From: Nitrospirota bacterium
GTDB taxonomy: Bacteria > Nitrospirota > Nitrospiria > SBBL01 > JAADHI01
Length of the DNA stretch: 64,000 nt
Direction: 5' to 3'
Assembly (NCBI GenBank): GCA_029261195.1
Contig: JAJDBU010000063.1
Location: 62,001 to 126,000, forward strand
Position 1 is the stretch's first letter. Every line of letters begins with the position of its first letter. The notes beneath the pieces were generated by a model. It worked only from the letters and a program-made list of their open reading frames with translations, made no database searches and was not told the DNA's origin. The position numbers were made by a program, and so were the translations under genes. This document shows, piece after piece, positions 1 through 64,000 of this stretch.

Positions 1-1989
1 CCACTTAACCACTCCACTGCAGAGCAGGTGCAGTTGCTGGAATATTTGCACAGGGTTGGCTTGCATTCTGCGGCTATTTTTTACGACACGATTCCCTGGA
101 AGATGAGAGACATTTACCCTCCACACTTTTCTCAGGCCCATCGCGAATATATGATCGGTTTGGCAGAATATGATCTTATTTTCCCTATTTCCTTTTTTAG
201 TCGAGAAGATTTGATTGATTTTCTAGGGGGATTAGTACTTTCTTGCCCCCAAGGGATAGATAAAAGGATAAAATCCGTAGTCTTACCTGGGGAGTTTCCT
301 GAGAGTCCTCGAGTTACTACTATCGTGCCGAGTGCGGATGGAGTCATTACGGTCTTATGTGTGGGCACGGTTGAACCACGTAAGAACCATGAGACTCTAC
401 TCCAAGCTTTTGAACTTGCAACCCAACACTGTGGTGAGCCATTACGTCTCGTTATCGCGGGTGGCAAACATAGTATTGAACCTGAGTTGGGAAAGCGCGT
501 GAGAGCTTTTATCGGAAATTCTCCGAACGTGACCTGGGAGGAAGACGTTGATGACAACCGGTTACGGGAACTACAACTCGCTTGTGATTTTACGGTATAC
601 CCTTCCATAGAGGAGGGGTTTGGCTTGCCAATCCTGGAAAGCCTGTGGTATGCCAAACCCAGCATCTGCGCGAATTTTGGTGCCATGCGGGAAGCAGCTG
701 AAGGAGGCGGATGCCTCATGGTTGATGTGAGCAGCGTTGAAACATTAGCTGGAGCCATCCAGCGCATGGTTGAAGATATATCGTTGCGAGAGGCTTTAAC
801 AATTGAAGCGGTGGAGCGTCCTTTCAAGACTTGGAATGACTATGCTGTGGAAGTGGCTACACGGCTAGCGGAAGCGACTCCCGTCCAATTTTCTGAATTA
901 AAGCTTACTCAAAGTGAGATCGAGTCGCGTGCACAGTCGATGAATCTTGTACCTCGCCCCAAGCTCTCAATCTGTATCAGCACCTACAACCGTGCTGATT
1001 GGCTGGCGACTAGTTTAAAGAACTGGTCGAGCCTATATCCTGAGCCTCTTCCAGGTGTGGAGTTTCTAGTGTGCGATAACGCGTCTACAGACCACACTCC
1101 GGAAATTGTCAAGCCATATTTGGAACGGATGGATTTCTCCTACCACCGTAATGTACATAATGTCGGAATGCTCGGTAACTTGCGGGAAACCACACATCGC
1201 ACTCGCGGTGAATATGTGTGGATTCTTGGTGATGATGACCTGCTGATGCCAAATGCCATCGAACGAGTGATGGGTATTCTCCAGTCGAATTTGGGTGTGG
1301 CGCTGGTCTATTTGAATTATGCTTTTACTCGAGTAGAAGATGCGCGTACTCTTACCGATTTTGATGCTTTTTTCCGTGCGAGTACCCCCATCGTGCCTGC
1401 CGAACCAGATCTAGAAGGCCCGATCTATACGATCTGTGCACGCAACGAGAATTTCTTTACTGCGATCTATGCGCTGGTTTTTAGACGTGATCACGCAATA
1501 AAGGCTTACTCACAAGATACCAGCGGCCGTCCCTTCTCGACCATGCTTACCTGCATCCCTACCACCTATTATGTGCTCAATTATATGATGTATGAGCCTG
1601 GTTTTTGGATTGGTGAACCTATGGTGGTGGTTAATATGAATGTATCCTGGCTCAGATACGCGCCACTTTGGATTTTAGAACGAATTCCAGAAGTATACGA
1701 CTTTGCTGAAAAACAAGGCGTCCCCAAGGATCAGATGGATCGATGGAGGAGCCACACTCTTCCAGGGGTTGTAAATTATTTCAAGATTATTTTTGAAGAC
1801 GACCCTTTGAATAATGCCGAATATTTTAGGCCGGATAGAGTTATACGCCGATTTAAGCATCTGCCCGAGTTTGCAGCAGTATCAAAGGAACTCCGTGATA
1901 TCTACTCATACGCTCATGCCAAAGGACATCCGGCGGCAACTAAACCAGTTTCAGTTGTTTTTCCGGAAAACCAAGAAGGCCACTTCTAA
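1..1989 (+). CDS. GT4-GT2 bifunctional glycosyltransferase (5' truncated by window edge)
   Basis: The frame is open to the left edge, so the true start lies outside the window; the first internal start is GTG at 28, and residue numbers count from it. The N-terminal part is the C-terminal Rossmann half of a GT4 (GT-B fold) transferase: VGTVEPRKN at 112-120 and the nucleotide-sugar-binding EEGFGLPILE (EX7E type) at 195-204. From about residue 312 a GT-A/GT2 domain begins (SICISTYNRADWL, the DNAS motif at 350-353, the GDDD metal-binding motif at 401-404). One chain therefore probably makes two successive sugar transfers in surface-polysaccharide or O-antigen assembly in the cytoplasm. It heads a run of sugar genes. 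Acceptor and donor specificity cannot be read from the sequence. Confidence 0.88.
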   Translation, partial: PLNHSTAEQVQLLEYLHRVGLHSAAIFYDTIPWKMRDIYPPHFSQAHREYMIGLAEYDLIFPISFFSREDLIDFLGGLVLSCPQGIDKRIKSVVLPGEFPESPRVTTIVPSADGVITVLCVGTVEPRKNHETLLQAFELATQHCGEPLRLVIAGGKHSIEPELGKRVRAFIGNSPNVTWEEDVDDNRLRELQLACDFTVYPSIEEGFGLPILESLWYAKPSICANFGAMREAAEGGGCLMVDVSSVETLAGAIQRMVEDISLREALTIEAVERPFKTWNDYAVEVATRLAEATPVQFSELKLTQSEIESRAQSMNLVPRPKLSICISTYNRADWLATSLKNWSSLYPEPLPGVEFLVCDNASTDHTPEIVKPYLERMDFSYHRNVHNVGMLGNLRETTHRTRGEYVWILGDDDLLMPNAIERVMGILQSNLGVALVYLNYAFTRVEDARTLTDFDAFFRASTPIVPAEPDLEGPIYTICARNENFFTAIYALVFRRDHAIKAYSQDTSGRPFSTMLTCIPTTYYVLNYMMYEPGFWIGEPMVVVNMNVSWLRYAPLWILERIPEVYDFAEKQGVPKDQMDRWRSHTLPGVVNYFKIIFEDDPLNNAEYFRPDRVIRRFKHLPEFAAVSKELRDIYSYAHAKGHPAATKPVSVVFPENQEGHF

Positions 1990-2014
1990 CGACTATTATT
2001 AAGGAGATTTGATT

Positions 2015-3253
2015 GTGACATCTTATAGGGAGATACCATCTTGCCGGATAAGCGGCCGGGAGGATTTGATCTCAGTACTGAACTTAGGACATCAGGTGTT
2101 GACCGGGGTCTTCCCGGAGGATGCTTCTGTGGAGGTTACCAAAGGCCCTCTGGAGTTAGTATGGTGCCCGGAAAGCGGCCTTTTACAATTGCGCAATTCC
2201 TACGACGCTGGGGAGATGTATGGTGACAACTACGGATATCGTTCTGGCCTAAATCAATCGATGGTTGAGCATCTCACCAATAAGGTACGCTCCCTTGAAC
2301 GGCTAGTTCAACCAAAGACAGGTGATACTGTGTTGGATATCGGCAGTAATGATTGCACTACCCTAAAGGCATACTCAATGCGGAGTATTAAACGTATCGG
2401 GATTGATCCGACAGGGAAAAAGTTTTCCTCATATTATCCGAATGACATCAAACTTGTTTCGGATTTCTTCAGCGCTGAGGCGTATAGATCAGTCAGCGAC
2501 AAACCCGCGAAAATAGTGACATCTATTGCAATGTTTTATGATCTGGAAAACCCAATTCAGTTTGCCCGTGAGATTGAATCCGTACTGTCCGATGATGGCG
2601 TATGGCATTTCGAGCAGAGCTACATGCCCTCCATGCTTAGGATGAACTCATATGACACGATCTGCCATGAACATCTGGAATACTATTCACTTGTTGTAGT
2701 AAAGCAAATTATTAATACAGCAGGACTCAAGCTCATTGACGTGGCAATGAATAGTGTGAACGGTGGTAGTTTCGCTGTTACAGCAGCCAAAGTTAGTAAC
2801 AATTCAATACAGCCAAACCATGCAGTAATTAATTGGATGTTAGAACAAGAGGATCGTATGGGGTTGTCTACGCCTCGTCCTTATAGGGAATTTGAAGAGC
2901 GGGTGTTTCGTCATCGTGAGGATCTTAGACGACTCATCAGATCACTAGTAGCTGATGGAAAGCGGGTACTTGGCTATGGCGCATCCACAAAGGGAAATGT
3001 AGTATTACAGTTTTGTGGGCTGACGGCCTCTGAAATTCCTGCAATAGCAGAAGTCAATCAGGAAAAATTTGGTCGCGTGACTCCAGGTACGCACATTCCG
3101 ATCATCTCAGAAAAAGAGGCTCGGGCGATGAAACCAGATTATTTCCTTGTGCTACCCTGGCATTTTAAGGATGGAATTGTGCGCCGTGAGCACGAATATC
3201 TCGCCAATGGAGGCAAATTTATTTTTCCGTTCCCTGAGATTGAGATTGTATAA
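2015..3253 (+). CDS. Sugar C-methyltransferase family protein (zinc-knuckle / SAM / C-terminal domain)
   Basis: The architecture matches NovU/TylC3-like SAM-dependent methyltransferases that act on nucleotide-linked sugars: an N-terminal knuckle, a SAM domain (VLDIGSND), the EHLEYYSL segment, and the C-terminal 'GYGASTKGN...LPWHFKDGI' nucleotide-binding-like domain. GTG at 2015 is chosen because AAGGAG (2001-2006) sits 8 nt upstream; an upstream in-frame TTG (2009) would leave only 2 nt. In this family the N-terminal zinc knuckle is normally CxxCG plus CxxCG. Here both second cysteines are serines (CRISG and CPESG), and the SAM-loop glycine after GSND is a cysteine. Probable role: methylation of a deoxysugar for the polysaccharide built by the neighbouring transferases. 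The substrate is unknown. Confidence 0.87.
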   Translation: MTSYREIPSCRISGREDLISVLNLGHQVLTGVFPEDASVEVTKGPLELVWCPESGLLQLRNSYDAGEMYGDNYGYRSGLNQSMVEHLTNKVRSLERLVQPKTGDTVLDIGSNDCTTLKAYSMRSIKRIGIDPTGKKFSSYYPNDIKLVSDFFSAEAYRSVSDKPAKIVTSIAMFYDLENPIQFAREIESVLSDDGVWHFEQSYMPSMLRMNSYDTICHEHLEYYSLVVVKQIINTAGLKLIDVAMNSVNGGSFAVTAAKVSNNSIQPNHAVINWMLEQEDRMGLSTPRPYREFEERVFRHREDLRRLIRSLVADGKRVLGYGASTKGNVVLQFCGLTASEIPAIAEVNQEKFGRVTPGTHIPIISEKEARAMKPDYFLVLPWHFKDGIVRREHEYLANGGKFIFPFPEIEIV

Positions 3254-3270
3254 ATAGTTGCCTAGTCTTA

Positions 3271-4386
3271 ATGAAAATAGTAATTAATACAATACCGTTA
3301 TTGTCCCCGATGACTGGGGTGGGAACTTATATCTTTAACATGAGCACTCAACTACGGCATCTGAAACCAGATTATGACTACTTTTACTATAGTGGATACT
3401 ACTCACGGAAGATGAAGGTAAGCAATGAAGGGAATAACCTCTTTTTTAAGGCAAAGGAAATTGTCAAGAAGATACCGATAATATCCTCTTTGGGCCACAA
3501 TGCAAAGAATGGCCTAGCTCATTTTCAGCAGGAGAAATACGACCTATATTTTGAGCCAAATCATATTCCTCTGGATATTAAAGCTAGAAGGACGGTAACT
3601 ACCATATGTGATTTTTCATTTATTCATAACCCGGAATGGCATTCAAGGGACAAGGTTGAATATTTCTCCAGTCATTTCTTAAAGAAAATCTATAAATCTG
3701 ATGCCATCATAACCATATCAGAATATGTTCAGAAAGAAGCAACTGAAATATTGAAAGGCTACAGGGGAACCATTAAGAGCATACCTCTTGGGTATGACAT
3801 GGCGTTGTTCAATTCCCAAAAGGAAATAACATCGGAGTACTCGTTTCCAGAGAGGTTTATTTTGTTTGTCGGGTCTGTGGAGCCTAGGAAAAACCTAAAG
3901 AGTCTTTTAGAAGCCTATACCCGGCTACCTAATAATGTTAAGAACGATTGTAAACTTCTAATAGCTGGTTTTAAAGGTTGGAAGAATAATGAAATCATGG
4001 ACTTATTAAAAAAAGAGAAAAAACACGTAGAGTACCTTGGTTATGTCGGTAAGCAGCTCTTAGCCGATCTTTACAAAAATGCATTGTGTTTCATCTATCC
4101 CTCCCTGTACGAGGGTTTCGGCCTCCCACCTCTTGAGGCAATGGCATGCGGCTGCCCCGTCATAGTTTCCAATGTAGCAAGCCTGCCGGAAGTTTGTGGG
4201 GACGCCGCTTGTTATGTCGATCCACATAATGTAGAAAGTATTTCGGAAGGGCTGTATCAGCTCTTGATAGATGAGTCTTTGAGGCATAGCCTTGTTAAAA
4301 AAGGCTTGGAAAGGGCAAAGCGCTTCAGTTGGGAAAAGACGGCAAAAGAACATATCAAAATTTTTGAAGAAATTCATAACAGATAA
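3271..4386 (+). CDS. GT4-family glycosyltransferase
   Basis: A 371-residue GT-B fold glycosyltransferase. The N-terminal glycine-rich acceptor loop ([10 protein letters not shown]) is followed by the C-terminal donor domain with [11 protein letters not shown] and [18 protein letters not shown] (EX7E motif), then NVASLPEV. It has full family length and no membrane segment, so it is probably cytoplasmic or peripheral at the inner membrane, transferring a hexose (often mannose or rhamnose) to a lipid-linked glycan. It lies 17 nt after the methyltransferase and 12 nt before gmd, in one likely operon. The gene is visibly richer in A+T than the housekeeping genes further right, as is common for polysaccharide islands. 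Confidence 0.9.
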
Positions 4387-5436
<1,050 letters not shown>

Positions 5437-5716
5437 GAATTATGATTCTCCCTGACTATCTTTTTAAGCGGATCTCTCCATGCTATACATCATCGCTTGC
5501 TTGAGTTTCGGACCCTTCGATATGAATTAGGGTCTTGAAAATATTCAAGATGACAAGTAACACTTGAGAAAAGACAGTATTGTTTGATGTCAAAATGATT
5601 AGGATCGGGCAGATAAGTTATAGCCTCCTTCGACAAACCTTTGTTTATCGACCTCACTTTTTTACCCTCCGCTTAGTTCAAAAAAAGTTGTATTTCGGAG
5701 TCACAACCTATTCAGG
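5437..5716. other. Intergenic gap, no gene seen
   Basis: About 280 bases between gmd and the next glycosyltransferase. It has several stop codons in all frames and no recognisable RNA gene or strong hairpin. It probably only carries a promoter for the downstream gene, but no convincing -35/-10 pair was found. Confidence 0.4.
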
Positions 5717-6823
5717 GTGTTCGTGAAAATTGCGATTGTTCATGATTTCCTTAATCAGTATGGTGGTGCAGAAAAAGTCGTTGAAACACTCCATGAGATT
5801 TATCCTGATGCCCCTATTTTTACAACGATCTTTCAAGCAAAAAAACTTCCTCCGATGTTTTCTACTTTTGATATTCGGACCTCCTTTATGCAAAACCTTC
5901 CATTCCTAAATCGGCACTTCAAAAAATACCTTCTCTTGTTCCCTCACGCAGTTGAGCGTCTTAATTTAGAAGAGTTTGATCTCGTGATCAGTAGTAGCAG
6001 CGCCTTTGCCAAAGGAGTAATTACCTCAAAAAAAACTTGCCACATATGTTATTGCTATTCTCCTATGCGTTTTGTTTGGGATGCCGAATATTACTTTTCA
6101 CAGGAAAATATGAATCCATTCTATAGGCTTTTTCTGCCTTGGACACTTTCTCGTTTGAAAAGGTGGGATATTATAACGGCTAAGCGGGTAGATTATTTCA
6201 TCGGCATTTCTGCTCATATCCGACAAAGGATTAAATCTGCATATGACCGGGATGCTGATGTTATTTATCCACCTGTTGATCTTTCGTCATTCTATATATC
6301 CAACGAATATGGAGACTATTTTTTAGTTCTTTCCAGGCTAAACGCCTATAAACGGATTGACCTTGTTGTTGAAGCCTTTAATCGACTTTCTTTGCCTCTT
6401 ATTATAATCGGTACGGGACCATATGAAAAAATACTCAAGAACAATGCAAAAAAGAATATTAAATTTTTAGGAAGAATTTCTCAGAACGAAGTATCACGAT
6501 ACCTTAGTCGTTGTCGGGGATTGATTTTTCCCGGTATTGAAGATTTTGGAATTGCTCCTGTTGAAGCAATGGCGTCAGGTAGACCCGTGATTGCCTATGC
6601 TGAGGGTGGGTCACTGGAAACAGTCCTTGATGGAATTACAGGTCTATTTTTCAAAGAACAGACCCCTGAGTCGCTTATCGAAACAATCAATACCTTTGAG
6701 GAGATGGAATTTAATCCACAAAAGATACGCCAGCATGCAGAGCAATTCGATAAAGAAATATTTAAGAAGAAGATTTATGATTATGTGTCTGAGAAGGTTT
6801 CTATGTTTAGGGGAAAAACCTAA
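5717..6823 (+). CDS. GT4-family mannosyltransferase-like protein (WbaZ type)
   Basis: A GT-B glycosyltransferase resembling O-antigen mannosyltransferases. The N-terminus reads VHDFLNQYGGAEKV, a typical start for WbaZ/RfbZ-like enzymes. Further on come SPMRFVWD, the donor-domain strand YFLVLSRLNAYKRID, and EDFGIAPVEAMASGRPV (the EX7E equivalent). Start: GTG at 5717 or the second GTG at 5723; neither has a strong Shine-Dalgarno sequence. It lies about 280 bp beyond gmd. Together with GDP-mannose metabolism this suggests addition of mannose or a GDP-deoxysugar. The gene is AT-rich like the rest of the left island. Confidence 0.87.
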   Translation: MFVKIAIVHDFLNQYGGAEKVVETLHEIYPDAPIFTTIFQAKKLPPMFSTFDIRTSFMQNLPFLNRHFKKYLLLFPHAVERLNLEEFDLVISSSSAFAKGVITSKKTCHICYCYSPMRFVWDAEYYFSQENMNPFYRLFLPWTLSRLKRWDIITAKRVDYFIGISAHIRQRIKSAYDRDADVIYPPVDLSSFYISNEYGDYFLVLSRLNAYKRIDLVVEAFNRLSLPLIIIGTGPYEKILKNNAKKNIKFLGRISQNEVSRYLSRCRGLIFPGIEDFGIAPVEAMASGRPVIAYAEGGSLETVLDGITGLFFKEQTPESLIETINTFEEMEFNPQKIRQHAEQFDKEIFKKKIYDYVSEKVSMFRGKT

Positions 6824-6919
6824 ATAAGGGTTTAAGCTAAAATATAATGAACCCCAGAATTTATCAGTAGCACAGCAATAGGGCAAGAGAAACAGACTTA
6901 AGGAAATCAGGACAGTTTT

Positions 6920-7618
6920 ATGCGAATACAACTTGAGGAAAAAAGGGCGTGGATCGCACGGTTTTTTAATGATACCGGGCCGACCTATGATGAGGTGGTT
7001 CATCGTTTTACGCTCGGGATTGATCGGCTTTGGAAAAAAAGGATGATCTCGGAACTGTCTTCGCCAAAAAACCTGCTTGACTTGGCCTGTGGAACGGGGA
7101 TTCTATCTTTTGCCATCCATGAGAAATACCCCGACTGTAATATTACCGGAGTCGATATTACTGAAGGCTACTTGGCGGTGGCCCGTGAAAAGGCAAAGGC
7201 TTCGGGCGTCAATAAGATCTCCTTCATCTGCTCTCCTGCCGAAGCCTATGTTTCGGAAGAGCGATACGATACGGTGACGACATCTTATCTACCGAAATAT
7301 ACCGACTTGCCTAGACTGATTTCCAATCTCCACAAGATGCTGATTCCGGGTGGACGGATCATTTTTCATGATTTTACCTATCCGAGCAACAAGCTGCTCC
7401 GCTTGATCTTTAAGGCCTACTTTGTCTGTATCGGTCCGATCGGGGGGTGGTGGTATCCGGAATGGAAAGAGGTCTTGAAGGAACTCCCCAGGGTGATTGA
7501 AAAAACGGCCTGGGTTTCTGAGTTGACGGAGGCAATGGAGGCCGAAGGTTTTGTCGATATTACAGTGAACTCACTGACACTCCAGGGGGCGGCCCTTGTT
7601 ACCGGCAGAAAGACCTGA
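6920..7618 (+). CDS. Class I SAM-dependent methyltransferase, UbiE/Coq5-like
   Basis: A 232-residue Rossmann-fold methyltransferase with motif I LLDLACGTGIL (about 53-63), the acidic motif II strand ITGVDIT, and the post-I/motif III region PGGRIIFHDF. The layout (N-terminal YDEVVHRFTLGIDRLW, C-terminal GFVDITV) resembles UbiE-type quinone methyltransferases, but the UbiE signature motifs are not all present, so the substrate may be different. The ATG at 6920 has AAGGAAAT upstream. It stands alone: the following gene is convergent and only 15 bp away. Confidence 0.8.
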   Translation: MRIQLEEKRAWIARFFNDTGPTYDEVVHRFTLGIDRLWKKRMISELSSPKNLLDLACGTGILSFAIHEKYPDCNITGVDITEGYLAVAREKAKASGVNKISFICSPAEAYVSEERYDTVTTSYLPKYTDLPRLISNLHKMLIPGGRIIFHDFTYPSNKLLRLIFKAYFVCIGPIGGWWYPEWKEVLKELPRVIEKTAWVSELTEAMEAEGFVDITVNSLTLQGAALVTGRKT

Positions 7619-7633
7619 GGCGGTGCTTGGAAA

Positions 7634-8890
7634 CTATTTTCGGGGTATTTCGGCATCTCCCTGATTACAAACTGCCTTTTCTTCTTCCGCTTTTTTTGAC
7701 TCACCCAAAGCAAAAAAAGCTTTCTCAAGTAAACAGTGGGGTTCTTTGTGGGCCGGCTGTCTCTCAAGCACCCGCTCAAATTCAAAAATGGCCTGCTCGT
7801 AAAGTCTCATGCTGAGATAGGCTTTCCCGATGCCAAGATGTCCTTCGGTCTCAAACTGCCTTTCTTCTAGCAGTCTTTGAAATGTTTGGATTGCTTCCTC
7901 AGTTTTCTTCTGTTTGAGGTAGGCAAAGCCCATGAGTAAATAGAGCGGAGCTTCCTGATCTGTCAGGCTTAAGGCCCGTTTGATGGCTGAAATTCCATTA
8001 TCAAAGCGATCCATTTTTAAATAGGTTTCACCCAAGCCTTTGTAGGCCTCGGCGTTTTGTGAACTCAGCTCTGTCGCTTTCAAAAATGTCCTTAATGCCG
8101 CCGTGTATACTTTTTTCTGAAAATAGGTTTTTCCCAGAAGGATATGAAGTTCAATGTCATTGGGCTCTTTCAACAGGGCTTGCCTATAAAGGTCGATCGC
8201 TTCCTTAAAAAGGCCCTGGTTCTTATAGATCGTTCCAATATTCCGATAAATCAGAGCGAGTTCTTTGGGCTCTGGCTCGGGTAAGGCATTGATCTTGACC
8301 CCTTTGAGTACGGGTTTGATCATATTATCGGGGGAGTTGTAAAACCGGGTGGGAAATTCGAAATGCAGTTGAACAATTGCATTGTCTGTCGGAATGAGAT
8401 AGGAATGAAAAATCTTCGAGATGCCGCCTCGTTCGCCGCTCCATACAATCTCAATCCATGTTTTATTTCCTGATTTATAATGTTTTGAGGCACGGAGATT
8501 GATGTCCCCAATCTGTCCCTTAGAAAAATGGAGCATCCGCTTTGAAAATTTTTCTTTTTCGCTGATACGTAAATAATGCTTAAGAAAGGGGATCGTTTCT
8601 TCCGTCAGGAGGGCTAAGCGAACGAGGGAAATGTCTTGTCGTCTGAATTCGGAACTAAAAAGGACACCTGGCTCTGATGTAACCTGCCACCCTCCAGGCA
8701 TAGAAAGGGAGAAGCCGATTTTTTGGTATGAAAAAGTCTGTTGATATTGATCGACCAGGGGGCCTGTTTTAGTAAAGCAGCCGGACAGAAGGAGAAAAAA
8801 AAGAAATGGAATCCATGGAAGGTGATTAAGGCTAAGTAGGGGAGCCGGGCAAATTTGATGGGATTCTGTATCCATGTCTCTATTATACAT
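7634..8890 (-). CDS. TPR-repeat lipoprotein
   Basis: A 418-residue protein with a lipoprotein signal: hydrophobic stretch followed by the lipobox LLLSGC (Cys38), so the mature protein is lipid-anchored in the envelope. Residues of about 50-200 form a beta-rich domain of unknown function (MPGGWQVTSEPGVLF and following). From about residue 215 to the end there are at least five TPR units (AEAYKGLGETYLKM, APLYLLMGFAYLKQK, TEGHLGIGKAYLSM, EPHCLLEKAFFALG). TPRs mediate protein-protein contacts; the partner is unknown. Start: ATG at 8890 or 8875, neither with a clear ribosome-binding site. Its stop lies 15 bp from that of the convergent methyltransferase. Confidence 0.8.
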   Translation of the reverse strand: MYNRDMDTESHQICPAPLLSLNHLPWIPFLFFLLLSGCFTKTGPLVDQYQQTFSYQKIGFSLSMPGGWQVTSEPGVLFSSEFRRQDISLVRLALLTEETIPFLKHYLRISEKEKFSKRMLHFSKGQIGDINLRASKHYKSGNKTWIEIVWSGERGGISKIFHSYLIPTDNAIVQLHFEFPTRFYNSPDNMIKPVLKGVKINALPEPEPKELALIYRNIGTIYKNQGLFKEAIDLYRQALLKEPNDIELHILLGKTYFQKKVYTAALRTFLKATELSSQNAEAYKGLGETYLKMDRFDNGISAIKRALSLTDQEAPLYLLMGFAYLKQKKTEEAIQTFQRLLEERQFETEGHLGIGKAYLSMRLYEQAIFEFERVLERQPAHKEPHCLLEKAFFALGESKKAEEEKAVCNQGDAEIPRK

Positions 8891-8943
8891 GGATGTCTCA
8901 GCTTTGGGATATTACATAGAATAGTGCAGTACAAATGATGCGA

Positions 8944-9192
8944 TTAGGGCAGATGTTTAATTGCAGCCTCTAAAAAATCCCATAAGATCTGTCGGGACGT
9001 TGCATCGGGATGAGGGTAGGCAGTGCCGGTGAGTTCCTTATAAAAGGCCTTGCTGAGTTCTTTTTTTTCCTTTATTCCTTCTAAAGGTTTGTCAGAAGAG
9101 AGGGCGAACAGGTCCGGGTAGCCATGTTGATTTTTTTTGATGAGGTAGCGCAGCCCATTCTCCGATTGTACCCATAGTCCGATTTCAGTCAT
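8944..9192 (-). CDS. Small hypothetical protein (82 aa)
   Basis: A compact soluble protein beginning MTEIGLWVQSENGLRY. It is acidic and lysine-rich, with no motif I recognise and no signal peptide or membrane segment. It follows the two-helix membrane peptide gene at 9199-9363 by 6 bp on the same strand, so the two are very likely co-transcribed. Function unknown. Confidence 0.6.
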   Translation of the reverse strand: MTEIGLWVQSENGLRYLIKKNQHGYPDLFALSSDKPLEGIKEKKELSKAFYKELTGTAYPHPDATSRQILWDFLEAAIKHLP

Positions 9193-9198
9193 GATTGA

Positions 9199-9363
9199 TT
9201 ACTTTCTATCCGTGAGCCCGATTGCGTATGTAATTAAGATCAAAGAAGCCACTAAGAGAACAAAGGCGACGGGGAGGAAATAATAAGAAAAGCTGATGAC
9301 AATCGCAAAAAAAAAGCCGAACAGGCCGAGGAAGACAAGGAAGCAACCCCAAAGTCCTTTCAT
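9199..9363 (-). CDS. Small two-helix membrane protein (54 aa)
   Basis: Reading the minus strand from the ATG at 9363 gives a 54-residue protein starting MKGLWGCFLVFLGLFGFFFA and ending GLTDRK. Almost the entire chain is hydrophobic: two probable transmembrane helices (about 5-25 and 28-50) separated by a short polar/aromatic turn (SFSYYF). A longer overlapping frame on the same strand has no such coherent composition, which supports this reading. It is placed 6 bp before the 82-residue hypothetical gene. Role unknown, possibly a small membrane accessory peptide. Confidence 0.5.
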   Translation of the reverse strand: MKGLWGCFLVFLGLFGFFFAIVISFSYYFLPVAFVLLVASLILITYAIGLTDRK

Positions 9364-9427
9364 CGCAGTTTGCCGTATACATATATTGTGACATTTTATT
9401 GTGCTGAGATATTCGGTGCTGGACGAT

Positions 9428-9832
9428 CTATTTCCGGTTGTTTTCCTGCTCTTCCTGCTCAGTCTTGCAATTAATGCAGTATGTCGTCACAGGGCGGGCT
9501 TTCAACCTCTTATCCGAAATGGGTTCTTCACAGGACTCACAGATGCCATATTCCTCAGCTGCAATGCGTTCAAGGGCTTCATCTATTTTTTTTATTAATT
9601 TCTGTTCACGTTCTCTGAGTCTTAAGAGAAAATTCTGATCTGCCTCTACAGTGGCCTGATCACTTAAGTCTGGAAAAGCCTCACCCCTGGGATTAAGACT
9701 GCCAGCAATGATCACACCTGCTTCGGCCAAGAGATCTGTCCTTTGTGCTTCCAGATCTTTTTTAATTTCATCAAAGAGACTTTTTGTCTTGTCCCCATTT
9801 TTTTGGTTGTTCTGAACCTTGTTACTTCCCAT
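9428..9832 (-). CDS. DksA/TraR-family C4 zinc-finger regulator
   Basis: A 134-residue member of the DksA/TraR family, which inserts a coiled coil into the RNA polymerase secondary channel and modulates promoters with or without ppGpp. Seen: a long helical coiled coil (about 15-95), the acidic tip pattern DxxDxA (Asp55, Asp58, Ala60) equivalent to the functional tip of E. coli DksA, and a C4 zinc finger (Cys98, Cys101, Cys119, Cys122). The order is normal for the family. It has its own promoter (9914-9942) and is transcribed alone. Other DksA-like proteins may exist in the genome, so I give no gene symbol. Confidence 0.85.
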   Translation of the reverse strand: MGSNKVQNNQKNGDKTKSLFDEIKKDLEAQRTDLLAEAGVIIAGSLNPRGEAFPDLSDQATVEADQNFLLRLREREQKLIKKIDEALERIAAEEYGICESCEEPISDKRLKARPVTTYCINCKTEQEEQENNRK

Positions 9833-9913
9833 CTCTTATCCCTCTTATTACAATAAAATTAACATATAAAAAGCCTTAGATGTCATATTTTTTCGAGCAT
9901 TAATGAATTCAGA

Positions 9914-9942
9914 AATATATCAAAATCTATAAATTGAGTCAA
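9914..9942 (-). promoter_or_regulatory. Sigma70-like promoter of the DksA/TraR gene
   Basis: On the minus strand TTGACT (9937-9942) and TATATT (9914-9919) are separated by 17 bp. Transcription would start near 9907, giving a leader of about 75 nt before the ATG at 9832, preceded by AAGAGGGATAAGAG. Confidence 0.55.
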
Positions 9943-9962
9943 CGCAGGACTCACGTAATATT

Positions 9963-9993
9963 CGACTAAAAAAAGCAGACCGCTTCTTTTTAT
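9963..9993. terminator. Possible weak bidirectional terminator
   Basis: An A-run/GC core/T-run element (AAAAAAAGC on the plus strand, then GACC and GCTTCTTTTT) lies directly after the DUF4340 gene stop and can form a short A-T rich hairpin on either strand. The GC core is only about three pairs, so confidence is low. Confidence 0.3.
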
Positions 9994-11372
9994 CATTGTA
10001 ACCTGAGGTCTTTTAGGCTTGGAATCTTAGCTAGAGCCTCTTTTACCAGGAAAAGGGGAGAGGGTTGAACCGTACTTTTCGCGTAGAGTTGATCGCCCTT
10101 GATTTTTCCGAAGACAATTTCACCCAGGTCTTTTCCTGAATGCCCTTGCAAACGAAGCGTCACTTGAGGATTGGAAAATCCGGATTTTGCCGATGCCGGG
10201 TCCAAATCATCCAAAAACTGCTCCGCCCGCATATTAAAAAGATCGTTTAAAAGATTGGAAATCGGGACAGCATTTTCGACTTCATTTGCCTCTTCCTCCC
10301 CAATAATTTCCAGCCACCACTGGCCTTCTTTCTTTTCAAGGAAAAAGTGCTCGTCGGGCCGGATGATTTCAAGTCTTTCAATCTCTTCTGGAAAACTCAA
10401 AGAAAGCAGTGCTTTATCACGATAGTGTTCAAATGCTTGTTGAATGGTCTTTAAGTGCTTTTTCGATACCTGAAAAATCGGGTCCATCGGGGAGGCCACA
10501 ATATTGAGAATATCCGGCTTCTCCTCATCTGTATAGAAGGAGGCTTCTCGTTGCACCTTACTGACCTTTAACGTGATGCGCATGATCGGCGGAGCAAAGT
10601 CTGCCCTCAGTGCATCTTTTCCATGGTCAATGAAATGCTCACCGCGCAGGCTGACAATGCTGCCCAACAGGTTGGCAACTTCATTACGATCGGCCCGGAA
10701 GACCTGTGTGGCATTGGCCATTGCGCGATCGACCCTCATTGTCCATCCCTGCTTATCCCGGCTCAGGCTCATCAGGCCATTCACCGAAAGCAACTGAATC
10801 CGGCTGATATCCTGGGGTTCATGAGGAAAAATTTCCTGCCGCCGCCATCCCATGAGGTCTTTATTCAGGACTTCTTTAATGCCGGCTCTCATCAGGTAGA
10901 GAGAAGTCCCTTCTCCAATTCGGACATAAACATCGCTGCCGGTTAGATTTGGACCGCCGACCTCGACAATCTCGGTGTCATTTTTTTGAAGGGTGATGAT
11001 GACGGTGTAGAGCGGCGGATCGAGCCCGAAGTCTTTCAGGTTTGTCGGTTTCTCCTCGACAAGACGGCTTGCCTTTAGCTCCGTAAGGAAGCCGGCGATT
11101 TCGTCTCCCGCCCGCTCATTTGCGACAGTTTCGATAGGATCGAAGATACGCCAGGGGTTCGTAGGATGGTCGGGGAAATACTCCAATTCAATATTGTTTT
11201 TAGCGCTTTTGATTCGGACACGGGTAATCTCCGACATCTCAAAAGAAAAGAGCTTCGCCTTTTTAATCTCGGCGTCTCTTTTTTTTGCGTCACCGGGCAA
11301 TTCGACAAAATAGAGGTAGGCGCCCAAAAGAATGAGCAGTATCGTCAGGAAGATGGTTCCCTTAAATCTCAC
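9993..11372 (-). CDS. DUF4340 domain protein of a Gld-type ABC cluster
   Basis: A 459-residue protein with one N-terminal membrane anchor (TIFLTILLILLGAYLYFV, residues 5-22) followed by repeated periplasmic beta-rich modules of the DUF4340 type (LEYFPDHPTNPWRI, LVEEKPTNLKDFGL, VYVRIGEGTSLYL). In many bacteria this family is the last gene of a GldA-GldF-GldG-like ABC cluster, as here. Its GTG start overlaps the stop of the GldG-like gene by 4 bp, so translation is coupled. It probably forms a periplasmic accessory part of the exporter. The transported substrate is not known. Confidence 0.8.
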   Translation of the reverse strand: MRFKGTIFLTILLILLGAYLYFVELPGDAKKRDAEIKKAKLFSFEMSEITRVRIKSAKNNIELEYFPDHPTNPWRIFDPIETVANERAGDEIAGFLTELKASRLVEEKPTNLKDFGLDPPLYTVIITLQKNDTEIVEVGGPNLTGSDVYVRIGEGTSLYLMRAGIKEVLNKDLMGWRRQEIFPHEPQDISRIQLLSVNGLMSLSRDKQGWTMRVDRAMANATQVFRADRNEVANLLGSIVSLRGEHFIDHGKDALRADFAPPIMRITLKVSKVQREASFYTDEEKPDILNIVASPMDPIFQVSKKHLKTIQQAFEHYRDKALLSLSFPEEIERLEIIRPDEHFFLEKKEGQWWLEIIGEEEANEVENAVPISNLLNDLFNMRAEQFLDDLDPASAKSGFSNPQVTLRLQGHSGKDLGEIVFGKIKGDQLYAKSTVQPSPLFLVKEALAKIPSLKDLRLQ

Positions 11373-12724
11373 AAACGGCGTCTCCCACGCCAGATGTAAA
11401 GACCGATGCCCATGATGGTTAAGGGGAGGATCAAGACGGAAACACTAAAGATCATGTTCATTTGCTGCGCCGATAGTACAAGTGTCGTGGCCGGAATTTC
11501 CTTTGGCCGAATCGACACCAGGTCGCCTTCGTCCGCAAGCCAACTGAGTACATTCTGGAACAGATCGCCATTGCCGGCGGAACGTGCCGTGCTATTGCTC
11601 GCGAAATCGGAGTCGCCGATAATCACAAGGCGCATCTTGTTGGTTTCGTCGGAGGCATAAAAAACGCCACCAAAGCTGATGGGCCCCTGGCGGTCCCGGT
11701 TCGGGTCGATGGAAAGATCGCCTGAAATATCCTGCGTAAACCAGGTTTCCAGACTGGTTTCCAGAAAAGGGTCAAAGCGGTAGCCCTTACCGAGCTTTGC
11801 ATCAAAGCCCACCGCACGCGCCACAGGGAAAAATGTGGCGAGATTGAAGTTTTCTGTTAAAACGTGGCTCAGGTAAGCACCGGGATTCAGGGTGGGAATC
11901 GTAATGCCCAAACCCGATGAGGGGTCTAAAATTAAACCATTATCCAGCTTCGCTCCCCAGTCGGCGAAGAAGCTTTCCAAGCCACTGCCGCCTGTATCTC
12001 CAAGTTCCGGATCCACTAGAAAAAAGACCTGTCCCCCGTCATCAAGATAGTGTTTCAGAGAATCCCGTTCTCTTTGGGTAAAGGGACGCTTCGCTCCGGC
12101 AATGATCACAACGTCCGCATCTTTCGGGACCTTGTTTTTAGTGAGTAAGGGGAGGGTTTTCACAATAAATCCCTGGGAAACGAGGGTGTCGCCGAGGAAA
12201 GAATAACCTGTCTGCTCCGTATCATTGATGGAATGTTCGCCATGCCCTTCGACAAAATAGAAGGTTTTTTTCTCTTTTCGGCTGATTCGGATTAAGGCCG
12301 AAGTCAAACCCTCCTCGGTAATCGCACGTGCTGCGATTCTTCGGCCTTGCAATTCAAGAATAACCGTATCGTAATCGGTAATACCGTATTGCTGAGCCAA
12401 AGCCGGTTTTTTGTCCGGGTCTACAATGACATAACGCACTTTTTCAGTTTGGTGGGTGTAATTTTTGAAGAGATCCTCAGCCCGGGCCTTGACCTTACTT
12501 TGGGAAGCGAAAAAACCGGTGATCGTCACTTCTTCCTGTAAGTTCTCCAAAATCGATTCCGTTTGTCCGGAGAGCGAAAAAGTCCCTGAATCAGAGAAAT
12601 CAAAGCGCAGTTCATGTCTGGCCAGGATAAAATTAACAATGGATAGGATGGCGACAAAGATAGCGACGGCCACAAGGCTATTCGTCCCATGTTTCATCGC
12701 GCGTTGTGTTGACTGATTTTTCAT
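11369..12724 (-). CDS. GldG-like auxiliary protein of ABC transporter
   Basis: A 451-residue membrane protein with an N-terminal helix (LVAVAIFVAILSIVNFILA, about 13-32), a large extracytoplasmic domain of the ABC_transp_aux/GldG type (VTITGFFASQ, ALAQQYGI, FYFVEGHGEHSI, ADVVIIAGAKRPFTQRE), and a C-terminal helix (MIFSVSVLILPLTIMGIGLYIW) followed by a basic tail. GldG proteins pair with the GldF permease and GldA ATPase; in Bacteroidetes they are linked to gliding and secretion, while in other phyla the role is undefined. It lies 58 bp after the permease gene and overlaps the DUF4340 gene. Confidence 0.82.
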   Translation of the reverse strand: MKNQSTQRAMKHGTNSLVAVAIFVAILSIVNFILARHELRFDFSDSGTFSLSGQTESILENLQEEVTITGFFASQSKVKARAEDLFKNYTHQTEKVRYVIVDPDKKPALAQQYGITDYDTVILELQGRRIAARAITEEGLTSALIRISRKEKKTFYFVEGHGEHSINDTEQTGYSFLGDTLVSQGFIVKTLPLLTKNKVPKDADVVIIAGAKRPFTQRERDSLKHYLDDGGQVFFLVDPELGDTGGSGLESFFADWGAKLDNGLILDPSSGLGITIPTLNPGAYLSHVLTENFNLATFFPVARAVGFDAKLGKGYRFDPFLETSLETWFTQDISGDLSIDPNRDRQGPISFGGVFYASDETNKMRLVIIGDSDFASNSTARSAGNGDLFQNVLSWLADEGDLVSIRPKEIPATTLVLSAQQMNMIFSVSVLILPLTIMGIGLYIWRGRRRL

Positions 12725-12782
12725 AAGATTATTTTGACTTTTCGACTTATTTTAGACTTTTTGATTTATTTTCCGTTTAGAT

Positions 12783-13553
12783 TTACTTCCAGCGATCCGA
12801 CTCGACGACCCGGTGGGTCATAAAAAGACCTAAGCAGGTCATCGAAATAAAATAGGTAACACCCCGTGTGCTGATCAGGCCTTTCACAAATCCATCCAAA
12901 TGACTCATCAGGGAGAGATAGCCGGCCACTTCCTTGAATGCACTGTCGCCTGCATTGTGACCCGAGGGGCTCACCATCCAGAGACCGATCAGTATGCCGA
13001 ACGAAATCACCGCTGCAATAATCTGGTTGTCTGTCAGGGCGGAAGCAAAAAGGCCCATGGAAAGAAAGACGCCGCCCATAAGAAACAAACCCAAATAACT
13101 GGCAAAGAGGGGAGACCATGAAATGGGAACCGCAACTGACAAGACAAACGGAAGATGAAGTGATAAAACAAGAAGAAGCAGATAAACCACCATGACTGCA
13201 ATGAATTTTCCAAGGACAATTTCGGTGATCGTGATCGGAGAGGTCATCAACAGTTCATTGGTCCGTCCTTTCTTTTCCTCGGCAAAAAGACGCATCGTGA
13301 GCAGGGGCATGATCAGGATGAGAATAATACTCATGTTCATCAAGCTTGGGCGGAAGACGGATTCGTGGATGTTGAGCTCAGGCATGTTCCCCTGCATTTG
13401 CATCATTTGCATCGACAGACCCGAATAAAAACGAATCTGGTTATAAAAGAGAAAGTCGGAAACCGCGAGGAAGACCATGGCCACAACATAGGCAATGGGA
13501 GAGATAAAATAAAGACGAAGTTCCTTTCCAACTAATACAAAAATATTTCTCAT
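12783..13553 (-). CDS. ABC-2 type permease, GldF-like
   Basis: A 256-residue integral membrane protein with six predicted helices (for example ISPIAYVVAMVFLAVSDFLF, IILILIMPLLTMRLFAEEKK, VMVVYLLLLVLSLHLPFVL). The segment LTMRLFAEEKKGRTNELLMTSPIT is characteristic of ABC-2/GldF permeases. The product forms the membrane channel for the ATPase encoded 36 bp upstream. A methionine-rich periplasmic loop (residues 45-60, SMQMMQMQGNM) is unusual and could bind soft metals, though this may be chance. Confidence 0.85.
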   Translation of the reverse strand: MRNIFVLVGKELRLYFISPIAYVVAMVFLAVSDFLFYNQIRFYSGLSMQMMQMQGNMPELNIHESVFRPSLMNMSIILILIMPLLTMRLFAEEKKGRTNELLMTSPITITEIVLGKFIAVMVVYLLLLVLSLHLPFVLSVAVPISWSPLFASYLGLFLMGGVFLSMGLFASALTDNQIIAAVISFGILIGLWMVSPSGHNAGDSAFKEVAGYLSLMSHLDGFVKGLISTRGVTYFISMTCLGLFMTHRVVESDRWK

Positions 13554-13589
13554 TTATAATACCTTACAATGAATTAACTTGAGTGATAC

Positions 13590-14549
13590 TTAGTGATTAT
13601 CGACTGGTTTTTCTTCAGTCGTCAGTTTCAGGAAGACATCTTCCAGGCTGATGGTTAAGGGTTTCATTTCCAGAAGGCCCCAGCCGGACTCCACAACCGT
13701 TTGGGCCAAGCGCTCACGGACATCAATACCCAACTCTGACTCAACAATGAAGCGCCCGTAGCTTTCATTTTCTTTACTATTAACCTGATCATTAACCGCC
13801 ATCACCCCTGAAATAGCGAGTATTTTTTTAATTGTGAGTTCATCAAATTTTCGAAGATGGAGGGAAATTTTTTCAGATTTTCGGATGCGGGAGGAAAGGC
13901 CTTCCTGTGAATCGACGGCAACGATCCGTCCCCCGCTGATAATCACTACTTTTTGGCAAACCGCCGTCGCTTCCGGAAGAATATGGGTCGAGAGGATGAT
14001 GGTATGCTCGCCGCCGAGACTTTTGATTAATTCACGGATTTCAATGATCTGACGCGGATCAAGTCCTACCGTCGGCTCATCCAGGATCAGGACTTCGGGG
14101 TTGTGAATCAGGGCTTGCGCCAGGCCAACCCGTTGACGAAAGCCCTTTGAAAGGTTCCCGATCATTCGCCCTGAAACATCTCCCAGACCGCACTTTTCGA
14201 GCGCATTTTTTAATCCCGATGGCTGGTCTCTCCTAGGGAGTCCTTTAAGTTTTGCAACAAATATCAGGTATTCGGAAACCGTCATTTCCGGGTAGAGTGG
14301 CGGGGTCTCCGGAAGATAACCGATTCGGCGTTTAACCTCCATCGCGTCTTCAAAGACATCAAAACCGGCAACGCTTGCAGTGCCGCTTGTTGCAGGCATA
14401 AAGCAGGTGAGAATGCGCATTGTCGTGGTTTTGCCAGCGCCGTTGGGTCCGAGAAAGGCAAGCACCTCACCTTTTGAAAGCGTGAAACTGACATCATCAA
14501 TGGCGACAATATCGCCGTAGCGCTTTCCGAGTTGATTGACAGAAATCAA
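13590..14549 (-). CDS. ABC transporter ATPase, GldA-like
   Basis: A 319-residue nucleotide-binding subunit: Walker A GPNGAGKTT (about 34-42), signature LSKGFRQRVG, Walker B VLILDEPTVGLD and the H-loop STHILPEA. The C-terminal extension (about 220-319) is typical of ABC-2/GldA/NatA-type ATPases. The start is TTG at 14549, supported by AAGGA 7 nt upstream; the nearby ATG is out of frame and stops at once. It is the first gene of the operon ATPase-permease-GldG-DUF4340, a putative exporter or envelope-assembly machine. Confidence 0.9.
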   Translation of the reverse strand: MISVNQLGKRYGDIVAIDDVSFTLSKGEVLAFLGPNGAGKTTTMRILTCFMPATSGTASVAGFDVFEDAMEVKRRIGYLPETPPLYPEMTVSEYLIFVAKLKGLPRRDQPSGLKNALEKCGLGDVSGRMIGNLSKGFRQRVGLAQALIHNPEVLILDEPTVGLDPRQIIEIRELIKSLGGEHTIILSTHILPEATAVCQKVVIISGGRIVAVDSQEGLSSRIRKSEKISLHLRKFDELTIKKILAISGVMAVNDQVNSKENESYGRFIVESELGIDVRERLAQTVVESGWGLLEMKPLTISLEDVFLKLTTEEKPVDNH

Positions 14550-14673
14550 TAGAGCATCCTTAGAGTTTCATTAATTCAAAGGGTTATCAGCCTCAACGAC
14601 CGGTGAAAATACAACAATTGATATTTGCTGTCAAGATGACGTGATTGAGTAAAAATGACCTTGTAAACAGGTA

Positions 14674-14705
14674 CTGCTAACAGATTATCTTATATTTTTT
14701 AGCAG
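14674..14705. promoter_or_regulatory. Inverted repeat upstream of HNH gene
   Basis: CTGCTAA (14674-14680) and its exact complement TTAGCAG (14699-14705) flank an AT-rich 18-base spacer. It may be a protein-binding site or a weak hairpin in the leader of the HNH gene. The rest of the 240-bp gap between the two divergent genes shows nothing else. Confidence 0.3.
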
Positions 14706-14791
14706 GATAGCTGTTGCAGTTGACCTCGGAGGGAAACAGAGAATATATCATTAAACTTGAGCCCTGAAATTGTGAAAAATCTGGAAACGCG

Positions 14792-15091
14792 ATGAAGCCT
14801 TTTTATTTTGACCTTGATGAAGAAGCAGCAAAAAAAGAAAAAAATAAGGCCCGACGCTTACGTGATAGCCAGTGGTGGAAACGGAAACGGAGTGATGGTC
14901 TCTGTCATTATTGTAAGGAAATATTTAAGCCCAGTGAGTTGACCATGGACCATCTGATTCCGATTGCACGAGGGGGAAAGAGTAGCCGGGGAAATATTGT
15001 TCCAGCCTGCAAGCCGTGTAACAATAAAAAAAAATACATGCTCCCCTTCGAGTGGGAGACCTATCTGGAATCAATCGGTCGGGGGCCTTAA
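14792..15091 (+). CDS. HNH endonuclease domain protein (99 aa)
   Basis: A small HNH nuclease: zinc-binding CHYC (Cys38, Cys41), MDHLIPIARGGKSS with the catalytic Asp-His pair (53-54), NIVPACKPCNN (Asn68, Cys73, Cys76) and a basic, lysine-rich N-terminus (about 12-33) that could contact DNA. All catalytic residues look intact. It stands alone with no terminase, restriction or intron partner nearby; similar single-domain HNH proteins are common in free-living bacteria and their role is rarely known. Confidence 0.85.
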   Translation: MKPFYFDLDEEAAKKEKNKARRLRDSQWWKRKRSDGLCHYCKEIFKPSELTMDHLIPIARGGKSSRGNIVPACKPCNNKKKYMLPFEWETYLESIGRGP

Positions 15092-15177
15092 GCACTATTG
15101 CTTTCCTGCAGGTGTCTCGCTAGACTGACCTAATTGCTTCTGAATAAACATACTTAATGAGATTAAGGGGATAAGTG

Positions 15178-15594
15178 ATGAAACAACTTTCTGCTATTAT
15201 TGTTGCGGTTTTTCTTCTTTTTGGAACACTGTTTTACTCGCTTCCCACATGGGCCACCCATATTTCTGAGTCCGAGATTGAGCAATTTGTCCGTGCCCGC
15301 ATTGATATGGGTGAGTCGATGAAAAACTTTTTCCGAAACCGAAAACCACCTCAATTTGGTCCGGAAGGCGGACCCTCCATGGAAGAGTTACGAAGCCTTG
15401 AAACAGAAATCAACAAGCATATTGCTGGAATTTTGTCGAAACATGGTTTGACGAATGAGTTTTATCTAGAACGTCGTGCCGAAGTTTTTGAAGACGAAGA
15501 AGGTGTTCAGAAATTCCTCTCTTTGCACCCGGATCTTAAGCTTAGATATGAGGCGATTCCAAAAAGCCGAGGCAGAGGGGGATATGGACACTGA
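15178..15594 (+). CDS. Small secreted protein of unknown function
   Basis: A 138-residue protein with a classic signal peptide (MKQLSAIIVAVFLLFGTLFY, cleavage probably after WA near residue 26). The mature part is charged and helical (SESEIEQFVRARID, ETEINKHIAGILSKHGLTNEFYLERRAEVFED), ending in SRGRGGYGH. The pattern of helices with GLTNEFYLER faintly recalls DUF4168-type secreted proteins, but I cannot claim membership. ATG at 15178 is preferred because AAGGGG lies 7-8 nt upstream; a GTG is directly adjacent (15175). Confidence 0.65.
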   Translation: MKQLSAIIVAVFLLFGTLFYSLPTWATHISESEIEQFVRARIDMGESMKNFFRNRKPPQFGPEGGPSMEELRSLETEINKHIAGILSKHGLTNEFYLERRAEVFEDEEGVQKFLSLHPDLKLRYEAIPKSRGRGGYGH

Positions 15595-15802
15595 ACTCCG
15601 GACTTTCCCGTCGGCTCAATCTTTTTATCAGGATTCGTACCGCCACCCAAAAAATTGATCCCCTTTCTACTTTCGATGCATTCTGATTTGTGGTATCTTC
15701 CACCTGCTAAAATGGACAGGCATCCATCTTATTTTATCGCCATAATAACTCTTGTGTCTTTCTCAGAAAAAATTGGTTTTATAAAAACAAAGGAAAATTC
15801 AT

Positions 15803-17086
15803 ATGACGAAACAGTATAGCTCTGAAATCAGGATCGGGATCGTCGGCTTGGGCTATGTCGGACTTCCATTGGCAGCTGTATTTGGCAAGCAGTTTCAAAC
15901 GATTGGTTTGGATATCAACAAAGAACGTATTGCTGAGTTGAACTTAGGTTACGATGCCACCCTTGAAATTTCGGAAGCTGTGCTTGCGAAATCCACCTTG
16001 CTTTCTTATACAAGCGAAATTAAAGATCTTGAGGGCTGTGATTTTTTCATCGTAACGGTTCCCACACCGATCGACGCCTATAAAAGGCCCGATCTGACGG
16101 CTTTACTGAAATCATCTGAGGCGGTCGGTTCTGTAATGAAATCTGGGTGTATTGTGATCTATGAATCGACGGTCTATCCCGGTATGACCGAAGAAGTCTG
16201 TGTGCCGATTTTAGAAGCACTGTCGGGGCTTGTCTTCAATCAGGATTTTTTTGCCGGCTATTCCCCTGAACGGATCAACCCCGGCGATAAAGAACATACC
16301 GTGGCTGACATTCTTAAAGTCGTGTCCGGGTCGACGCCGGAAGCTCTTGAAAAAGTCGATGCCTTATACAAGTCTGTCATTACCGCCGGAACACATCGCG
16401 CCGAATCTATTCGGGTCGCCGAAGCAGCGAAGGTGATTGAGAATACCCAGAGGGATGTCAATATCGCCCTGGTCAACGAACTGGCTCTTCTTTTTAACCG
16501 ACTCGATATCGATACCGAAGCCGTTTTAAAGGCTGCCGGAACAAAGTGGAATTTCCTGCCTTTTTCCCCCGGTCTTGTCGGAGGGCATTGCATCGGGGTC
16601 GATCCCTATTATTTGACGCATAAGGCGCAGGAGGTCGGGTATCACCCCGAGGTCATTCTTGCCGGAAGACGGATCAATGACAATATGGGTGTTTATGTCG
16701 CCGGAGAGGTCGTGAAATTGATGACCCGAAAAAAGATCCGGGTCGGTGGAGGTCATATACTGATTCTAGGTATTACCTTTAAGGAAAACTGTCCCGATAT
16801 CCGCAATACGCGCGTGACTGATATTGTCGACGAATTCAAGGCCTACGGTGCAAAGGTTGATCTTTATGACCCATGGGCAAATGCAAATGAAGTGGCACAT
16901 GAGTATGGCATTACCTTGGTAGATAAACTGGAAGACCATCTTTACGATGCAGTTGTTCTGGCAGTAGCACACAGTCAGTTTAAGACTTGGACAAAGGATG
17001 CTTTTTTGCGAGTCATGAAAGAGAATTATGTGCTCTACGACATTAAACATCTACTTGATCGCTCCTGGGTCGATGGACGTCTGTAG
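15803..17086 (+). CDS. tviB: UDP-N-acetylhexosamine 6-dehydrogenase (TviB/WbpO type)
   Basis: A nucleotide-sugar dehydrogenase that oxidises the C6 hydroxyl of UDP-GlcNAc or UDP-GalNAc to the uronic acid, using two NAD+. Seen: the N-terminal Rossmann [10 protein letters not shown] (residues 15-24), TVPTPID, the signature [13 protein letters not shown], and the catalytic cysteine in [14 protein letters not shown]. The C-terminal NAD/UDP-binding domain ([15 protein letters not shown]) is complete. Length 427 and the NPGDKEH motif favour the Vi-antigen TviB/WbpO branch over UDP-glucose dehydrogenase. It precedes the uronate epimerase gene by 39 bp, forming a two-gene sugar-precursor unit. Confidence 0.88.
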
Positions 17087-17125
17087 CAAGTTTTCGTGGA
17101 CATTTCTAATTAAGGGGGGCAGTGA

Positions 17126-18136
17126 ATGAAATATTTAGTGACTGGCGCTGCCGGTTTTATCGGTTATCACGTTTGTCTCAGGCTTCTAAACAGCGGCCAC
17201 AAAGTGACAGGTCTCGACAATGTAAACGATTATTATGACGTACAGCTGAAACTTGACCGACTACATAGATTAGAAAAATGGACCGACTTCAGGTTTGAAA
17301 AAGTCAATTTAGAGGATCGTGAGATCATGGCCCGTGTGTTTAGTCAAAGCGAGTATGACCGTGTCATTCATCTTGCGGCGCAGGCGGGTGTTCGCTACAG
17401 TTTAGAAAATCCACATGCCTATATCGACAGCAACCTCATTGGTTTTACGAACATCCTGGAAGGCTGCCGGTCTGCTAGTACACCCCACCTGGTCTATGCC
17501 TCATCCAGTTCCGTCTATGGCTCGAACACCCGGATGCCGTTTTCTGTCCATCACAATGTCGACCATCCGGTTTCGCTCTATGCGGCGACTAAGAAAGCGA
17601 ACGAACTGATGGCCCATACCTATTCCCACCTTTTTCGCATTCCGACTACGGGCCTCCGTTTTTTTACCGTTTATGGTCCCTGGGGTCGCCCTGATATGGC
17701 GCTCTTTATTTTCACAAAAGCAATTCTTGGCGGTCACCCTATTGATGTCTTTAATTACGGTAAGATGCAACGGGATTTCACCTATGTCGATGATATTGTT
17801 GAAGGCATTTTACGGGTTGCTGAAAATATTCCGACACCGGACACAGATTGGACTGGAGATAATCCTGATCCATCCAGCAGCGCTGCTCCCTATAAAATTT
17901 ATAACATCGGAAACAACAACCCTGTTGAACTGATGGCTATGATTGATGCCTTGGAAGATGCACTCGGACTTAAGTCCGAACGAAACCTTCAGCCCATCCA
18001 GCCCGGAGATGTCCCTGCTACCTATGCCGATGTCGATGACTTAATTGCGGACGTCGGTTTCAGACCTTCGACATCCATTGAGGATGGGATCAAGAAATTC
18101 GTAACGTGGTATCGGGATTATTACAAGATCGCCTAA
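17126..18136 (+). CDS. UDP-glucuronate / UDP-HexNAc-uronate 4-epimerase
   Basis: An extended SDR epimerase: [10 protein letters not shown] (residues 7-16) NAD-binding site, [20 protein letters not shown] with the catalytic serine/threonine region, YAATKKANE (Tyr-x3-Lys) and the [14 protein letters not shown] segment typical of UDP-glucuronate 4-epimerases (CapI/LspL type). Length 336 is standard. Placed directly behind the TviB-like dehydrogenase, it most likely epimerises the uronate made by that enzyme, as TviC/WbpP-like partners do. SD AAGGGGGG is at the expected distance. Confidence 0.87.
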
Positions 18137-18155
18137 GCGAGGTCGTTTTATTATC

Positions 18156-19583
18156 GTGCAGAAAAGAAGAGCAAAGATTGTCGCAACGATCGGGCCAGCG
18201 ACTCTTTCAGAAAAAACCCTTTCTCGCCTGATCAGCGTTGGTGCTGATATCATCCGTCTTAATTTCTCTCATGGCGATCAAAAAGGCCACGGGGAGGCAA
18301 TCGCCAGGATTCGCCGGATCGAAAAAGCAATGGCGAAACCCGTCGCGATCATACAAGATCTCCAAGGTCCGAAGGTGAGGATCGGCCCGCTAAAAGAGCC
18401 CTCCTACCGCTTAAAGAAGAACGCCACCATCACAATACTCAATAGTCCTTGCGTCGGAGATGCGACAGCAGTTTCAAGTGATTATCCCCTTCTATATCAA
18501 AAGGTAAAACCGAGCGACACCATCTTGATCAATGATGGTCAGATTGTCTTAAAAGTACTCACCATACAACAGAAAAATATAAGCTGCCGTGTCCTGGAAG
18601 GAGGTATTTTAAGCCCGCATAAAGGAGTAAATGTCCCCGGACGGGAACTGGGTTTTCCAACCCTGACACCGAAAGATCGCAGTGATCTTGCCTTTGGGCT
18701 GAAGCATGGCGTTGACTATGTCGCCCTTTCCATGGTTCGCACAAAGGAGGATGTGCTTGCGGTAAAACGCTTTATCAAAAAAGCGGGACAGTCGACGCCG
18801 GTGATCGCCAAGCTGGAACAGGCCATGGCCATTGAACATCTGGACGGGATTATGGAAAGTGCAGACGGGGTGATGGTGGCACGCGGAGACTTGGGCGTCG
18901 AAATTCCACTTGAAAAAGTACCGCTTCTTCAGAAAAAAATCATCAAGCTTGCCAATCAGGCACAGATTCCTGTTATTACCGCCACACAGATGCTGGAGTC
19001 TATGATAACAAATACACGCCCTACACGTGCCGAGGTTTCAGACGTTGCGAATGCCATACTTGATGGAAGCGATGCAGTGATGTTGTCCGGAGAAACCGCT
19101 TCGGGGAAACATCCGATCAAATCGGTTCAGATGATGGCCCGTATTATCTCTGAAGCAGAAGCACCGATGGCTTCCCCTGATCGTCCTCTTGAGAAAAAAA
19201 TTCCTTTGCCGGAGGCCGTCAGTCGAGCGGCCTGCCGACTCGCTTCCCAGATGGACGCTCAGGCGATAGTCACCTCAACCCTTTCCGGGGGTTCAGCCCT
19301 CCGTCTCTCAAAATACAGACCCATCATTCCGATCATTGCTTTTACCCCGAACCCTCAAATTAAACGCCGGATGTTGCTCTATTGGGGTGTGACCCCTCTG
19401 GAAATGTCGCTGCTTAAAAAAAGTGATGACATTTTTCAGGAAATGGCAAGCGGGATTCAGTCGGCGAAGCTTGCAAAAAAAGGACAGCTTTTAGTCATGA
19501 CTTCCCAGTCCCCACGTAATCAAGAACAAAGTAAAGGTGGGTCTCCAGCCGACTTGATCAAAGTACATCAGATGGAATCATAA
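18156..19583 (+). CDS. pyk: Pyruvate kinase
   Basis: Catalyses PEP + ADP to pyruvate + ATP. Seen: the N-terminal KIVATIGPA, IRLNFSHGD (K+/Mg site), the B-domain, AKLEQAMAIEHLDGI with the catalytic lysine, VARGDLGVEIPLEKV, ITATQMLESM and the SDVANAILDGSDAVMLSGETA signature. Length 475 is normal for bacterial type I/II enzymes with no C-terminal PEP-utiliser extension. The start is GTG at 18156, 20 bp after the epimerase stop, with no clear SD. A PPDK/PEP synthase regulator gene lies elsewhere in the window (59870-60700), consistent with reversible PEP-pyruvate metabolism. Confidence 0.95.
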   Translation: MQKRRAKIVATIGPATLSEKTLSRLISVGADIIRLNFSHGDQKGHGEAIARIRRIEKAMAKPVAIIQDLQGPKVRIGPLKEPSYRLKKNATITILNSPCVGDATAVSSDYPLLYQKVKPSDTILINDGQIVLKVLTIQQKNISCRVLEGGILSPHKGVNVPGRELGFPTLTPKDRSDLAFGLKHGVDYVALSMVRTKEDVLAVKRFIKKAGQSTPVIAKLEQAMAIEHLDGIMESADGVMVARGDLGVEIPLEKVPLLQKKIIKLANQAQIPVITATQMLESMITNTRPTRAEVSDVANAILDGSDAVMLSGETASGKHPIKSVQMMARIISEAEAPMASPDRPLEKKIPLPEAVSRAACRLASQMDAQAIVTSTLSGGSALRLSKYRPIIPIIAFTPNPQIKRRMLLYWGVTPLEMSLLKKSDDIFQEMASGIQSAKLAKKGQLLVMTSQSPRNQEQSKGGSPADLIKVHQMES

Positions 19584-19765
19584 GGAGCTTATCACTTTCA
19601 TTTCACCCATTTAAGGCGCCACTACCGCACTGCTATAGGACTCGTTCTCCATAGTGCATTGGACATCCCGTACCTTTTTGCTTTCAGATGTTTTCCTGCT
19701 AATTTACTCTTGATGAATGTGTCTGCTGATACCGGATTTAAAAAGGCAAATTAAACTCTTTTTTC

Positions 19766-19794
19766 TTGACAATCTTTGAGTGTTTGAATAAACT
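19766..19794 (+). promoter_or_regulatory. Sigma70-like promoter of tRNA-Val
   Basis: TTGACA (19766-19771), 17-bp spacer, TAAACT (19789-19794). The predicted start near 19801 lies about 14 nt before the tRNA gene. The perfect -35 hexamer fits a strong stable-RNA promoter, and read-through could also serve thrS. The rest of the 230-bp gap after pyk shows no gene. Confidence 0.6.
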
Positions 19795-19814
19795 CATCCA
19801 GTTTTGGCCTTTAT

Positions 19815-19886
19815 AGGCGCGTAGCTCAGGGGGAGAGCGCTTGCTTGACACGCAAGAGGTCGGCGGTTCGAAACCGCCCGTGCCTA
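19815..19886 (+). tRNA. tRNA-Val (anticodon GAC)
   Basis: A full cloverleaf can be drawn: acceptor AGGCGCG/CGTGCCT (one G-T pair), U8-A9, D-stem GCTC/GAGC with loop AGGGGGA, anticodon stem CTTGC/GCAAG with loop TTGACAC (anticodon GAC, valine), variable AGGTC, T-stem GGCGG/CCGCC with loop TTCGAAA, discriminator A. CCA is not encoded. The first acceptor pair is A-T, less usual for this tRNA. Confidence 0.92.
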
Positions 19887-20010
19887 CGGGTACGACCCGG
19901 GAATTTACACGGAAATCTATGAATGATATTTTTTCTGGCCTTTGTTTGACGCTTCTTCAAATGAGGCGCTGTCTTATTAAAATCTCCCATGAACGTCCTT
20001 TAGGTCTATC

Positions 20011-21927
20011 TTGAATCAAGAAATCACCCTCCGAATAAACGGTCAAAGCAAAAAAACTGTCCCTTCCGGAATATCCTTTCTCGAAATCCTCAATAGATTC
20101 GGAAATGCCAAAGAAACGCTTGGTATTTCCGTCGATGGCGTCTCGAAAGATCTCTCCGATGTACTGGAGGAAGATGCAGCCCTTACCTTTTTGGGATTCG
20201 ATACGCCCGAAGGGAGGGAAATCTACCGCCACAGTTCGGCGCATGTCATGGCGCAGGCGGTGAAAGAACTTTTCCCCACCGCGAAGGTGACGATTGGTCC
20301 GGCGATTGCCGACGGGTTCTACTACGACTTTGATTTTGAACGACCCTTCACCCCCATAGACCTACAGAAAATAGAAACAAGGGTGAAGCAAATTATAAAA
20401 CGCAATCTCCCGATTACTCAGATAGCGCTTTCAAAAGAAGAGGCAATCGCTTTATTTCATGAACGCCGGGAGCCCTACAAGGTTGAACTGATTGAGGGTC
20501 TGGACGACCTTGAAATTACGGCCTATGCGCAGGGTGATTTTATCGATTTATGTAAAGGACCACATCTAGCATCTACCGGGAAAATTAAAGCCATCAAAAT
20601 CCTTTCCGGGGCCGGAGCTTACTGGCGCGGGGACGAAAAAAACAAGATGCTTCAGAGGGTTTACGGTACCTCTTTTTCTAAGAGAGAAGATCTTGATGCC
20701 CACCTGAAAAACCTGGAAGAAATTAAAAAACGAGATCATCGGAGACTTGGAAAAGACCTTGACCTGTTTTCAATTTCCGATCAAGTCGGTTCCGGGCTGG
20801 TGCTTTGGCACCCAAAAGGAGCAATGGTAAGAAAGACTATTGAGGATTTCTGGCGAGAAGCTCATCTCAAAGGAGGTTACGATCTTGTTTTTACGCCCCA
20901 TATCGCCAAACTGGATCTTTGGAAACAGAGCGGGCACCTGGATTTCTATCAGGAAAACATGTACAGCCCGATGGATGTAGACAATACGCCCTACGAAGTC
21001 AAACCGATGAACTGTCCCTTTCATGTCCAAATCTACAAATCACGACTGAGAAGTTATCGGGAGCTTCCGTTTCGCTGGGCCGAACTCGGAACGGTCTATC
21101 GCTATGAGCGCTCGGGCGCTTTGCATGGTCTCATGCGTGTCAGAGGGTTTACACAGGATGATGCCCATCTTTTTTGTCGTCCCGACCAGATCGAATCTGA
21201 AATATTAAAGGTACTCGACTTTACGACCTATGTTATGGGTGCTTTTGGTTTTAAAGACTATGAGATTTATCTCTCCACCCGTCCTGAAAAATATGTTGGG
21301 GAGCTTGATCGTTGGGAGCAGGCGACTTCTGCTCTGGAAGGCGCCCTAAAACAGAAGGGACTTCCCTATCAAGTCGATCCGGGTGAGGGTGTTTTTTATG
21401 GCCCTAAGATTGATATGAAGATTAAAGATGCCTTGGGTAGATCCTGGCAGTGTACAACCATTCAGGTTGATTTTAATCTGCCCGAACGTTTTGGTATGAG
21501 TTATCGTGGCGAGGATGGGCAGGCGCATCAGCCCATTATGATTCATCGTGCCTTGTTGGGTTCAATCGAACGGTTCTTCGGCATCTTAATTGAGCATTAC
21601 GGAGGGGCTTTCCCTCTCTGGTTGGCACCGCTGCACACGATGGTGATTCCCATTACAGACAAGCAGAAAGACTATGCCGATTCTCTAAATCATCAACTCA
21701 AAGCTGCGGGTGTCCGGAGTCAGGTCGATGATCGAAGTGAAAAGATGGGGCTGAAAATCAGGGAAGCCCAATTGCAAAAAATTCCTTATATGCTGGTTGT
21801 GGGTGAGCGAGAAGCGGCAGATCGAACCGTCGCTATCCGGGATCGGTCGGGGAAAAGCAACGTTGTTCCTTTGGAGGTCTGCCTGAAGCAGATTAAGGAG
21901 GAAATGATCACGAGGCAAACAAACTAG
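20011..21927 (+). CDS. thrS: Threonyl-tRNA synthetase
   Basis: Charges tRNA-Thr; class II aminoacyl-tRNA synthetase of 638 residues. In order: N-terminal TGS domain (about 1-62), the editing domain with HSSAHVMAQA (HxxxH) and the zinc/editing motif DLCKGPH, the catalytic core with motif 2 ELGTVYRYERSGALHGLMRVRGFTQDDAH, motif 3 GSIERFFGILIEHYGGAFPLWLAP, and the C-terminal anticodon-binding domain (VIPITDKQKDYADSL). The start is TTG at 20011, the only in-frame start giving the full TGS domain. It is followed by infC, rpmI and rplT as in many bacteria. Confidence 0.96.
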   Translation: MNQEITLRINGQSKKTVPSGISFLEILNRFGNAKETLGISVDGVSKDLSDVLEEDAALTFLGFDTPEGREIYRHSSAHVMAQAVKELFPTAKVTIGPAIADGFYYDFDFERPFTPIDLQKIETRVKQIIKRNLPITQIALSKEEAIALFHERREPYKVELIEGLDDLEITAYAQGDFIDLCKGPHLASTGKIKAIKILSGAGAYWRGDEKNKMLQRVYGTSFSKREDLDAHLKNLEEIKKRDHRRLGKDLDLFSISDQVGSGLVLWHPKGAMVRKTIEDFWREAHLKGGYDLVFTPHIAKLDLWKQSGHLDFYQENMYSPMDVDNTPYEVKPMNCPFHVQIYKSRLRSYRELPFRWAELGTVYRYERSGALHGLMRVRGFTQDDAHLFCRPDQIESEILKVLDFTTYVMGAFGFKDYEIYLSTRPEKYVGELDRWEQATSALEGALKQKGLPYQVDPGEGVFYGPKIDMKIKDALGRSWQCTTIQVDFNLPERFGMSYRGEDGQAHQPIMIHRALLGSIERFFGILIEHYGGAFPLWLAPLHTMVIPITDKQKDYADSLNHQLKAAGVRSQVDDRSEKMGLKIREAQLQKIPYMLVVGEREAADRTVAIRDRSGKSNVVPLEVCLKQIKEEMITRQTN

Positions 21928-21988
21928 GGCTTCGATGAACTCTAGGGCAACAAGTGTTTGCTAGGGCGGAAGCCCTTTATGGAGGATA

Positions 21989-22540
21989 ATGGCACTACGC
22001 GATAAACGACGAGCACCATCTGCACCGAAAACAAGAATCAATAAGGATATTCGTTCAAGGGAAGTCCGCGTTATTGGACCAGAGAGTGAACAATTTGGCA
22101 TCATGTCCGCCACTGACGCAATCGACAGAGCCCTTGAACATGGTCTCGATCTGGTTGAAGTCGCCCCGACGGCTGTGCCCCCCGTTTGCCGAATCATGGA
22201 CTATGGCAAGTTTAAGTATGAACAGAGTAGAAAAGAACGAGCACTCAAAGCCCACCAGAAGGGGGGTCAGCTCAAGGAAGTGAAGCTACGTCCTTACACA
22301 GGTGAGCATGATCTCGAATTCAAGATTAATCATGCGAAAGAATTTTTAGAAGAGAGGAATAAAGTCAAAATGACCTTAATGTTTCGGGGGCGTGAAATGG
22401 CCCGAAAACAGATAGGATGGGAAATTATGCAGCAGATTCAAAAACAATTGGAGGAAGTGGGACAGCCTGAGTATCCTCCAAAGATGGAAGGCCGGAACAT
22501 GATTATGATTTTGGCCCCGAAATCGGCTAAAGGAGCATAA
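21989..22540 (+). CDS. infC: Translation initiation factor IF-3
   Basis: Binds the 30S subunit, discriminates start codons and prevents premature 50S joining. The N-domain ([15 protein letters not shown]), linker and C-domain ([37 protein letters not shown]) are intact; 183 residues is normal. The start is a standard ATG at 21989 with GGAGG 6 nt upstream. infC often uses AUU for autoregulation, which is therefore absent or different here. It lies 61 bp after thrS and 1 bp before rpmI. Confidence 0.96.
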
Positions 22541-22541
22541 A

Positions 22542-22745
22542 ATGAAGTTAAAGATTAAGACCCATCGTGGAGCAGCCAAACGCTTTAAGAAGACGGGTAG
22601 TGGCAAGCTTAAGCGAAATAAGGCAGGCAAAAGACATCTGTTGACGCATAAGTCCTCAAAGCAAAAAAGAAACATGAGCGGTTCGGTTCTTGTCTTTAAG
22701 GGTGATGCCCGTGGCATTCAGAATGCCTTGCCAAACAACCGCTAA
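22542..22745 (+). CDS. rpmI: 50S ribosomal protein bL35
   Basis: A small, very basic ribosomal protein (67 residues) with the family pattern [25 protein letters not shown] and [17 protein letters not shown]. Start ATG directly after the infC stop, with AAAGGAGC overlapping the end of infC as the ribosome-binding site. Part of the conserved infC-rpmI-rplT unit. Confidence 0.95.
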
Positions 22746-22764
22746 TTAAGTAAGGAGATAGAGT

Positions 22765-23130
22765 ATGCCAAGAGCAAAAGGAGGTCCGAAAACCCGCCAT
22801 CGCCGTAAAGCGCGTTTGAAAATGGCAAAGGGGTATTTTGGGGCAAAAAGTAAACTTTTTAGAACGGCAACCGAGGCAGTTGATAAATCTCTCCTCTATG
22901 CCTATCGGGATAGAAGAAACAAAAAACGGGCTTTCAGGCGTCTATGGATCACCCGTATCAGTGCAGCTGTCCGAAATCACGGCATGACTTACAGTCGGTT
23001 TATGGAAGCACTGAGCAAGGCGGGTATCCGCCTTAACCGGAAAGTCTTAGCAGAGCTTGCTGCGCATGATCCCTCCGGTTTTTCTCAGATTGTTCAATCG
23101 GTTCAGCCTGAAAAAGAAAGTGCATCCTGA
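22765..23130 (+). CDS. rplT: 50S ribosomal protein bL20
   Basis: A 121-residue 23S rRNA-binding protein needed for early 50S assembly. Family hallmarks: MPRAKGG, RRKARLKMAKGYFGAKSKLFRTA, YAYRDRRNKKRAFRRLWITRI and GMTYSRFMEAL. SD AAGGAGAT upstream. In many bacteria L20 represses this operon by binding its mRNA; no obvious pseudoknot mimic was identified here by eye. Confidence 0.96.
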   Translation: MPRAKGGPKTRHRRKARLKMAKGYFGAKSKLFRTATEAVDKSLLYAYRDRRNKKRAFRRLWITRISAAVRNHGMTYSRFMEALSKAGIRLNRKVLAELAAHDPSGFSQIVQSVQPEKESAS

Positions 23131-23179
23131 ACCAGTTGGTGATCAACTTGGATGAAGTGGACGAAAAAAGGAGTGATTT

Positions 23180-23374
23180 TTGATCAAGGTATACGATAAC
23201 CAGATAGAAAAAGCATTAAAAGCCCTGAAAAGACAGCTTGCAAAAGAGGGGCTTTTAAAAGAACTGAAACGGAGGAGCTTTTATGAAAAACCTTCCGTCA
23301 AGAGCAAGAGAAAGCAGAAGGAAGCCAGAAAAAAACGTATGAAAGCACTGCGCTATCTCTCTTCCCCCAGTTAA
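23180..23374 (+). CDS. rpsU: 30S ribosomal protein bS21
   Basis: A 64-residue basic protein with the bS21 pattern (VYDNQIEKALKALKRQLAKEG, KRRSFYEKPSVKSKRK, basic C-terminus RKKRMKALRY). bS21 sits near the anti-Shine-Dalgarno end of 16S rRNA. The start is TTG at 23180, supported by AAGGAG (23168-23173). Its position 49 bp behind rplT is less usual and suggests it is co-expressed with the infC-rplT unit. Confidence 0.9.
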   Translation: MIKVYDNQIEKALKALKRQLAKEGLLKELKRRSFYEKPSVKSKRKQKEARKKRMKALRYLSSPS

Positions 23375-23439
23375 TCTTTGTATCATGCTAACGAAGTTCA
23401 TCGTCTGCTGAATTAGTCTGGGCCCTAATCTTCCTTGTT

Positions 23440-23464
23440 ATTCCCGTGCTTTTTCGGCGGGAAT
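23440..23464. repeat. REP-like palindrome (ATTCCCG...CGGGAAT)
   Basis: ATTCCCG (23440-23446) and CGGGAAT (23458-23464) form a perfect 7-bp stem, followed by CCAGAG. This matches the widespread dispersed element type ending 'CGGGAATCCAG'. It sits in the gap after rpsU. It lacks a T-tract, so it is more likely a dispersed repeat than a terminator, although it may stop or stabilise transcripts. Confidence 0.5.
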
Positions 23465-23543
23465 CCAGAGCTGGGATGATGTAGATTTCAGTTGAAATTT
23501 TCGGAATCACGTCATGCTGAATTGATTAGAAAGACCATAGATA

Positions 23544-23948
23544 ATGGATGTGAAACGCGCGACATATTTTGTGATTGATTCTGAAGACAGGCCGGGTCAG
23601 TTGGCGCGGTTTTCAAAACGCATGTCTGAAGATGAAATTAATCTCGCCGGGGTTTGGAGTTTCGGTACGGGGCGGGGGAATGCCGAAATAATTGCGATTC
23701 CACACGACGCTCACCAGTTTAGAAAAACGGCAAGGGATGCAGACTGGCGTTTTCGCGAAGGCAGTTGTTTTCATTTAGCCGGAGAAGACCGGCCCGGAGC
23801 ACTTGCGGACACCCTCGATTTGATTGCCAAGGAGGGAATTAACCTTCATGCTGTCGATGCAATGGGTTTTAACAGCGGTTATTCGGCCTATGTCTGGTGT
23901 GATGAAGGCGATGTTGAAAAACTTCGGCTGCTATTAAAGGGCTGGTAG
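23544..23948 (+). CDS. Tandem ACT-domain protein
   Basis: A 134-residue protein made of two ACT modules: DSEDRPGQLARFSKRMSEDEINLAGV and GEDRPGALADTLDLIAKEGINLHAV, each with the glycine turn (RPGxL) where amino-acid ligands usually bind. There is no catalytic domain. Family knowledge: stand-alone ACT proteins sense amino acids or bind partner enzymes. Its location just upstream of the atp operon, which has its own promoter, gives no clear clue. Ligand unknown. Confidence 0.8.
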   Translation: MDVKRATYFVIDSEDRPGQLARFSKRMSEDEINLAGVWSFGTGRGNAEIIAIPHDAHQFRKTARDADWRFREGSCFHLAGEDRPGALADTLDLIAKEGINLHAVDAMGFNSGYSAYVWCDEGDVEKLRLLLKGW

Positions 23949-23989
23949 ATTTAACGTGCAAAGGCCACACAAGTCGGGACGAATTAAGT

Positions 23990-24019
23990 TTGACAAAGAT
24001 TTTTTGTGTGTGATATAAC
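23990..24019 (+). promoter_or_regulatory. Sigma70-like promoter of the atp operon
   Basis: TTGACA (23990-23995), an 18-bp spacer and TATAAC (24014-24019) place a start near 24026, ahead of the first small atp gene. The whole atpZ-to-atpC series follows without another obvious promoter. Confidence 0.6.
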
Positions 24020-24104
24020 TCTCCGGTTTGGAATTTGATTCCCTGCTTTTATCAGGTGAGATTCGATTTCTAAAGAAACGGAGAAAAAGGGCTGGCAGCT
24101 CTTT

Positions 24105-24320
24105 ATGCGGTATGGCAACCTCGCTATTGAGTGGGTTGTTGCCGTGTCGTTTGGAGCGGTTGGCGGACATTATCTTGATGATTGGTTGGGAACAAAACCT
24201 TGGTTGTTCTTGATCGGGTTTGTCTTCGGAGCTACCGCAGGTTTTTTGAATATCGTCCGTTTAGTAACTTCAGAAAAAATGAGCAAGAAGAGTTTAAGTA
24301 AAAGGAAGAACTTAGATTGA
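24105..24320 (+). CDS. atpZ: AtpZ/AtpI-family small membrane protein
   Basis: A 71-residue protein with two transmembrane helices (LAIEWVVAVSFGAVGGHYLDDWLG, WLFLIGFVFGATAGFLNIVRLV), typical of the AtpZ/AtpI (ATPase gene 1) family encoded at the head of atp operons. The DDWLG and GFLNIVRL pieces are family-like. These proteins assist Fo assembly or Mg handling. The listed ATG has no good SD. The open frame extends upstream through KKGWQLF, which looks like family sequence, so initiation could occur earlier at a non-AUG codon such as ATT at 24066, which has AGGTGA six bases upstream. Confidence 0.78.
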   Translation: MRYGNLAIEWVVAVSFGAVGGHYLDDWLGTKPWLFLIGFVFGATAGFLNIVRLVTSEKMSKKSLSKRKNLD

Positions 24321-24628
24321 TCCAGTCCCTCATCCTTGGAATACTCCTTGGAATTTTATATTCGATGTTCGTAGGAAAACGATCCTATAATACCTCTTCC
24401 AAGGGAATGCCGGCTTCACTCAAAACACACATCTTTCAAGCCTTTTTTCGGATCGGATCCATCGCGGCACTCTTTTTTGCTGTATCGAAGATTTCCTTCC
24501 TGGATGTATTTGTCGTGCTATTTTCCTTTATTACCGTCATTACACTTTTTCTTTTTAATCTAGCTCGAAAAACTGTCCTGCCAATGCTCAAAACAGGTGG
24601 GAATACACTCGCAAAAGGGAGGCTTTAA
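24317..24628 (+). CDS. ATP synthase subunit I-like membrane protein (AtpR/AtpI type)
   Basis: A 103-residue protein with about four hydrophobic segments (SLILGILLGILYSMFV, RIGSIAALFFAVSKI, FLDVFVVLFSFITVITLFLFNL). It occupies the second position of the operon, where AtpI or AtpR proteins are found. The TTG start overlaps the atpZ stop (TTGA), and its own stop overlaps the atpB ATG by 1 nt, so all three are translationally coupled. Likely role: chaperone for c-ring assembly. Sequence similarity to named families is weak, so no symbol is assigned. Confidence 0.65.
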   Translation: MIQSLILGILLGILYSMFVGKRSYNTSSKGMPASLKTHIFQAFFRIGSIAALFFAVSKISFLDVFVVLFSFITVITLFLFNLARKTVLPMLKTGGNTLAKGRL

Positions 24629-25389
24629 TGGCAGAAGGCGGCGGTGGAGCGGCGATAGACCCTCTCCACCATTTTGAACTTCATCCAATTGTAGATATCC
24701 ATCTTGGTGGACTCGATCTTTCGATCACGCAACCCGTACTCTGGATGATGATCGCATCAGCTGTGACCTTTTCTGTGCTGACCTTTGTTGCAATGACCCT
24801 GAAGAAATACCCTAAGGGTTTGCAGAACTTGGTCGAGGTCATTGTCAATTTTCTTCGGAAGGGTTTGGTCATTGATGTCATCGGCAAAGAAGGGATCGGT
24901 TGGTTCCCTTTTGTGGCCACCTTATTCCTGTTTGTTTTATCCTGTAATATTATGGGTTTGATTCCCGGATCCTTTACGGCAACCTCTAATATTAATGTGA
25001 CCGCCGGCCTGGCCATCCTGGTGTTTTTCATGGTCCAAGGGGCCGGTATCAGAAAGTACGGTTTTGCCGGTTATTTTAAGGCCTTTATTCCGAGTGGTAT
25101 TCCCAGCTGGATTTTACCCATAATGGTGCCCATTGAGATTATCAGCCTTTTTGCAAAGCCGTTTTCTCTGGCCGTCCGGCTTTTCGCAAACATGATGGCA
25201 GGCCATATGGTTATTCTGGTTTTTTTATCGATGATCATTCTCTTTAAAAGCATCGTGATTACCCCCTTGCCTTTAGTGGGTGTTATCATCATGTATGCTT
25301 TTGAGATTTTTGTTGCCTTGATTCAGGCCTATATCTTTTCAGTACTCACGGCATCTTATCTGTCGGATGCCTTGCACATGGAACATTGA
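24628..25389 (+). CDS. atpB: ATP synthase Fo subunit a
   Basis: The stator channel subunit that moves protons past the c-ring. 253 residues with five to six helices. The essential arginine is in the AVRLFANMMAGH motif (residues of about 184-195), followed by the conserved C-terminal helix FEIFVALIQAYIFSVLTASYLSDA. The ATG overlaps the preceding stop by one base. Short glycine-rich N-terminus (MAEGGGGAA). Confidence 0.95.
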   Translation: MAEGGGGAAIDPLHHFELHPIVDIHLGGLDLSITQPVLWMMIASAVTFSVLTFVAMTLKKYPKGLQNLVEVIVNFLRKGLVIDVIGKEGIGWFPFVATLFLFVLSCNIMGLIPGSFTATSNINVTAGLAILVFFMVQGAGIRKYGFAGYFKAFIPSGIPSWILPIMVPIEIISLFAKPFSLAVRLFANMMAGHMVILVFLSMIILFKSIVITPLPLVGVIIMYAFEIFVALIQAYIFSVLTASYLSDALHMEH

Positions 25390-25460
25390 AAATAACTATC
25401 GATTTGAACGCCCTTTTTGAGCAGAGAGCCAACTTGGGATAGACGGTGTGAATATCATGA

Positions 25461-25688
<228 letters not shown>

Positions 25689-25719
25689 TCGTTGATCTTT
25701 ATCATAACGGAGAACAAAC

Positions 25720-26217
25720 ATGTTTGAAGCAGAACCGGGACTTATTATCTGGACATGGCTGTGCTTTGGTGCGTTATTGGGCCTGCTCGCCAAGTTTGCC
25801 TACAAACCGATTGTGGCGATCCTTGATCAGAGGGCAAACGACATCCGGGAAGAACTGCAGGCCTCTGACAAGACCCGTAAAGATGCAGAAGACCTGTTAT
25901 TGAAGTACCAGGCGAAACTCGACGAAGGACGGGCCGATGTTCAGAAAATGATTGAAGAAGGTCGCTCTGTGGGTGAAAAACTCAAAAGGGAGATTGTCGA
26001 AAAGGCCGATGCGGAATCGAAAGCCCTGGTGAAAAAAGCCCAGGAAGAAATTGAGCGGGAAAAAAAGAAAGCCCTGATGGCCCTTCAAGAACAGGTTGCC
26101 GAACTCTCGGTTCAGGTTGCCAGCAAAATGATTGCAGAAACCTTGCGGCCGATGGATCATGAGAAATTGATTGCAGGTGCGCTCGCCCAGGTTAAAGAGG
26201 ATTATGCCAAAAACTGA
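25720..26217 (+). CDS. atpF: ATP synthase Fo subunit b
   Basis: Peripheral stalk subunit: one N-terminal membrane helix (IIWTWLCFGALLGLLAKFAY) followed by the long charged coiled coil (DQRANDIREELQASDKTRKDAEDLL...). 165 residues is normal. Only one b-type gene is present, so the stalk is a b2 homodimer unless a b' gene lies elsewhere. SD GGAG 8 nt before the ATG. Confidence 0.93.
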   Translation: MFEAEPGLIIWTWLCFGALLGLLAKFAYKPIVAILDQRANDIREELQASDKTRKDAEDLLLKYQAKLDEGRADVQKMIEEGRSVGEKLKREIVEKADAESKALVKKAQEEIEREKKKALMALQEQVAELSVQVASKMIAETLRPMDHEKLIAGALAQVKEDYAKN

Positions 26218-26785
26218 CCCCACCACCGTCCGGATTTCGCAGGGCTACAGCCAGGCCCTTTTGTCGATTGCCGCAAGCGAAGGCCTGGTTGATCAAGTCG
26301 AAGAAGAGTTGACTGCCCTGAGAGACGTCTTTTCTGCGGATAATCGACTCCAATCATTTTTAGACAACCCGAAAGTCACACCCGAGGGAAAAAGAGACGC
26401 AATTAGCGAACTCCTGGGGAAGCAGGTCTCTAGAGTGACAGCGGCCCAAATTTCCCTTGCAATTGAACAGGAGCGGGGGTCTTTGCTACCCGACATCATG
26501 GATCACTATTTCAAGTTGACGGCTGAATCCCGAAAAAAACTCACTGCCAAGGTGATTACTGCTGTGCCGCTCTCTGATACGGCTTCGCGAAATATTGAGT
26601 CAACGCTGTCCGAACTTGTGGGAGAACCCGTTTTTCTGAAGGTCTCCGTTGACCCTGAAATCCTGGGCGGCATCACAGTGCATCTTGCGGGTCGTATTAT
26701 CGACGGCAGCCTCAAGAGTCGGCTTAACCGTCTTCGTGAGGGGCTATCAAGAAAGATATTGACTGAGAAAGGGGAGGCCGCTTGA
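26204..26785 (+). CDS. atpH: ATP synthase F1 subunit delta
   Basis: Connects F1 to the b stalk. The start ATG at 26204 ([19 protein letters not shown]) is preferred over an upstream GTG because the protein then begins at the usual family position; it overlaps the atpF stop by 14 nt. The N-terminal helical domain ([13 protein letters not shown]) and the C-terminal signature [29 protein letters not shown] are present; 193 residues. Confidence 0.92.
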
Positions 26786-28302
26786 AAATCGAACAGGACG
26801 ACATCACCAGCGTATTACAAAAATATATTGAAGGTTTCAAATCCAGCGTCAGTATTGAAGAGGCCGGGACTGTTTTAAGTGTCGGTGACGGCATCGCACG
26901 TGTTTCCGGTTTGGAAAATGCGATGGCGGGAGAACTGGTCTCTTTCCCGAATGACGTTGTCGGCATGTTGTTGAACCTCGAAAAAGACGATGTGGGCGCC
27001 ATTCTTTTTGGTGAAACCCGACTGATTAAAGAAGGCGATGTCGTCAAGCGAACCGGCAAGATTGCCCAGATCCCTGTCGGGGAAGCGATGAAAGGGCGAG
27101 TTGTGGACGCACTCGGTCGCCCCGTTGACGGAAAAGGTCCGATTGTCACCGATAAGTCTCGTATTCTTGAGGGGGGTGCGCCCAGTGTGGTTGAGCGGCA
27201 ATCCGTCTTCGAGCCGGTTCAAACCGGTCTGAAATCGATTGATGCCATGATTCCGATTGGTCGCGGACAGCGTGAATTGATCATTGGCGACCGTCAGGTC
27301 GGAAAAACGGCCATCGCCATCGACACCATCATCAATCAGAAAGACAGCGGGATTTATTGCATCTATGTCGCCATCGGTCAGAAATCTTCCAATGTCGCGG
27401 CAGTGGTCAAGGTGCTTGAAGAGCACGGCGCAATGGAATACACCACGGTTGTGTCGGCAACAGCAAATGAACCGGCCTCCATGCAATACATCGCCCCTTA
27501 TGCGGGTTGTACTCTGGGTGAAGAATTCATGTACAACGGCAAACATGCACTCGTCATCTACGACGATCTATCAAAACATGCCAATGCTTATCGTCAGCTT
27601 TCACTCCTTCTGCGTCGACCTCCGGGTCGAGAGGCTTTTCCGGGAGACGTCTTCTTCCTTCATTCCCGACTTCTGGAGCGGGCAGCGAAACTCAGTGACG
27701 AGAAGGGTGCTGGTTCCATGACAGCGCTTCCGATAATTGAAACACAGGCAGGTGATGTCTCTGCCTACATTCCCACCAATGTTATTTCGATCACAGATGG
27801 GCAGATCTACCTTGAACCGGATTTATTTTATTCCGGTGTGCGTCCGGCCATTAACGTCGGTCTCTCCGTATCCAGAGTTGGGGGAAGCGCACAGACCAAG
27901 GCCATGAAAAAGGTCGCAGGTACTTTACGGCTGGATTTAGCGCAGTATCGTGAATTGGCTGCCTTTGCCCAGTTCGGTTCCGACTTAGATAAAGCCACAC
28001 TCGCACAATTAAAACGTGGAGAAAAAATGGTTGAAGTCCTAAAACAGGGACAATATCAACCTTACTCCCTCGCCGAGCAGGTGATGTCCATTTATGCCGG
28101 TGCCGCCGGGCATCTGGATGATCTGGATTCAGGAGATGTCCAAGCCTTTGAAATCGCCTACCTGAAAATGATGGCGGATCAGCATCCTGAAGTGGCGCAA
28201 GAGATTACTGAAAAGAAAAAATTGAATGACGAGCTCAACAAAAAAATGGACGACGCCCTGACCGAATTTAAGAAAGTCTGGCAGTCTTCGGGAGCCGTTT
28301 AA
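26782..28302 (+). CDS. atpA: ATP synthase F1 subunit alpha
   Basis: The non-catalytic nucleotide-binding F1 subunit, 506 residues. N-terminal delta-binding helix, beta-barrel, Walker A GDRQVGKT (about 170-177), the arginine-finger region [13 protein letters not shown] and the C-terminal helical domain are complete. The TTG start at 26782 overlaps the atpH stop (TTGA) and has GGGGAGG 6 nt upstream. Confidence 0.96.
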
Positions 28303-28307
28303 GCAAA

Positions 28308-29162
28308 ATGGCTGAAACTCTTCGAGAGCTAAAGACCCGGATTCGCTCTGCCCAAAAGACGCAGCAAATTACCCGAACGATGCAGATGGTTGCCGCATCG
28401 CGTCTAAAAAAATCTGAAATGATTTTTCGGCAGTCAAAGCCTTATAACGAAAGAATGGAACTCATTCTATCTCATTTGATGGAATCTTCTCAGGGTGTTT
28501 CCCATCCTTTTTTTGAATCACGAGAGGTGAAGACAATCGGTTTGGTGCTTGTGACTTCCGATCGTGGACTTTGCGGTGGTTACAACGCCGCTGCGATTGC
28601 CAAGGCAGAAGCCTTTCTGCGCACACCTCGAACTCAGGCAGTTCAGCTGATTCTTATCGGGAAAAAAGGCTACGATTATTTCAAAAAACGGGATATTCCG
28701 ATTCTCTTGAAATTCCTTGATTTGGGCGGAAGGCCTGACTATCCCAAAATTTCCGACATCACGGATCAATTGATAGAGGCCTACCTCTCCGGCGTCCTTG
28801 ACGAAGTGAATGTCATCTACACCCAGTTTGTTTCCGCACTTTCCAATAAACCGGTATTCAAGAAATTCCTCAATCTGCAACAAAAAAAAGAAGGTTTACA
28901 ATCCGACTTTATCTTGGAACCGGATGCTGAAGCGATCATTGATCAATTTTTGAGCCGGCAAATTACCTCAAGAATGTACTCCGCACTTTTAGAATCCTTT
29001 ACCGCAGAGAATTCCTCTCGTATGGTGGCCATGAAAAGCGCGACCGATAGCGCGGAAGAGATGATCGAGCATCTCAGTCTTAAGGGAAATAAAGCCCGTC
29101 AGGCAGCGATCACCAATGAAATTCTGGAGATTGTGACTGCCGGTGAAGCGATTAAAGGATAG
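28308..29162 (+). CDS. atpG: ATP synthase F1 subunit gamma
   Basis: The central rotor shaft, 284 residues. The N-terminal helix (LRELKTRIRSAQKTQQITRTMQMVAASRL) and C-terminal helix (MYSALLESFTAENSSRMVAMKSATDSAEEMI) form the coiled coil, with the central LVTSDRGLCGGYNA Rossmann-like domain. It begins 5 bp after the atpA stop. Confidence 0.95.
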   Translation: MAETLRELKTRIRSAQKTQQITRTMQMVAASRLKKSEMIFRQSKPYNERMELILSHLMESSQGVSHPFFESREVKTIGLVLVTSDRGLCGGYNAAAIAKAEAFLRTPRTQAVQLILIGKKGYDYFKKRDIPILLKFLDLGGRPDYPKISDITDQLIEAYLSGVLDEVNVIYTQFVSALSNKPVFKKFLNLQQKKEGLQSDFILEPDAEAIIDQFLSRQITSRMYSALLESFTAENSSRMVAMKSATDSAEEMIEHLSLKGNKARQAAITNEILEIVTAGEAIKG

Positions 29163-29180
29163 AATTTTAAACGATATTAA

Positions 29181-30608
<1,428 letters not shown>

Positions 30609-30626
30609 GATGCGTTTGATTAAAAT

Positions 30627-30914
30627 ATGATGACTGATCTTACATTCCATCTCATCGTTGTCACACCCGAAAAGATATTTTTTGATGGACAGATGCGTTC
30701 TCTTGTCGCCCCCGGCGGGGCGGGCAGTTTCGGTGTCCTGGCGAATCATGCTCCCTTGATCTCAACTCTTCTCCCGGGTCGATTGGTCTTAACGCCACCT
30801 GATGGGAAAAAGCAGTTCCTCACAATCGGTTCCGGCTTTCTGGATATCTTGAACAATGAGGTTACCTTAGTGACCGAAACCATCATTCAAGAAAGTAGTT
30901 CCGAGTCCTCTTAA
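30627..30914 (+). CDS. atpC: ATP synthase F1 subunit epsilon, short form
   Basis: A 95-residue epsilon subunit. The N-terminal beta-sandwich is complete (FHLIVVTPEKIFFDGQMRSL, GSFGVLANHAPLISTL, FLTIGSGFLDILNNEVTLV). The protein stops right after the last strand with the tail IIQESSSESS, so the usual C-terminal two-helix domain (about 40 residues) that inhibits ATP hydrolysis is missing. Downstream frames do not encode such helices, so this is not a simple frameshift. Last gene of the operon; two adjacent ATG codons mark the start. Confidence 0.92.
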   Translation: MMTDLTFHLIVVTPEKIFFDGQMRSLVAPGGAGSFGVLANHAPLISTLLPGRLVLTPPDGKKQFLTIGSGFLDILNNEVTLVTETIIQESSSESS

Positions 30915-31021
30915 AGAATTCTTATTCTGCCTCTCTTCTCCCACTTTTATCGCAGTTCGTTTGACAGTATAAAGCATGTCCTCTGTACCTAGGTAGTAAA
31001 GTCGTTTAAGGAGTTTCACCG

Positions 31022-31675
31022 ATGGTTCCGTGGAATGATATAGATTTTGCCCTACTCGATATGGACGGCACCCTGCTGGATCGATATTTTGATGACTATT
31101 TTTGGGAGGAGCATATCCCAAAAAAATATGCCAACAAGAACGGTATTCCCTACGAAAAGGCCAGAAAAAAGCTTCTTGCCATGTATAAGCGAGAAGAGCG
31201 GACCCTGAACTGGACAGATGTTTATTATTGGTCAAAGCGACTCAGACTTGATATTGTCGCGCTGAAAGAAGAAATTCGCGACCAGGTTCGGATTCACCCC
31301 GGCGTGATCGGCTTCCTTCACTTTCTGCGAGATGCGAAAAAAGAGGTGATACTGATCACGAATGCTCATCCTAAAACAGTACAGATCAAGCTGGAACAAA
31401 CACTCTTATTGCCCTATTTTCATACAATCCTCTGCTCAAGCGACATTGGTTTACCGAAGGAAGATCTTGGTTTTTGGCGAGAGGCACAAAAGGTATTACA
31501 GTTTGATAAAAACAGGTCTGTATTTGTAGATGACAATGAGAATGTTCTGCTCGCTGCACACACATTCGGAATTAAATACGTCTTGCATAAAAATGGGGGA
31601 AATAGCCACTTTTCCGATGAATCCTCTGATATTTTCGAACCCGTCCGTCACTTCACTGATTTAATCCCGAAATAA
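31022..31675 (+). CDS. HAD-superfamily hydrolase, YrfG-like
   Basis: A 217-residue phosphatase of the haloacid dehalogenase superfamily: motif I LLDMDGTLLD (nucleophile and acid/base aspartates), motif II LITNAH, motif III lysine in LPKEDL, motif IV VFVDDNENVL. The cap insertion (FDDYFWEEHIPKKYA, LNWTDVYYWSKRL) resembles E. coli YrfG (GMP/IMP nucleotidase), so a nucleotide 5'-phosphatase role is plausible but unproven. SD AAGGAG 8 nt before the ATG. It is convergent with the next gene, with an 8-bp gap. Confidence 0.85.
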   Translation: MVPWNDIDFALLDMDGTLLDRYFDDYFWEEHIPKKYANKNGIPYEKARKKLLAMYKREERTLNWTDVYYWSKRLRLDIVALKEEIRDQVRIHPGVIGFLHFLRDAKKEVILITNAHPKTVQIKLEQTLLLPYFHTILCSSDIGLPKEDLGFWREAQKVLQFDKNRSVFVDDNENVLLAAHTFGIKYVLHKNGGNSHFSDESSDIFEPVRHFTDLIPK

Positions 31676-31683
31676 AAAGACTA

Positions 31684-34182
31684 TTAGAAGCCTTCTCCAT
31701 CCCATTTTGACGCCCATGAGTACAGCTCATTACTCGTCATAGGTTCGGAGAAGAGACATCCCTGTGCATAGTCACAACCCTGTTTCTTCAAATAAGCGAG
31801 TTGTTCCTTTGTTTCTACTCCTTCAGCCACTACTTTCAGTTTTAAACCATGAGCCATTGCAATTGTTGCATTGATCAGAGTTCGATCTGCTAAATCAGTA
31901 GTGATGTCCTGAACAAAGCTTCTATCAATCTTGAGGATGTCAAAAGGATAAATCCTTAAATTACTGAGTGAAGAATAGCCAGTGCCAAAATCATCCATGG
32001 AGATGCTTACTCCTAAATGACTCAATGCAGCCAGGGCTTCATGGACATGCCGATGACCACTCATCAGAACACCCTCCGTAATTTCGAGTTCCAGACACTC
32101 AGCAGAGAGACCGAATTTCGCCAAAGTCTCCTCAATAAAGCGGACCATATTGGGATCATGGAACTGGCGAGGGGACAAATTAACGGCGATGCGGAATCCG
32201 TAATCTTGTTTCTGATGCCATCTTGCGCACATATCCAGGGCTGCGTTTAATACAAACTGCCCTATCGCTTCGATCAGGCCGCATTGTTCGGCGATTGAGA
32301 TGAAATCCATTGGTGGGACATTACCTAGCACCGGGCTGTGCCAGCGAAGCAATGCCTCGGCACCGATTATCCTACCGCTACCTACTTTTAGGATCGGCTG
32401 GTAATAAATGAAGAATTCACCGCGCTCTAGTGCACCGTGCATCTGTTCTTCCAGCTCAAGCCTCCGTGATACTTCCCGATTCATGGCCTCGGTATGGTAG
32501 GAGTAGGTGTTACGACCTTGCGCCTTGGCATGATACATGGCGGAATCGGCCTTACGTAAGAGTTCTGATATCGTGTCGCCATCTTCCGGATAGATCGAAA
32601 TGCCAAGGCTGGCACTCATTATCAGTTCGTGTCCTTCGATTTTAAAGGGCGCTTTAAACTGCTCAATGATATTAAGCACTACGGGTCGGGTATCCACGAC
32701 ATTGGAAAGCCCATTGAGCAATACGATAAACTCGTCTCCTCCGAGACGACCCACTGTATCGCCGTTTCGCGATATGCTACATAAACGCTCGGCCATTTCA
32801 ATTAAAAGCTTATCCCCCACCTCATGACCCAGGGTATCATTCACCTTTTTAAAATTATCCAGATCCAGGAACAAAACAGCGACGAGGGTCTTGTCGCGCC
32901 CGGCCTCCCTGAGAAGTTGAGACAAGCGATCCAGTGCGAGGAAACGATTGGGTAAACCGGTTAGGGTATCGCAGTGTGCCTGACGTAGAAGTTGCGCCTC
33001 TTGTTTTTTACGCAGGGTGATATCTTCCATGACTGCCAGATAGTGACTGACCCTGCCGGATTCATCTACGACAGGTGCAATATGCGCGTGTTCCCAGAAG
33101 AGTTCTCCATTTTTTTTTCGGTTTTGGAACTCTCCCTGCCAAGGCTTACCGCCGGCAATGGTCTGCCATAGCTCTTTATAGCGATTTTCGGGCGTAAGAC
33201 CGGATTTTAGGAATCGAGGATTTTGGCCGAGGACCTCTGCTGCACAATAACCGGTAATCTCCTCAAAGGCCGCATTGACGTATTCGATCTTGGCATCGGT
33301 GGTGGTAATTACCACGGCGACCGGGCTCTGCTCAATGACTTGTGAAAGCGTACGAATCTTCTCCCTCGCCCGCTTGAGCAAGGTAATATCAGAGATGACG
33401 GAGATGAAACCAATGACAGCCCCTTTTTTGTTGCGTTTATAGTTCCAGGCAATCTCTATATCAATGATAGTCCCGTCTTTTTTCTTCAGTTTATCAATGT
33501 AAAGTGTTGGTTCCGGCTGATCTGAGACGAGGTAGTCGATATAGGCCATTGTCCGATCAAGGACTTTCTTTGGAAGGATATCCCGGAGATTGACCCCAAT
33601 AAGCTCTTGGTTGTTGTATCCGAGCATCTGATGATAGGCGGGGCTTCCAAAAAGGATATTCCCCTTTTTGTCGATTTCCTGGATCCCTTGGGGGATCGTT
33701 TCGATGAGTGCCTTATATTGCTGTTCGCTCTTTAAAAGTGCTTCTTCCGTTTTTATCCGTTTATTTCTCTCTTTGTGTTTTTGTACGATTTCTTTAATTG
33801 TGTAGGGGAGAAATTCAAAATACCGATTGGAAGGGTCCTTGATAATATAATCATCAATACCCGCTTGCAGGGCTTCTACCGCAATTTTTTCCGTCCCGAT
33901 TCCTGTCAGCAACACCACAGGAACAGATATCTCATGCTCAAGCAGTTCTTTGCAGAGTTCCAAACCTGTGATTCCGGGTAAACCATGATCAGCAACGAGA
34001 ATATCAAAGGATTGATCTTCCCTCCTGTCAAACAGTTCAAGCGCTGTTTCTCCCTGCCTCAAACAGGTGATTGTACAATCGCAACCGCAGTCTTTGAATG
34101 CTCTTTTGAAAGCGACTTGATCGTGTTTGTTGTCTTCCACGTGGAGAATACGAATTGCTTCAGTTTGATTAGATTGATTCAT
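31684..34182 (-). CDS. REC-PAS-PAS-GGDEF-EAL signalling protein
   Basis: An 832-residue c-di-GMP protein. Order: receiver domain (1-125; phospho-acceptor Asp65), two PAS domains (about 150-270 and 280-395), GGDEF diguanylate cyclase (400-565; intact metal site FLDLDNF and active loop GGDEF at 481-485) and EAL phosphodiesterase (575-825; EAL at 609-611, LEITEGVL, MDDFGTGYSSL, KIDRSFV). Both catalytic domains look competent; which one dominates cannot be told. No membrane segment. It follows the histidine kinase gene by 98 bp on the same strand, which may phosphorylate its receiver. Confidence 0.92.
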   Translation of the reverse strand: MNQSNQTEAIRILHVEDNKHDQVAFKRAFKDCGCDCTITCLRQGETALELFDRREDQSFDILVADHGLPGITGLELCKELLEHEISVPVVLLTGIGTEKIAVEALQAGIDDYIIKDPSNRYFEFLPYTIKEIVQKHKERNKRIKTEEALLKSEQQYKALIETIPQGIQEIDKKGNILFGSPAYHQMLGYNNQELIGVNLRDILPKKVLDRTMAYIDYLVSDQPEPTLYIDKLKKKDGTIIDIEIAWNYKRNKKGAVIGFISVISDITLLKRAREKIRTLSQVIEQSPVAVVITTTDAKIEYVNAAFEEITGYCAAEVLGQNPRFLKSGLTPENRYKELWQTIAGGKPWQGEFQNRKKNGELFWEHAHIAPVVDESGRVSHYLAVMEDITLRKKQEAQLLRQAHCDTLTGLPNRFLALDRLSQLLREAGRDKTLVAVLFLDLDNFKKVNDTLGHEVGDKLLIEMAERLCSISRNGDTVGRLGGDEFIVLLNGLSNVVDTRPVVLNIIEQFKAPFKIEGHELIMSASLGISIYPEDGDTISELLRKADSAMYHAKAQGRNTYSYHTEAMNREVSRRLELEEQMHGALERGEFFIYYQPILKVGSGRIIGAEALLRWHSPVLGNVPPMDFISIAEQCGLIEAIGQFVLNAALDMCARWHQKQDYGFRIAVNLSPRQFHDPNMVRFIEETLAKFGLSAECLELEITEGVLMSGHRHVHEALAALSHLGVSISMDDFGTGYSSLSNLRIYPFDILKIDRSFVQDITTDLADRTLINATIAMAHGLKLKVVAEGVETKEQLAYLKKQGCDYAQGCLFSEPMTSNELYSWASKWDGEGF

Positions 34183-34280
34183 GTTTTGATCCGCCTGGTT
34201 CTACTATTTCCAAAAAAAGGTTAATTTCGCCGCTTTCGAGCATTAGAAAAAACAACGATTAGAACAAACAAACGATTCTT

Positions 34281-36182
34281 TCATTGATCCACCTCATTAT
34301 CGACTGGAACCTTAATAAAAAACACGCTTCCCTGCCCAATCCCGGATTCGACTCGAATAGACCACTGCATAAGCGCCGCAGCTTTCTTGACTGTCGCAAG
34401 CCCTATCCCTGTGCCTCCAAATATTTCGCCTGGGTGAAGTCGTTGAAATGGGAGGAAAATCCTTTCAAAAAAACGAGGATCAATACCAATCCCGTTATCT
34501 TTAACATAAATCTCATAATAAGTCTCATTAACAAGCTGCCAAGCGATCTTGATCTGTTTTTTACTAGATTTGTTGAATTTCACTCCGTTGCTGATCAGAT
34601 TTTGGAAGATTTGTCGCGCCAGTGTCGGCTCTAATCGTATGGCTGCTCCGTCCTCTTTCACAACAAATTCAACCTCATGAGGAAAGTTCAGGGAGGCGAT
34701 CAGGCCGTTCAGAAAATTTTGGAGAGGGGTCTTTCTAAATTTCCCCTGATTTTTCCCTAAGCGGGAAAGAGACAAAAGATCATTGAGGAATATTTCTCCA
34801 TCGCGTACCGCTTCCTCCAGACCGGAAAGATACATTTCCTGCTCTTCTCCGAGTTTGCCCTCAAGATCTCTTCGTAGAAAATCAGCATAATTATGAATCG
34901 CTCTAAATGGCGCCTTTAGATCATGCGATACAACATAGGTGAATTGTTCTAACTCTATATTTGTTTGTTTCAGGGCTTCCGTTTGTCGCTTAAGGTGGTT
35001 TTTTTGAGTTTCGGAGTGCTTTAAAGTTTTGGCCAGCTCAGTTTCCTGAGCATCTGCGAGGGCCTGGGTCATGTCATTGTAATCAGACGACAATTGTCCG
35101 ATTTCGTCTTTTGAATCTATCATTATTCGATGTTTTAGATCACCCGAAGCGACTTTTTGTGAGAAATCTGAGAGTCGAATGATTGGTTTGCTGAGTGTTC
35201 GAGATAGCCAGCTTGAGAGGACCAAAGTGGCGCTTAATACGATTATTGCAATGAGAAGGATGATTTGCCCCAGCTGAGTGACAGGGGAATAAGTCTCCTC
35301 TATATCAATTTTAGCGACGAGACCCATATTCAATTCAGAAATGAATTTCCAAACGGCCAAGACCTCCTGTCCGTGATAATCGATTGAGACGCCATCCCCT
35401 TCCTTCCCTTGCACGGCCTGCCGCATGGGATAGGCTATGTTCTCTCTATCTCCATCGGTCTGAATCTGATTAGAGTCCGTATTTAAGGTATGTCGGAGGG
35501 GATTGAGAAAAATGAGTTCCCCGCCTGACTCCAGGCCGATTAAGGTTTCTCCCGTTTTTCCAAGTCCGGTCGTTTCCTGAATGAAGTGAAAGTTAGAACT
35601 GATATTAATTCCAAAAACGACGATTCCCAAAAATACTTCCTGAAAGTCATAAACAGGCGCAGAGATAAAAAACTTGAAGCCATCCGCATCCTCTTTGAAA
35701 ATTTTCGATACATAGATCCCCTTTTTCCCCTCTTCAAATGTCTTATTACCCGGGTCGGGAAGGAGACGATCGAGTTTTTTTTCAACATGTGCCGTGTTAG
35801 AAGTGTATACAAGCTTCCCGGCTCTATTTAAGAGCATGAAATTCAAAAAATGAAATGTTTCCTGGAAGACAGACAATTGATAATCCATACTTTTTTTAGC
35901 ACGTATATAAATCGGATGAGACCTGTCCTGCTGGTAGTGAGACAGGGTCGGAAGGATTGTTTTTATGTTTAGATAGCCTTGAACCGCTTGGATGTCATTT
36001 TTTCTTTCAAGGATAAAGAGCTGGATTTTTTCAGCTTTGAGTTCCGCAATACTTTTTAAATGTTCAAGACGCGCTAATTTCAATGAGTTCGACGCGCTGA
36101 AAAAAGCGGCAGAAGATACAGCCAGGAGTGCAGTGAAAACAAGCGCTATGGCAACAAGGTTGAACTTTGTGGCGATTCGCAT
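34281..36182 (-). CDS. Membrane sensor histidine kinase (Cache-HAMP-HisKA-HATPase)
   Basis: 633 residues. Two membrane helices (about 8-28 and 305-325) frame a periplasmic double-Cache-like sensor (LVYTSNTAHVEKK, KFFISAPVYDF, GLGKTGETLIGL). A HAMP domain follows (about 330-383, SKPIIRLSDFSQKVASGDL), then a coiled coil, the phosphorylatable His420 in VVSHDLKAPFRAI, and the ATPase domain (N-box NLISNGVKFN, DNGIGIDP, GGTGIGLATVKK). It belongs to the bacteriophytochrome-like kinase branch by the SHDLKAP box. Likely partner: the receiver of the GGDEF-EAL protein just downstream. Ligand unknown. Confidence 0.92.
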   Translation of the reverse strand: MRIATKFNLVAIALVFTALLAVSSAAFFSASNSLKLARLEHLKSIAELKAEKIQLFILERKNDIQAVQGYLNIKTILPTLSHYQQDRSHPIYIRAKKSMDYQLSVFQETFHFLNFMLLNRAGKLVYTSNTAHVEKKLDRLLPDPGNKTFEEGKKGIYVSKIFKEDADGFKFFISAPVYDFQEVFLGIVVFGINISSNFHFIQETTGLGKTGETLIGLESGGELIFLNPLRHTLNTDSNQIQTDGDRENIAYPMRQAVQGKEGDGVSIDYHGQEVLAVWKFISELNMGLVAKIDIEETYSPVTQLGQIILLIAIIVLSATLVLSSWLSRTLSKPIIRLSDFSQKVASGDLKHRIMIDSKDEIGQLSSDYNDMTQALADAQETELAKTLKHSETQKNHLKRQTEALKQTNIELEQFTYVVSHDLKAPFRAIHNYADFLRRDLEGKLGEEQEMYLSGLEEAVRDGEIFLNDLLSLSRLGKNQGKFRKTPLQNFLNGLIASLNFPHEVEFVVKEDGAAIRLEPTLARQIFQNLISNGVKFNKSSKKQIKIAWQLVNETYYEIYVKDNGIGIDPRFFERIFLPFQRLHPGEIFGGTGIGLATVKKAAALMQWSIRVESGIGQGSVFFIKVPVDNEVDQ

Positions 36183-36191
36183 GTTTCTGTC

Positions 36192-36845
36192 CTAAAAGGG
36201 ATTCAGGCTTAAATAATTGGTGGGCGGTTCAAAATAATCTGCAGAAAACTTCTTTCCGCTAATGGGCTCATAATCGACGATAACCGTTTCATTTGCGGGA
36301 CCCGAGTAGATGATTCGAAGCGGCGTCTCATGAAGGTCATCAGTGACCCAACGGAGGGCATGTGATTTAAGACTGCTCTGAGTCAAAGTCATAAGATAAA
36401 GTCGTGCTGCCTTTCCCTTAATTTCCCCTGTCCAAAGCAGAATCTTTGATTCCAGGTAGGGGAGTGGGGCCGTAATCCAGGCTTCCTTTGCAGCCTTGAT
36501 GATTTTTGCCGCTGACAGGGGATTTGTAAAATAGATCCGGTCTTTTGGAAAAACACGGATTCGAATCCCCGATTTAAAGTCGAAGAGATTGACCTCCTCC
36601 GAACCTGCTGCTTCGATACGGACCTTCAGACCCTCCTGATAAAATGTGCCACTAAATAAAATCGTCTGTGTTCTGGGAGAACTGACTCTGATCGTAAAGT
36701 CAGCCTGCCAAGTCGCGGCAAAACTTGATTGAGCACTAGGAATAATAAACAGGGCTAGAATAAAGATGTTCAGAATAAAAAAATGACAGAAAGAAAATGG
36801 GCGGGGAGGGGAGGCAGATTTCAATAAAACAGAGTAAGGGTGCAT
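36192..36845 (-). CDS. Secreted protein, LolA/DUF4412-like fold suspected
   Basis: A 217-residue exported protein: signal peptide with a long N-region, hydrophobic core FFILNIFILALFIIPSA, cleavage probably near FAA-TW. The mature part is beta-rich (WQADFTIRVSSPRTQTILFSGTFYQEGLKVRIE), which recalls LolA-like or DUF4412 periplasmic lipoprotein-binding folds. It starts 1 nt into the stop of the M16 peptidase gene, so it belongs to that operon. Role unknown; it may assist or be processed by the peptidases. Confidence 0.65.
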   Translation of the reverse strand: MHPYSVLLKSASPPRPFSFCHFFILNIFILALFIIPSAQSSFAATWQADFTIRVSSPRTQTILFSGTFYQEGLKVRIEAAGSEEVNLFDFKSGIRIRVFPKDRIYFTNPLSAAKIIKAAKEAWITAPLPYLESKILLWTGEIKGKAARLYLMTLTQSSLKSHALRWVTDDLHETPLRIIYSGPANETVIVDYEPISGKKFSADYFEPPTNYLSLNPF

Positions 36846-38278
36846 TATTCTGCAGTGCGCTGGTCTTGTGCCGTAGACTGAGCAGCAGCAGACTGATCGG
36901 TTGCTTTTGTTTTTTGTTTGCGATTTTCAGGGAGTTTTAGCGCGATTGCGTCTTGTTTGCCGATGACGACAATGGCGTAACGATCTGGATGGAGGTATTT
37001 CATGGCGACATGAAAGACATCTTCACGGGTTACGCGCATGATTTGCTCCTGATAGTTGTTAAAGTAATCCAGTCCGAGATTGTGAAAGGCAATCTCTGCC
37101 AGAAGTGAAGCCAGTTTTTTCCCCGTATCAATTTTTAAAGGGAAGACTCCGGAGAGATAGGCCTTCGCTTCGCTTAGCTCCTCTTCCGTGACCGCAGCAT
37201 TTCGCATCTGATTGATTTCTCGAAGAACCGCCTCAATGGCTTCGTTAACACTACTGTTTTTTGTCTGGAAGGAGACTGCGAAGGCTCCAGGAAAGTGTCT
37301 GGTGGAAAAATAGGAATAGATCGAGTAAACCAAACCTTTATTGTCTCGAACATCGCTCATCATTCTGGATGAAAAACCGCCGCCACCCAGGATGTAATTC
37401 ATGACGTGAATGGCATAGAAGTCAGGATTTGCCCTGTTAATTCCGATATGACCTAGAATCACTGTTGCCTGGCTCAGGTCTTTTTCAATGGTCCTGAGTT
37501 CTGTCTGCCAGATCGGCTCCGCAGCTTCAATCACCGGAAGACTGCTCGCTTGTTTCTCCCAGTTTCCAAAATATTTTTCGATCAGGTCTTTTGTTTCCCC
37601 TTCGCCAATGTCACCGACAATGGCGACAATCGTATTATTGGGTCGGTAGTAAATTTGATGAAAGGTGATCAGGTCTCTCTGAGTCATTGATGCGATAGAT
37701 TTTTCTCTGCCGATGACCGGTGAGCGGTAGGGATGGCTCGCATAGACCATCTCCTGAAAGGCGATTCGGGCGATGGCTCCCGGCTGGTCTTGTTGCGCCA
37801 GAATATTACCCGTAATCTGTTTTTGAATCCGTGCAATCTCTTCCGGGATAAAGGCCGGGTTGATCAAAATATCGGATAACAGGGCCATTCCTGCGTTGAT
37901 ATCTTTTTTTAGCAAACGCAGCTGGAGCATGACATAGTCTTGAGATGCACGTGTTCTGAGTGTGGCTCCGATAAAATCAGTCGCTTCAGAAATTTCCATC
38001 GCAGTGCGTGTTTCTGTTCCTGCTTCCAGAAGCGCCAGGGTCATATTGGCCAGACCTGTCTTTCCTTTCGGATCAAGAACCGATCCTGCCTTTACCAGAA
38101 CCTGAATCGTGACGATCGGGAGGGAATTCTGTTCCAATGTGAGTACGTCCATGCCATTGTCAGTTTCAAAACGGACCGGAGTCAGATCCGCAGCAAGTAG
38201 GTTTTCTGTAGAGCTCAAGGGGAAAATGAGTATGGCAAGCAGAAAGAGCAGGGTGAGCTTGCCTTTTTGAGGCCTCAT
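36845..38278 (-). CDS. M16-family peptidase-like protein, non-catalytic
   Basis: A 477-residue exported protein (signal peptide LTLLFLLAILIFPLSS) with the two-lobed M16 fold. Where the active peptidases have HxxEH, this protein reads NMTLA (in GKTGLANMTLALLEAG), so zinc ligands and the catalytic Glu are lost. The C-terminal substrate-binding pair is kept (SSRMMSDVRDNKGLVYSIYS). This is the classic partner subunit that completes the chamber with an active M16 chain. Its ATG overlaps the stop of the active subunit gene by 4 bp. The tail is Gln/Ala-rich. Confidence 0.88.
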   Translation of the reverse strand: MRPQKGKLTLLFLLAILIFPLSSTENLLAADLTPVRFETDNGMDVLTLEQNSLPIVTIQVLVKAGSVLDPKGKTGLANMTLALLEAGTETRTAMEISEATDFIGATLRTRASQDYVMLQLRLLKKDINAGMALLSDILINPAFIPEEIARIQKQITGNILAQQDQPGAIARIAFQEMVYASHPYRSPVIGREKSIASMTQRDLITFHQIYYRPNNTIVAIVGDIGEGETKDLIEKYFGNWEKQASSLPVIEAAEPIWQTELRTIEKDLSQATVILGHIGINRANPDFYAIHVMNYILGGGGFSSRMMSDVRDNKGLVYSIYSYFSTRHFPGAFAVSFQTKNSSVNEAIEAVLREINQMRNAAVTEEELSEAKAYLSGVFPLKIDTGKKLASLLAEIAFHNLGLDYFNNYQEQIMRVTREDVFHVAMKYLHPDRYAIVVIGKQDAIALKLPENRKQKTKATDQSAAAQSTAQDQRTAE

Positions 38279-39615
38279 TTGACTTTTTTGTCCGTCTTTT
38301 TTTCTTTCGTTTTGGGCATCAAGATGCCGACACTCTTTGCATCATCTTTGAGATAAAACTTGGCGACCCGTCTGACATCTTCCGCCGTGACCTTTTGAAT
38401 GTTATCGACATAATCCAGCACATAACGATAGCCCGCTCCAACGGTTTCAGCCGTCCCGATTTGCATTGCCCTGAAAAAGTTTGAATCAGAACCCATCAGG
38501 TAGCTTGCCGAAATCTGGTTTTTTGCTTTTTTAAGTTCGGGGGGTGTCACAAGTTTTGACTGAAGCTGTAAAATTTCTTTGTCGAGCGCCGCTTCCAGCA
38601 TCTCCGGCAAACCTCCCGGCTGTGCCGTCGCATAGACATAAAAAAGTTCAGGATCGCTCGTTAAGCCATTGTAATATCCACCTGTCTCCAGCGCAATCTG
38701 TTGATCATAAACCAAACTCCGGTAAAGCCGGGCCGACTTGCCTTCCGAAAGAATATTCGAAAGCACGGTGAGGGCATAGGTGTCGGGGCTCTTATAATTC
38801 GGGGCGTGGTAAGCAGAAAAAACAAAGGAAAGCTGGGCCTCCCGTCTGACGATAGAGCGACGTACGCCGATCTGTTTCGGTTCCGGGGGCAAGTCCTGCG
38901 ACAGTTCTGTGCCTCTGGGTATTTCCTCAAAATATTTCTTGATTCCTGGCAGCAGTTCATCGGCATAGAAATCGCCAACCACGACAATCGTTGCGTTGTT
39001 CGGAACGTAGTAATCTTTGTAGTGTTTGAGGACATCTTTCTGAGATAGGCGTTCAAGATCGCTCATCCAACCGATCACGGGTGTGTGGTAGGGGTGAATC
39101 AGGAAGGCAATCGCATAGAGGTTTTCTATTAGGTAGGAATAGGGATCGTCATCGGTTCGGGTTCTTCGTTCTTCCATGACCACTGAGCGCTCCAGCAAAA
39201 ATTCGTCCGGATCAATGAGGAGGTTTTGCATCCGGTCGGCCTCTAACTCAAGAGAATGATTTATCCGGTCAGCGGAAAAATTTTCGAAGTAGGCCGTATA
39301 ATCGTTTCCCGTAAAGGCATTTTCAGTGCCACCATTTTTAGCAACGATCCGTGAAAATACTCCTTTACCATAATTCTTTGTCCCTTTGAACATCATGTGT
39401 TCCATTAGGTGTGAAAGGCCAGTTTTTCCTGTGCTTTCATTTCGAGATCCGACGCGATACCAGATCTGAAAAGTCACAACCGGAGCCTTGTGCTCTTCGA
39501 GAAGTATCACTTTTAGACCGTTCTTGAGGGTAACCTTGAGGACGTCTTCAGAATATGCCGAATTGGCATTGATTAAGAAAAAAACGGAGAGTAAACAGAA
39601 CAGAATTAAGCGCAT
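38275..39615 (-). CDS. M16-family zinc metallopeptidase, catalytic subunit
   Basis: A 446-residue exported peptidase (signal peptide RLILFCLLSVFFLINANSAYS). The inverted zinc motif HLMEH is at 69-73 (His69, Glu72, His73) and the distal glutamate lies in VVMEERR (about 148-149), so it appears active. Family: pitrilysin/PqqL/processing-peptidase type, periplasmic, degrading or processing small peptides. First gene of a three-gene operon with a promoter at 39644-39673, divergent from the metal-uptake unit. Confidence 0.92.
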   Translation of the reverse strand: MRLILFCLLSVFFLINANSAYSEDVLKVTLKNGLKVILLEEHKAPVVTFQIWYRVGSRNESTGKTGLSHLMEHMMFKGTKNYGKGVFSRIVAKNGGTENAFTGNDYTAYFENFSADRINHSLELEADRMQNLLIDPDEFLLERSVVMEERRTRTDDDPYSYLIENLYAIAFLIHPYHTPVIGWMSDLERLSQKDVLKHYKDYYVPNNATIVVVGDFYADELLPGIKKYFEEIPRGTELSQDLPPEPKQIGVRRSIVRREAQLSFVFSAYHAPNYKSPDTYALTVLSNILSEGKSARLYRSLVYDQQIALETGGYYNGLTSDPELFYVYATAQPGGLPEMLEAALDKEILQLQSKLVTPPELKKAKNQISASYLMGSDSNFFRAMQIGTAETVGAGYRYVLDYVDNIQKVTAEDVRRVAKFYLKDDAKSVGILMPKTKEKKTDKKVK

Positions 39616-39643
39616 ATTTTTTTACCCGCCGAAAAGATGGCGC

Positions 39644-39673
39644 ATCTTAGCAGATGCAAAAAAAAAGTGTCAA
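39644..39673 (-). promoter_or_regulatory. Sigma70-like promoter of the M16 peptidase operon
   Basis: On the minus strand TTGACA (39668-39673), an 18-bp T-rich spacer and TAAGAT (39644-39649). A start near 39637 would give a short leader of about 20 nt before the ATG at 39615. Confidence 0.55.
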
Positions 39674-39741
39674 GAATACACAGATCTGTTTCTCTCCCAG
39701 AGAAAAGGGTAATACCCACATATTAGAAGCACTTAATAGGC

Positions 39742-39770
39742 TTGATATCTCTTAAATTTAGTGCTACATT
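39742..39770 (+). promoter_or_regulatory. Sigma70-like promoter of the porin / metal ABC unit
   Basis: TTGATA (39742-39747), 17-bp spacer, TACATT (39765-39770). The start would be near 39777, with a 5' leader of about 140 nt before the porin ATG at 39917. The -10 hexamer overlaps the left half of the inverted repeat described next. Confidence 0.6.
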
Positions 39771-39787
39771 AACTAAATTAGTAGCAT
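39761..39787. promoter_or_regulatory. Candidate NikR operator (GTGCTAC-N13-GTAGCAT)
   Basis: Half-site GTGCTAC (39761-39767), 13-nt spacer, inverted half-site GTAGCAT (39781-39787); six of seven positions are exactly complementary. NikR operators are two inverted half-sites separated by about 13-16 nt, and delta/other lineages use GTGTTAC-like halves, so the layout fits. A third half-site GTAGCAT lies at 39812-39818, 31 bp from the second. The site covers the -10 element and start point, so binding would repress. A NikR gene is within the same unit. Confidence 0.6.
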
Positions 39788-39916
39788 GATTGACGATCTA
39801 AATATTTATACGTAGCATCATGAAGGTTTATCAAGATTAGATATACTTGTTGCTTATGGCACAGCATCAAGTATCGTCAGTCATTTTAAACAGACAGAAC
39901 TCATGAAGGGAAGCTT

Positions 39917-41239
39917 ATGAAATTACATGCGTGTCCAATACTTTTTATCACGGCAATATTTGTTGGTTTTTGGGGATCAACTGATTCTCGGGCGGCAGAT
40001 GAAGGAGCGCATACGCCCACTCTCGGAGAGCACAGACAGCCGGTTGAAAAACATACCCATCCGGTAGGATCTCATATCCATGAAGAATTACGCCAAATCA
40101 AACTTTGGTTGGCGGAGATCGAGCGAGACAGCGAACGTCGCCCTCTATTTAAAGAAGCAGAGCCTTCAGAAGAACTCTTTCCGCTGCAAACCTCACGGAA
40201 AACCCAACTGAATGGTGGCATGACCTTGATCATCCAGGGCGCCTTGAATAACGAGATACAGTTTGGAGGTGATCGGACCGACGGCAATCTGTCGCTTGAT
40301 ATGATTCTGTCGAGCGAAATCCGGGATGGAGGCCTGCTGATTATCCGAGGCGACTTTATGCGTGGTGAAGGTCTGACCCGTCTGCCGTCCTTATTTGCCG
40401 GAGGAGTCAATGCCGACATTGAAGATTTTTCGACGGGTGCACCCGATACATTTCATTTGATCGAAGCGCTTTATGAGCAGACTTGGGATTCGGAAACTTT
40501 TCGATTATCAATCGGTCAAATTGATTTGACTTCTTATTTTGACCAGAATCAGTTTGCCAACAGCGAAACCTTTCAATTTCTTTCTCCGGCATTTGGCAAT
40601 AACATTGCGGTCGCTTGGGGAGGCGATGCCAATGGTTATGGACCCGGTTTGGTGCTGCACGCCCATCCGGTCAGAGAATTTGAAATCAACATCGGTTTTT
40701 TTGAAGGCGACGGAAATTACAAGGATGTATTCGACCAGGGCTTTTGGATTGTGGAAGTGGAGTATGAACTTTATTCGGGAGACCTTGAAGGACATTATCG
40801 CTTGAACTACTGGTCGAATGAAAGCAATCACGCGACCCTCCTTAATCCAGCGGTGACACTCACTAAGAATCATGGCATGGGTTTAAGCTTTGATCAGGCC
40901 TTCACCGAGCACTTCGGTGTTTGGGGGCGCTTTGGGCTTCAGGACGGCGCAGTCGCAAAATATGACCGTCATGCTTCTATTGGTTTAGAGCTGAAGGGCT
41001 TGCCGGGACGTTCGGAAGATGTCTTGGGAATTGCCGTCGGCCAAACCTGGATCAGTGACGACTACAAAACGGTCTCAGGGTTTTCCAGTAACGAGTATCT
41101 TGGAGAGGTTTATTACAATGTTTCGGTCGGTGACGGTTTTTATATCACGCCAGATTTTCAATACATTTCAAATCCCGGAGGAAACGCTGCCATCAATCCG
41201 ATCAGCATCTACGGCATCCGGGGACAGTTGGATTTTTAA
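39917..41239 (+). CDS. Outer-membrane porin-like protein, His-rich N-terminus (OprB-like)
   Basis: A 440-residue exported protein: signal peptide cleaved near SRA-AD, then a segment of about 33 residues with six histidines (from AHTPTLGEH to SHIHEEL), a short helical part (EELRQIKLWLAEIERD), and a long beta-strand series of the OprB/carbohydrate-porin type (FHLIEALYEQTW, FRLSIGQIDLTSYFD, FEINIGFFEGDGNY, final strand ISIYGIRGQLDF ending in Phe as outer-membrane barrels do). Position as first gene of a metal ABC/NikR unit and the histidines suggest it lets metal ions or a chelate through the outer membrane. Substrate not shown. Confidence 0.8.
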   Translation: MKLHACPILFITAIFVGFWGSTDSRAADEGAHTPTLGEHRQPVEKHTHPVGSHIHEELRQIKLWLAEIERDSERRPLFKEAEPSEELFPLQTSRKTQLNGGMTLIIQGALNNEIQFGGDRTDGNLSLDMILSSEIRDGGLLIIRGDFMRGEGLTRLPSLFAGGVNADIEDFSTGAPDTFHLIEALYEQTWDSETFRLSIGQIDLTSYFDQNQFANSETFQFLSPAFGNNIAVAWGGDANGYGPGLVLHAHPVREFEINIGFFEGDGNYKDVFDQGFWIVEVEYELYSGDLEGHYRLNYWSNESNHATLLNPAVTLTKNHGMGLSFDQAFTEHFGVWGRFGLQDGAVAKYDRHASIGLELKGLPGRSEDVLGIAVGQTWISDDYKTVSGFSSNEYLGEVYYNVSVGDGFYITPDFQYISNPGGNAAINPISIYGIRGQLDF

Positions 41240-41272
41240 TAATACACTTTCACCAATTACAAGGAGATTCTA

Positions 41273-42232
41273 ATGAAAACAAGCCAATTCATCATAGTAA
41301 TGAAAGTTTTAGTTCTTTTTTTTATTTTGAATGCACAGGCTCAGGCTGCTTCAAAACTTCAAGTGGTGACGACAGTTGCCCCGATCACCAACCTTGTGAA
41401 GAATATCGGCGGTGATTTGATTCAGATCAAGGGAATTGTTCCAGAGGGGACCAACTCACATACTTTTGAACCTTCACCCTCGGATATCAAATACCTGGCA
41501 GCCGCAGACCTTTTGATCTACAACGGCCTTCATCTTGAAATTCCGACCGAAAAACTGGCAAATGCCAATCGAAAAAAAGGGGCGATTTTTGTCAAACTGG
41601 GTGACGGTACCATCGGTAAAAAAGAGTGGCAGTTTGATTTCAGTTTTCCGGAATCGGATGGACACCCCAATCCTCATCTCTGGCTCAATGTCGCCCATGC
41701 AATGAAATATGCCGAGTTGATCCGTGATGCGCTTGTTGCAGCAGACCCGGCAAATCAGGAGAGCTATGAGAAACGAGCAACTTCACTTCTTGTCCGGCTT
41801 GTCACACTAGACAAAGCGATCATAAAGGCAATGGCGACCATTCCGAAAGACAAACGCAAACTACTGACCTATCACGATTCCTGGGCCTATTTCTGTCCCC
41901 GTTACGGCTGTGAAGTGATCGGGGCGATTCAGCCTTCTTCCTTTGCCGATCCCTCGCCACGGGAAATGGCACGACTCATTGATCAGCTCAAGGCACAACA
42001 AGTCCCCGCGATTTTCGGTTCGGAAGTTTTTCCAAGCAAAATCATGAATCAAATTGGAAAAGAGGCGGGGGTGAAATTCATCTCAACCCTTCGTGATGAC
42101 GATCTGCCGGGAGAAGACGGTGCGCCGGAAAACAGCTACATCGGCATGATGCTCGAAAATGTTAGAACCATGACGAAGGTGCTTGGCGGAAATTCAAGCG
42201 CTTTGGAAGGAATTGATCCGAGTAATCAATAG
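41273..42232 (+). CDS. Metal-binding periplasmic protein of ABC importer (TroA/ZnuA family, cluster A-I)
   Basis: 319 residues with signal peptide (VLVLFFILNAQAQA-AS). The family is the cluster A-I metal-binding proteins, which bind Zn, Mn, Fe or sometimes other divalent ions between two Rossmann lobes. Candidate ligands: His in SHTFEPSPSD, His in NPHLWLN, His in TYHDSWAYF and an Asp in the RDDDLPGEDG segment, i.e. a His3-Asp site as in TroA. The His-rich loop of typical ZnuA is absent. It lies 33 bp after the porin, and is separated by a G-rich repeat from nikR. Metal choice is inferred from context: nickel, zinc or manganese. Confidence 0.88.
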   Translation: MKTSQFIIVMKVLVLFFILNAQAQAASKLQVVTTVAPITNLVKNIGGDLIQIKGIVPEGTNSHTFEPSPSDIKYLAAADLLIYNGLHLEIPTEKLANANRKKGAIFVKLGDGTIGKKEWQFDFSFPESDGHPNPHLWLNVAHAMKYAELIRDALVAADPANQESYEKRATSLLVRLVTLDKAIIKAMATIPKDKRKLLTYHDSWAYFCPRYGCEVIGAIQPSSFADPSPREMARLIDQLKAQQVPAIFGSEVFPSKIMNQIGKEAGVKFISTLRDDDLPGEDGAPENSYIGMMLENVRTMTKVLGGNSSALEGIDPSNQ

Positions 42233-42256
42233 AAATACGGTATACTCGTAGTATAT

Positions 42257-42346
42257 CCCCATTAACAAGGGGGATTAAGGGGGATTTGAACTTAGATTGA
42301 AAGCCCCGGAACACATCCCCCCTGCCCCCCCTTTTCTAAAGGGGGG
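42257..42346. repeat. G/C-run inverted repeat (AAGGGGGATTAAGGGGGAT ... )
   Basis: AAGGGGGATTAAGGGGGAT (42267-42285 region) faces an imperfect inverse copy ATCCCCCCTGCCCCCCCTT (42316-42334). The right part also forms its own perfect 9-bp hairpin CCCCCCTTT-TCT-AAAGGGGGG (42326-42346). This looks like a small dispersed repeat (MITE/REP-like) lying between the binding-protein gene and nikR. It could act as an mRNA stabiliser or partial terminator within the operon. A second minor palindrome ATACT-CGT-AGTAT lies just upstream (42243-42255). Confidence 0.55.
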
Positions 42347-42366
42347 AAGAATAAAGAGGAGAACAA

Positions 42367-42783
42367 ATGTCAAAACTCATCCGCTTCGGCGTCTCGATTG
42401 ATGAAGGATTACTTAAAGAGTTCGATGCTTACATCGAACGGAAACGCTATACGAATCGATCCGAAGCCTTACGCGACCTGATCCGAAACCATCTCGTCGA
42501 AGAAGAATGGGACGACAATAAAGAGACGGTCGGGACCATCACGATTGTCTATGACCATCATGTCCCCGAACTGATGGAGCGTCTGACCGACTTGCAACAC
42601 GAATACAATGAAGTGATTCAATCGACGCTGCACATCCATCTTGATCATCATCGTTGTCTTGAAGTCCTCGTGGTACGGGGCGCAAGCAAGCTGATACAAG
42701 AGGTCGCCAACGGCCTCATCGCCACCAAAGGCGTTAAACACGGCAAGTTAACCGCCACGACAACGGGGCAGGACCTTCATTAA
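42367..42783 (+). CDS. nikR: Nickel-responsive regulator NikR
   Basis: A 138-residue ribbon-helix-helix/ACT repressor. N-terminal RHH: LIRFGVSIDEGLLKEFDAYI and YTNRSEALRDLIRNHL. C-terminal nickel-binding ACT domain: the square-planar ligands of E. coli NikR (His76, His87, His89, Cys95) match His78, His89, His91 and Cys97 here, all at a constant offset of two. This supports a true nickel sensor and not just a homologue. SD AAGAGGAG well placed. It is followed with no gap by the ABC ATPase gene, so it is embedded in the uptake unit and likely autoregulated through the operator at 39761-39787. Confidence 0.93.
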   Translation: MSKLIRFGVSIDEGLLKEFDAYIERKRYTNRSEALRDLIRNHLVEEEWDDNKETVGTITIVYDHHVPELMERLTDLQHEYNEVIQSTLHIHLDHHRCLEVLVVRGASKLIQEVANGLIATKGVKHGKLTATTTGQDLH

Positions 42784-43686
42784 ATGAGTTCCTCTGAGCA
42801 TCCACCGCAGCCGCTGATTTCTTTTTCAAAAGTGACCTGCGGATACAAAGAAAAAATTGTTTTTAAAGATCTTTCCCTCATGCTTTTTCCCCGCCAGTTC
42901 GCCGGACTGGTCGGACCCAGCGGCGCGGGAAAATCCACCTTGCTCAAGGCGATTCTGGGCATTTCGCCAATCCTCTCAGGGAACATCACCTTTGCGGGAA
43001 AACAAGTCAATGGAAGCGTTCCGCCCGATGTCGGCTACGTGCCGCAGATTGAAACAGTGGATTGGGATTTTCCTGTCACGGTCGAACAGGTCGTTGCCAT
43101 GGGACTCTATCGAAAATCGACACGCCTACCCTGGTTGACGGGCGGGGAGCGAAGTGTCATTAGAGAGCTGCTTGACCGCCTGAATATCGGTCATTACGCC
43201 GAGCGACAGATTAAACTGCTTTCGGGCGGAGAACAACAGCGTGTTTTTTTGGCAAGGGCTCTGGTCGCCAATCCGAAACTCCTGATTCTCGATGAGCCGA
43301 CATCCGGCGTTGATGTTAAAACCCAACATGCCATCCTTCATTTACTCGGTGAAATCAACCGGAAGGGGGTGACGATTCTTTTAACGACTCACGATCTCAA
43401 TGCCGTTGCCCGACATCTGCCCTGGGTCATCTGTTTTAATCAAAAAGTCGTTGCACAGGGCGATCCCGACGAGGTTTTTACTTCAGAGGTGCTCTCTAGA
43501 ACTTATCAAAGCGATATGGCCGTGTTTCGACAGGGGGATGTCATGATGGTCGATGACAGCCCGAAAGCCGGGCATCATTTTGCCAAACATGTACATGGCG
43601 CAGACAGTCAAGATTATGGGCACCATCATACGTCGCACGAATCGCACGGACACCACGAATCAAACGAAGAAAGACACCGCCATTGA
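42784..43686 (+). CDS. Metal ABC importer ATPase with His-rich tail (ZnuC/MntB type)
   Basis: 300 residues: Walker A GPSGAGKS (44-51), Q-loop PQIETVDWDFPVTV, signature LSGGEQQR (146-153), Walker B LLILDEP (166-172), H-loop TTHDLN. The PQ.....DWDFPVTV stretch is typical of zinc/manganese ABC ATPases. After residue 260 an extra tail carries 13 histidines in 37 residues (HHFAKHVHG...YGHHHTSHESHGHHES), which could bind or buffer nickel or zinc in the cytoplasm. Start ATG directly after the nikR stop; stop overlaps the permease start (TTGA). Confidence 0.93.
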   Translation: MSSSEHPPQPLISFSKVTCGYKEKIVFKDLSLMLFPRQFAGLVGPSGAGKSTLLKAILGISPILSGNITFAGKQVNGSVPPDVGYVPQIETVDWDFPVTVEQVVAMGLYRKSTRLPWLTGGERSVIRELLDRLNIGHYAERQIKLLSGGEQQRVFLARALVANPKLLILDEPTSGVDVKTQHAILHLLGEINRKGVTILLTTHDLNAVARHLPWVICFNQKVVAQGDPDEVFTSEVLSRTYQSDMAVFRQGDVMMVDDSPKAGHHFAKHVHGADSQDYGHHHTSHESHGHHESNEERHRH

Positions 43687-44636
43687 ATTTTATTACGGAT
43701 CCGCTCAAATACGAGTTTTTTGTACATGGCATCATGGCAGCCTCACTCGTCGGTGGCATCTGTGCCCTGATCGGAGTCTACATTGTACTCAGGCGAATGA
43801 GCTATATCGGCCACGGCCTGTCACACGCCGTCTTCGGCGGGGCGGTTGTGAGTACGGTGATGCAGTGGAATTTTTATATCGGCGCCGGCACTTGGGGGTT
43901 TTTATCCGTCTTACTCATTAATGCGGTGGCGCGTAAAAAAAAGGTGGGCGCCGATGCCGCTATCGGAGTCATTACAACTGCAAGCTTCGCCGTGGGTGTG
44001 GCGATTATCAGCCGCTATCGCAAGTTTACAAAAAGTTTTGAGGCAACCCTATTCGGCAACATTTTAGGTGTAACCACAGAAGACCTTTGGATTATTGCGA
44101 TTGTTGTCCTGGTTTCGGCCTTGCTGATTTTTGTGTTCTACCGACAATTTTTATTCACGACCTTTGATGCCGAAGTGGCCAGAATTTACGGGGTGCCGGT
44201 CGATTGGGTTGAGCGCCTTTTTTCACTGATTTTAGCTTCCGTCATTATTGTTTCTATGCAGGTGATGGGCGTCACGATGATTGCCGCCGGCATCATCATG
44301 CCGGCGGTCACGGCGCGTGTACTGACAGATAACTTCAATAAAATGGTCTTCCTGTCGGTGCTGCTCGGGATACTTGGCGGAACACTCGGCATGTATACCA
44401 GTTTCTATTTCGATGTCTCCTCCGGGGCGACTATTGTCCTGGTCGCCGCCGGTTTTTTTGTGATTGCCTACCTTTACCAGATGATGCGGGAGAAATTCTG
44501 GGCATTCAAACAGGCGAGAGATGTGCCGGTTTTAAAAGAAGAGACTCCGACGCATATTCATCTGCATGACGAGAGCCACTCAGGTTTTTACCATGTCCAC
44601 GAACACAGCCACGAAAAATCCGAAGATCAGGAATAG
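43683..44636 (+). CDS. Metal ABC importer permease with His-rich tail (ZnuB/MntC type)
   Basis: A 317-residue ABC-3 permease with about eight helices. Typical elements: ALIGVYIVLRRMSYIGHGLSHAVFGG, LLVSALLIFVFY-like segments, VMGVTMIAAGIIMPAVTARVL and GMYTSFYFDVSSGATIVL. The C-terminal cytoplasmic tail adds eight histidines in about 22 residues (THIHLHDESHS..YHVHEHSH), a second metal-binding tail in this transporter. The start is TTG at 43683, overlapping the ATPase stop. With the binding protein and ATPase it makes a complete ZnuABC-type importer. Confidence 0.92.
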   Translation: MNFITDPLKYEFFVHGIMAASLVGGICALIGVYIVLRRMSYIGHGLSHAVFGGAVVSTVMQWNFYIGAGTWGFLSVLLINAVARKKKVGADAAIGVITTASFAVGVAIISRYRKFTKSFEATLFGNILGVTTEDLWIIAIVVLVSALLIFVFYRQFLFTTFDAEVARIYGVPVDWVERLFSLILASVIIVSMQVMGVTMIAAGIIMPAVTARVLTDNFNKMVFLSVLLGILGGTLGMYTSFYFDVSSGATIVLVAAGFFVIAYLYQMMREKFWAFKQARDVPVLKEETPTHIHLHDESHSGFYHVHEHSHEKSEDQE

Positions 44637-44692
44637 TTCCATCCTTTAAGTTTTTTCTCTCTGATCACCTCTTTAAGGTCCCTATGCTGCGT

Positions 44693-44726
44693 GCCCCTTT
44701 TTTGAACGAAGGGGGCTCTTCTTGTT
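44693..44726 (+). terminator. Possible terminator of the metal-uptake unit
   Basis: GCCCCTT (44693-44699) can pair with AAGGGGGC (44709-44716, one G bulged), followed by TCTTCTTGTT. A moderate hairpin placed about 60 bp after the permease stop. Confidence 0.4.
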
Positions 44727-44737
44727 AGAATGCGAAG

Positions 44738-44827
44738 ATGACTTCAGAAATAAAAAAAGTTCTCATCTCTGTGATCATCGTATTGTTCGCCTTTATTATT
44801 GCGGTGATTGCGTCGACTTTTATTTAA
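44738..44827 (+). CDS. Possible single-helix micropeptide (29 aa)
   Basis: ATG at 44738 opens a 29-codon frame, MTSEIKKVLISVIIVLFAFI continuing to ASTFI, with one transmembrane helix after a short charged N-terminus. No good Shine-Dalgarno sequence is visible, but the composition is that of a real membrane peptide. It lies just before a membrane-anchored hypothetical gene. Confidence 0.3.
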   Translation: MTSEIKKVLISVIIVLFAFIIAVIASTFI

Positions 44828-44856
44828 AGGGTGCTGTCTGAAATAGGAGGTCTACC

Positions 44857-45399
44857 ATGAGAACGACATTATGTCCTGAATACAAAGTAATGGTCGGCAA
44901 GGAAAGCGACTCCTTCCCTTTTTTTCGTTTCGGGAGGCATGACGAGACATCGCCGGAAAAAAAAGTTTTTCTCAGTTTTGTCCTGGGAGCAATCGCAATC
45001 CTCTTGTTGGTATTCGTGATGCCTGACACGACATCCGATCAAGCATCAGGTTTGGCCTTGAATAAACAAAAGGCTGTCACACGCTGGCAAGAGATCAATC
45101 ATTCTTCCTCGGCTTATATTATGGCGAGTATCTACGTAAGAGAACGCTTGAAATTTCCTGGTTCAGCGAAATTTCCGACTCTGTTAGAGGGGCAAGGAGA
45201 TCATGTGACAAGCCTTGGAAAGCAGCAGTATCACGTTGTTTCGTATGTTGATATGGAAGATGAATTTGGTCGAATGGTTCGTATTCTGTTTCAGGGAGAA
45301 ATAGAGCGGATAAAAGAAGATGAGTGGCGCCTAATCTCTCTTAACACACAGAGAGCAACAGAGGACGTGGTCATTTCTCTGAAAGCCTCTTCCAAATGA
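44857..45399 (+). CDS. Hypothetical membrane-anchored protein
   Basis: 180 residues, unknown family. A cytoplasmic N-terminus of about 36 residues, one transmembrane helix (VFLSFVLGAIAILLLVFVMP, about 37-56), then an extracytoplasmic domain (KFPGSAKFPTLLEGQGDHVTSLGKQQYHVVSYVDMEDEFGRMVR) predicted to be beta-rich. SD TAGGAGG at good distance from the ATG. The domain slightly resembles small proteins with 'LKFPSSAKFP' motifs found in diverse bacteria, function unknown. Convergent with the next gene. Confidence 0.65.
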   Translation: MRTTLCPEYKVMVGKESDSFPFFRFGRHDETSPEKKVFLSFVLGAIAILLLVFVMPDTTSDQASGLALNKQKAVTRWQEINHSSSAYIMASIYVRERLKFPGSAKFPTLLEGQGDHVTSLGKQQYHVVSYVDMEDEFGRMVRILFQGEIERIKEDEWRLISLNTQRATEDVVISLKASSK

Positions 45400-45458
45400 C
45401 TTCATGAATCATCTTGAGAAATTCAGATTTTATTTCACCGCAAAACTGAAAACCGGTA

Positions 45459-47261
45459 TCATGATTCCAGACATTTCTCTTCCCTGAGCAGCGTAGTGAA
45501 ATCCTCCGGAGGGAGAGCTCGGCTGAAATAAAAACCCTGAATCGCGTCTACCGGGTTTGAACGTGAAAATGCAAGTTGTTCTTTTGTTTCGACGCCCTCT
45601 ACAATCACCTTTAGTCTAAGGGTATGGGCCATGGCGATAATCGCAGAAGTGAGGCACTCCGCATCGGGATTTGTTAAAAGATTGTGGATAAATGATCGAT
45701 CGACCTTAAGCGTGTCAAAGGAAAATTTCCTGAGATAGCTGAGGGAGGAATAACCGGTGCCGAAATCATCGACGGCCCATTGAACGCCCAACTTGTTCAA
45801 TCGGGACATCGTTTCGATACTCTTTGAGACATCCTTCATGGCAATACTTTCGGTGATTTCCAGTTCGAGTTGCTCCGGTTTGAGTTGCGTTTTCACTAGG
45901 ATAGAACTCACCAGGTCGACCAGCTTTTCATGCTGAAACTGGCGCGTGGAAAGGTTGACAGAAACACGTAACTCGGGGAAGCCTTCTTCTATCCAGACCT
46001 TGGTTTGACGACATGCAGTCTCCAGCACCCATTTCCCCAGAGGGAGGATCAAATTGGTCTCCTCGGCCAAGGGGATGAATGCACCCGGAGAGATAAATCC
46101 CTTCTCCGGATGCTCCCAGCGCACAAGGGCTTCCATCCCGGAGATCTTTCCTGTCTTCAAAGCAACCTGGGGCTGGTAGTAGACACGAAACTCTTCTCGA
46201 TCCAGTGCCCGGCGCATTTCTGTTCGCATGACCATGAGTTCTGCAGATCGAAGGTTCATCTCCTCTGAATAGAACTGATAAGCGTTTCTTCCCTGCTCCT
46301 TTACACGGTAGACCGCCCTTTTTGCACAATTCAGCAAGGCTTCTCCGGAACAGCCATCCATAGGGTAGAGGCTAATTCCAATGCTGGCGGTGATACTAAA
46401 ATCATGTCCGTCAAAACGCAATGGTTGTGCCATTGTTTCTAGTATATTTTGAGAAATTGTCGAGACATGCTCCATGTCACTCGGCCCGCCAAGCAGGAGG
46501 GCAAACTCATCTCCCACAACGCGAGAAATAGTATCGGAACTTCGAATACAGGCTTTCAGACGTTTGGCCACTGTGATCAAGAGTCGGTCGCCGGTATCAT
46601 GACCTGCCGAGTCATTAATCCATTTAAAACGGTCGAGGTTGACAAATAAAAAGGCCAGGATGGACTTATCTCGCTCCGCCTGTTTGATCGCCTGTCCCAC
46701 TCTGTCCATCAGGAGACGGCGGTTGGGAAGATCTGTTAAGGGATCATGATGAAGCAGGTAGGTAAAGCGTTTTTCCCGGAGTTTGAGTTCCTTATCTTTT
46801 TTTTTGAGCTTGTTGGTTAATCGAGCCTCATGCTGTCTTAATAAAACAGTCTCCTCTTCTCCGGGTTTTTCAGGAAGTGGCAGCCGTCCTGCTTGATGCT
46901 CCTCGATCACCTCATTAATGATTTTGAGAAAGGCATTTCCCTCTATGGGTTTTACAATAAAACGGGACGCGCCCATACTGATCGCGAGGCGTTCATCTTC
47001 CGTCTCCACATAGGTTGCGGTATAGAAGACGAAGGGAATTTTTTGTAAGTCCGGATCCATTTTTATCTCACGGCAAAGTTGAAAACCATCCATCTCCGGC
47101 ATCAGGATATCCGAGATGATCAGGTCATGGGAGAATTTTTTCGCCATCGCAAGGGCTTCAACACCATTAGCGGCGGATTCGATGCTGTGCCCATTATACT
47201 CGAGGGTTTTTGCCAGAATTATTTTTGCATCTTCGTTGTCATCCACAATAAGGATTTTCAT
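45459..47261 (-). CDS. REC-GGDEF-EAL protein with degenerate GGDEF domain
   Basis: 600 residues from the ATG at 47261 (AAGGAGG 4 nt upstream). Receiver domain with acceptor Asp51, linker coiled coil (about 140-165), GGDEF-type domain and EAL phosphodiesterase. In the GGDEF domain the metal-binding Asp of FLDLD is Asn (FVNLD, about 206-210) and the active loop reads VGDEF (249-253), so cyclase activity is probably lost. The EAL domain keeps GMEALVRW (EAL 377-379), LEITESIA, VDDFGTGYSSL and KVDRSFI. Likely a phosphorylation-controlled c-di-GMP phosphodiesterase. It is the last gene of a five- to six-gene signalling run. Confidence 0.9.
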   Translation of the reverse strand: MKILIVDDNEDAKIILAKTLEYNGHSIESAANGVEALAMAKKFSHDLIISDILMPEMDGFQLCREIKMDPDLQKIPFVFYTATYVETEDERLAISMGASRFIVKPIEGNAFLKIINEVIEEHQAGRLPLPEKPGEEETVLLRQHEARLTNKLKKKDKELKLREKRFTYLLHHDPLTDLPNRRLLMDRVGQAIKQAERDKSILAFLFVNLDRFKWINDSAGHDTGDRLLITVAKRLKACIRSSDTISRVVGDEFALLLGGPSDMEHVSTISQNILETMAQPLRFDGHDFSITASIGISLYPMDGCSGEALLNCAKRAVYRVKEQGRNAYQFYSEEMNLRSAELMVMRTEMRRALDREEFRVYYQPQVALKTGKISGMEALVRWEHPEKGFISPGAFIPLAEETNLILPLGKWVLETACRQTKVWIEEGFPELRVSVNLSTRQFQHEKLVDLVSSILVKTQLKPEQLELEITESIAMKDVSKSIETMSRLNKLGVQWAVDDFGTGYSSLSYLRKFSFDTLKVDRSFIHNLLTNPDAECLTSAIIAMAHTLRLKVIVEGVETKEQLAFSRSNPVDAIQGFYFSRALPPEDFTTLLREEKCLES

Positions 47262-47271
47262 TGCACCTCCT

Positions 47272-47637
47272 TCATGCTCCAATAATCTCCCTGATCTGAT
47301 TCATGATCGCAGCCGGATCGATGGGTTTTTCGATGTAGCCGTTGCAACCGGCCTGAAGCAGCCGCTCTCTATCTCCACTCATGGCGTAAGAGGTCATGGC
47401 AATGATCGGGATATCGCTATTGACCTCTGAGTTCCGGATGGCCTTTAAGACCTCAATTCCGTCCATATCCGGGAGTTGGATGTCCAGGATGATAAAAGCC
47501 GGACGATCGGCCTTCGCAAGACTGATTCCATTCCTACCATCCTTCGCCTTGATTATCCCGTAACCCTGTTTCTTAAGAATAAAAGTAATCAATGCCATGT
47601 TGTTGTCATTGTCTTCGATGATGAGTACTTTTTTCAT
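47272..47637 (-). CDS. Single-domain response regulator
   Basis: A 121-residue stand-alone CheY-like receiver: IIEDNDNN acidic pocket, acceptor Asp52 (FIILDIQLPDMDG), the conserved Thr/Ser (AMTSYAMSGD) and Lys in YIEKPID. The start ATG at 47637 is chosen because GGAGG lies 6 nt upstream; the longer frame has no SD. No output domain, so it works as a phospho-relay or binding switch. It lies 16 bp after the PAS kinase gene and 10 bp before the REC-GGDEF-EAL gene. Confidence 0.9.
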   Translation of the reverse strand: MKKVLIIEDNDNNMALITFILKKQGYGIIKAKDGRNGISLAKADRPAFIILDIQLPDMDGIEVLKAIRNSEVNSDIPIIAMTSYAMSGDRERLLQAGCNGYIEKPIDPAAIMNQIREIIGA

Positions 47638-47653
47638 CGTGAACCTCCATGGA

Positions 47654-49345
47654 TCAGAGCTTTGGATCGTTTGTGTTCTTAAGCGAGAACCGCAAACCTT
47701 GAACTTCCGCATTGAGCGGTATCTTCAAAATAAAGGTACTCCCATTCCCGAATTGACTCTCCACAGCGACCGAGCCTCCCAAGACTTCGGTGGCCAGTTT
47801 TTTGGTTAAATAGAGGCCCAAACCGGTCCCCAGGGGAGTCGGCTTTATGGATGTGTCCACCCGGGTGAAAGGGGTAAAGAGCAAGGGGAGGTCTGCTTCT
47901 TTGATTCCGGTGCCTGTGTCTTTTACGCTGATTTCGAGCATCTTGCCGACCTCTTTGGCAAAAATAGAGATCATGCCCCGTTCCGTAAACTTCATGGCAT
48001 TTGAAAGATAATTCAGGAGGCATTGCAGGAGTCGAGTCCGATCACTTTTCAAGTGGATGTCATGCGGCATGTCTGTTTCGATGCCGAGGCCCTTCTCCTT
48101 AATCTGATATTTCAGACCCGTGACTGCTTCGTTGATTAGCTCATTCAATGAAAACTCCTGTAGGTAGGGCGCTAACTTGCCCGCCTCAATCTTTGAGAGA
48201 TCAATGATTTCTGTAATGAGTTCCAGGAGGTGTAAGGCAGAACCATAGACCCGTTTCAGTTGATCTTGCTGATCCGCGTTGATTTCGCCCGACATTCCTT
48301 GCAGGATGATCCCGGTAAAGCCGATGATCGAGTTTAAGGGGGTGCGCAGTTCGTGGGACATGGAGGCGATAAACATTGATTTGAGGTCGTCGAGTTCTTC
48401 AAGGCGAATGTTCGCCTTTTCAAGTTCATCTCTGGAATGATTGACATCCTCCAATAGAGAAACGAGGGCCTCTTTCGAACGGGACAATTCCTGGTTCTTT
48501 GCGGAAAGCTCGGCAGTTCGTGTTTTCACCAGAGTACTCAGGTGATCTTGATGGCGTTTTAACTCATCCTCAGCCCGTTTTTGCTCTGTGATGTCCCGTA
48601 CGGTCGCAAGAAGGAGTGCCTCTCCCTCAACGATCATTTTCTTTAGCGAAATTTCAGTATCGATTTGCTCCCCACCCTTTTTCCGGTGCTGCCAGGAAAA
48701 TACTTTGGGTTCTCCAGAAAAGGCAGCGGTGATATATTTCTGCGCTGTTTCTGCTGAATGCCGACCGCCGGGCTGGCTCGGGAGCATAGACGCGAGGACA
48801 TCATGCCCGATAATATCCTCACGCTTGCAATCCAAAAGTCTGCAAGCCTGTTCATTACAGTCGATAAATACTTCTTTGAAGAGGAATAAGCCCTCTAAAG
48901 AATTCTCAAAAAGGATTCGGTATTTTTCTTCAGATTCACGTAGCGTTCTTTCAACCTTCTTCCGTTGTGTGATATTAAACGAGACCTGTAGAATCGCTTC
49001 AAGATGCCCTTCCAAATCGTAGAGCGGCTCGCCGTTTGTAATGATATGGATATATGAACCATCCTTTTTTCTGAATCGATATTCGCAGTTTCGGATCGAT
49101 GTGCCCTTTTTGACCAGGCCTTCACAATGATGAAGGGTTTCAGAGGTATCATCCGGATGGATGTATGAAAAAAAGTTGGTGCCGACCAGCTCTTCGGGTT
49201 TGTATCCTGAATCGTCAGCCAAGATCTTGCTGACATAGCGAAATAATCCGTCAGGAAGAAGCTCTGCGACAAATTCATGCATCGTCTCAAGTAATTTATT
49301 GTAGCTGTGCTTTGATTCTGTATCCATCGAATTAGAAATGCTCAT
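47654..49345 (-). CDS. Soluble PAS-PAS sensor histidine kinase
   Basis: 563 residues from the ATG at 49345, which overlaps the stop of the small membrane protein gene (ATGA). Two PAS/PAC domains (about 15-135, 140-260), a coiled coil (265-320), dimerisation/phospho-acceptor His331 in MSHELRTPLNSI, and the HATPase domain (NYLSNAMKFTE, DTGTGIKE, GTGLGLYLTKK). No transmembrane helices. Its input may therefore be cytoplasmic (redox, light or small ligand) or come through the small membrane protein encoded immediately before it. Confidence 0.9.
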   Translation of the reverse strand: MSISNSMDTESKHSYNKLLETMHEFVAELLPDGLFRYVSKILADDSGYKPEELVGTNFFSYIHPDDTSETLHHCEGLVKKGTSIRNCEYRFRKKDGSYIHIITNGEPLYDLEGHLEAILQVSFNITQRKKVERTLRESEEKYRILFENSLEGLFLFKEVFIDCNEQACRLLDCKREDIIGHDVLASMLPSQPGGRHSAETAQKYITAAFSGEPKVFSWQHRKKGGEQIDTEISLKKMIVEGEALLLATVRDITEQKRAEDELKRHQDHLSTLVKTRTAELSAKNQELSRSKEALVSLLEDVNHSRDELEKANIRLEELDDLKSMFIASMSHELRTPLNSIIGFTGIILQGMSGEINADQQDQLKRVYGSALHLLELITEIIDLSKIEAGKLAPYLQEFSLNELINEAVTGLKYQIKEKGLGIETDMPHDIHLKSDRTRLLQCLLNYLSNAMKFTERGMISIFAKEVGKMLEISVKDTGTGIKEADLPLLFTPFTRVDTSIKPTPLGTGLGLYLTKKLATEVLGGSVAVESQFGNGSTFILKIPLNAEVQGLRFSLKNTNDPKL

Positions 49346-49554
49346 CCCGTTATAGACCACCAGCGGCGGAGGGCAACCACGGACCATATCCCTTCTGCAA
49401 TCGCAAAGGGCCAGGATTGTATTAAAACGGCATACAATGAAGATGCTGCACAGGCAGCAGCGAAACCCAAAACAAAAACAGGTGCGCGATCCTCGAATGC
49501 ATACATCGTGAGCATCGTGAAAACGGCAAAGATTCCGAATATTTCGACATTCAT
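49342..49554 (-). CDS. Small two- or three-helix membrane protein (70 aa)
   Basis: A hydrophobic protein starting MNVEIFGIFAVFTMLTMYAFEDRAP... with helices at about 4-20, 26-45 and 48-64 (PFAIAEGIWSVVALRRWW). It resembles short membrane proteins of unknown function found in many bacteria (CBU_0592-like), but I am not certain. ATGA overlaps couple it both to the upstream receiver gene (49551-49554) and to the downstream histidine kinase (49342-49345), a tight arrangement suggesting it works with them. Confidence 0.7.
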   Translation of the reverse strand: MNVEIFGIFAVFTMLTMYAFEDRAPVFVLGFAAACAASSLYAVLIQSWPFAIAEGIWSVVALRRWWSITG

Positions 49555-50153
49555 GCTAGCGGGTTTTCCTTTTCAAGCCTCTTGACTTGCGCCTTGAGTT
49601 CCCTCATCCGAAGCTCTCGATCTACGAAAAGTTTGTTAAAACGCTCCAATTCCCGGTTCTTTTCTTCCAGTTCCCTGTTTTGTTGATCCAAGGTCAGGTT
49701 GAGCTCTGAAAGCGCTTCCTGTGTGGTGATCAATTCATTGATCTTCTCTTCAAGAGCGGCTTTCTGGCTTTTAACCTCATCCTTTGCCTGCTTAAAACGT
49801 GAAGCGACGCCCACCTTTGCGAGCAGGATTTCCTCGTCAATCGGTTTGGTAAGGTAGTCAAAAGCGCCCATCTCCAAACCCTTAACAATCCGGTCTGTAT
49901 CCTTGTAGCGGGCGCTCAGGAAGATCACCAGTATCTCATCGGTCAGTTTTTCTTTTTTGAGTTGTTCCAGGACGGCATAGCCATCAAGCTCCGGCATCAT
50001 GACATCAAGCAGGATCAAGTCAGGATGCTCTTTTTTGGCCAGGCGGATACCCTCAATGCCATTACCGGCGGAAGAGAGTTCATGCTCACCCTCTAATATT
50101 TGACGAAGAAGTTCGATATTGTCCTCTTTGTCGTCAACAATCAGAATCTTCAT
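49551..50153 (-). CDS. Response regulator with C-terminal coiled coil
   Basis: 200 residues: receiver domain (1-120; acceptor Asp50 in LILLDVMMPELDG, Lys in YLTKPIDE) and a long charged coiled coil (about 125-195, EEKINELITTQEALSELN...). No DNA-binding or enzymatic output is seen, so output would be by oligomerisation or partner binding. Overlaps the small membrane protein gene by 4 bp. Confidence 0.85.
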   Translation of the reverse strand: MKILIVDDKEDNIELLRQILEGEHELSSAGNGIEGIRLAKKEHPDLILLDVMMPELDGYAVLEQLKKEKLTDEILVIFLSARYKDTDRIVKGLEMGAFDYLTKPIDEEILLAKVGVASRFKQAKDEVKSQKAALEEKINELITTQEALSELNLTLDQQNRELEEKNRELERFNKLFVDRELRMRELKAQVKRLEKENPLA

Positions 50154-50198
50154 GATCGTCTCCTGTTTTTAAGATGTAATGCAGAGGGTAAAGGAGGC

Positions 50199-50224
50199 GT
50201 TATTTCCGCCTTCGCGGCAATGAC
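50199..50224. repeat. REP-like palindrome in signalling cluster
   Basis: GTTATTTCCGC (50199-50209), loop CTTC, GCGGCAATGAC (50214-50224): an 11-bp stem with one mismatch and one G-T pair. Related in pattern to the element at 23440-23464 (ATTyCCG ... CGGsAAT). Located in the gap between two receiver genes. Confidence 0.5.
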
Positions 50225-50243
50225 ACTTCTGCAAGAATAAATC

Positions 50244-50621
50244 TTAAGGCCCTAAAAGTCGATAGATTTCTTTCAATAAAACGGCTTCGTCAATCGGTTT
50301 TGTCAGATAGGCATCACAACCGGCAGCAAGCATCCGTTTTTTATCGGAAACCATGGCATGGGCAGTGAGGGCGATGACCGGGACTTGAGAAATGGACGCG
50401 TCTTTTTTGATGATTTTTGTCGCCTCTATGCCATCCATCTTAGGGAGTGAGATGTCCATTAGCGCCAGGTCAGCCCCTCCTTCCCGGAGTCGGAGAATCC
50501 CCAGTTCTGCAAGTCCAGCCTTTAGCACCTGAAAACCCTCGTCTTCCAGGATCTCTTCGATTAAAGCCATATTGTCAGGATTATCTTCAATCACCAGGAT
50601 GCGTTTCATTTGGTTTCCCAT
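50244..50621 (-). CDS. Single-domain response regulator
   Basis: A 125-residue CheY-like receiver with IEDNPDN, acceptor Asp56 (LALMDISLPKMDG), VIALTAHAM and YLTKPIDE. Resembles DivK/Spo0F-like stand-alone receivers. Start at 50621 or at the internal ATG 50609 (MKRILVIED); no clear SD decides. First gene of the minus-strand signalling run, immediately left of the toxin-antitoxin insert. Confidence 0.87.
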   Translation of the reverse strand: MGNQMKRILVIEDNPDNMALIEEILEDEGFQVLKAGLAELGILRLREGGADLALMDISLPKMDGIEATKIIKKDASISQVPVIALTAHAMVSDKKRMLAAGCDAYLTKPIDEAVLLKEIYRLLGP

Positions 50622-50648
50622 TGTCCGTTTGTACTTGTTCTGTTTTTT

Positions 50649-50918
50649 TTAAAATGGAAAATATCTATAAATATCTTTCCGATGAAGAAACCTCACAAAA
50701 ATGACAACATCTTCTTCAAGTTTTAGTCCTATCCTGTAATCGCCTAGACGAATCCTGAAATATTTCCCCTCGCTAGAGAGTTGTTTTGTATCCGTTAAAT
50801 TCTTCAAATTTCTAGCCTTCTCAACTGCCTCAATCACCTCTTTGACCTGATTCAAAAGATTTTTGTTTTTTACCTTTTTGAGGTCTTTTGAGAAACTTTT
50901 CCGAAAATCAAATTTCAT
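50649..50918 (-). CDS. RelE/ParE-superfamily toxin
   Basis: An 89-residue basic toxin: FRKSFSKDLKKVKNKNLLNQVKEVI helices, LKNLTDTKQLSSEGKYFRIRLGDYRIGLKLEEDVVIFVRFLHRKDIYRYFP, a typical RelE fold ending in RKDIYRYFP. RelE-type toxins cleave mRNA on the ribosome; ParE types attack gyrase; the basic residues favour RelE. The ATG overlaps the antitoxin stop by 4 bp. Confidence 0.85.
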   Translation of the reverse strand: MKFDFRKSFSKDLKKVKNKNLLNQVKEVIEAVEKARNLKNLTDTKQLSSEGKYFRIRLGDYRIGLKLEEDVVIFVRFLHRKDIYRYFPF

Positions 50919-51124
50919 GATTTTCCATTAAGTATATTAAAAACCTCAGTTTTACTTATAAATTCAGTAGATTCCCCTTCTTTAATTGCGTTTGTTATCG
51001 CAATATCTTCTATCGCATCTGCGATTATTTTATGGAATAAATCTTTTTTTTGTTCGATTACTTCAGCTAAGGTTTCCTTTAATAATGCTCTCAATTTGTC
51101 TTCATCAATGGATACTTGTGCCAT
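50915..51124 (-). CDS. Antitoxin of RelE-type module
   Basis: A 69-residue acidic, helical protein (MAQVSIDEDKLRALLKETLAEVIEQKKDLF...) ending NILNGKS. It lacks a recognisable N-terminal DNA-binding fold, but its size, order (antitoxin first) and 4-bp overlap with the toxin gene identify it as the cognate antitoxin. SD CTGGAGGTAG before the ATG. Confidence 0.75.
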   Translation of the reverse strand: MAQVSIDEDKLRALLKETLAEVIEQKKDLFHKIIADAIEDIAITNAIKEGESTEFISKTEVFNILNGKS

Positions 51125-51142
51125 AACTACCTCCAGGAGATT

Positions 51143-51550
51143 TTAAAATATAACACCGCGATAGAGTTTCAAAGGGGCCATCCCTGCGATGGTTTGAAAA
51201 TGCTGATCTCTCGTATAGAGCTGTACATCGTTTTCAATAGAAAACTGTGCAATGAGCAGATCAACCGTGCCAAGGGTCGCACCTTTTCGCGCTAGGTGAT
51301 ATCCCAACAAACCCGCTTCACGAAAGGTTTTTTCGCATGGAATCAACCGATGAATCGTACTGAAAAGGACATCCAAAATCGACAGCTCTTTCCGTGTTTT
51401 TGCCCCGCGAATGAGTTCAAGCGCCACGATATCGGCATAGCAGATCCGGCCATTTCTCAAGAGGCTGGAAATTTCATCAGTGAGGGGCGTCTTCGGGGTG
51501 CGGAAGTAGTCGATCCAGATCGATGTGTCGATCAAGATCCTATCGCGCAT
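51143..51550 (-). CDS. vapC: VapC-type PIN-domain toxin
   Basis: A 135-residue PIN ribonuclease. The acidic catalytic residues Asp8 (LIDTSIWIDYF), Glu45 (ALELIRG) and Asp97 (TVDLLIAQF) are all present. VapC toxins cut tRNA or rRNA. It overlaps the antitoxin gene by 11 bp and ends 18 bp before the RelE-type module. Confidence 0.88.
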   Translation of the reverse strand: MRDRILIDTSIWIDYFRTPKTPLTDEISSLLRNGRICYADIVALELIRGAKTRKELSILDVLFSTIHRLIPCEKTFREAGLLGYHLARKGATLGTVDLLIAQFSIENDVQLYTRDQHFQTIAGMAPLKLYRGVIF

Positions 51551-51734
51551 GACGCTCCTTCTCCCAATGATCGGAAAATTCTAGAGATCCCGCCTCTGAA
51601 ATAATCCATTCGAGTCGCCTCTGATGGATAAAGGCCTCTAATGCAAGCTTAACTGCTTCCGTTTTTGTACGACTCTTTGATAGCTTCATGGCCTCTAAAA
51701 TCAACGAACTTGAGATGTCTATTGTTGTCTTCAT
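51540..51734 (-). CDS. vapB: VapB-type antitoxin
   Basis: A 64-residue protein with the VapB family pattern (MKTTIDISSSLILEAMKLSKSRTKTEAVKLALEAFI, a ribbon-helix-helix-like DNA-binding part) and an acidic toxin-binding tail (SEAGSLEFSDHWEKE). The start ATG at 51734 has AGGAG five bases upstream; the longer frame extends into the promoter region and is rejected. Confidence 0.83.
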   Translation of the reverse strand: MKTTIDISSSLILEAMKLSKSRTKTEAVKLALEAFIHQRRLEWIISEAGSLEFSDHWEKERHAR

Positions 51735-51754
51735 AGCACTCCTATAATCATAGT

Positions 51755-51773
51755 AATAACATGTATAATAACA
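51755..51773. promoter_or_regulatory. Direct repeats upstream of vapB
   Basis: AATAACA occurs at 51755-51761 and 51767-51773, a 12-bp period, with the palindrome ACATGT between. Immediately upstream of vapB this may be the operator used by the VapBC complex, overlapping an AT-rich promoter (TATTAT on the minus strand). Confidence 0.35.
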
Positions 51774-51830
51774 GAGATATGAGACGGATACCATGTCAAT
51801 AAAATGCGGCATCGCCTTGTATTTGACCGC

Positions 51831-53804
51831 TCAGCCCTTTTTCCCTTTTTTCTCCAGCTTATTGACTGCCTCTCCGATCTGCTTCATCAGGGTCGCGCTT
51901 GTCATTTCCCCTTTTTTCATGATGGATGTGATCCCTTGATTCAGATATTGATGTTCTTGTTCTGTGAGGGTTTTTGCCGAGATGACAATCACTGGAATCT
52001 TTTCCCAGAGGGGGTTTTCTTTCAAGCGATGCACCGTTTCAAAACCATCCATCAGCGGCATCATCAGGTCGAGCAGGATTAAGTCCGGGATGACTTCTTC
52101 GAACGATGCCAGAGCTTCCAGACCGTTCTGAGCGCATCGAACCTGCATCCCTGCCTCTTCAAGAATTTCCTTCGTCAAGTTCCGAATTTCGGGGTCATCA
52201 TCAACGACCAATACGGTTTGTGCTTGAGAGCAGAGTAGGTGCTTGATAGACCGCAGAAGTGTTTTTGGAAGAATCGGTTTTTGTAAAAAGTCAACCGCTC
52301 CGAGCTGGTAACCGAGGCGTCTGTTGTCCATCATCGTGGAAATGATCACTGGAATGTCTCTTGTTTGCGGATCTGCTTTCAATTCGCTTAGAACCGTCCA
52401 TCCATCCTTGTGTGGCATTTGAATGTCCAAGGTAATCGCAAGGGGTTTGCAGGCTTTTGCCTGTCGAATGCCCTCGTCGCCGCTTAAGGCGCTGATCACA
52501 TGAAATCCCTCATCAGAGAGCGTTTCACGTAGGAGTTCTATTACCTCGGGGTCGTCATCAATGCAGAGAATAGTTGCGCCCTCCTTCGCGATCTCAAGGA
52601 TCTCGGTGATGTCCTCGGCTGCGGGCTTTTCATCTATTTCAATAAAGGTGTCTATATTTCTCGGAATCGTTACCCTGAATACAGACCCTTCCCCTTTCAC
52701 GCTCTCTACCGCTAATGTGCCCTGGAGGAGTTCAGTAAAGCGCTTCGTAATCGCCAGGCCCAGGCCCGTGCCTCCTGCCTTGCGGGTGACGCTTCCATCA
52801 ACCTGTCTAAAGGCCTCGAAGATGATGTTTTTCTCATCCTCAGCCATCCCGATGCCGGTATCTTTTACGCTGAGAGCGACCTGCTCAGATGCTGCTTCCT
52901 CTTTTTTTAGGAGCCTTCCGCCAATGGTAATGCTACCTTCCTCTGTAAATTTTGTGGCATTACTGATCAGGTTGATCAGGATTTGTTTCAGCTTCATCTT
53001 GTCTGTATGAAGCGTAATCTCCTCGTCAGGAAGGTCTGTAATCACTTCCAGACCCTTTTCACTGGTCAGAGATTGAGTCAAATCCATCACTTCGGACACG
53101 AGGGAGCGAAGGGAAAACGATTCTGCATAAACCTCCATTTTTCCCGCTTCAATCTTGGAAAGATCGAGCAGGCTATTGATAAGATTGAGCAGATGATGGG
53201 CATTGCGCTCAACGGTACGAAGGTTTTTCAACTGCCGTTCAGGCAGAAGATTTCCCCCTTTTTTGATCACCCGCCCGGTAAAGCCGATGATGGCATTCAT
53301 CGGCGTGCGAAGCTCGTGGGACATGTTTGCCAGAAATTCCGATTTAAGGCGGGTTGCTTCTTCCAGTGCAATGGTCTTTTCCAGAAGGTCCTCATTACTT
53401 TGCTTGAGTGCTACTTCGGTTTTTTTTCGTTCAGTAATATCCCGGACAATACCGCTAAAATGCGTTTGTGAAGCGAACTTGACTTCACTGATTGCTAGAT
53501 CGAGCGGAAAGTGTGTGCCATCCTTTCTAAGCCCGACGACCTCACGACCGATTCCGATAATCTTGGCGACATGGGTTTGATGGTAATTTCCCAGGTAGCT
53601 GTCGTGCGCACTCCGGTCCGGCTCCGGCATCAGGATCCTGATGTTTTTCCCGATGACCTCGTCGGACCGGTACAAAAATATTCTCTCAGCGGCCCTGTTG
53701 AATGACTCAATGATGCCCTGACGGTCAATGGTGATGATCCCATCGACGGCTGTATCAAGTATTGCCTGGAGTCTTGCCTCTCTTTCTTCCAACTTAAGAT
53801 TCAT
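51831..53804 (-). CDS. Soluble hybrid kinase PAS-HisKA-HATPase-REC-REC
   Basis: 657 residues: one PAS domain (about 8-125), coiled coil, phospho-acceptor His163 (MSHELRTPMNAI), HATPase (LISNATKFTE, DTGIGMAEDE, GGTGLGLAITKR), then two receiver domains with acceptors Asp460 (LAITLDIQMP) and Asp579 (LILLDLMMP). No membrane helices. The tandem receivers suggest an internal phosphorelay or a phosphate sink; no HPt domain is seen in the window. Tail KLEKKGKKG. Separated from the other signalling genes by the two toxin-antitoxin modules. Confidence 0.92.
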   Translation of the reverse strand: MNLKLEEREARLQAILDTAVDGIITIDRQGIIESFNRAAERIFLYRSDEVIGKNIRILMPEPDRSAHDSYLGNYHQTHVAKIIGIGREVVGLRKDGTHFPLDLAISEVKFASQTHFSGIVRDITERKKTEVALKQSNEDLLEKTIALEEATRLKSEFLANMSHELRTPMNAIIGFTGRVIKKGGNLLPERQLKNLRTVERNAHHLLNLINSLLDLSKIEAGKMEVYAESFSLRSLVSEVMDLTQSLTSEKGLEVITDLPDEEITLHTDKMKLKQILINLISNATKFTEEGSITIGGRLLKKEEAASEQVALSVKDTGIGMAEDEKNIIFEAFRQVDGSVTRKAGGTGLGLAITKRFTELLQGTLAVESVKGEGSVFRVTIPRNIDTFIEIDEKPAAEDITEILEIAKEGATILCIDDDPEVIELLRETLSDEGFHVISALSGDEGIRQAKACKPLAITLDIQMPHKDGWTVLSELKADPQTRDIPVIISTMMDNRRLGYQLGAVDFLQKPILPKTLLRSIKHLLCSQAQTVLVVDDDPEIRNLTKEILEEAGMQVRCAQNGLEALASFEEVIPDLILLDLMMPLMDGFETVHRLKENPLWEKIPVIVISAKTLTEQEHQYLNQGITSIMKKGEMTSATLMKQIGEAVNKLEKKGKKG

Positions 53805-53881
53805 AATCTCTCCAAGTCATTAAGTAAAACGATGTCAGGATGGGTCAGGAGTAGAGCAAAAGCAAAAGGAGAAGCCTTGTT

Positions 53882-54679
53882 CTAAGTCCTAATTGCTCCT
53901 TTGAGGGAGGCAACAAAGTCGGACAATCGGCTCAGGTAGTCGGAGTCTTCAGAGGCGGTTTCGATGATGCGGACGAGGGCACTCCCGACAATGACACCGT
54001 CGGCCTCCCGTGAAAGCGCTAAGGCATCTTCAGGGTTTGAGATGCCGAATCCGGCGGCAACGGGCAGGTCTGTCATGGATTTCAATGCAGCGACCCGTAA
54101 GCCAATGGCGTCGGTGTCACCCAGTTTGGATCCTGTGACGCCGGTAAGGGGGACGTAGTAGACAAAGCCGGAGCCTGTTTTCAGAATTTTCTCGGCCCGT
54201 TCCGGGGTACTTGTCGGCGCAACAAGGAAGATCATGTCGATCAGTCGTCGCCGTGCGTGAAGGAGGAAGTCTTTGGCCTCTTCGGGAGGCAGGTCGGGAA
54301 TGATGACGCCGTTGATGCCCGCCTTTCGGGCCTCCTTGAAAAAGGCTTCAATGCCATAGACAAAAATCGGGTTGGCGTAGCTCATTAAAATCAAAGGAAT
54401 CTTGGTCTGACGGCGAAGCCGGGTGACGAGGCCTAAGATGTCTGCGAGACTGACATTGTCTCTGAGCGCTCGCTCTGCGGCCTTCTGAATGGTCGGGCCA
54501 TCCGCAACAGGGTCGGAAAAAGGGACGCCGATTTCAATGATGTCGGCCCCTGCTTTTTCGACTTCCAGGATAATGCGTCCGCTTTCTTCAAGATTCGGAT
54601 CTCCCGCCATGACGTAGGCAATGAGGGCTTTTTCACCAAGGAGATTGACATTTTTTAAGGTGGCCTCAATCCGGCTCAT
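53882..54679 (-). CDS. trpA: Tryptophan synthase alpha subunit
   Basis: Cleaves indole-3-glycerol phosphate to indole and glyceraldehyde-3-phosphate. 265 residues, TIM barrel with the catalytic Glu in [18 protein letters not shown] and the Asp in [10 protein letters not shown], plus the phosphate-binding [11 protein letters not shown]. The ATG at 54679 overlaps the trpB stop (ATGA) and follows GGGAGGG, so it is preferred over an upstream in-frame start. Confidence 0.95.
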
Positions 54680-55899
54680 AATTGCCCTCCCGAACATTCG
54701 TCTTCAATCTCTCCGCTTAGGCCCATCATCCGTGAAACCTGATCAACATCTTTATCGCCTCGTCCCGACAAGTTAAGAATGACAATCTGATCTTTGCTCA
54801 ATTCCGGGGCCGTTTTAACCAGATGGGCGACGGCATGGGAAGATTCGAGGGCGGGCAATATGCCCTCCGTCTCCGACAAGAGCTTAAAGGCCGCCAGGGC
54901 TTCGTCGTCGGTGACCGATGTGTAGGAAATCCGCTTTTTGTCATGATAGTAGCTGTGTTCCGGGCCGACGGCAGCGTAGTCGAGTCCGGCTGAAACGGAA
55001 TGGGTCAGTTGAATCTGGCCGTTTGCATCCTGCAACATCATCGTCATCGTTCCCTGTAGAATACCGACCGAACCCCCGGCAAAACGAGCCGCATGTTTGC
55101 CGCTTTCAATACCTTCCCCTCCGGCTTCGACCCCCACCATAAGAACTTTTTCATCCTGGAGAAAAGGGTGGAAAAGACCAATGGCGTTGCTGCCGCCGCC
55201 GACACAGGCAATGAGGAGGTCGGGCAAGCGGCCTTCACTGCGAATGATTTGCTGCCGTGCTTCCTGACCAATGACGGATTGAAAATCACGGATCATCATC
55301 GGGTAGGGGTGGGGCCCCAGTACGGAACCGAGGATGTAATGGGTATCGCAGACATTGCGGGTCCAGTCCCGCAGGGCTTCGCTGATGGCGTCTTTCAAGG
55401 TGCGGCTGCCGGACGAAACCCCGGTGACCGTCGCTCCAAGTAAACGCATCCGGATGACATTCAGTTTTTGCCGAAGCATGTCTTCCGTGCCCATGTAGAT
55501 TTCGCATTCAAGACCGGCGCGTGCGGCGACCGTCGCCACGGCCACGCCATGTTGACCGGCGCCGGTCTCGGCAATAACCCGCTTTTTCCCCATCGCCTGA
55601 GTCAGGAGAATCTGCCCGATAGTGTTGTTGATTTTGTGGGCGCCGGTGTGACAGAGGTCTTCTCTTTTGAGGTAGATTTTGGCCGTTCCGAGACGTTCAG
55701 TCAGACGTTCAGCAAAATAGAGGGAAGTCGGGCGACCGACATAGTGATTCAGGTGATAACCCAGTTCTTTCTTAAATGCTGCTTTTCGACGAAGCGACTC
55801 ATAGGTCTCTTCCAACTCCTTCAGCGCGGGCATGAGTGTTTCAGCAACATAGCGTCCCCCGTAGGGGCCAAAACGTCCTTTTTTATTTGGAAGCTGCAC
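54676..55899 (-). CDS. trpB: Tryptophan synthase beta subunit
   Basis: PLP enzyme joining indole and serine. 407 residues: [12 protein letters not shown], the PLP lysine in [19 protein letters not shown] with the catalytic Glu, [11 protein letters not shown] phosphate loop and the C-terminal SGRGDKD. The GTG start at 55899 overlaps the 3' end of trpF by 17 bp. This is the standard TrpB1 branch. Confidence 0.96.
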
Positions 55900-56509
55900 T
55901 TGAGTGATCCTTTGCTAATTCAATGAATTTTCTCAACTTTTGACGATCCTTCTTTCCTTTTTTTAATTCAACACCGCTACTGACATCCACACCGTAGGGA
56001 TGCACTTTTTGAATCGCCTCTTGAATGTTATCCGGTGTGAGTCCGCCTGCTAGTATGATGCTTCCAAATTGTTTTGCGGCAATCGCAAGCTCCCAGTCGA
56101 AGCAGATCCCGCTTCCGCCTGCCATCTTTTCATCATAGGTATCCAGGAGAAGGGCTCGCGCCGGAGCGGGTTTGAATTGTTCCAGTGAGCTTGCATCCTT
56201 GATTTTGAGGACCTGAATGGCCTCCATTGCAAAGAGTTCAAGGGTCTCGCGTGAAAAAGTTCCGTGGAATTGAACACGGTCAAGTCCGCAGAAATTAATG
56301 ATTGTCCGAATATCCGCGTCGCTGCCGGAAGTGAACACGCCGACGGTCGTAATAAAAGCAGGGAGTTTTTCAATAATGTCGAAGACCTTTTCCGGGTGGA
56401 TGTATCGAGGACTAAGCGGAGCCAGGATAAACCCGAGCGCATCGGCACCGTATGCAAGCGCAGCAAGGGCATCATCAAGATTTGTGATTCCGCATATCTT
56501 TACTTGCAT
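55883..56509 (-). CDS. trpF: Phosphoribosylanthranilate isomerase
   Basis: TIM-barrel isomerase of tryptophan biosynthesis, 208 residues: [14 protein letters not shown] with the catalytic cysteine, the middle strand VQFHG, the catalytic Asp in LLLDTYDEK, and [19 protein letters not shown] phosphate-binding loops. First gene of trpF-trpB-trpA; the other trp genes (E, D, C) are not in the window. SD AAAGGA before the ATG. Confidence 0.94.
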
Positions 56510-56556
56510 GATGTCCTTTCAGACACGAAAGATCTTTCAAAAAACAAACGGGTCAC

Positions 56557-56584
56557 ATCATACCTGTTCAGGAATTATTGTCAA
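56557..56584 (-). promoter_or_regulatory. Sigma70-like promoter of trpFBA
   Basis: On the minus strand TTGACA (56579-56584), 16-bp spacer, TATGAT (56557-56562). Start near 56550; the 40-nt leader has no room for a Trp-rich leader peptide or attenuator. Confidence 0.6.
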
Positions 56585-56604
56585 ATTTGATACCCCCTAC
56601 TTCG

Positions 56605-56633
56605 TTGACCCCTTTTTATTGAGACGGTATAAT
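56605..56633 (+). promoter_or_regulatory. Near-consensus promoter of the HsdR-like gene
   Basis: TTGACC (56605-56610), 17-bp spacer, TATAAT (56628-56633): close to a perfect sigma70 promoter, only about 20 bp from the trp promoter and pointing the other way. Start near 56640, about 70 nt before the gene. Confidence 0.65.
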
Positions 56634-56707
56634 CGCTAGTTTACGGCTTGAACCCTGCGGCGTATTTCCCGGCAGATTCACCGAAGAGCTGATTCACCGA
56701 AGAATGG

Positions 56708-57838
56708 TTGAATGACATGACGACATCGGACGAGAACGTACAAAAAAAAATTGACAACATGCTGTACGATGCAGGGTGGTGCGTGCAGCTGTTTTCAGGG
56801 TCAAATCCAGCACCAGTCTCCAGACTTGCGATTCGAGGCTTTCCCTTGGCGCGTTCTTATGGATCGATAGATTATTTGCTTTTTATTGACGGAAAAGCCA
56901 TTGCTTTGATCGAAGCCATAGATAAAGGGGTTCCGCTGTGCGGCATTCCTGTGCAGTCCGAAAAATATAGCCGAGGGCTTCCCTTTAGTCTTCGTCTCTA
57001 TACTCGGCCCCTTCCTTTTCTTTACCAGACTAATGGAAGCGAAATCTGCTTTACGAATGCCTTCGACCCGGAACCACTACCCCGCATCCTTCATGGCCTT
57101 CACCGGCCTGAAACCCTGAAAGCATGGATTGAAGACGGGGTTGTGGGAGAAACACCCCGAGACATGGCTGCAGCCTACTTTCCAGAATATCGCAGGCGCG
57201 GCAGAACATTTCACGAACGGGTTTTAATCAACATGCCGGATCTTGTGACGAGAGGTCTTTCCAGCGTAGAAATCAGAGCAGTTCAGACACTGGAAGACGG
57301 GCTTAAAAACAATAAACGACGTATTCTGGTGACTTTGGCCCTAGGCCCGGAACGTCGCACCGCAATGTACCTTTTTATTGAGCGCCTGCTTCGCTTCGTT
57401 GATGCCAGGCGTGTTTTGATCCTGCTTGATGAGGGAAAAGACATTAATGCTCCGATGAATGCTTTTCAACACAATATTTCTTCTGTTGATGACCGCCCGT
57501 TTTCAGAGGTTTTTCACATACAAAGCTTGAACAAAGAAAGCCCCGAAGAAAACCCGATTGATCGAGAGTCCCGAGTTTGTGTGGCTACGATCAAAGAGTT
57601 TGATCTTCTGCTATGCGGGAAAGGTTCTATTTCACTTCCAATTGAAACATTTGAAGTCATTGTGCTTGATGAATGTTCTGAGACTGTTTTACACAAACAT
57701 AAAGCAGTTCTAGAATATTTCGATGCCTATCTCATTGGTTTTTCTGAAATGCCAGGCCAAGAAACACGCGATTTTTTTAATAAAAATCTCTCCATGATCA
57801 ATCCGCAAAACGACGGACTCAATGTACTTTCTCCTTGA
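56708..57838 (+). CDS. HsdR-derived protein with degenerate nuclease and ATPase sites
   Basis: 376 residues (TTG at 56708; ATG at 56717 is an equally possible start). The layout follows the N-terminal half of type I restriction HsdR subunits: a PD-(D/E)xK-like domain (SIDYLLFIDGKAIALIEAIDKG, residues 53-74), a linker, then a RecA-1 domain (SSVEIRAVQTLEDGLKNNKRRILV). Key residues differ: EAK of the nuclease is EAI, Walker A GTGKT is LGPERRT (212-218), the DEAH/DECH box is DECS (321-324), and motif III TATP is SEMP (346-349). RecA-2 and the C-terminal part are missing. The frame is clean and a strong promoter precedes it, so it is probably a retained non-catalytic protein. No HsdM or HsdS nearby. 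Function unknown. Confidence 0.72.
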   Translation: MNDMTTSDENVQKKIDNMLYDAGWCVQLFSGSNPAPVSRLAIRGFPLARSYGSIDYLLFIDGKAIALIEAIDKGVPLCGIPVQSEKYSRGLPFSLRLYTRPLPFLYQTNGSEICFTNAFDPEPLPRILHGLHRPETLKAWIEDGVVGETPRDMAAAYFPEYRRRGRTFHERVLINMPDLVTRGLSSVEIRAVQTLEDGLKNNKRRILVTLALGPERRTAMYLFIERLLRFVDARRVLILLDEGKDINAPMNAFQHNISSVDDRPFSEVFHIQSLNKESPEENPIDRESRVCVATIKEFDLLLCGKGSISLPIETFEVIVLDECSETVLHKHKAVLEYFDAYLIGFSEMPGQETRDFFNKNLSMINPQNDGLNVLSP

Positions 57839-57879
57839 ACCTGACTTCCTGTGAACCCTTATATAAAGGCGGTAAATTT

Positions 57880-59298
57880 ATGATTGAAGAGTACGATCTT
57901 ATCATCTTAGGTGGAGGACCGGGAGGGTATGTCGCTGCGATTCGTGGCGCACAGCTCGGCATGAAGGTCGCTGTGGTGGAAAAAGAGGCAATTGGCGGGA
58001 CTTGCTTGCATCACGGCTGTATCCCCTCAAAAGCCATTATACGAAGCGCTGAGGTGCTTTCCCTGATTCAAGGTTCTGAGGCATTCGGTATTAAGGTTGC
58101 TCACATCCAGCCCGACTTTGGCGCTGCGGTGGATCGAAGTCAAAAGGTCCTCTCAAAGCTCCATCGGGGGGTTTTGCATCTAATGAAAAAGGCGCAGATT
58201 CAAATCATCTCAGGTCGAGGAAAATTGCTCGCCGCAGATCAGAGAACACAGCTACATCAGATCGAAGTCAGCGGGTCGGACGGGATAAGGGTGATCAAAG
58301 GAAAGACAATCATTATTGCAACTGGCAGCCGGGTTCGTAGCCTGCCGAATCTTCCCCTTGATGGTTCACGCATCTTCAGCAGTGACGAGGCCTTGCTCAG
58401 GAAAAATTTGCCGAAGTCGATTGTCATTGTCGGTGGCGGAGCAATCGGTGTTGAATTTGCCTACATCTACTCCGTCTATGGGGTCAAGGTGACGATTGTC
58501 GAATGGGCTGCCAGCCTCCTGCCGATGGAAGATGCCGAAGTTTCCAATCTACTCGAACGCTCTTTTAAAAAACGAAAAATCAAGGTCTTGACCGGACAAA
58601 GCATTACATCGTTTTCAGATCAGGAGGGGGTGTTTGATATTGAGCTGGAGGACTCAAGTGGCAAGAAGAGCATCATTTCCTCAGAAGTCATTCTTGTTGC
58701 TGTCGGGCGTGCGCCGAATGTCGAGGACATTGGACTCGAGACCCTGAAGATAGACTGCGATGATCAAACGAAAACGATAAAAGTGGGCGAACAAATGCAG
58801 ACCAACATAGAACGCATTTATGCAATAGGGGATGTAACAAATCGCCCTGCCCTGGCGCATGGCGCAATGGCACAGGGTGTTTATGTAAGCGAGTCCCTGG
58901 CCGGTATTGTTCGGGCGCCTCTTGCGATGAATGCCGTGCCGAGTGCGGTTTACTGCCATCCTCAGGTCGCCTCCGTTGGTCTGACAGAGGACAAAGCGAA
59001 GGCAGCGGGGCATCAGGTGAAAGTCGGGAAATTTCCTTTAAGCGCCAACGGCAAAGCAATTGCTCTGGGAGAGACCGAAGGTTTTGTGAAAATGGTCACC
59101 GACGAAAAAAATAATGAGATTCTCGGTGCCCACATTATTGGAGCGGAAGCGACCGAATTGATCAGTGAATTTGTTCTGGCGCTTACGCTCGAGGCGACTG
59201 CCGCCGAATTAAAACAAACGATTCATCCCCACCCCACTCTCTCCGAAGCGGTGATGGAAGCAGGCGGTGCCATTTTGGGCGAAGCGATTCATTCCTAG
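57880..59298 (+). CDS. lpdA: Dihydrolipoyl dehydrogenase
   Basis: FAD enzyme that reoxidises dihydrolipoamide in pyruvate/2-oxoglutarate dehydrogenase or glycine cleavage. 472 residues: FAD motif LGGGPGGYVAA (10-20), redox pair Cys42 and Cys47 (GGTCLHHGCIPSKA), NAD-binding IVGGGAIGVEFA, second FAD motif YAIGDV, and the active-site base in HPHPTLSEAV. ATG at 57880 is preferred (AAGGCGG upstream; starts at the family-typical position). No E1/E2 genes are adjacent. Confidence 0.95.
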   Translation: MIEEYDLIILGGGPGGYVAAIRGAQLGMKVAVVEKEAIGGTCLHHGCIPSKAIIRSAEVLSLIQGSEAFGIKVAHIQPDFGAAVDRSQKVLSKLHRGVLHLMKKAQIQIISGRGKLLAADQRTQLHQIEVSGSDGIRVIKGKTIIIATGSRVRSLPNLPLDGSRIFSSDEALLRKNLPKSIVIVGGGAIGVEFAYIYSVYGVKVTIVEWAASLLPMEDAEVSNLLERSFKKRKIKVLTGQSITSFSDQEGVFDIELEDSSGKKSIISSEVILVAVGRAPNVEDIGLETLKIDCDDQTKTIKVGEQMQTNIERIYAIGDVTNRPALAHGAMAQGVYVSESLAGIVRAPLAMNAVPSAVYCHPQVASVGLTEDKAKAAGHQVKVGKFPLSANGKAIALGETEGFVKMVTDEKNNEILGAHIIGAEATELISEFVLALTLEATAAELKQTIHPHPTLSEAVMEAGGAILGEAIHS

Positions 59299-59307
59299 GA
59301 AAATAAT

Positions 59308-59859
59308 ATGGCCTTATTAGAATGTAGCGGCTGTGGTGGAAAGGTCAGCGACAACACTGATTTTTGTTCTCAGTGCGGGCAGGTGATCGAAAAAAAATCG
59401 AAATCAAACCGTCTTCGTATTGTTGCGGCGGTCATTTTGTTCCCGCTTGTCGTCGTTACAATTTCTGTCATGAATGGCGGAAATATCCTGAGTTCCCTGA
59501 CTCAGGATCAAAATAAAGAAAGACAAATCAAAAACGCTCCGGTGCTGGGTCATAAAGTCAGATCACTCGCAATCAAACTTATGAGGGAGAATGAAGTGGT
59601 TGTTGATGCAGCAATCAATCAGGAAGGGGAAAAAATTTCTTTCTTGTTGATTGTTGCTCAGGGCACTTCCACCGTACAGGCAGAAACACTGGGTACGGAC
59701 TTTGTCCGGACTTTAGAATCCAATATTAAGGATGCTCCGAAATCTGATGGAGAAATTGCTGAGAACAGCTACAGCTACCTGGTCGGGGTTTACACCCCGG
59801 ACCAACGGCGGATTGCATTTGCTTCCAAGAGCCGAAATGCAACAAATCTGGATTGGTAA
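59308..59859 (+). CDS. Zinc-ribbon membrane protein of unknown function
   Basis: 183 residues: N-terminal zinc ribbon (CSGCGG...CSQCGQ, four Cys at 6, 9, 20, 23), one transmembrane helix (LRIVAAVILFPLVVVTISVM, about 36-55), and an extracytoplasmic domain (HKVRSLAIKLMRENEVVVDAAINQEGEKISFLLIVAQG...) of unknown fold. It lies 9 bp after lpdA on the same strand and 10 bp from a convergent gene. Confidence 0.65.
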   Translation: MALLECSGCGGKVSDNTDFCSQCGQVIEKKSKSNRLRIVAAVILFPLVVVTISVMNGGNILSSLTQDQNKERQIKNAPVLGHKVRSLAIKLMRENEVVVDAAINQEGEKISFLLIVAQGTSTVQAETLGTDFVRTLESNIKDAPKSDGEIAENSYSYLVGVYTPDQRRIAFASKSRNATNLDW

Positions 59860-59869
59860 AAGGCGAAAG

Positions 59870-60700
59870 CTAGGCTATTTTCTTCTTCCGTAATGAAGTC
59901 ATGACATCGGTTGCGACCTCTTCAACCGCCCGGCCGGTAACATCAATCACCCTCCACTTCGGATTTTTGCTGTAGAGCTCGCGGCAAAATTTCAGTTCCT
60001 GGACAATCGACTCGATATTTGCGTAGTTGGGGACCTCCGTCTTGAGCTTTTTTATACGGCCCATTCGGATTTCCATAAGTCTTTTGGGATCGATAATCAG
60101 GGCAATCACGCGTGAGGGGTTGACCTCCGCAAGTTCGCTTGGAATGGGTAGGTTGAGCACAAGTGGAATATTGGCCACTTTGTATCCAAAGCGGGCGAGG
60201 TAGAAAGATAAGGGTGTTTTTGCGGTTCTTGAGGGGCCGACCAGTACGGCATCGGCCTTGGGAATGCCGTAAAGGTTTTGCCCGTCATCATGTTTGACGG
60301 TGAATTGTACCGCTTCAACACGGTTAAAATATTCGGTGTCGATGCGGTGCAAACGACCGGGGTCGGCATGTGCCGGTTTGTGCAAGTGGTGGCTCATGGC
60401 GGTCAGGAGGGGACCAAGGAGGTCGACCGCAAATAAGCCTGAATTGAGCGCGCCTTCCCGGATTTTCATCCGGAGCGGCTGGGAGACAAAAGTAAAGACA
60501 ATGAGACCCGACTGTGCTTTTGCCTCATCAATCACATCCTTGATCTGTTCTTCGGTCCTGATGTAGCGGTTCCGAACCAGTGCAAGTTCGGCATTTGCAA
60601 ATTGGGCGAGCGCCGCTTTCAACATCTTTTCCGCCGTTTCTCCCGTCGAATCGGAAACCAGAAAAATCGTCGGTGTCTTGCTTGCTTCATCTGTTTTCAT
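59870..60700 (-). CDS. ppsR: PEP synthase / pyruvate phosphate dikinase regulatory protein
   Basis: Bifunctional ADP-dependent kinase and Pi-dependent pyrophosphorylase that switches PEP synthase or PPDK off and on (former DUF299). 276 residues: FLVSDSTGETAE, the P-loop-like GPSRTAKTPLS (155-165), LARFGYKVANIPLVL and the C-terminal IDVTGRAVEE. The start ATG at 60700 is preferred over a TTG five codons upstream because GGAG then has normal spacing. Convergent with the preceding gene. Confidence 0.9.
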   Translation of the reverse strand: MKTDEASKTPTIFLVSDSTGETAEKMLKAALAQFANAELALVRNRYIRTEEQIKDVIDEAKAQSGLIVFTFVSQPLRMKIREGALNSGLFAVDLLGPLLTAMSHHLHKPAHADPGRLHRIDTEYFNRVEAVQFTVKHDDGQNLYGIPKADAVLVGPSRTAKTPLSFYLARFGYKVANIPLVLNLPIPSELAEVNPSRVIALIIDPKRLMEIRMGRIKKLKTEVPNYANIESIVQELKFCRELYSKNPKWRVIDVTGRAVEEVATDVMTSLRKKKIA

Positions 60701-60730
60701 TTGCTGGATCTCCAATCTAATAAAGTAAGG

Positions 60731-62830
60731 CTACTTTTGAGGGATAATTGCGCCGAGCCCTCTCAATGTAATCAAAAACGAAAACTCTTCCCGGTCGTGA
60801 AAATCGAGATAGGACAGTCCGAACCCCCAGCATTGTGCCTGATATTCAAGAATATAGTCTACTTCGACCAACGCGTCCTGATCGGCATCATAAAACACTT
60901 TGTTCACGAAGCCAATGCCCCAGGGGGTGGTAATCCTGACTTCTTCAGACCAGAAATTAATATGAGACGCCACAATTTCTCTGTCCCCCAGGTAATAGGG
61001 ATTGAAAAGGTCTCCTTTTTTAGGGAGTGTTCCGGCACGGCTTGTTCTCTGAGTAATTGTGAGATTGAGATATCTTTGAATCTTAAACTCAAGGTCGAGA
61101 TTGATAGAATTGACCCGCTCTTCGTAGGGATCATAAAAAGTATCCACTTTCAGGCGGATGGGCGACCAGGGTTTTAATCGAAGTTCTCCGCGTAGGTCTG
61201 AAAACCGTCTGGAATTTAAGGCTTCTGCCGGGATATCAGCGGTGTGCAGTGTGCCGGTCAATCGAAGCGATGCCTTTTCCTCTTGATGCCCCTCATTATT
61301 CTTCCTCGAAAAACGCTGACCAAGCGTGGCCGTAATTGTTTCCCGGTCGTGCAGGCTATCTAAGTCGTCAATCTGGTGAATCGCTCCATGCCCTTTGACG
61401 GTGATTTTTTCGTAGAAGATTTCCGGATGAATCCGGTGCGTGATGCCTCCCCAGCTTGTAGCGAGCCTTCCGGACAGGCTTAGACCTGCGGGAATAATTT
61501 CACGGTTGATGGCTTGATCGCTTAAAGCGCCCTCGTCATACCAGGTTCCCCTGAGGCCGGCCCAGGGCGTTAAGGTGACGCCTCTAACAAGATTTAAAGG
61601 GAGAGACAGCTTCGGATAGAGATCGACCCTTTGGAGGTCGAGCCCGCCTTCACTCCAGAAGTTGACTGCGGAAGTATCGAAGTTAAAATAAACGGGTCCA
61701 TTTCCCATGCGGTATTCAATCAGACTTGCCCCGATTTCCGGTAAACGCTGGGGCGTGTCCTTATTATTGTCTGATGTAAGGTCTTGTGTGTAGCGGGAAA
61801 GAAGATAGGCAAAGGAGGACTCGCCTTCATAAGTTAAAAAAAGGTTCGACTCAACATTTTGCCGGGCTCGGTCGTCAGTCTGGTTTGAGAGATTGGAAAA
61901 AGTGTCGTTTTCGTTGACAAAACGGACATCCAATTTCCCACGCACCCGCTTTGAAAATTTTTGTTCGTGATTGTAACGGACATCCCATCGATCGACCGCG
62001 TTTTCACTGTCCCTGAAAAAGGTGGTGTTTAATGTACCTCGCGTTGTTTTAGAAAGCACGTAGCGGTATTCAAGACCGAGGCCGTCTCCTCGTTCTCCCC
62101 GGTGTTCATATGAGAAGCTTGCATCCTGACTTTTGGAGATGGCCCAGAAAAAATCCTGTTGAAACTTAAATCCATCACGGCTACTGAACCCGACATGAGG
62201 AATCAAAAGGCCTGTCGAACGTTCGCGTTTGACCGGCGCCACAAAGTAGGGCAGGTAGAGGACGGGAACATCCCGGACGTAAAAAAGGACATGTGTTGCA
62301 AATAGATATTTGTCGAGTGTGAGGTCGAGCTTTGCAGCACGAAACCGCCAGACTGGATCCTCTTCACAATCACATGCCGTAAAGGAACCATTGATCAGGG
62401 TATAGTGGTCGATACCGTCTTTGAGGATCTCCTCACCTTCGATGTGATAGTTGTCTTCTTTGATGAAGAGTTTGCCCTCGTAAAGAATGCCGAATTTCGT
62501 ATCGATATTAAAAACGATTTTTTTTGCGTTGATATGATTTTCACCATCAAAAAGGTGAACATTGCCAAAAACGGTCGCCTCTCCTGTCTCTCCCGCCAAA
62601 CTCAGTGAATCACCTGTCACCTGCATCACACCCTGACGGATGGAGACGGAACCTGCCGCAAGATAAATGTCTGTTTTTCTAAAGTATTGAAATGTGTCGG
62701 CCTTCAAGTGAACAGGCTCTTCCGCTTCGGCAGACAGTGCAGTATTGGTGATTAAGAAAGGGATGAAGAGCGCGCAGCACAGCAAAACTAAGATTGAGAA
62801 ATCGCGCCGAAACAAACTGTTATTGTTCAA
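60731..62830 (-). CDS. lptD: LPS-assembly outer-membrane protein LptD
   Basis: 699 residues: signal peptide (FSILVLLCCALFIPFLITNTALSA), an OstA/LptA-like jellyroll N-domain (VHLKADTFQYFRKTDIYLAAGSVSIRQGVMQVTGDSLS), the turn of the plug region with CDCEEDPVWRFRAAKL, YLPYFVAPVKRERSTGLLIPHVGFS (a family hallmark), and a 26-strand-type barrel ending FSFLITLRGLGAIIPQK. It inserts LPS into the outer leaflet with LptE. The start is TTG at 62830, 21 nt after folC, without a clear SD. Confidence 0.9.
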   Translation of the reverse strand: MNNNSLFRRDFSILVLLCCALFIPFLITNTALSAEAEEPVHLKADTFQYFRKTDIYLAAGSVSIRQGVMQVTGDSLSLAGETGEATVFGNVHLFDGENHINAKKIVFNIDTKFGILYEGKLFIKEDNYHIEGEEILKDGIDHYTLINGSFTACDCEEDPVWRFRAAKLDLTLDKYLFATHVLFYVRDVPVLYLPYFVAPVKRERSTGLLIPHVGFSSRDGFKFQQDFFWAISKSQDASFSYEHRGERGDGLGLEYRYVLSKTTRGTLNTTFFRDSENAVDRWDVRYNHEQKFSKRVRGKLDVRFVNENDTFSNLSNQTDDRARQNVESNLFLTYEGESSFAYLLSRYTQDLTSDNNKDTPQRLPEIGASLIEYRMGNGPVYFNFDTSAVNFWSEGGLDLQRVDLYPKLSLPLNLVRGVTLTPWAGLRGTWYDEGALSDQAINREIIPAGLSLSGRLATSWGGITHRIHPEIFYEKITVKGHGAIHQIDDLDSLHDRETITATLGQRFSRKNNEGHQEEKASLRLTGTLHTADIPAEALNSRRFSDLRGELRLKPWSPIRLKVDTFYDPYEERVNSINLDLEFKIQRYLNLTITQRTSRAGTLPKKGDLFNPYYLGDREIVASHINFWSEEVRITTPWGIGFVNKVFYDADQDALVEVDYILEYQAQCWGFGLSYLDFHDREEFSFLITLRGLGAIIPQK

Positions 62831-62851
62831 TGGGATGGGTGGCCCGAGACA

Positions 62852-64000
62852 TTAGGATGATGTTGAGTGGATTATTGGTTCGGCATTTTTGTTGGACAAG
62901 GCTGTCTTTGCTTCTCCGACAGTGAAGAAAGATCCGGTGATGGTCAGGCGATCTTGAGGCTGGATACGCGATTTTACATAGGATATGGCCTCTGCTACTT
63001 TTTCGCGGATCGTCACTTTAATCACCTTCGATCTGTCGTCAGTCTCGGCAAGCCGCTTTACGATATCGGCAATCCTCTCCGGTGTTGCGGCCCGCTCGAC
63101 TTCGGGACGGGTGAGGACCAGTTCATCCGTACAGGCAAGTAAGGGTTTTAAAAAGGCTTCAATGTTTTTGTCCTGCATGATGCCGATGATCAGCCATTGT
63201 TTGCCGTAATTGTTGGACTGGGTCTCTTTAAGGTAGTCGGCAAGCCGATTTGCGCTGGCGCTGTTATGGGCGACATCAAGCATGATGCAGGGTGAGCTTT
63301 GCACACGCTCCAGACGCCCGGAGAGCCGGACATTCTTGATGCCTTTCAGGATGCCGGCCTCAGAAATGGAGAGACCCTGCTTGTTCAGTAATTCGACAAT
63401 ACCGATCGCCATCGATGCATTCTTGATTTGATGACGGCCCAGGAGGGGGAGTTCGAGCAGATAATCCTTGATGCCGCGATAGTGCATCTTTTGCCCGCCA
63501 TCTTGCGTCTGCGGTGGCGAGGTCGCCGGTACCGGAAAACCCTGAATTTCCTGTCCGAGACGAAAGAGCGGAGCCTTCTTGGCTTGCGAAATCTTTTCAA
63601 GCAGACTCGCCACTTCTGACGGCTCGGAGCATGAGACCAAGGGGACCCCTTTTTTGATGATGCCTGCCTTTTCGCTTGCGATTTCCACAAGGCTTTTGCC
63701 TAAATAATGTTCGTGGTCAAGATCAATCTCCGTGATGGCGGTGACAAGGGGTTTGAGATGATTTGTTGCATCGAAGCGTCCGCCCATACCCACTTCGATA
63801 ATCGCGATATCGACCGCTTCCTCTGCGAAATAAAGAAAGGCCATTGCAGTTGTAAACTCAAAAAAGGTAATCCTTGTTGAGAGTTGCGGTGATTGGTTTT
63901 CGATAGTTTGACGGATCTTTTCTGTCAATTGCACGATGACGTCGTGCGAGATTGGAATGCCGCAAATACAAATACGCTCTGAAAAATCAATCAGATGAGG
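62852..64000 (-). CDS. folC: Folylpolyglutamate / dihydrofolate synthase (5' truncated by window edge)
   Basis: Mur-ligase-family enzyme adding glutamates to folate (and often making dihydrofolate). The coding frame continues past the first internal GTG (63934) to the right window edge with the conserved HLIDFSERICICG-type segment, so the gene is cut at its 5' end, including the Walker A loop. Seen: IIEVGMGGRFDATN, the HxxYLG segment, LDVAHNSASANRLADYL with the catalytic region, and LTITGSFFTVGEAK. Ends 21 nt before lptD. Confidence 0.92.
   Translation of the reverse strand, partial: PHLIDFSERICICGIPISHDVIVQLTEKIRQTIENQSPQLSTRITFFEFTTAMAFLYFAEEAVDIAIIEVGMGGRFDATNHLKPLVTAITEIDLDHEHYLGKSLVEIASEKAGIIKKGVPLVSCSEPSEVASLLEKISQAKKAPLFRLGQEIQGFPVPATSPPQTQDGGQKMHYRGIKDYLLELPLLGRHQIKNASMAIGIVELLNKQGLSISEAGILKGIKNVRLSGRLERVQSSPCIMLDVAHNSASANRLADYLKETQSNNYGKQWLIIGIMQDKNIEAFLKPLLACTDELVLTRPEVERAATPERIADIVKRLAETDDRSKVIKVTIREKVAEAISYVKSRIQPQDRLTITGSFFTVGEAKTALSNKNAEPIIHSTSS

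Follow-up and report, generated by a model that had tools for sequence, protein, structure and literature searches.

Has a sugar C-methyltransferase encoded in a Nitrospirota genome lost its structural zinc site on its own, or does its altered zinc knuckle belong to a wider pattern? The gene lies in a window of 64,000 nucleotides, by which we mean the whole stretch of DNA that was analysed. The first-pass annotation had pointed out that both halves of the knuckle read CxxSG rather than CxxCG, and had seen in this a parallel loss by this protein of two of four zinc cysteines. The gene and the motifs concerned are as follows, in window coordinates.

2015..3253, + strand: sugar C-methyltransferase gene, 412 aa, with an N-terminal knuckle domain, a SAM domain and a C-terminal domain
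2042..2053, + strand: first knuckle half C10-R-I-S13 (Cys codon TGC at 2042-2044, Ser codon AGC at 2051-2053)
2162..2176, + strand: second knuckle half W50-C51-P-E-S54 (Cys codon TGC at 2165-2167, Ser codon AGC at 2174-2176)
2339..2356, + strand: SAM-loop motif IGSNDC (Cys114 codon at 2354-2356), ordinary for the clade described below

The open frame at 2015-3253 (+) has 412 codons and encodes a sugar C-methyltransferase of the TcaB9/MtmC type. Its GTG start at 2015 lies 8 bases behind AAGGAG and is therefore preferred to the alternative TTG at 2009 in the list of open reading frames. Three Pfam domains, namely, Methyltransf_13 (putative zinc binding; 54.7 bits, cut-off 31.3), Methyltransf_23 (34.9 bits, cut-off 27), and Methyltransf_14 (183.9 bits, cut-off 23.5), are present in this order and above cut-off, which is the domain layout of NDP-sugar 3-C-methyltransferases. 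The AlphaFold model of the protein has a mean pLDDT of 94.1, with 355 of 412 residues at 90 or above; the blocks over the knuckles score 83–96. A Foldseek comparison of this model with solved structures gave TM scores of 0.93 to MtmC (4rv9) and 0.92 to TcaB9 (3ndi). The modelled protein thus appears otherwise intact, with its fold kept. As annotated, the rest of the protein is well preserved, in sequence conservation as well as in model confidence. The confident model and its superposition on MtmC and TcaB9 suggest that the knuckle domain folds without metal, with the restriction that predictions of this type never contain metal.

The translation reads CRISG at residues 10–14 and CPESG at 51–55, and AGC encodes both serines, in agreement with the earlier description. 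All four aligned positions are Cys in TcaB9 and in MtmC, and presumably TcaB9 and the four-Cys relatives hold zinc at the knuckle. The window protein, with CRIS ... CPES, departs from the four-ligand CxxC ... CxxC form of Methyltransf_13; the second Cys of each pair is replaced (S13, S54), which places it in the branch that we call zinc-less. Zinc sites are not lost generally here, since a DksA/TraR-type protein in the same window (9428-9832, − strand) keeps its four zinc-finger cysteines (CESC ... CINC).

Homologues were collected from genome samples, one genome-contig scan, four viral-contig scans, and plasmid and phage records; 9 of 159 plasmid records and 1 of 6 phage records contained a match. 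The genome-contig scan contributed the best 80 of its 566 matches, so that sampling inside the clade is uneven. In total, 371 places gave 248 distinct rows including that of the window protein, 7 of them partial at the relevant sites. A row is termed zinc-less when Cys is absent at both position 13 and position 54, a label taken from the sequence and not from metal content.

Both cysteines are absent in 111 of the 248 distinct rows, and no scored row lacks just one of them; the proposal that the two go together is borne out in 111/111 zinc-less rows. The state follows sequence identity to the window protein closely. At 60% identity or more, 95 of 97 rows are zinc-less, in a set that counts the window protein and holds the best 80 of 566 genome-contig matches. 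The fraction is 16/19 at 52–60% identity and falls to 0/25 at 45–52%, 0/43 at 38–45% (3 partial), and 0/64 below 38% (4 partial). By record titles among the best 80 of the 566 genome-contig matches, the zinc-less rows come from Pseudomonadota, Nitrospirota, Acidobacteriota, Bacteroidota, Verrucomicrobiota, Campylobacterota, and other phyla, with one cyanobacterium also among them. Titles and abstracts of open-licence papers yielded none on zinc-less members of the family.

The paired absence is more than chance, yet it is not peculiar to the window gene, being shared with 110 other distinct homologues; the zinc-less branch is large, and the gene is nothing unusual within it. That the loss is recent, or confined to this protein, can be set aside. 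That close homologues mostly have the CxxSG-type form is one half of what the first-pass annotation had said would count against its claim, the other half being that they still bind zinc. The single-base change from TGC to AGC, which had been pointed out for each site, does not date the loss because the same form is shared by 95 of the 97 nearest rows; TCN serine codons also occur (8/111 zinc-less rows at site 13, 19/111 at site 54). Residue 13 in the zinc-less rows is Ser (73), Gly (24), Thr (10), Asn (2), Asp (1), or Ala (1), and residue 54 is Ser (103) or Gly (8). A Cys does follow GSND directly in the SAM loop (IGSNDCTT at residues 109–116). It had been pointed out as standing in place of Gly, but it is ordinary for the clade, since the residue at this place is Ala in 61, Cys in 31, Gly in 16, and Ser in 3 of the 111 zinc-less rows.

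The remaining two ligands behave differently from each other. Of the 111 zinc-less rows, 83 retain Cys51, the third ligand; the 28 that lack it include L004 and L073, which are 74 and 77% identical to the window protein. Cys10 and Arg11 (window 2042-2047) are each kept in 111/111. Cys10 is thus invariant although the other three ligands are dispensable.

Two side observations concern the composition of this set. Twenty of the 111 zinc-less rows (L033, L166, L278, and others) are located on IMG/VR viral contigs, the longest of about 213 kb, and these copies of a sugar methyltransferase may be phage-borne. The L004 protein, from a genome of the same genus (G001), is identical to the L092 protein from Nitrospirota bacterium OFTM308.

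How often the ligands were lost was approached with trees built with the zinc-site columns left out. A quick tree of 139 rows contains an 88-row clade (SH-aLRT 96) that is zinc-less except for one member, L229. On a 63-row bootstrap tree the zinc state needs 4 changes (5–95% range over 200 bootstrap trees, 4–4), and L229 falls into one group with L072, L100, and the window protein at 99/97. A single origin of all zinc-less rows was rejected by the AU test even with L229 allowed inside the clade (p 5.9e-6), and a main clade enlarged by L166 was rejected too (p 2.7e-5). The groups had been defined with the first tree already in view, which makes these p values flattering. L166 pairs with the four-Cys row L059 at 100/98, the tree leaving the direction of change unfixed. 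The L033 viral group falls outside the main clade with weak support (82/7). A sign test on independent pairs gave p 0.125, from 4 pairs only, with which 0.05 cannot be reached. These results support at least two losses of the zinc ligands, with a third, in the L033 group, being probable. A loss of the fourth Cys alone was also considered and rejected: 14 of 15 candidate relatives carry a longer second loop with a Cys further on, and the fifteenth, L170, likewise has a longer second loop when inspected by eye.

Two members of the clade have all four cysteines. L229, 77% identical to the window protein, reads CRVCG ... WCPDCG, and L376, 61% identical, reads CRLCG ... WCPDCE; both use TGC at site 13 and TGT at site 54. 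On a quick tree of 102 rows they fall in two different starred and otherwise zinc-less subclades, of 22 rows (support 98) and 11 rows (support 99). A careful tree of 52 rows again places L376 in a starred, otherwise zinc-less set (4 rows, 100/100), whereas no starred set with L229 comprises fewer than half of the rows. The AU test rejected keeping the zinc-less main clade together without L229 (p 0.005) and without L376 (p 0.001). A chimeric origin of the two was rejected as well: in 40-residue slices, no four-Cys relative from the tree set beats the zinc-less ones. L229 and L376 would then be two cases in which a paired change brought the four-Cys site back, through which they would have regained zinc.

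The positions beside the lost ligands distinguish the two states. Of the 101 main-clade zinc-less rows, 97 have Trp50; Pro52 is present in 95% of the main-clade rows and also in both outside zinc-less lineages. In the 102-row set, residue 50 is Trp, Leu, Phe, or Tyr in 67/67 zinc-less rows and Lys or Arg in 28/35 four-Cys rows; four of the four-Cys rows besides L229 and L376 have Leu or Val there, which speaks against a simple rule. Among the 68 four-Cys rows of at least 38% identity other than L229 and L376, none has Trp50 and 10 have Pro52, residue 50 is Lys or Arg in 54, and the second loop is longer in 54. A hydrophobic plug may stand in place of the metal. The turn glycines were tried as a mark of relaxed constraint. 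G14 is present in 70 of the 101 main-clade zinc-less rows, in 49 of the 54 four-Cys rows whose second loop is long, and in 7 of the 14 whose second loop is short; for G55 the corresponding counts are 85, 52, and 7. This argument was dropped because the short-loop four-Cys rows vary as much.

The strongest competitor to a return of the site is that nothing was regained: the ancestor of the clade would have had four cysteines, L229 and L376 would have retained them, and the other lineages would have lost them in parallel, always in pairs. Parallel loss is also seen elsewhere (in L166 and probably in the L033 group), and sampling bears on the matter. The 80 genome-contig loci are best matches only (of 566), as against 13 clade members (at least 60% identity) met by sampling genomes, two of which, L229 and L376 themselves, have four cysteines; four-Cys members may therefore be commoner than 2/97 suggests. 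This explanation needs 15 losses on the 102-row tree if no gain is allowed, and a loss-only model reaches lnL −56.4 against −21.8 for loss plus gain, both obtained from a single quick tree, uncorrected for sampling, under the assumption of a four-Cys root. It also meets the difficulty that Trp50 and Pro52, which are frequent in the zinc-less clade and absent or scarce in the other four-Cys rows counted above, are retained by both L229 and L376. We regard it as unlikely, at about one chance in five by our reckoning, and favor paired regain in L229 and L376.

Less probable still is that zinc continues to be bound by Cys10 and Cys51 together with an acidic residue, water, or Ser. The universal Cys10 and the frequent Cys51 would fit, as would residue 53, where 79 of the 101 main-clade zinc-less rows have an acidic residue (Asp or Glu); in the window protein, the two Cys, the two Ser, and Glu53 could bind zinc weakly. 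But the 28 rows without Cys51 keep just one of the four cysteines, and no replacement His or Cys rose to conservation within residues 1–75 when 65 main-clade zinc-less rows were compared with 33 four-Cys rows. The sole ligand-type residue of this region that passed the filter is Glu67, and the suggestion of different ligands made from the gene sequence is accordingly not favored. A disulfide or redox switch between Cys10 and Cys51, the two knuckle cysteines that remain in 83 rows, seems quite improbable: Cys51 is missing even from L004 and L073, and the enzyme would be expected in the cytosol. Sequencing error or a decaying pseudogene is hardly credible in view of the 412-codon open frame, its high conservation, and the same absence in 110 other rows.

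Ligand loss and rebuilding appear always to have been pairwise, with two rebuildings, and evolution may have dropped and rebuilt the zinc site as a unit. In its full form, such a unit switch would comprise at least two and probably three paired losses, each accompanied by a hydrophobic residue 50 and Pro52, at least two natural paired rebuilds (L229 and L376), and a Cys10 held for a purpose other than zinc. We offer this composite tentatively, giving it slightly less than an even chance.

Substitutions in the predicted active site were found to be separate from the zinc state. The positions concerned were taken from the names of TcaB9 mutants in the PDB and placed by alignment.

2540..2542, + strand: Asp176, aligned with His181 of TcaB9 (Asp in 141/141 rows of at least 45% identity)
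2663..2674, + strand: C217-H-E219-H220, aligned with Tyr222 to His225 of TcaB9 (Cys217, at 2663-2665, in 141/141 rows of at least 45% identity)

We take Tyr76, His181, Tyr222, Glu224, and His225 to be the active-site residues of TcaB9. Three of them are kept as Tyr73, Glu219, and His220; His181 and Tyr222 correspond to Asp176 and Cys217, and hence the chemistry may differ. As four-Cys rows of at least 45% identity also have Asp176 and Cys217, both substitutions predate the loss of zinc and are unconnected with it. With Cys217 in place of Tyr222, a catalytic role may have changed, irrespective of zinc. Compared with MtmC (D-mycarose 3-C-methyltransferase, 4rv9), TcaB9 (3ndi, 4e33), and KijD1 (5t64), the window protein has the same fold over its whole length (TM 0.91–0.93) and the same three Pfam domains, but only two of the four knuckle cysteines and about 26–30% identity. 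It resembles more closely four-Cys relatives such as L231, L387, L057, and L175 (51–56% identity), which have Asp176 and Cys217-His-Glu-His and, unlike the window protein, keep four cysteines.

The likely substrate is suggested by the neighboring genes.

1..1989, + strand: 3' part of a gene for an 1800-aa protein that begins outside the window (L239:12587-17989)
3271..4386, + strand: glycosyltransferase (group 1), between the methyltransferase and dehydratase genes
4399..5436, + strand: GDP-mannose 4,6-dehydratase (TIGR01472, 481.3 bits, cut-off 415)

The 1800-aa protein has an N-terminal methyltransferase domain, group 1 glycosyltransferase domains, and a GT2 domain, an arrangement that resembles a fused WbdD-like terminator and polymerase; upstream of its gene are genes for an ABC2-type permease and an ABC ATPase with a Wzt_C domain. 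The GDP-mannose 4,6-dehydratase likely supplies the 4-keto sugar substrate. Of the 95 zinc-less loci examined, 90 of them distinct and 5 duplicates, 34 have it, as do 3 of 17 four-Cys loci; it is also present beside L229. In the other 61 zinc-less loci it is not in the examined flank, and flanks differ (L239, e.g., stops short of the dehydratase gene of the window). A reductase-like protein encoded at an Azospirillum locus was used as a query; this protein, whose best solved match is a GDP-6-deoxy-D-lyxo-4-hexulose reductase, retrieved no 4-keto reductase in the window's genome at E 1e-15, in a search that had no positive control. MtmC has a double function, and the window protein may have one of the same kind. 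For virenose, a comparable route has been put forward on the basis of sequence alone (PMC3539893). Elsewhere in the window, a DUF4340 protein is encoded beside an ABC_transp_aux protein (9993-12724, − strand).

Taken together, we consider the window protein to be an intact sugar C-methyltransferase of the TcaB9/TylC3/MtmC fold, most likely acting at C3 of GDP-4-keto-6-deoxy-mannose, whose knuckle has been without zinc since an ancestral paired loss of cysteines, and assign this reading a probability of roughly 0.7. The neighboring dehydratase would make GDP-4-keto-6-deoxy-mannose, the SAM-dependent window enzyme would most likely methylate its C3, and the resulting 3-C-methyl sugar would enter an O-antigen-like surface polysaccharide, for which the ABC transporter with genes upstream would be the exporter. 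The knuckle domain would keep its fold and no longer hold a structural zinc. The ancestor of the clade, now spread over many phyla, would have lost the second Cys of both pairs together, and the third Cys would then have drifted away repeatedly.

The general view is that a structural zinc site is not easily lost and is even less easily regained. The disrupted zinc ribbons of ribosomal proteins keep their fold after recurrent ligand loss, in another fold and with paralogues linked to zinc supply. Treble-clef domains show recurrent, variable loss of zinc ligands with the fold kept (PMC4999995); the knuckle domain described here is a different fold. According to a study on yeast xylitol dehydrogenases, these enzymes lost a structural four-Cys zinc, often with Ser or Asp replacing Cys, and are active; putting the cysteines back led to bound zinc and more stability, and removal of structural zinc by mutagenesis costs folding or activity (PMC9895041). 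There, the return was engineered and the fold is different, while here two natural relatives appear to have achieved it.

The interesting part is the zinc-less branch, above all its two four-Cys members, rather than the window gene. Annotators should be aware that a large branch of Methyltransf_13 may not fit the description "putative zinc binding domain". The family has members in both zinc-site states at 75–80% identity, and the cost and benefit of a structural zinc can therefore be tested in it by two substitutions in natural backgrounds.

Follow-up and report, generated by a model that had tools for sequence, protein, structure and literature searches.

Which signal controls the porin/ABC-transporter/nikR operon in the 64-kb stretch of DNA analyzed here (the window), and how is its promoter built? 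An earlier note on this DNA had placed a NikR-like operator over the promoter of this unit, and comparison with related genomes supports that proposal as a predicted site. We put the probability at about 0.9 that positions 39761-39818 form a NikR operator, made of three half-sites on the promoter of the operon, that would repress it with nickel. Sequence comparison establishes the half-sites, the constancy of their offsets, the overlap of the array with the promoter and its association with nikR. The retention of the three-copy array in relatives, despite flips of individual copies, points to a nickel switch whose half-site spelling and arrangement are looser than those known for NikR.

A predicted three-part operator in the window

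Table 1. Predicted operator, promoter and operon genes of the window.
Feature	Position	Strand	Details
-35 element TTGATA	39742-39747	+	19 bp before O1
O1, NikR half-site GTGCTAC	39761-39767	+	Read directly; pattern search; matrix scan
-10 element TACATT	39765-39770	+	17-bp spacer after TTGATA
O2, NikR half-site GTAGCAT	39781-39787	-	20 bp after O1; pattern search; matrix scan
O3, NikR half-site GTAGCAT	39812-39818	-	31 bp after O2, 51 bp after O1; best conserved of the three
Outer-membrane porin, OprB family, 440 aa	39917-41239	+	Pfam PF04966, 2e-38
Periplasmic metal-binding protein, ZnuA family, 319 aa	41273-42232	+	Pfam PF01297, 4.9e-72
nikR, nickel-responsive ribbon-helix-helix regulator, 138 aa	42367-42783	+	NCBIfam NF003381; Pfam NikR_C
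ABC transporter ATPase, 300 aa, His-rich tail	42784-43686	+	Pfam PF00005
ABC-3 family permease, 317 aa	43683-44636	+	Pfam PF00950, 4.6e-65

Re-reading and a pattern search both recovered the inverted repeat of the earlier note, GTGCTAC-N13-GTAGCAT, with the half-site length and spacing of NikR, and a promoter scan agreed with our re-reading of the TTGATA-N17-TACATT promoter that it overlaps, the first three bases of the -10 being the last three of O1. The two half-sites are complementary at six of seven positions across their 13-bp spacer. The repeat alone is not significant, because the window holds 93 inverted repeats of the 7-N13-7 form with at most one mismatch, and this abundance is what speaks for a chance match. 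The triple at offsets 0/20/51 speaks against it: when scored with a matrix trained on other genomes, it is unique in the window (33.2 at 39761 versus 2.4 at the next best place), and none of 20 million random triples reached the same score. Three half-sites at these fixed offsets recur in seven promoters (below), and this conservation footprint rules out chance, to which we assign a negligible probability.

Degenerate half-site patterns were also searched across the whole genome from which the window comes. The N13 convergent and the N24 tandem patterns each match one place, which in both cases is the operator described here, and the N13 tandem pattern matches one place elsewhere, on contig C37. 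The N13 divergent and N24 divergent patterns have no match in this genome.

The regulator that would act on this DNA is encoded within the operon, 2.6 kb downstream as the earlier note had it, and its identity is borne out by both NCBIfam and Pfam. The protein scores 202 bits against NF003381 (cut-off 105) and has both the ribbon-helix-helix and the NikR_C domains, with R6-G8-S10 as its beta-strand residues. The four nickel-ligand positions, H78, H89, H91 and C97, are kept in all 187 NikR translations.

Other features lie in and around the operon. A terminator-like hairpin on the minus strand (39641-39658) falls in the leader of a divergent M16 peptidase gene, and a G-rich/C-rich inverted stretch, the core word of which occurs once in the window, lies between the binding-protein gene and nikR (42255-42350). 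After the permease gene, a 180-aa frame (44857-45399) has no Pfam or NCBIfam match and no tblastn match in the 40 stretches from relatives described below.

Conservation of the three half-sites in relatives

We collected 40 larger stretches from relatives, chose 14 with the whole or part of the operon, and read their upstream regions; nikR itself is present in 113 of the 146 genomes of the kinship set. Close named relatives are Nitrospiria and Nitrospirota metagenome genomes, with Candidatus Manganitrophus more distant. Six operon promoters were aligned, namely those of the window, G001, G002, G004 and G006 (family f1) and that of G019 (family f7), and every offset was scored with a matrix trained on nikR promoters of other genomes. 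The best three offsets were 0, 20 and 51, with sums of 37.5, 58.5 and 66.8, respectively (99.9% maximum of the null, 12.4). The fourth-best, -19, is the -35 itself, with a sum of -22.7. Because the alignment was set in four of the six promoters by an O2-O3 pair noticed beforehand, O1 is the less biased test in those four, where it scores 4.2, 4.2, -0.1 (G006) and 2.9; offset 0 still ranks third of 221 offsets. A seventh promoter, L143 (taken as that of G003), fits with GTGCTAC, ATGGCAT and GTACTAC. Thus, the footprinting upstream of orthologous porin/nikR units that the earlier note had called for finds position and sequence kept in all seven promoters that could be aligned.

Outside the half-sites and the -35, agreement among the promoters is 0.26-0.51 and mostly about 0.3, the highest value belonging to two species of one genus. 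The -35 is TTGACA, 19 bp before O1, in five of six relatives; in the sixth (G003) it is TTGAC, one base closer. As read from the alignment, the -10 keeps the same register.

The third half-site, 31 bp on, had been reported in the earlier note, and the comparison supports it as meaningful; it is the best conserved in relatives. The window, G001 and G019 carry it on one strand and G002, G004 and G006 on the opposite one; in G003 it is GTACTAC, which is nearly symmetric. Could O3 instead belong to a second promoter, or to an RNA element of the 5' leader? The promoter scan of the window does detect TTGACG-N17-TAGCAT, the -10 of which falls within O3. As read from the alignment, however, relatives keep O3 and not this second promoter, which speaks against it, and an RNA element is disfavored because it would not tolerate the strand flips seen among relatives. 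Moreover, the word at O3 is the NikR word. We consider both versions quite improbable and take O3 as a third NikR half-site. A fourth half-site at offset 31 or 71 was not found, these offsets ranking 142 and 178 of 221.

Some relatives lack the array. The upstream region of G007 has none, and four operons of the Manganitrophus order (L044, L046, L048 and L050) keep the transporter and nikR, with no array before the transporter gene. In L044 the nikR promoter carries ATAGCAC-N13-GTGTTAT. The transporter promoters of L046, L048 and L050 share RTGTTAGAAGGCA in place of a NikR array. Two genomes, G021 and G026, have the transporter operon and no nikR match, and their upstream regions contain no 20-bp pair.

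Three side observations also concern the relatives. G017 has multiple nikR copies or fragments. Upstream of the porin gene of L061, half-site-like words recur every 20 bp (-57, -37, -17 and +3), the second of which is the -35 itself, TTGACAY being one base from a NikR half-site. In genus g2 (G002 C106, G004 C8, G006 C41 and G007 C143), a tandem N13 match, GTGTTAC...ATGTYAC, has an inner sequence common to all four places and is perhaps coding.

Half-site pairs before nikR across the phylum

In the class, 129 nikR loci yielded 108 distinct upstream stretches after removal of duplicates and of matches shorter than 100 residues. In 57 of the 108, two half-sites lie exactly 20 bp apart; over 200 shuffles the mean count was 0.005 and the highest 1. 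Adding 59 further loci gave a wider set of 167 nikR promoters, of which 92 have the strict 20-bp pair (64/118 in the class and 28/49 elsewhere in the phylum). Among the 75 promoters without it are those of f1 and f5 nikR genes located within the operon.

These counts bear on the alternative that the operator serves another metal regulator, of the Zur, MntR or Fur type, with nikR a bystander. The binding protein encoded in the operon, which belongs to the ZnuA family and whose closest solved relatives bind manganese, iron and zinc, lends this some color. Against it, this word recurs with its 20-bp pitch before nikR in the 92 stretches just described, nearly all of them without the operon; the operons of the two genomes without nikR have no sites; and both the word and its spacing agree with the NikR prediction in the accessible part of PMC545781. 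We regard control by another regulator as very improbable. Several observations do stand against NikR as well: the Manganitrophus-order operons lack the array before the transporter gene, only 4 of 11 loci with an R-G-S NikR (below) have a strict pair, 75 of the 167 nikR promoters have none, O1 scores -0.1 in G006, no fourth half-site is seen on which a complete second tetramer could be seated, and the window genome shows little sign of nickel use (below).

The half-site word is RTGYYAC, with position 4 a free pyrimidine. The earlier note had suggested that the one-base difference from GTGTTAC would define a lineage-specific code, and this does not survive the counts over the phylum sample. 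C fills position 4 in 91 of 128 half-sites of the class, compared with 13 of 56 from elsewhere in the sample, and both bases occur within one promoter (GTAACAC and GTAGCAC in L057). The accessible part of PMC545781 already gives GTGccAC for a Desulfuromonas NikR site. The one-base difference in these predicted sites is a bias of the class, not a lineage code.

Orientation varies too. Among the 92 pairs, 49 are convergent, 41 tandem and 2 divergent, and a quick NikR tree, read with branch support unused, calls for at least 18 changes of arrangement (7 of the upstream half-site and 11 of the downstream one). The ribbon-helix-helix head of NikR is a symmetric dimer, as is established for proteins of this fold, and the outer GT...AC of the half-site is identical on both strands. 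This would explain how spacing stays fixed as orientation varies, because a half-site flipped under such a head keeps the centre-to-centre distance. Near-symmetric intermediate words, GTATTAC and GTACTAC, are found in G002, G004 and G003.

In three nikR promoters (L096, L098 and L073), a third strict half-site lies 11 bp outside a 20-bp pair. On account of these outer half-sites we considered a lattice of 0/20/31/51 holding two abutting tetramers; it is a guess.

Which metal the transporter carries

Homologous loci were taken from named genomes as the best 80 of 308, and 36 of these 80 have nikR in the fetched flanks. We sorted the 80 by NikR residues 6, 8 and 10 and scanned 2 kb upstream of the transporter gene. 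Among loci with R-G-S, as in the window, the strict pair occurs in 4/11 and the E. coli word in 0/11, the remaining sites being degenerate or cut. Among those with R-T-S (from Nitrosomonas, Nitrosospira and further proteobacteria), 15/17 have GTATGA-N15/16-TCATAC when one mismatch is allowed (scrambled-word control: mean 0.03, maximum 2) and 0/17 the strict pair. Neither word occurs in the six R-S-S loci, which are archaeal, or in the one R-A-S locus and the one locus with a partial nikR gene. Loci without nikR in their flanks have the E. coli word in 3/44 and the strict pair in 0/44. We read these counts as two predicted operator words that follow one NikR beta-strand residue, G or T at position 8, before a single transporter family.

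Individual loci add detail. A perfect GTATGA-N15-TCATAC lies upstream of the ZnuA-type gene in L177, L181, L194, L199, L208, L213, L214, L205 and L200, which come from ammonia-oxidizing and other proteobacteria. In the archaeal homologs L167, L172, L201, L207, L216 and L153 (Nitrososphaera, Nitrosocaldus and relatives), nikR adjoins the transporter and has the R-S-S strand, with neither known operator word. In a family f6 genome (L066, 5290-9454), an ECF sigma factor, a ChrR-like cupin, nikR and a TonB receptor stand in series, nikR adjoining the TonB receptor.

The ABC transporter of the operon probably imports nickel as a system of ZnuABC (ABC-3) type, given the nikR genes near 36 of the 80 homologous loci and the E. 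coli-type NikR operator in 15 of 17 R-T-S loci. The main competing account lets NikR bind and has the transporter carry zinc or another metal, with only an indirect link between nickel and its expression. It draws on the binding protein, in which H63, H135, H201 and D276 are found in all eight aligned proteins, a set that presumably suits nickel or zinc and also occurs in zinc-binding relatives, and on the genome of the window, in which searches for urease and HypA found neither and no clear NiFe hydrogenase was seen. For PF00374 that genome gave only two weak matches, both in frames 414-426 residues long, which we infer to be complex I subunit D. The wider family tells against this account: urease is present in five of the seven f1 genomes searched, Nitrosomonas ureae (L208) joins a urea transporter, nikR, a TonB receptor and the ZnuA-type transporter in one cluster, and nikR flanks the 36 homologous loci noted above. 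On balance we think a zinc or other-metal transporter unlikely. The family is therefore likely to import nickel, whereas for the organism of the window, whose genome lacks urease and HypA, nickel import is putative.

A model for repression

When nickel is plentiful, one ribbon-helix-helix head of a nickel-loaded NikR tetramer would cover O1 and with it the -10, while its second head would sit on O2, two helical turns further along. RNA polymerase would thereby be shut out, and the porin, the transporter and nikR itself would be repressed. Repression by exclusion is the plain reading, since O1 covers the -10 and O2 lies near the presumed start. O3 lies about three helical turns (31 bp) beyond O2, and there a second NikR may bind and strengthen repression. 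This second tetramer would need to place its other head on non-specific DNA, because there is no fourth half-site at 31 or 71; it is the least certain step, for which we see a near-even chance.

Taken further, Nitrospirota NikR may read its half-sites largely independently of orientation, with the pitch strictly set at 20 and 31 bp and an operator of three half-sites, and the operon may represent a ZnuABC-type family of nickel importers common to Nitrospirota and ammonia oxidizers, wired to NikR through two words that follow one beta-strand residue. We hold this joint proposal tentatively, at somewhat under even odds. If the orientation-free, three-half-site part of it is true, a NikR assembly not yet described would be needed: either two tetramers, the second anchored through a single head, or one tetramer able to alternate between spans of two and three turns. 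The 167 promoters, with their flips at fixed positions, form a natural test set for how a two-headed ribbon-helix-helix tetramer reads DNA, in which sequences already at hand allow separate tests of orientation, of spacing and of the odd third site. Nitrifiers and their relatives may, in addition, have a nickel importer of a kind so far unlisted, and two NikR operator words would be tied to a single residue, G or T at position 8.

Comparison with known systems

Our literature search, a weak one because subscription papers lay mostly outside its scope, turned up nothing on NikR in Nitrospira and no description of NikR sites that are tandem or in three parts. As far as it reaches, three things are new: tandem pairs as a common arrangement, an operator in three parts and a ZnuABC-type transporter as a target of NikR. 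The beta-strand residues of the window NikR are those of Geobacter uraniireducens NikR, which reportedly has an Arg-Gly-Ser beta sheet, and work on that protein may bear on this operator.

The predicted deltaproteobacterial NikR sites, GTGTTAC-N13/14-GTAACAC in convergent and divergent forms (Rodionov 2004, PMC545781, as far as its accessible part goes), resemble those described here in the heptamer, except for the pyrimidine at position 4, in the 13-bp spacer and in the occurrence of convergent and divergent pairs. They differ in that tandem pairs almost match convergent pairs in number in Nitrospirota, in that the window operator has a third half-site 31 bp on, and in that its target is a ZnuABC-type transporter rather than NikMNQO. 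According to the accessible part of PMC5385501, one H. pylori NikR tetramer spans two helical turns with 20 nt between half-site centers; the distance is that of the window, whereas the H. pylori word is A/T-rich and each operator has one dyad. The E. coli operator, given as GTATGA-N16-TCATAC in the accessible part of PMC7055735, likewise has two half-sites about two turns apart, but uses another word, a strict inverted repeat and other beta-strand residues; with N15, the same word precedes the orthologous transporter in Nitrosomonas and relatives. Among the nickel transporter families named in the accessible part of PMC2667541, the ZnuABC type does not appear. The zinc importers ZnuABC and AztABC and the manganese importer MntABC share the fold family of their binding protein, ATPase and permease with the transporter of the window, which in contrast is linked to nikR and, in all three proteins, stays under the family cut-offs of its NCBIfam matches.

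Follow-up and report, generated by a model that had tools for sequence, protein, structure and literature searches.

The usual view of restriction subunits is that they are either kept for defence or lost. According to a review, the R subunit of type I systems has no activity outside R2M2S (PMC12707154), and the C-terminal region of HsdR has been implicated in the assembly and binding of the methyltransferase (PMC5248579, PMC2878639). In EcoR124I, HsdR (PDB 4be7, 4bec, 7bst) works as a motor and contains two RecA domains. Pseudoenzymes in general keep a conserved fold under selection after catalysis has been lost (PMC5106787), and in these respects they resemble the protein described here; however, our search of the open-licence literature found no pseudoenzyme derived from HsdR.

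The gene in question lies in a 64,000-nucleotide stretch of DNA from a Nitrospirota bacterium (hereafter the window). The closest described system is type I HsdR of the PRK11448 (EcoKI-like) family, and the nearest member is the full-length HsdR of the genome G019 (L023:383-3220), to which the window protein is about 40% identical in the nuclease-like and RecA1 domains and with which it shares the order of segments and the type of linker. Unlike PRK11448-type HsdR, it has neither the second RecA domain (RecA2) nor the helical domain nor adjoining hsdM and hsdS genes, and it has lost Walker A, motif III and the nuclease lysine. The frame at 56708-57838 (+) is open with zero internal stops, as an earlier note on this DNA had stated. 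The TTG at 56708 is merely the start of the longest frame, and the first in-frame ATG, at 56717, gives a protein of 373 aa. The features of the locus are as follows.

56605..56633, + strand: sigma-70-like promoter match, TTGACC-17-TATAAT, 11/12; sites of this kind are about as frequent as expected by chance
56717..57838, + strand, stop codon included: half-HsdR gene, 373 aa, ATG start, recognised by its frame, profiles and orthologues
56717..57100, + strand: PD-(D/E)XK-like nuclease domain (residues 1-128), with D52 and E66 retained and Ile68 at the position of the catalytic Lys
56918..56920, + strand: Ile68 codon at the position of the ExK lysine; the other seven halves have K, Q, Q, Q, D, D or V
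57101..57256, + strand: linker segment, residues 129-180, with invariant RDM, RG, ER and IN
57257..57796, + strand: RecA-like domain 1 (residues 181-360), which has lost its ATPase motifs
57335..57358, + strand: former Walker A, LALGPERR for MATGSGKT (GSGKT to GPERR), by comparison with full-length relatives
57668..57679, + strand: former Walker B/DEAH box, DECS for DECH; D and E kept, H lost
57737..57754, + strand: former motif III, GFSEMP for GLTATP
57797..57835, + strand: C-terminal tail with a conserved G-L-x-V at its end; all halves end just after RecA1

The near-consensus promoter proposed in the earlier note exists as a site, but three such promoter-like sites were found in the stretch against 1.7 expected, close to chance.

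The descent of the protein from HsdR was evident from several searches. The NCBIfam profile PRK11448 matched it with an E-value of 8e-23 over model positions 230-602 of 1123, Pfam ResIII matched at 1.3e-8, and HSDR_N matched at 0.007, short of that Pfam model's cut-off. In a search of the halves against a defence library REase_I was the best and the commonest match, besides a few weak matches of single members. The AlphaFold model, calculated with 25 relatives as input, had a mean pLDDT of 81 and two well-predicted domains, with low pLDDT in residues 144-158, within the linker. Foldseek placed HsdR structures at all of ranks 1-14 (3h1t at 1.5e-11; EcoR124I). The nuclease and RecA1 folds matched those of EcoR124I HsdR and of the Vibrio HsdR fragment 3h1t, whereas the global TM-score was low; the poor global superposition presumably results from a differing or uncertain orientation of the two domains in the model. 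Thus, the HsdR-like order of segments and the absence of the RecA2 half, both inferred earlier from the sequence, were borne out. The protein consists of a PD-(D/E)XK domain and a first RecA domain and stops there, and the second RecA and C-terminal helical domains that belong to HsdR are absent. We searched the window's genome and the genomes of its family for the RecA2/helical half as a matching separate piece and found none, and a gene split with its C-terminal half elsewhere was rejected on this ground.

As the reference for the state of the motifs we used 40 full-length HsdR relatives, which are near-uniform: they retain D, EAK, QxxxY, a Lys-bearing P-loop, DECH and TATP. In the window protein D52, E66 and QxxxY (Q80, Y84) are retained and K68 has become isoleucine (EAK to EAI), so that the nuclease motif is without its catalytic lysine. 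None of the SF2 ATPase motifs examined, Walker A (GPERR), the DEAH box (DECS) and motif III (GFSEMP), has its functional form. The earlier claim that every catalytic motif is changed is therefore nearly right but overstated: the nuclease lysine, the Walker A loop, the DEAH histidine and motif III are gone, but D, E and QxxxY of the nuclease and D and E of Walker B survive in the window protein. The Walker A lysine (residue 213) is replaced by arginine in 7/8 halves and by methionine in G003. In the G003 half this is the sole loss among the motifs checked, and EAK, DECH and TATP are retained there, whereas the seven other halves combine the Walker A arginine with degenerate motifs.

The stand-alone half was found exactly once in each of the 8/8 genomes of the window's family, with lengths of 373-433 aa, and it was absent from the 10 genomes of other families among the 18 genomes of the order that were scanned. 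The orthologues have intact frames at 41-50% identity (41-49% to the window protein), contain no stops, and all end at the same point just after RecA1. The named database records of relatives are Nitrospirota MAGs, one of them labelled Ca. Manganitrophaceae. Across a sample of 396 genomes from the phylum, every other close match that was examined was full-length, cut by a contig end or broken, in a wider scan that relies on conserved peptide patterns and that diverged halves could escape. Candidates in G083, G070, G063, G286 and G329 were rejected as further stand-alone halves because each is situated at the end of a contig. L067 and G316 (L111) were rejected as equivalent dead halves, since they are truncated but keep their motifs; the P-loop of L111 is non-standard yet Lys-bearing. 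The L067 gene (L067:7935-9113), from a Thermoplasmata archaeon MAG, belongs to the same HsdR family and is truncated separately at about the same domain border; it is 392 aa long and has all motifs intact, and the remainder was not recognised downstream. Either the event is unrelated or the break is recent.

In the tree the eight halves form one clade (100/99) nested within Nitrospirota HsdR, its sister (100/93) being a full-length HsdR that comes from a different family in the class, and by this topology the halves have a single origin. The sister gene has hsdS downstream, and no relative was seen to carry a full-length HsdR at the locus of the half. The branches of the halves are long (1.0-1.2), and G003 is basal in the clade. 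Since this basal half keeps most motifs, the truncation and the loss of the Walker lysine preceded the other losses. A viral origin was rejected: the search of IMG/VR found no relatives of the half, and the plasmid and phage matches had at most 31% identity, the annotated ones being named helicase or restriction proteins.

To evaluate selection on the halves, dN/dS was estimated both by NG86 and by codon-model maximum likelihood; eight halves are known, and synonymous sites are near saturation, so the omega values are approximate. For the best-resolved pair (G002/G004) dN was 0.25 and dS 1.18. Over the same codons omega was 0.20 in the halves vs 0.05 in full-length HsdR. The model with omega = 1, in which kappa was held at 1.5, was rejected for the whole half (2dlnL = 649) and for each region (234 for the nuclease, 151 for the linker and 291 for RecA1). 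The frame is thus under purifying selection across a clade that has lost catalytic residues, as expected of an exapted pseudo-enzyme, and the earlier suggestion that the gene is a conserved stand-alone half and not a decaying pseudogene, which was to be judged by orthologues, by dN/dS and by whether close relatives carry a full-length active HsdR at the locus, held on all three counts. A slowly decaying remnant that is functionless at present would account for the lost catalytic sites, the elevated rate and the shifting gene neighbourhood. However, eight of eight frames are intact at near-saturating synonymous divergence, neutrality is rejected and the constraint on the linker is undiminished, and we consider such a remnant very improbable.

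Relaxation of constraint was uneven along the protein. In the nuclease domain omega rose from 0.050 in full-length proteins to 0.200 in the halves (a drop in constraint of about 4-fold) and in RecA1 from 0.023 to 0.196 (about 8-fold). The linker was the sole region in which constraint was not relaxed, with 0.079 in full-length proteins vs 0.090 in the halves, a test based on 40 alignable codons. Pairwise column identity at positions 136-180 was 0.62-0.75 among the halves vs 0.23-0.46 among full-length proteins, while in the former motor strips (Walker, DEAH, motif III) it fell from about 0.8 in full-length proteins to 0.25-0.6 in the halves. These comparisons show, at the level of sequence, a shift of constraint from the active sites towards the linker. 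A linker of this type occurs in the nearest full-length relative as well, so the halves inherited it and have retained it since. We also looked for a gain of basic charge in the halves as a sign of DNA binding and found none; positive charge is not raised, and a gained DNA-binding charge was rejected.

The residues D52, E66, K60, K83 and Y84 are invariant in 8/8 halves, and migration of the active-site lysine is known among PD-(D/E)XK enzymes. The half could on these grounds be a metal-dependent nucleic-acid binder or a weak nuclease in which K60 or K83 replaces the lost lysine. However, the constraint on the nuclease domain is down 4-fold, QxxxY is broken in 6/8 halves, and position 68 is unconstrained among the halves and hydrophobic in two of them, which makes this explanation improbable as an account of the family. 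Still, with D, E and Y invariant, the halves may retain some binding of metal or DNA, or an unusual kind of nuclease activity.

The genomic surroundings of the half, where neighbouring genes were named by reading their sequences and not by profile searches, differ between genera. In G000 the half gene lies between trpF (divergent) and lpd, and in G001 it and a pdhABC-lpd run are divergently oriented; at the latter locus (L022:229-6430), from the same genus as the window, it adjoins pyruvate dehydrogenase genes. In the window (56717-59298) lpd is the sole pyruvate dehydrogenase gene left there, the best PdhB-like matches (about 40%) being on other contigs. The lpd frame (57835-59298, +) opens at a TTG inside the stop codon of the half-HsdR gene, but its likely start is the ATG at 57880, some 40 bases from that gene; co-transcription of the two genes is possible. 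In the other genus the divergent neighbour of the half gene is a 330-aa gene, after which comes a 70-aa gene, and the G003 locus has neither the PDH/lpd nor the 330-aa/70-aa neighbours. A conserved neighbour that would name a pathway was rejected, as none is common across the genera.

At none of the loci read were hsdM or hsdS recognised beside the half, and an adjacent or cognate pair of the kind that accompanies HsdR was not seen there. Descent from HsdR, the presence of HsdS and HsdM matches somewhere in 7/8 genomes of the family, and the fact that a catalytically dead subunit would be a natural inhibitor could suggest a restriction modulator with a dominant-negative effect, which binds type I machinery, resident or incoming (HsdM/HsdS, HsdR or the DNA being translocated), and dampens restriction. 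However, the G005 genome (90% complete) keeps the half, and no HsdS or type I HsdM match was found in it; its one weak N6_Mtase match is housekeeping-like, of a kind also present in other genomes of the family. Moreover, the HsdR of the type I system at C21 in the window's genome falls into a distant subfamily in the tree, and the C-terminal region implicated in methyltransferase binding is missing from the half. As R is inactive outside R2M2S and the region for methyltransferase assembly is absent, a simple restriction role is unlikely; G005 and the missing contact domain make any role in type I restriction less likely as well. We therefore regard the modulator as unlikely, and the regulator of a remote restriction system offered in the earlier note found no support.

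A decoy that soaks up phage anti-restriction proteins or baits phage effectors, and thereby shields other systems, would explain why the HsdR fold is kept and why evolution is fast (branches of 1.0-1.2), and targets of conflict often evolve fast. However, no recognised defence genes were seen beside the half at the loci read, the conserved part is an internal linker and not a known anti-restriction target, and a viral homologue was not found in IMG/VR. With the plasmid and phage matches at 31% identity or less, the association with restriction or defence loci or with mobile elements that marks an anti-restriction or decoy protein was not seen. We consider the decoy quite improbable; the earlier proposal of a decoy or anti-restriction component is likewise unsupported given G005 and the missing C-terminal domain.

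We favour, with a probability of about 0.6, the reading that the half is a lineage-specific pseudo-enzyme exapted from type I HsdR, which would serve in binding or regulation without catalysis, and not in restriction. The domesticated binding factor was the best fitting of the roles offered earlier, but DNA binding in particular lacks the gain in charge. As the distribution and the tree show, in the family's common ancestor an HsdR gene lost the RecA2 and helical domains and became detached from hsdM and hsdS. The Walker A lysine is missing from all copies, and the nuclease lysine, the DEAH box and motif III were lost after G003 branched off. Lacking RecA2 and the P-loop, the protein should be unable to drive DNA translocation, and the missing ExK lysine most probably leaves it unable to cleave DNA. 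Moderate purifying selection would maintain the two folded domains as a scaffold, and the linker, partly disordered in the model and fully constrained, would probably be where a protein or nucleic-acid partner docks. Our best reading is that the former interdomain linker is the key surface of the half. Tentatively, these dead, RecA2-less HsdR halves might form a previously undescribed family that serves as a lineage-specific interaction hub, with the conserved, partly disordered linker as its functional element. Against the pseudo-enzyme reading stand the differing neighbours between genera, the lack of charge gain and the G003 half with most of its motifs.

A motor subunit has here become fixed across a bacterial family after both its motor and its cutter were lost; the sequences record how constraint moved from the active sites to the linker, and a near-intact intermediate (G003) survives. 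If true, the exapted pseudo-enzyme would show cleanly how an enzyme of defence can become a binding protein without catalysis.

Elsewhere in the window, two small adjacent genes at 50649-51124 (-) resemble a RelE/ParE-like toxin and its antitoxin, and a PIN-domain-like (VapC-like) gene follows a small antitoxin-like gene at 51143-51812 (-), both judged by eye; the latter pair sits between histidine kinase and response regulator genes.
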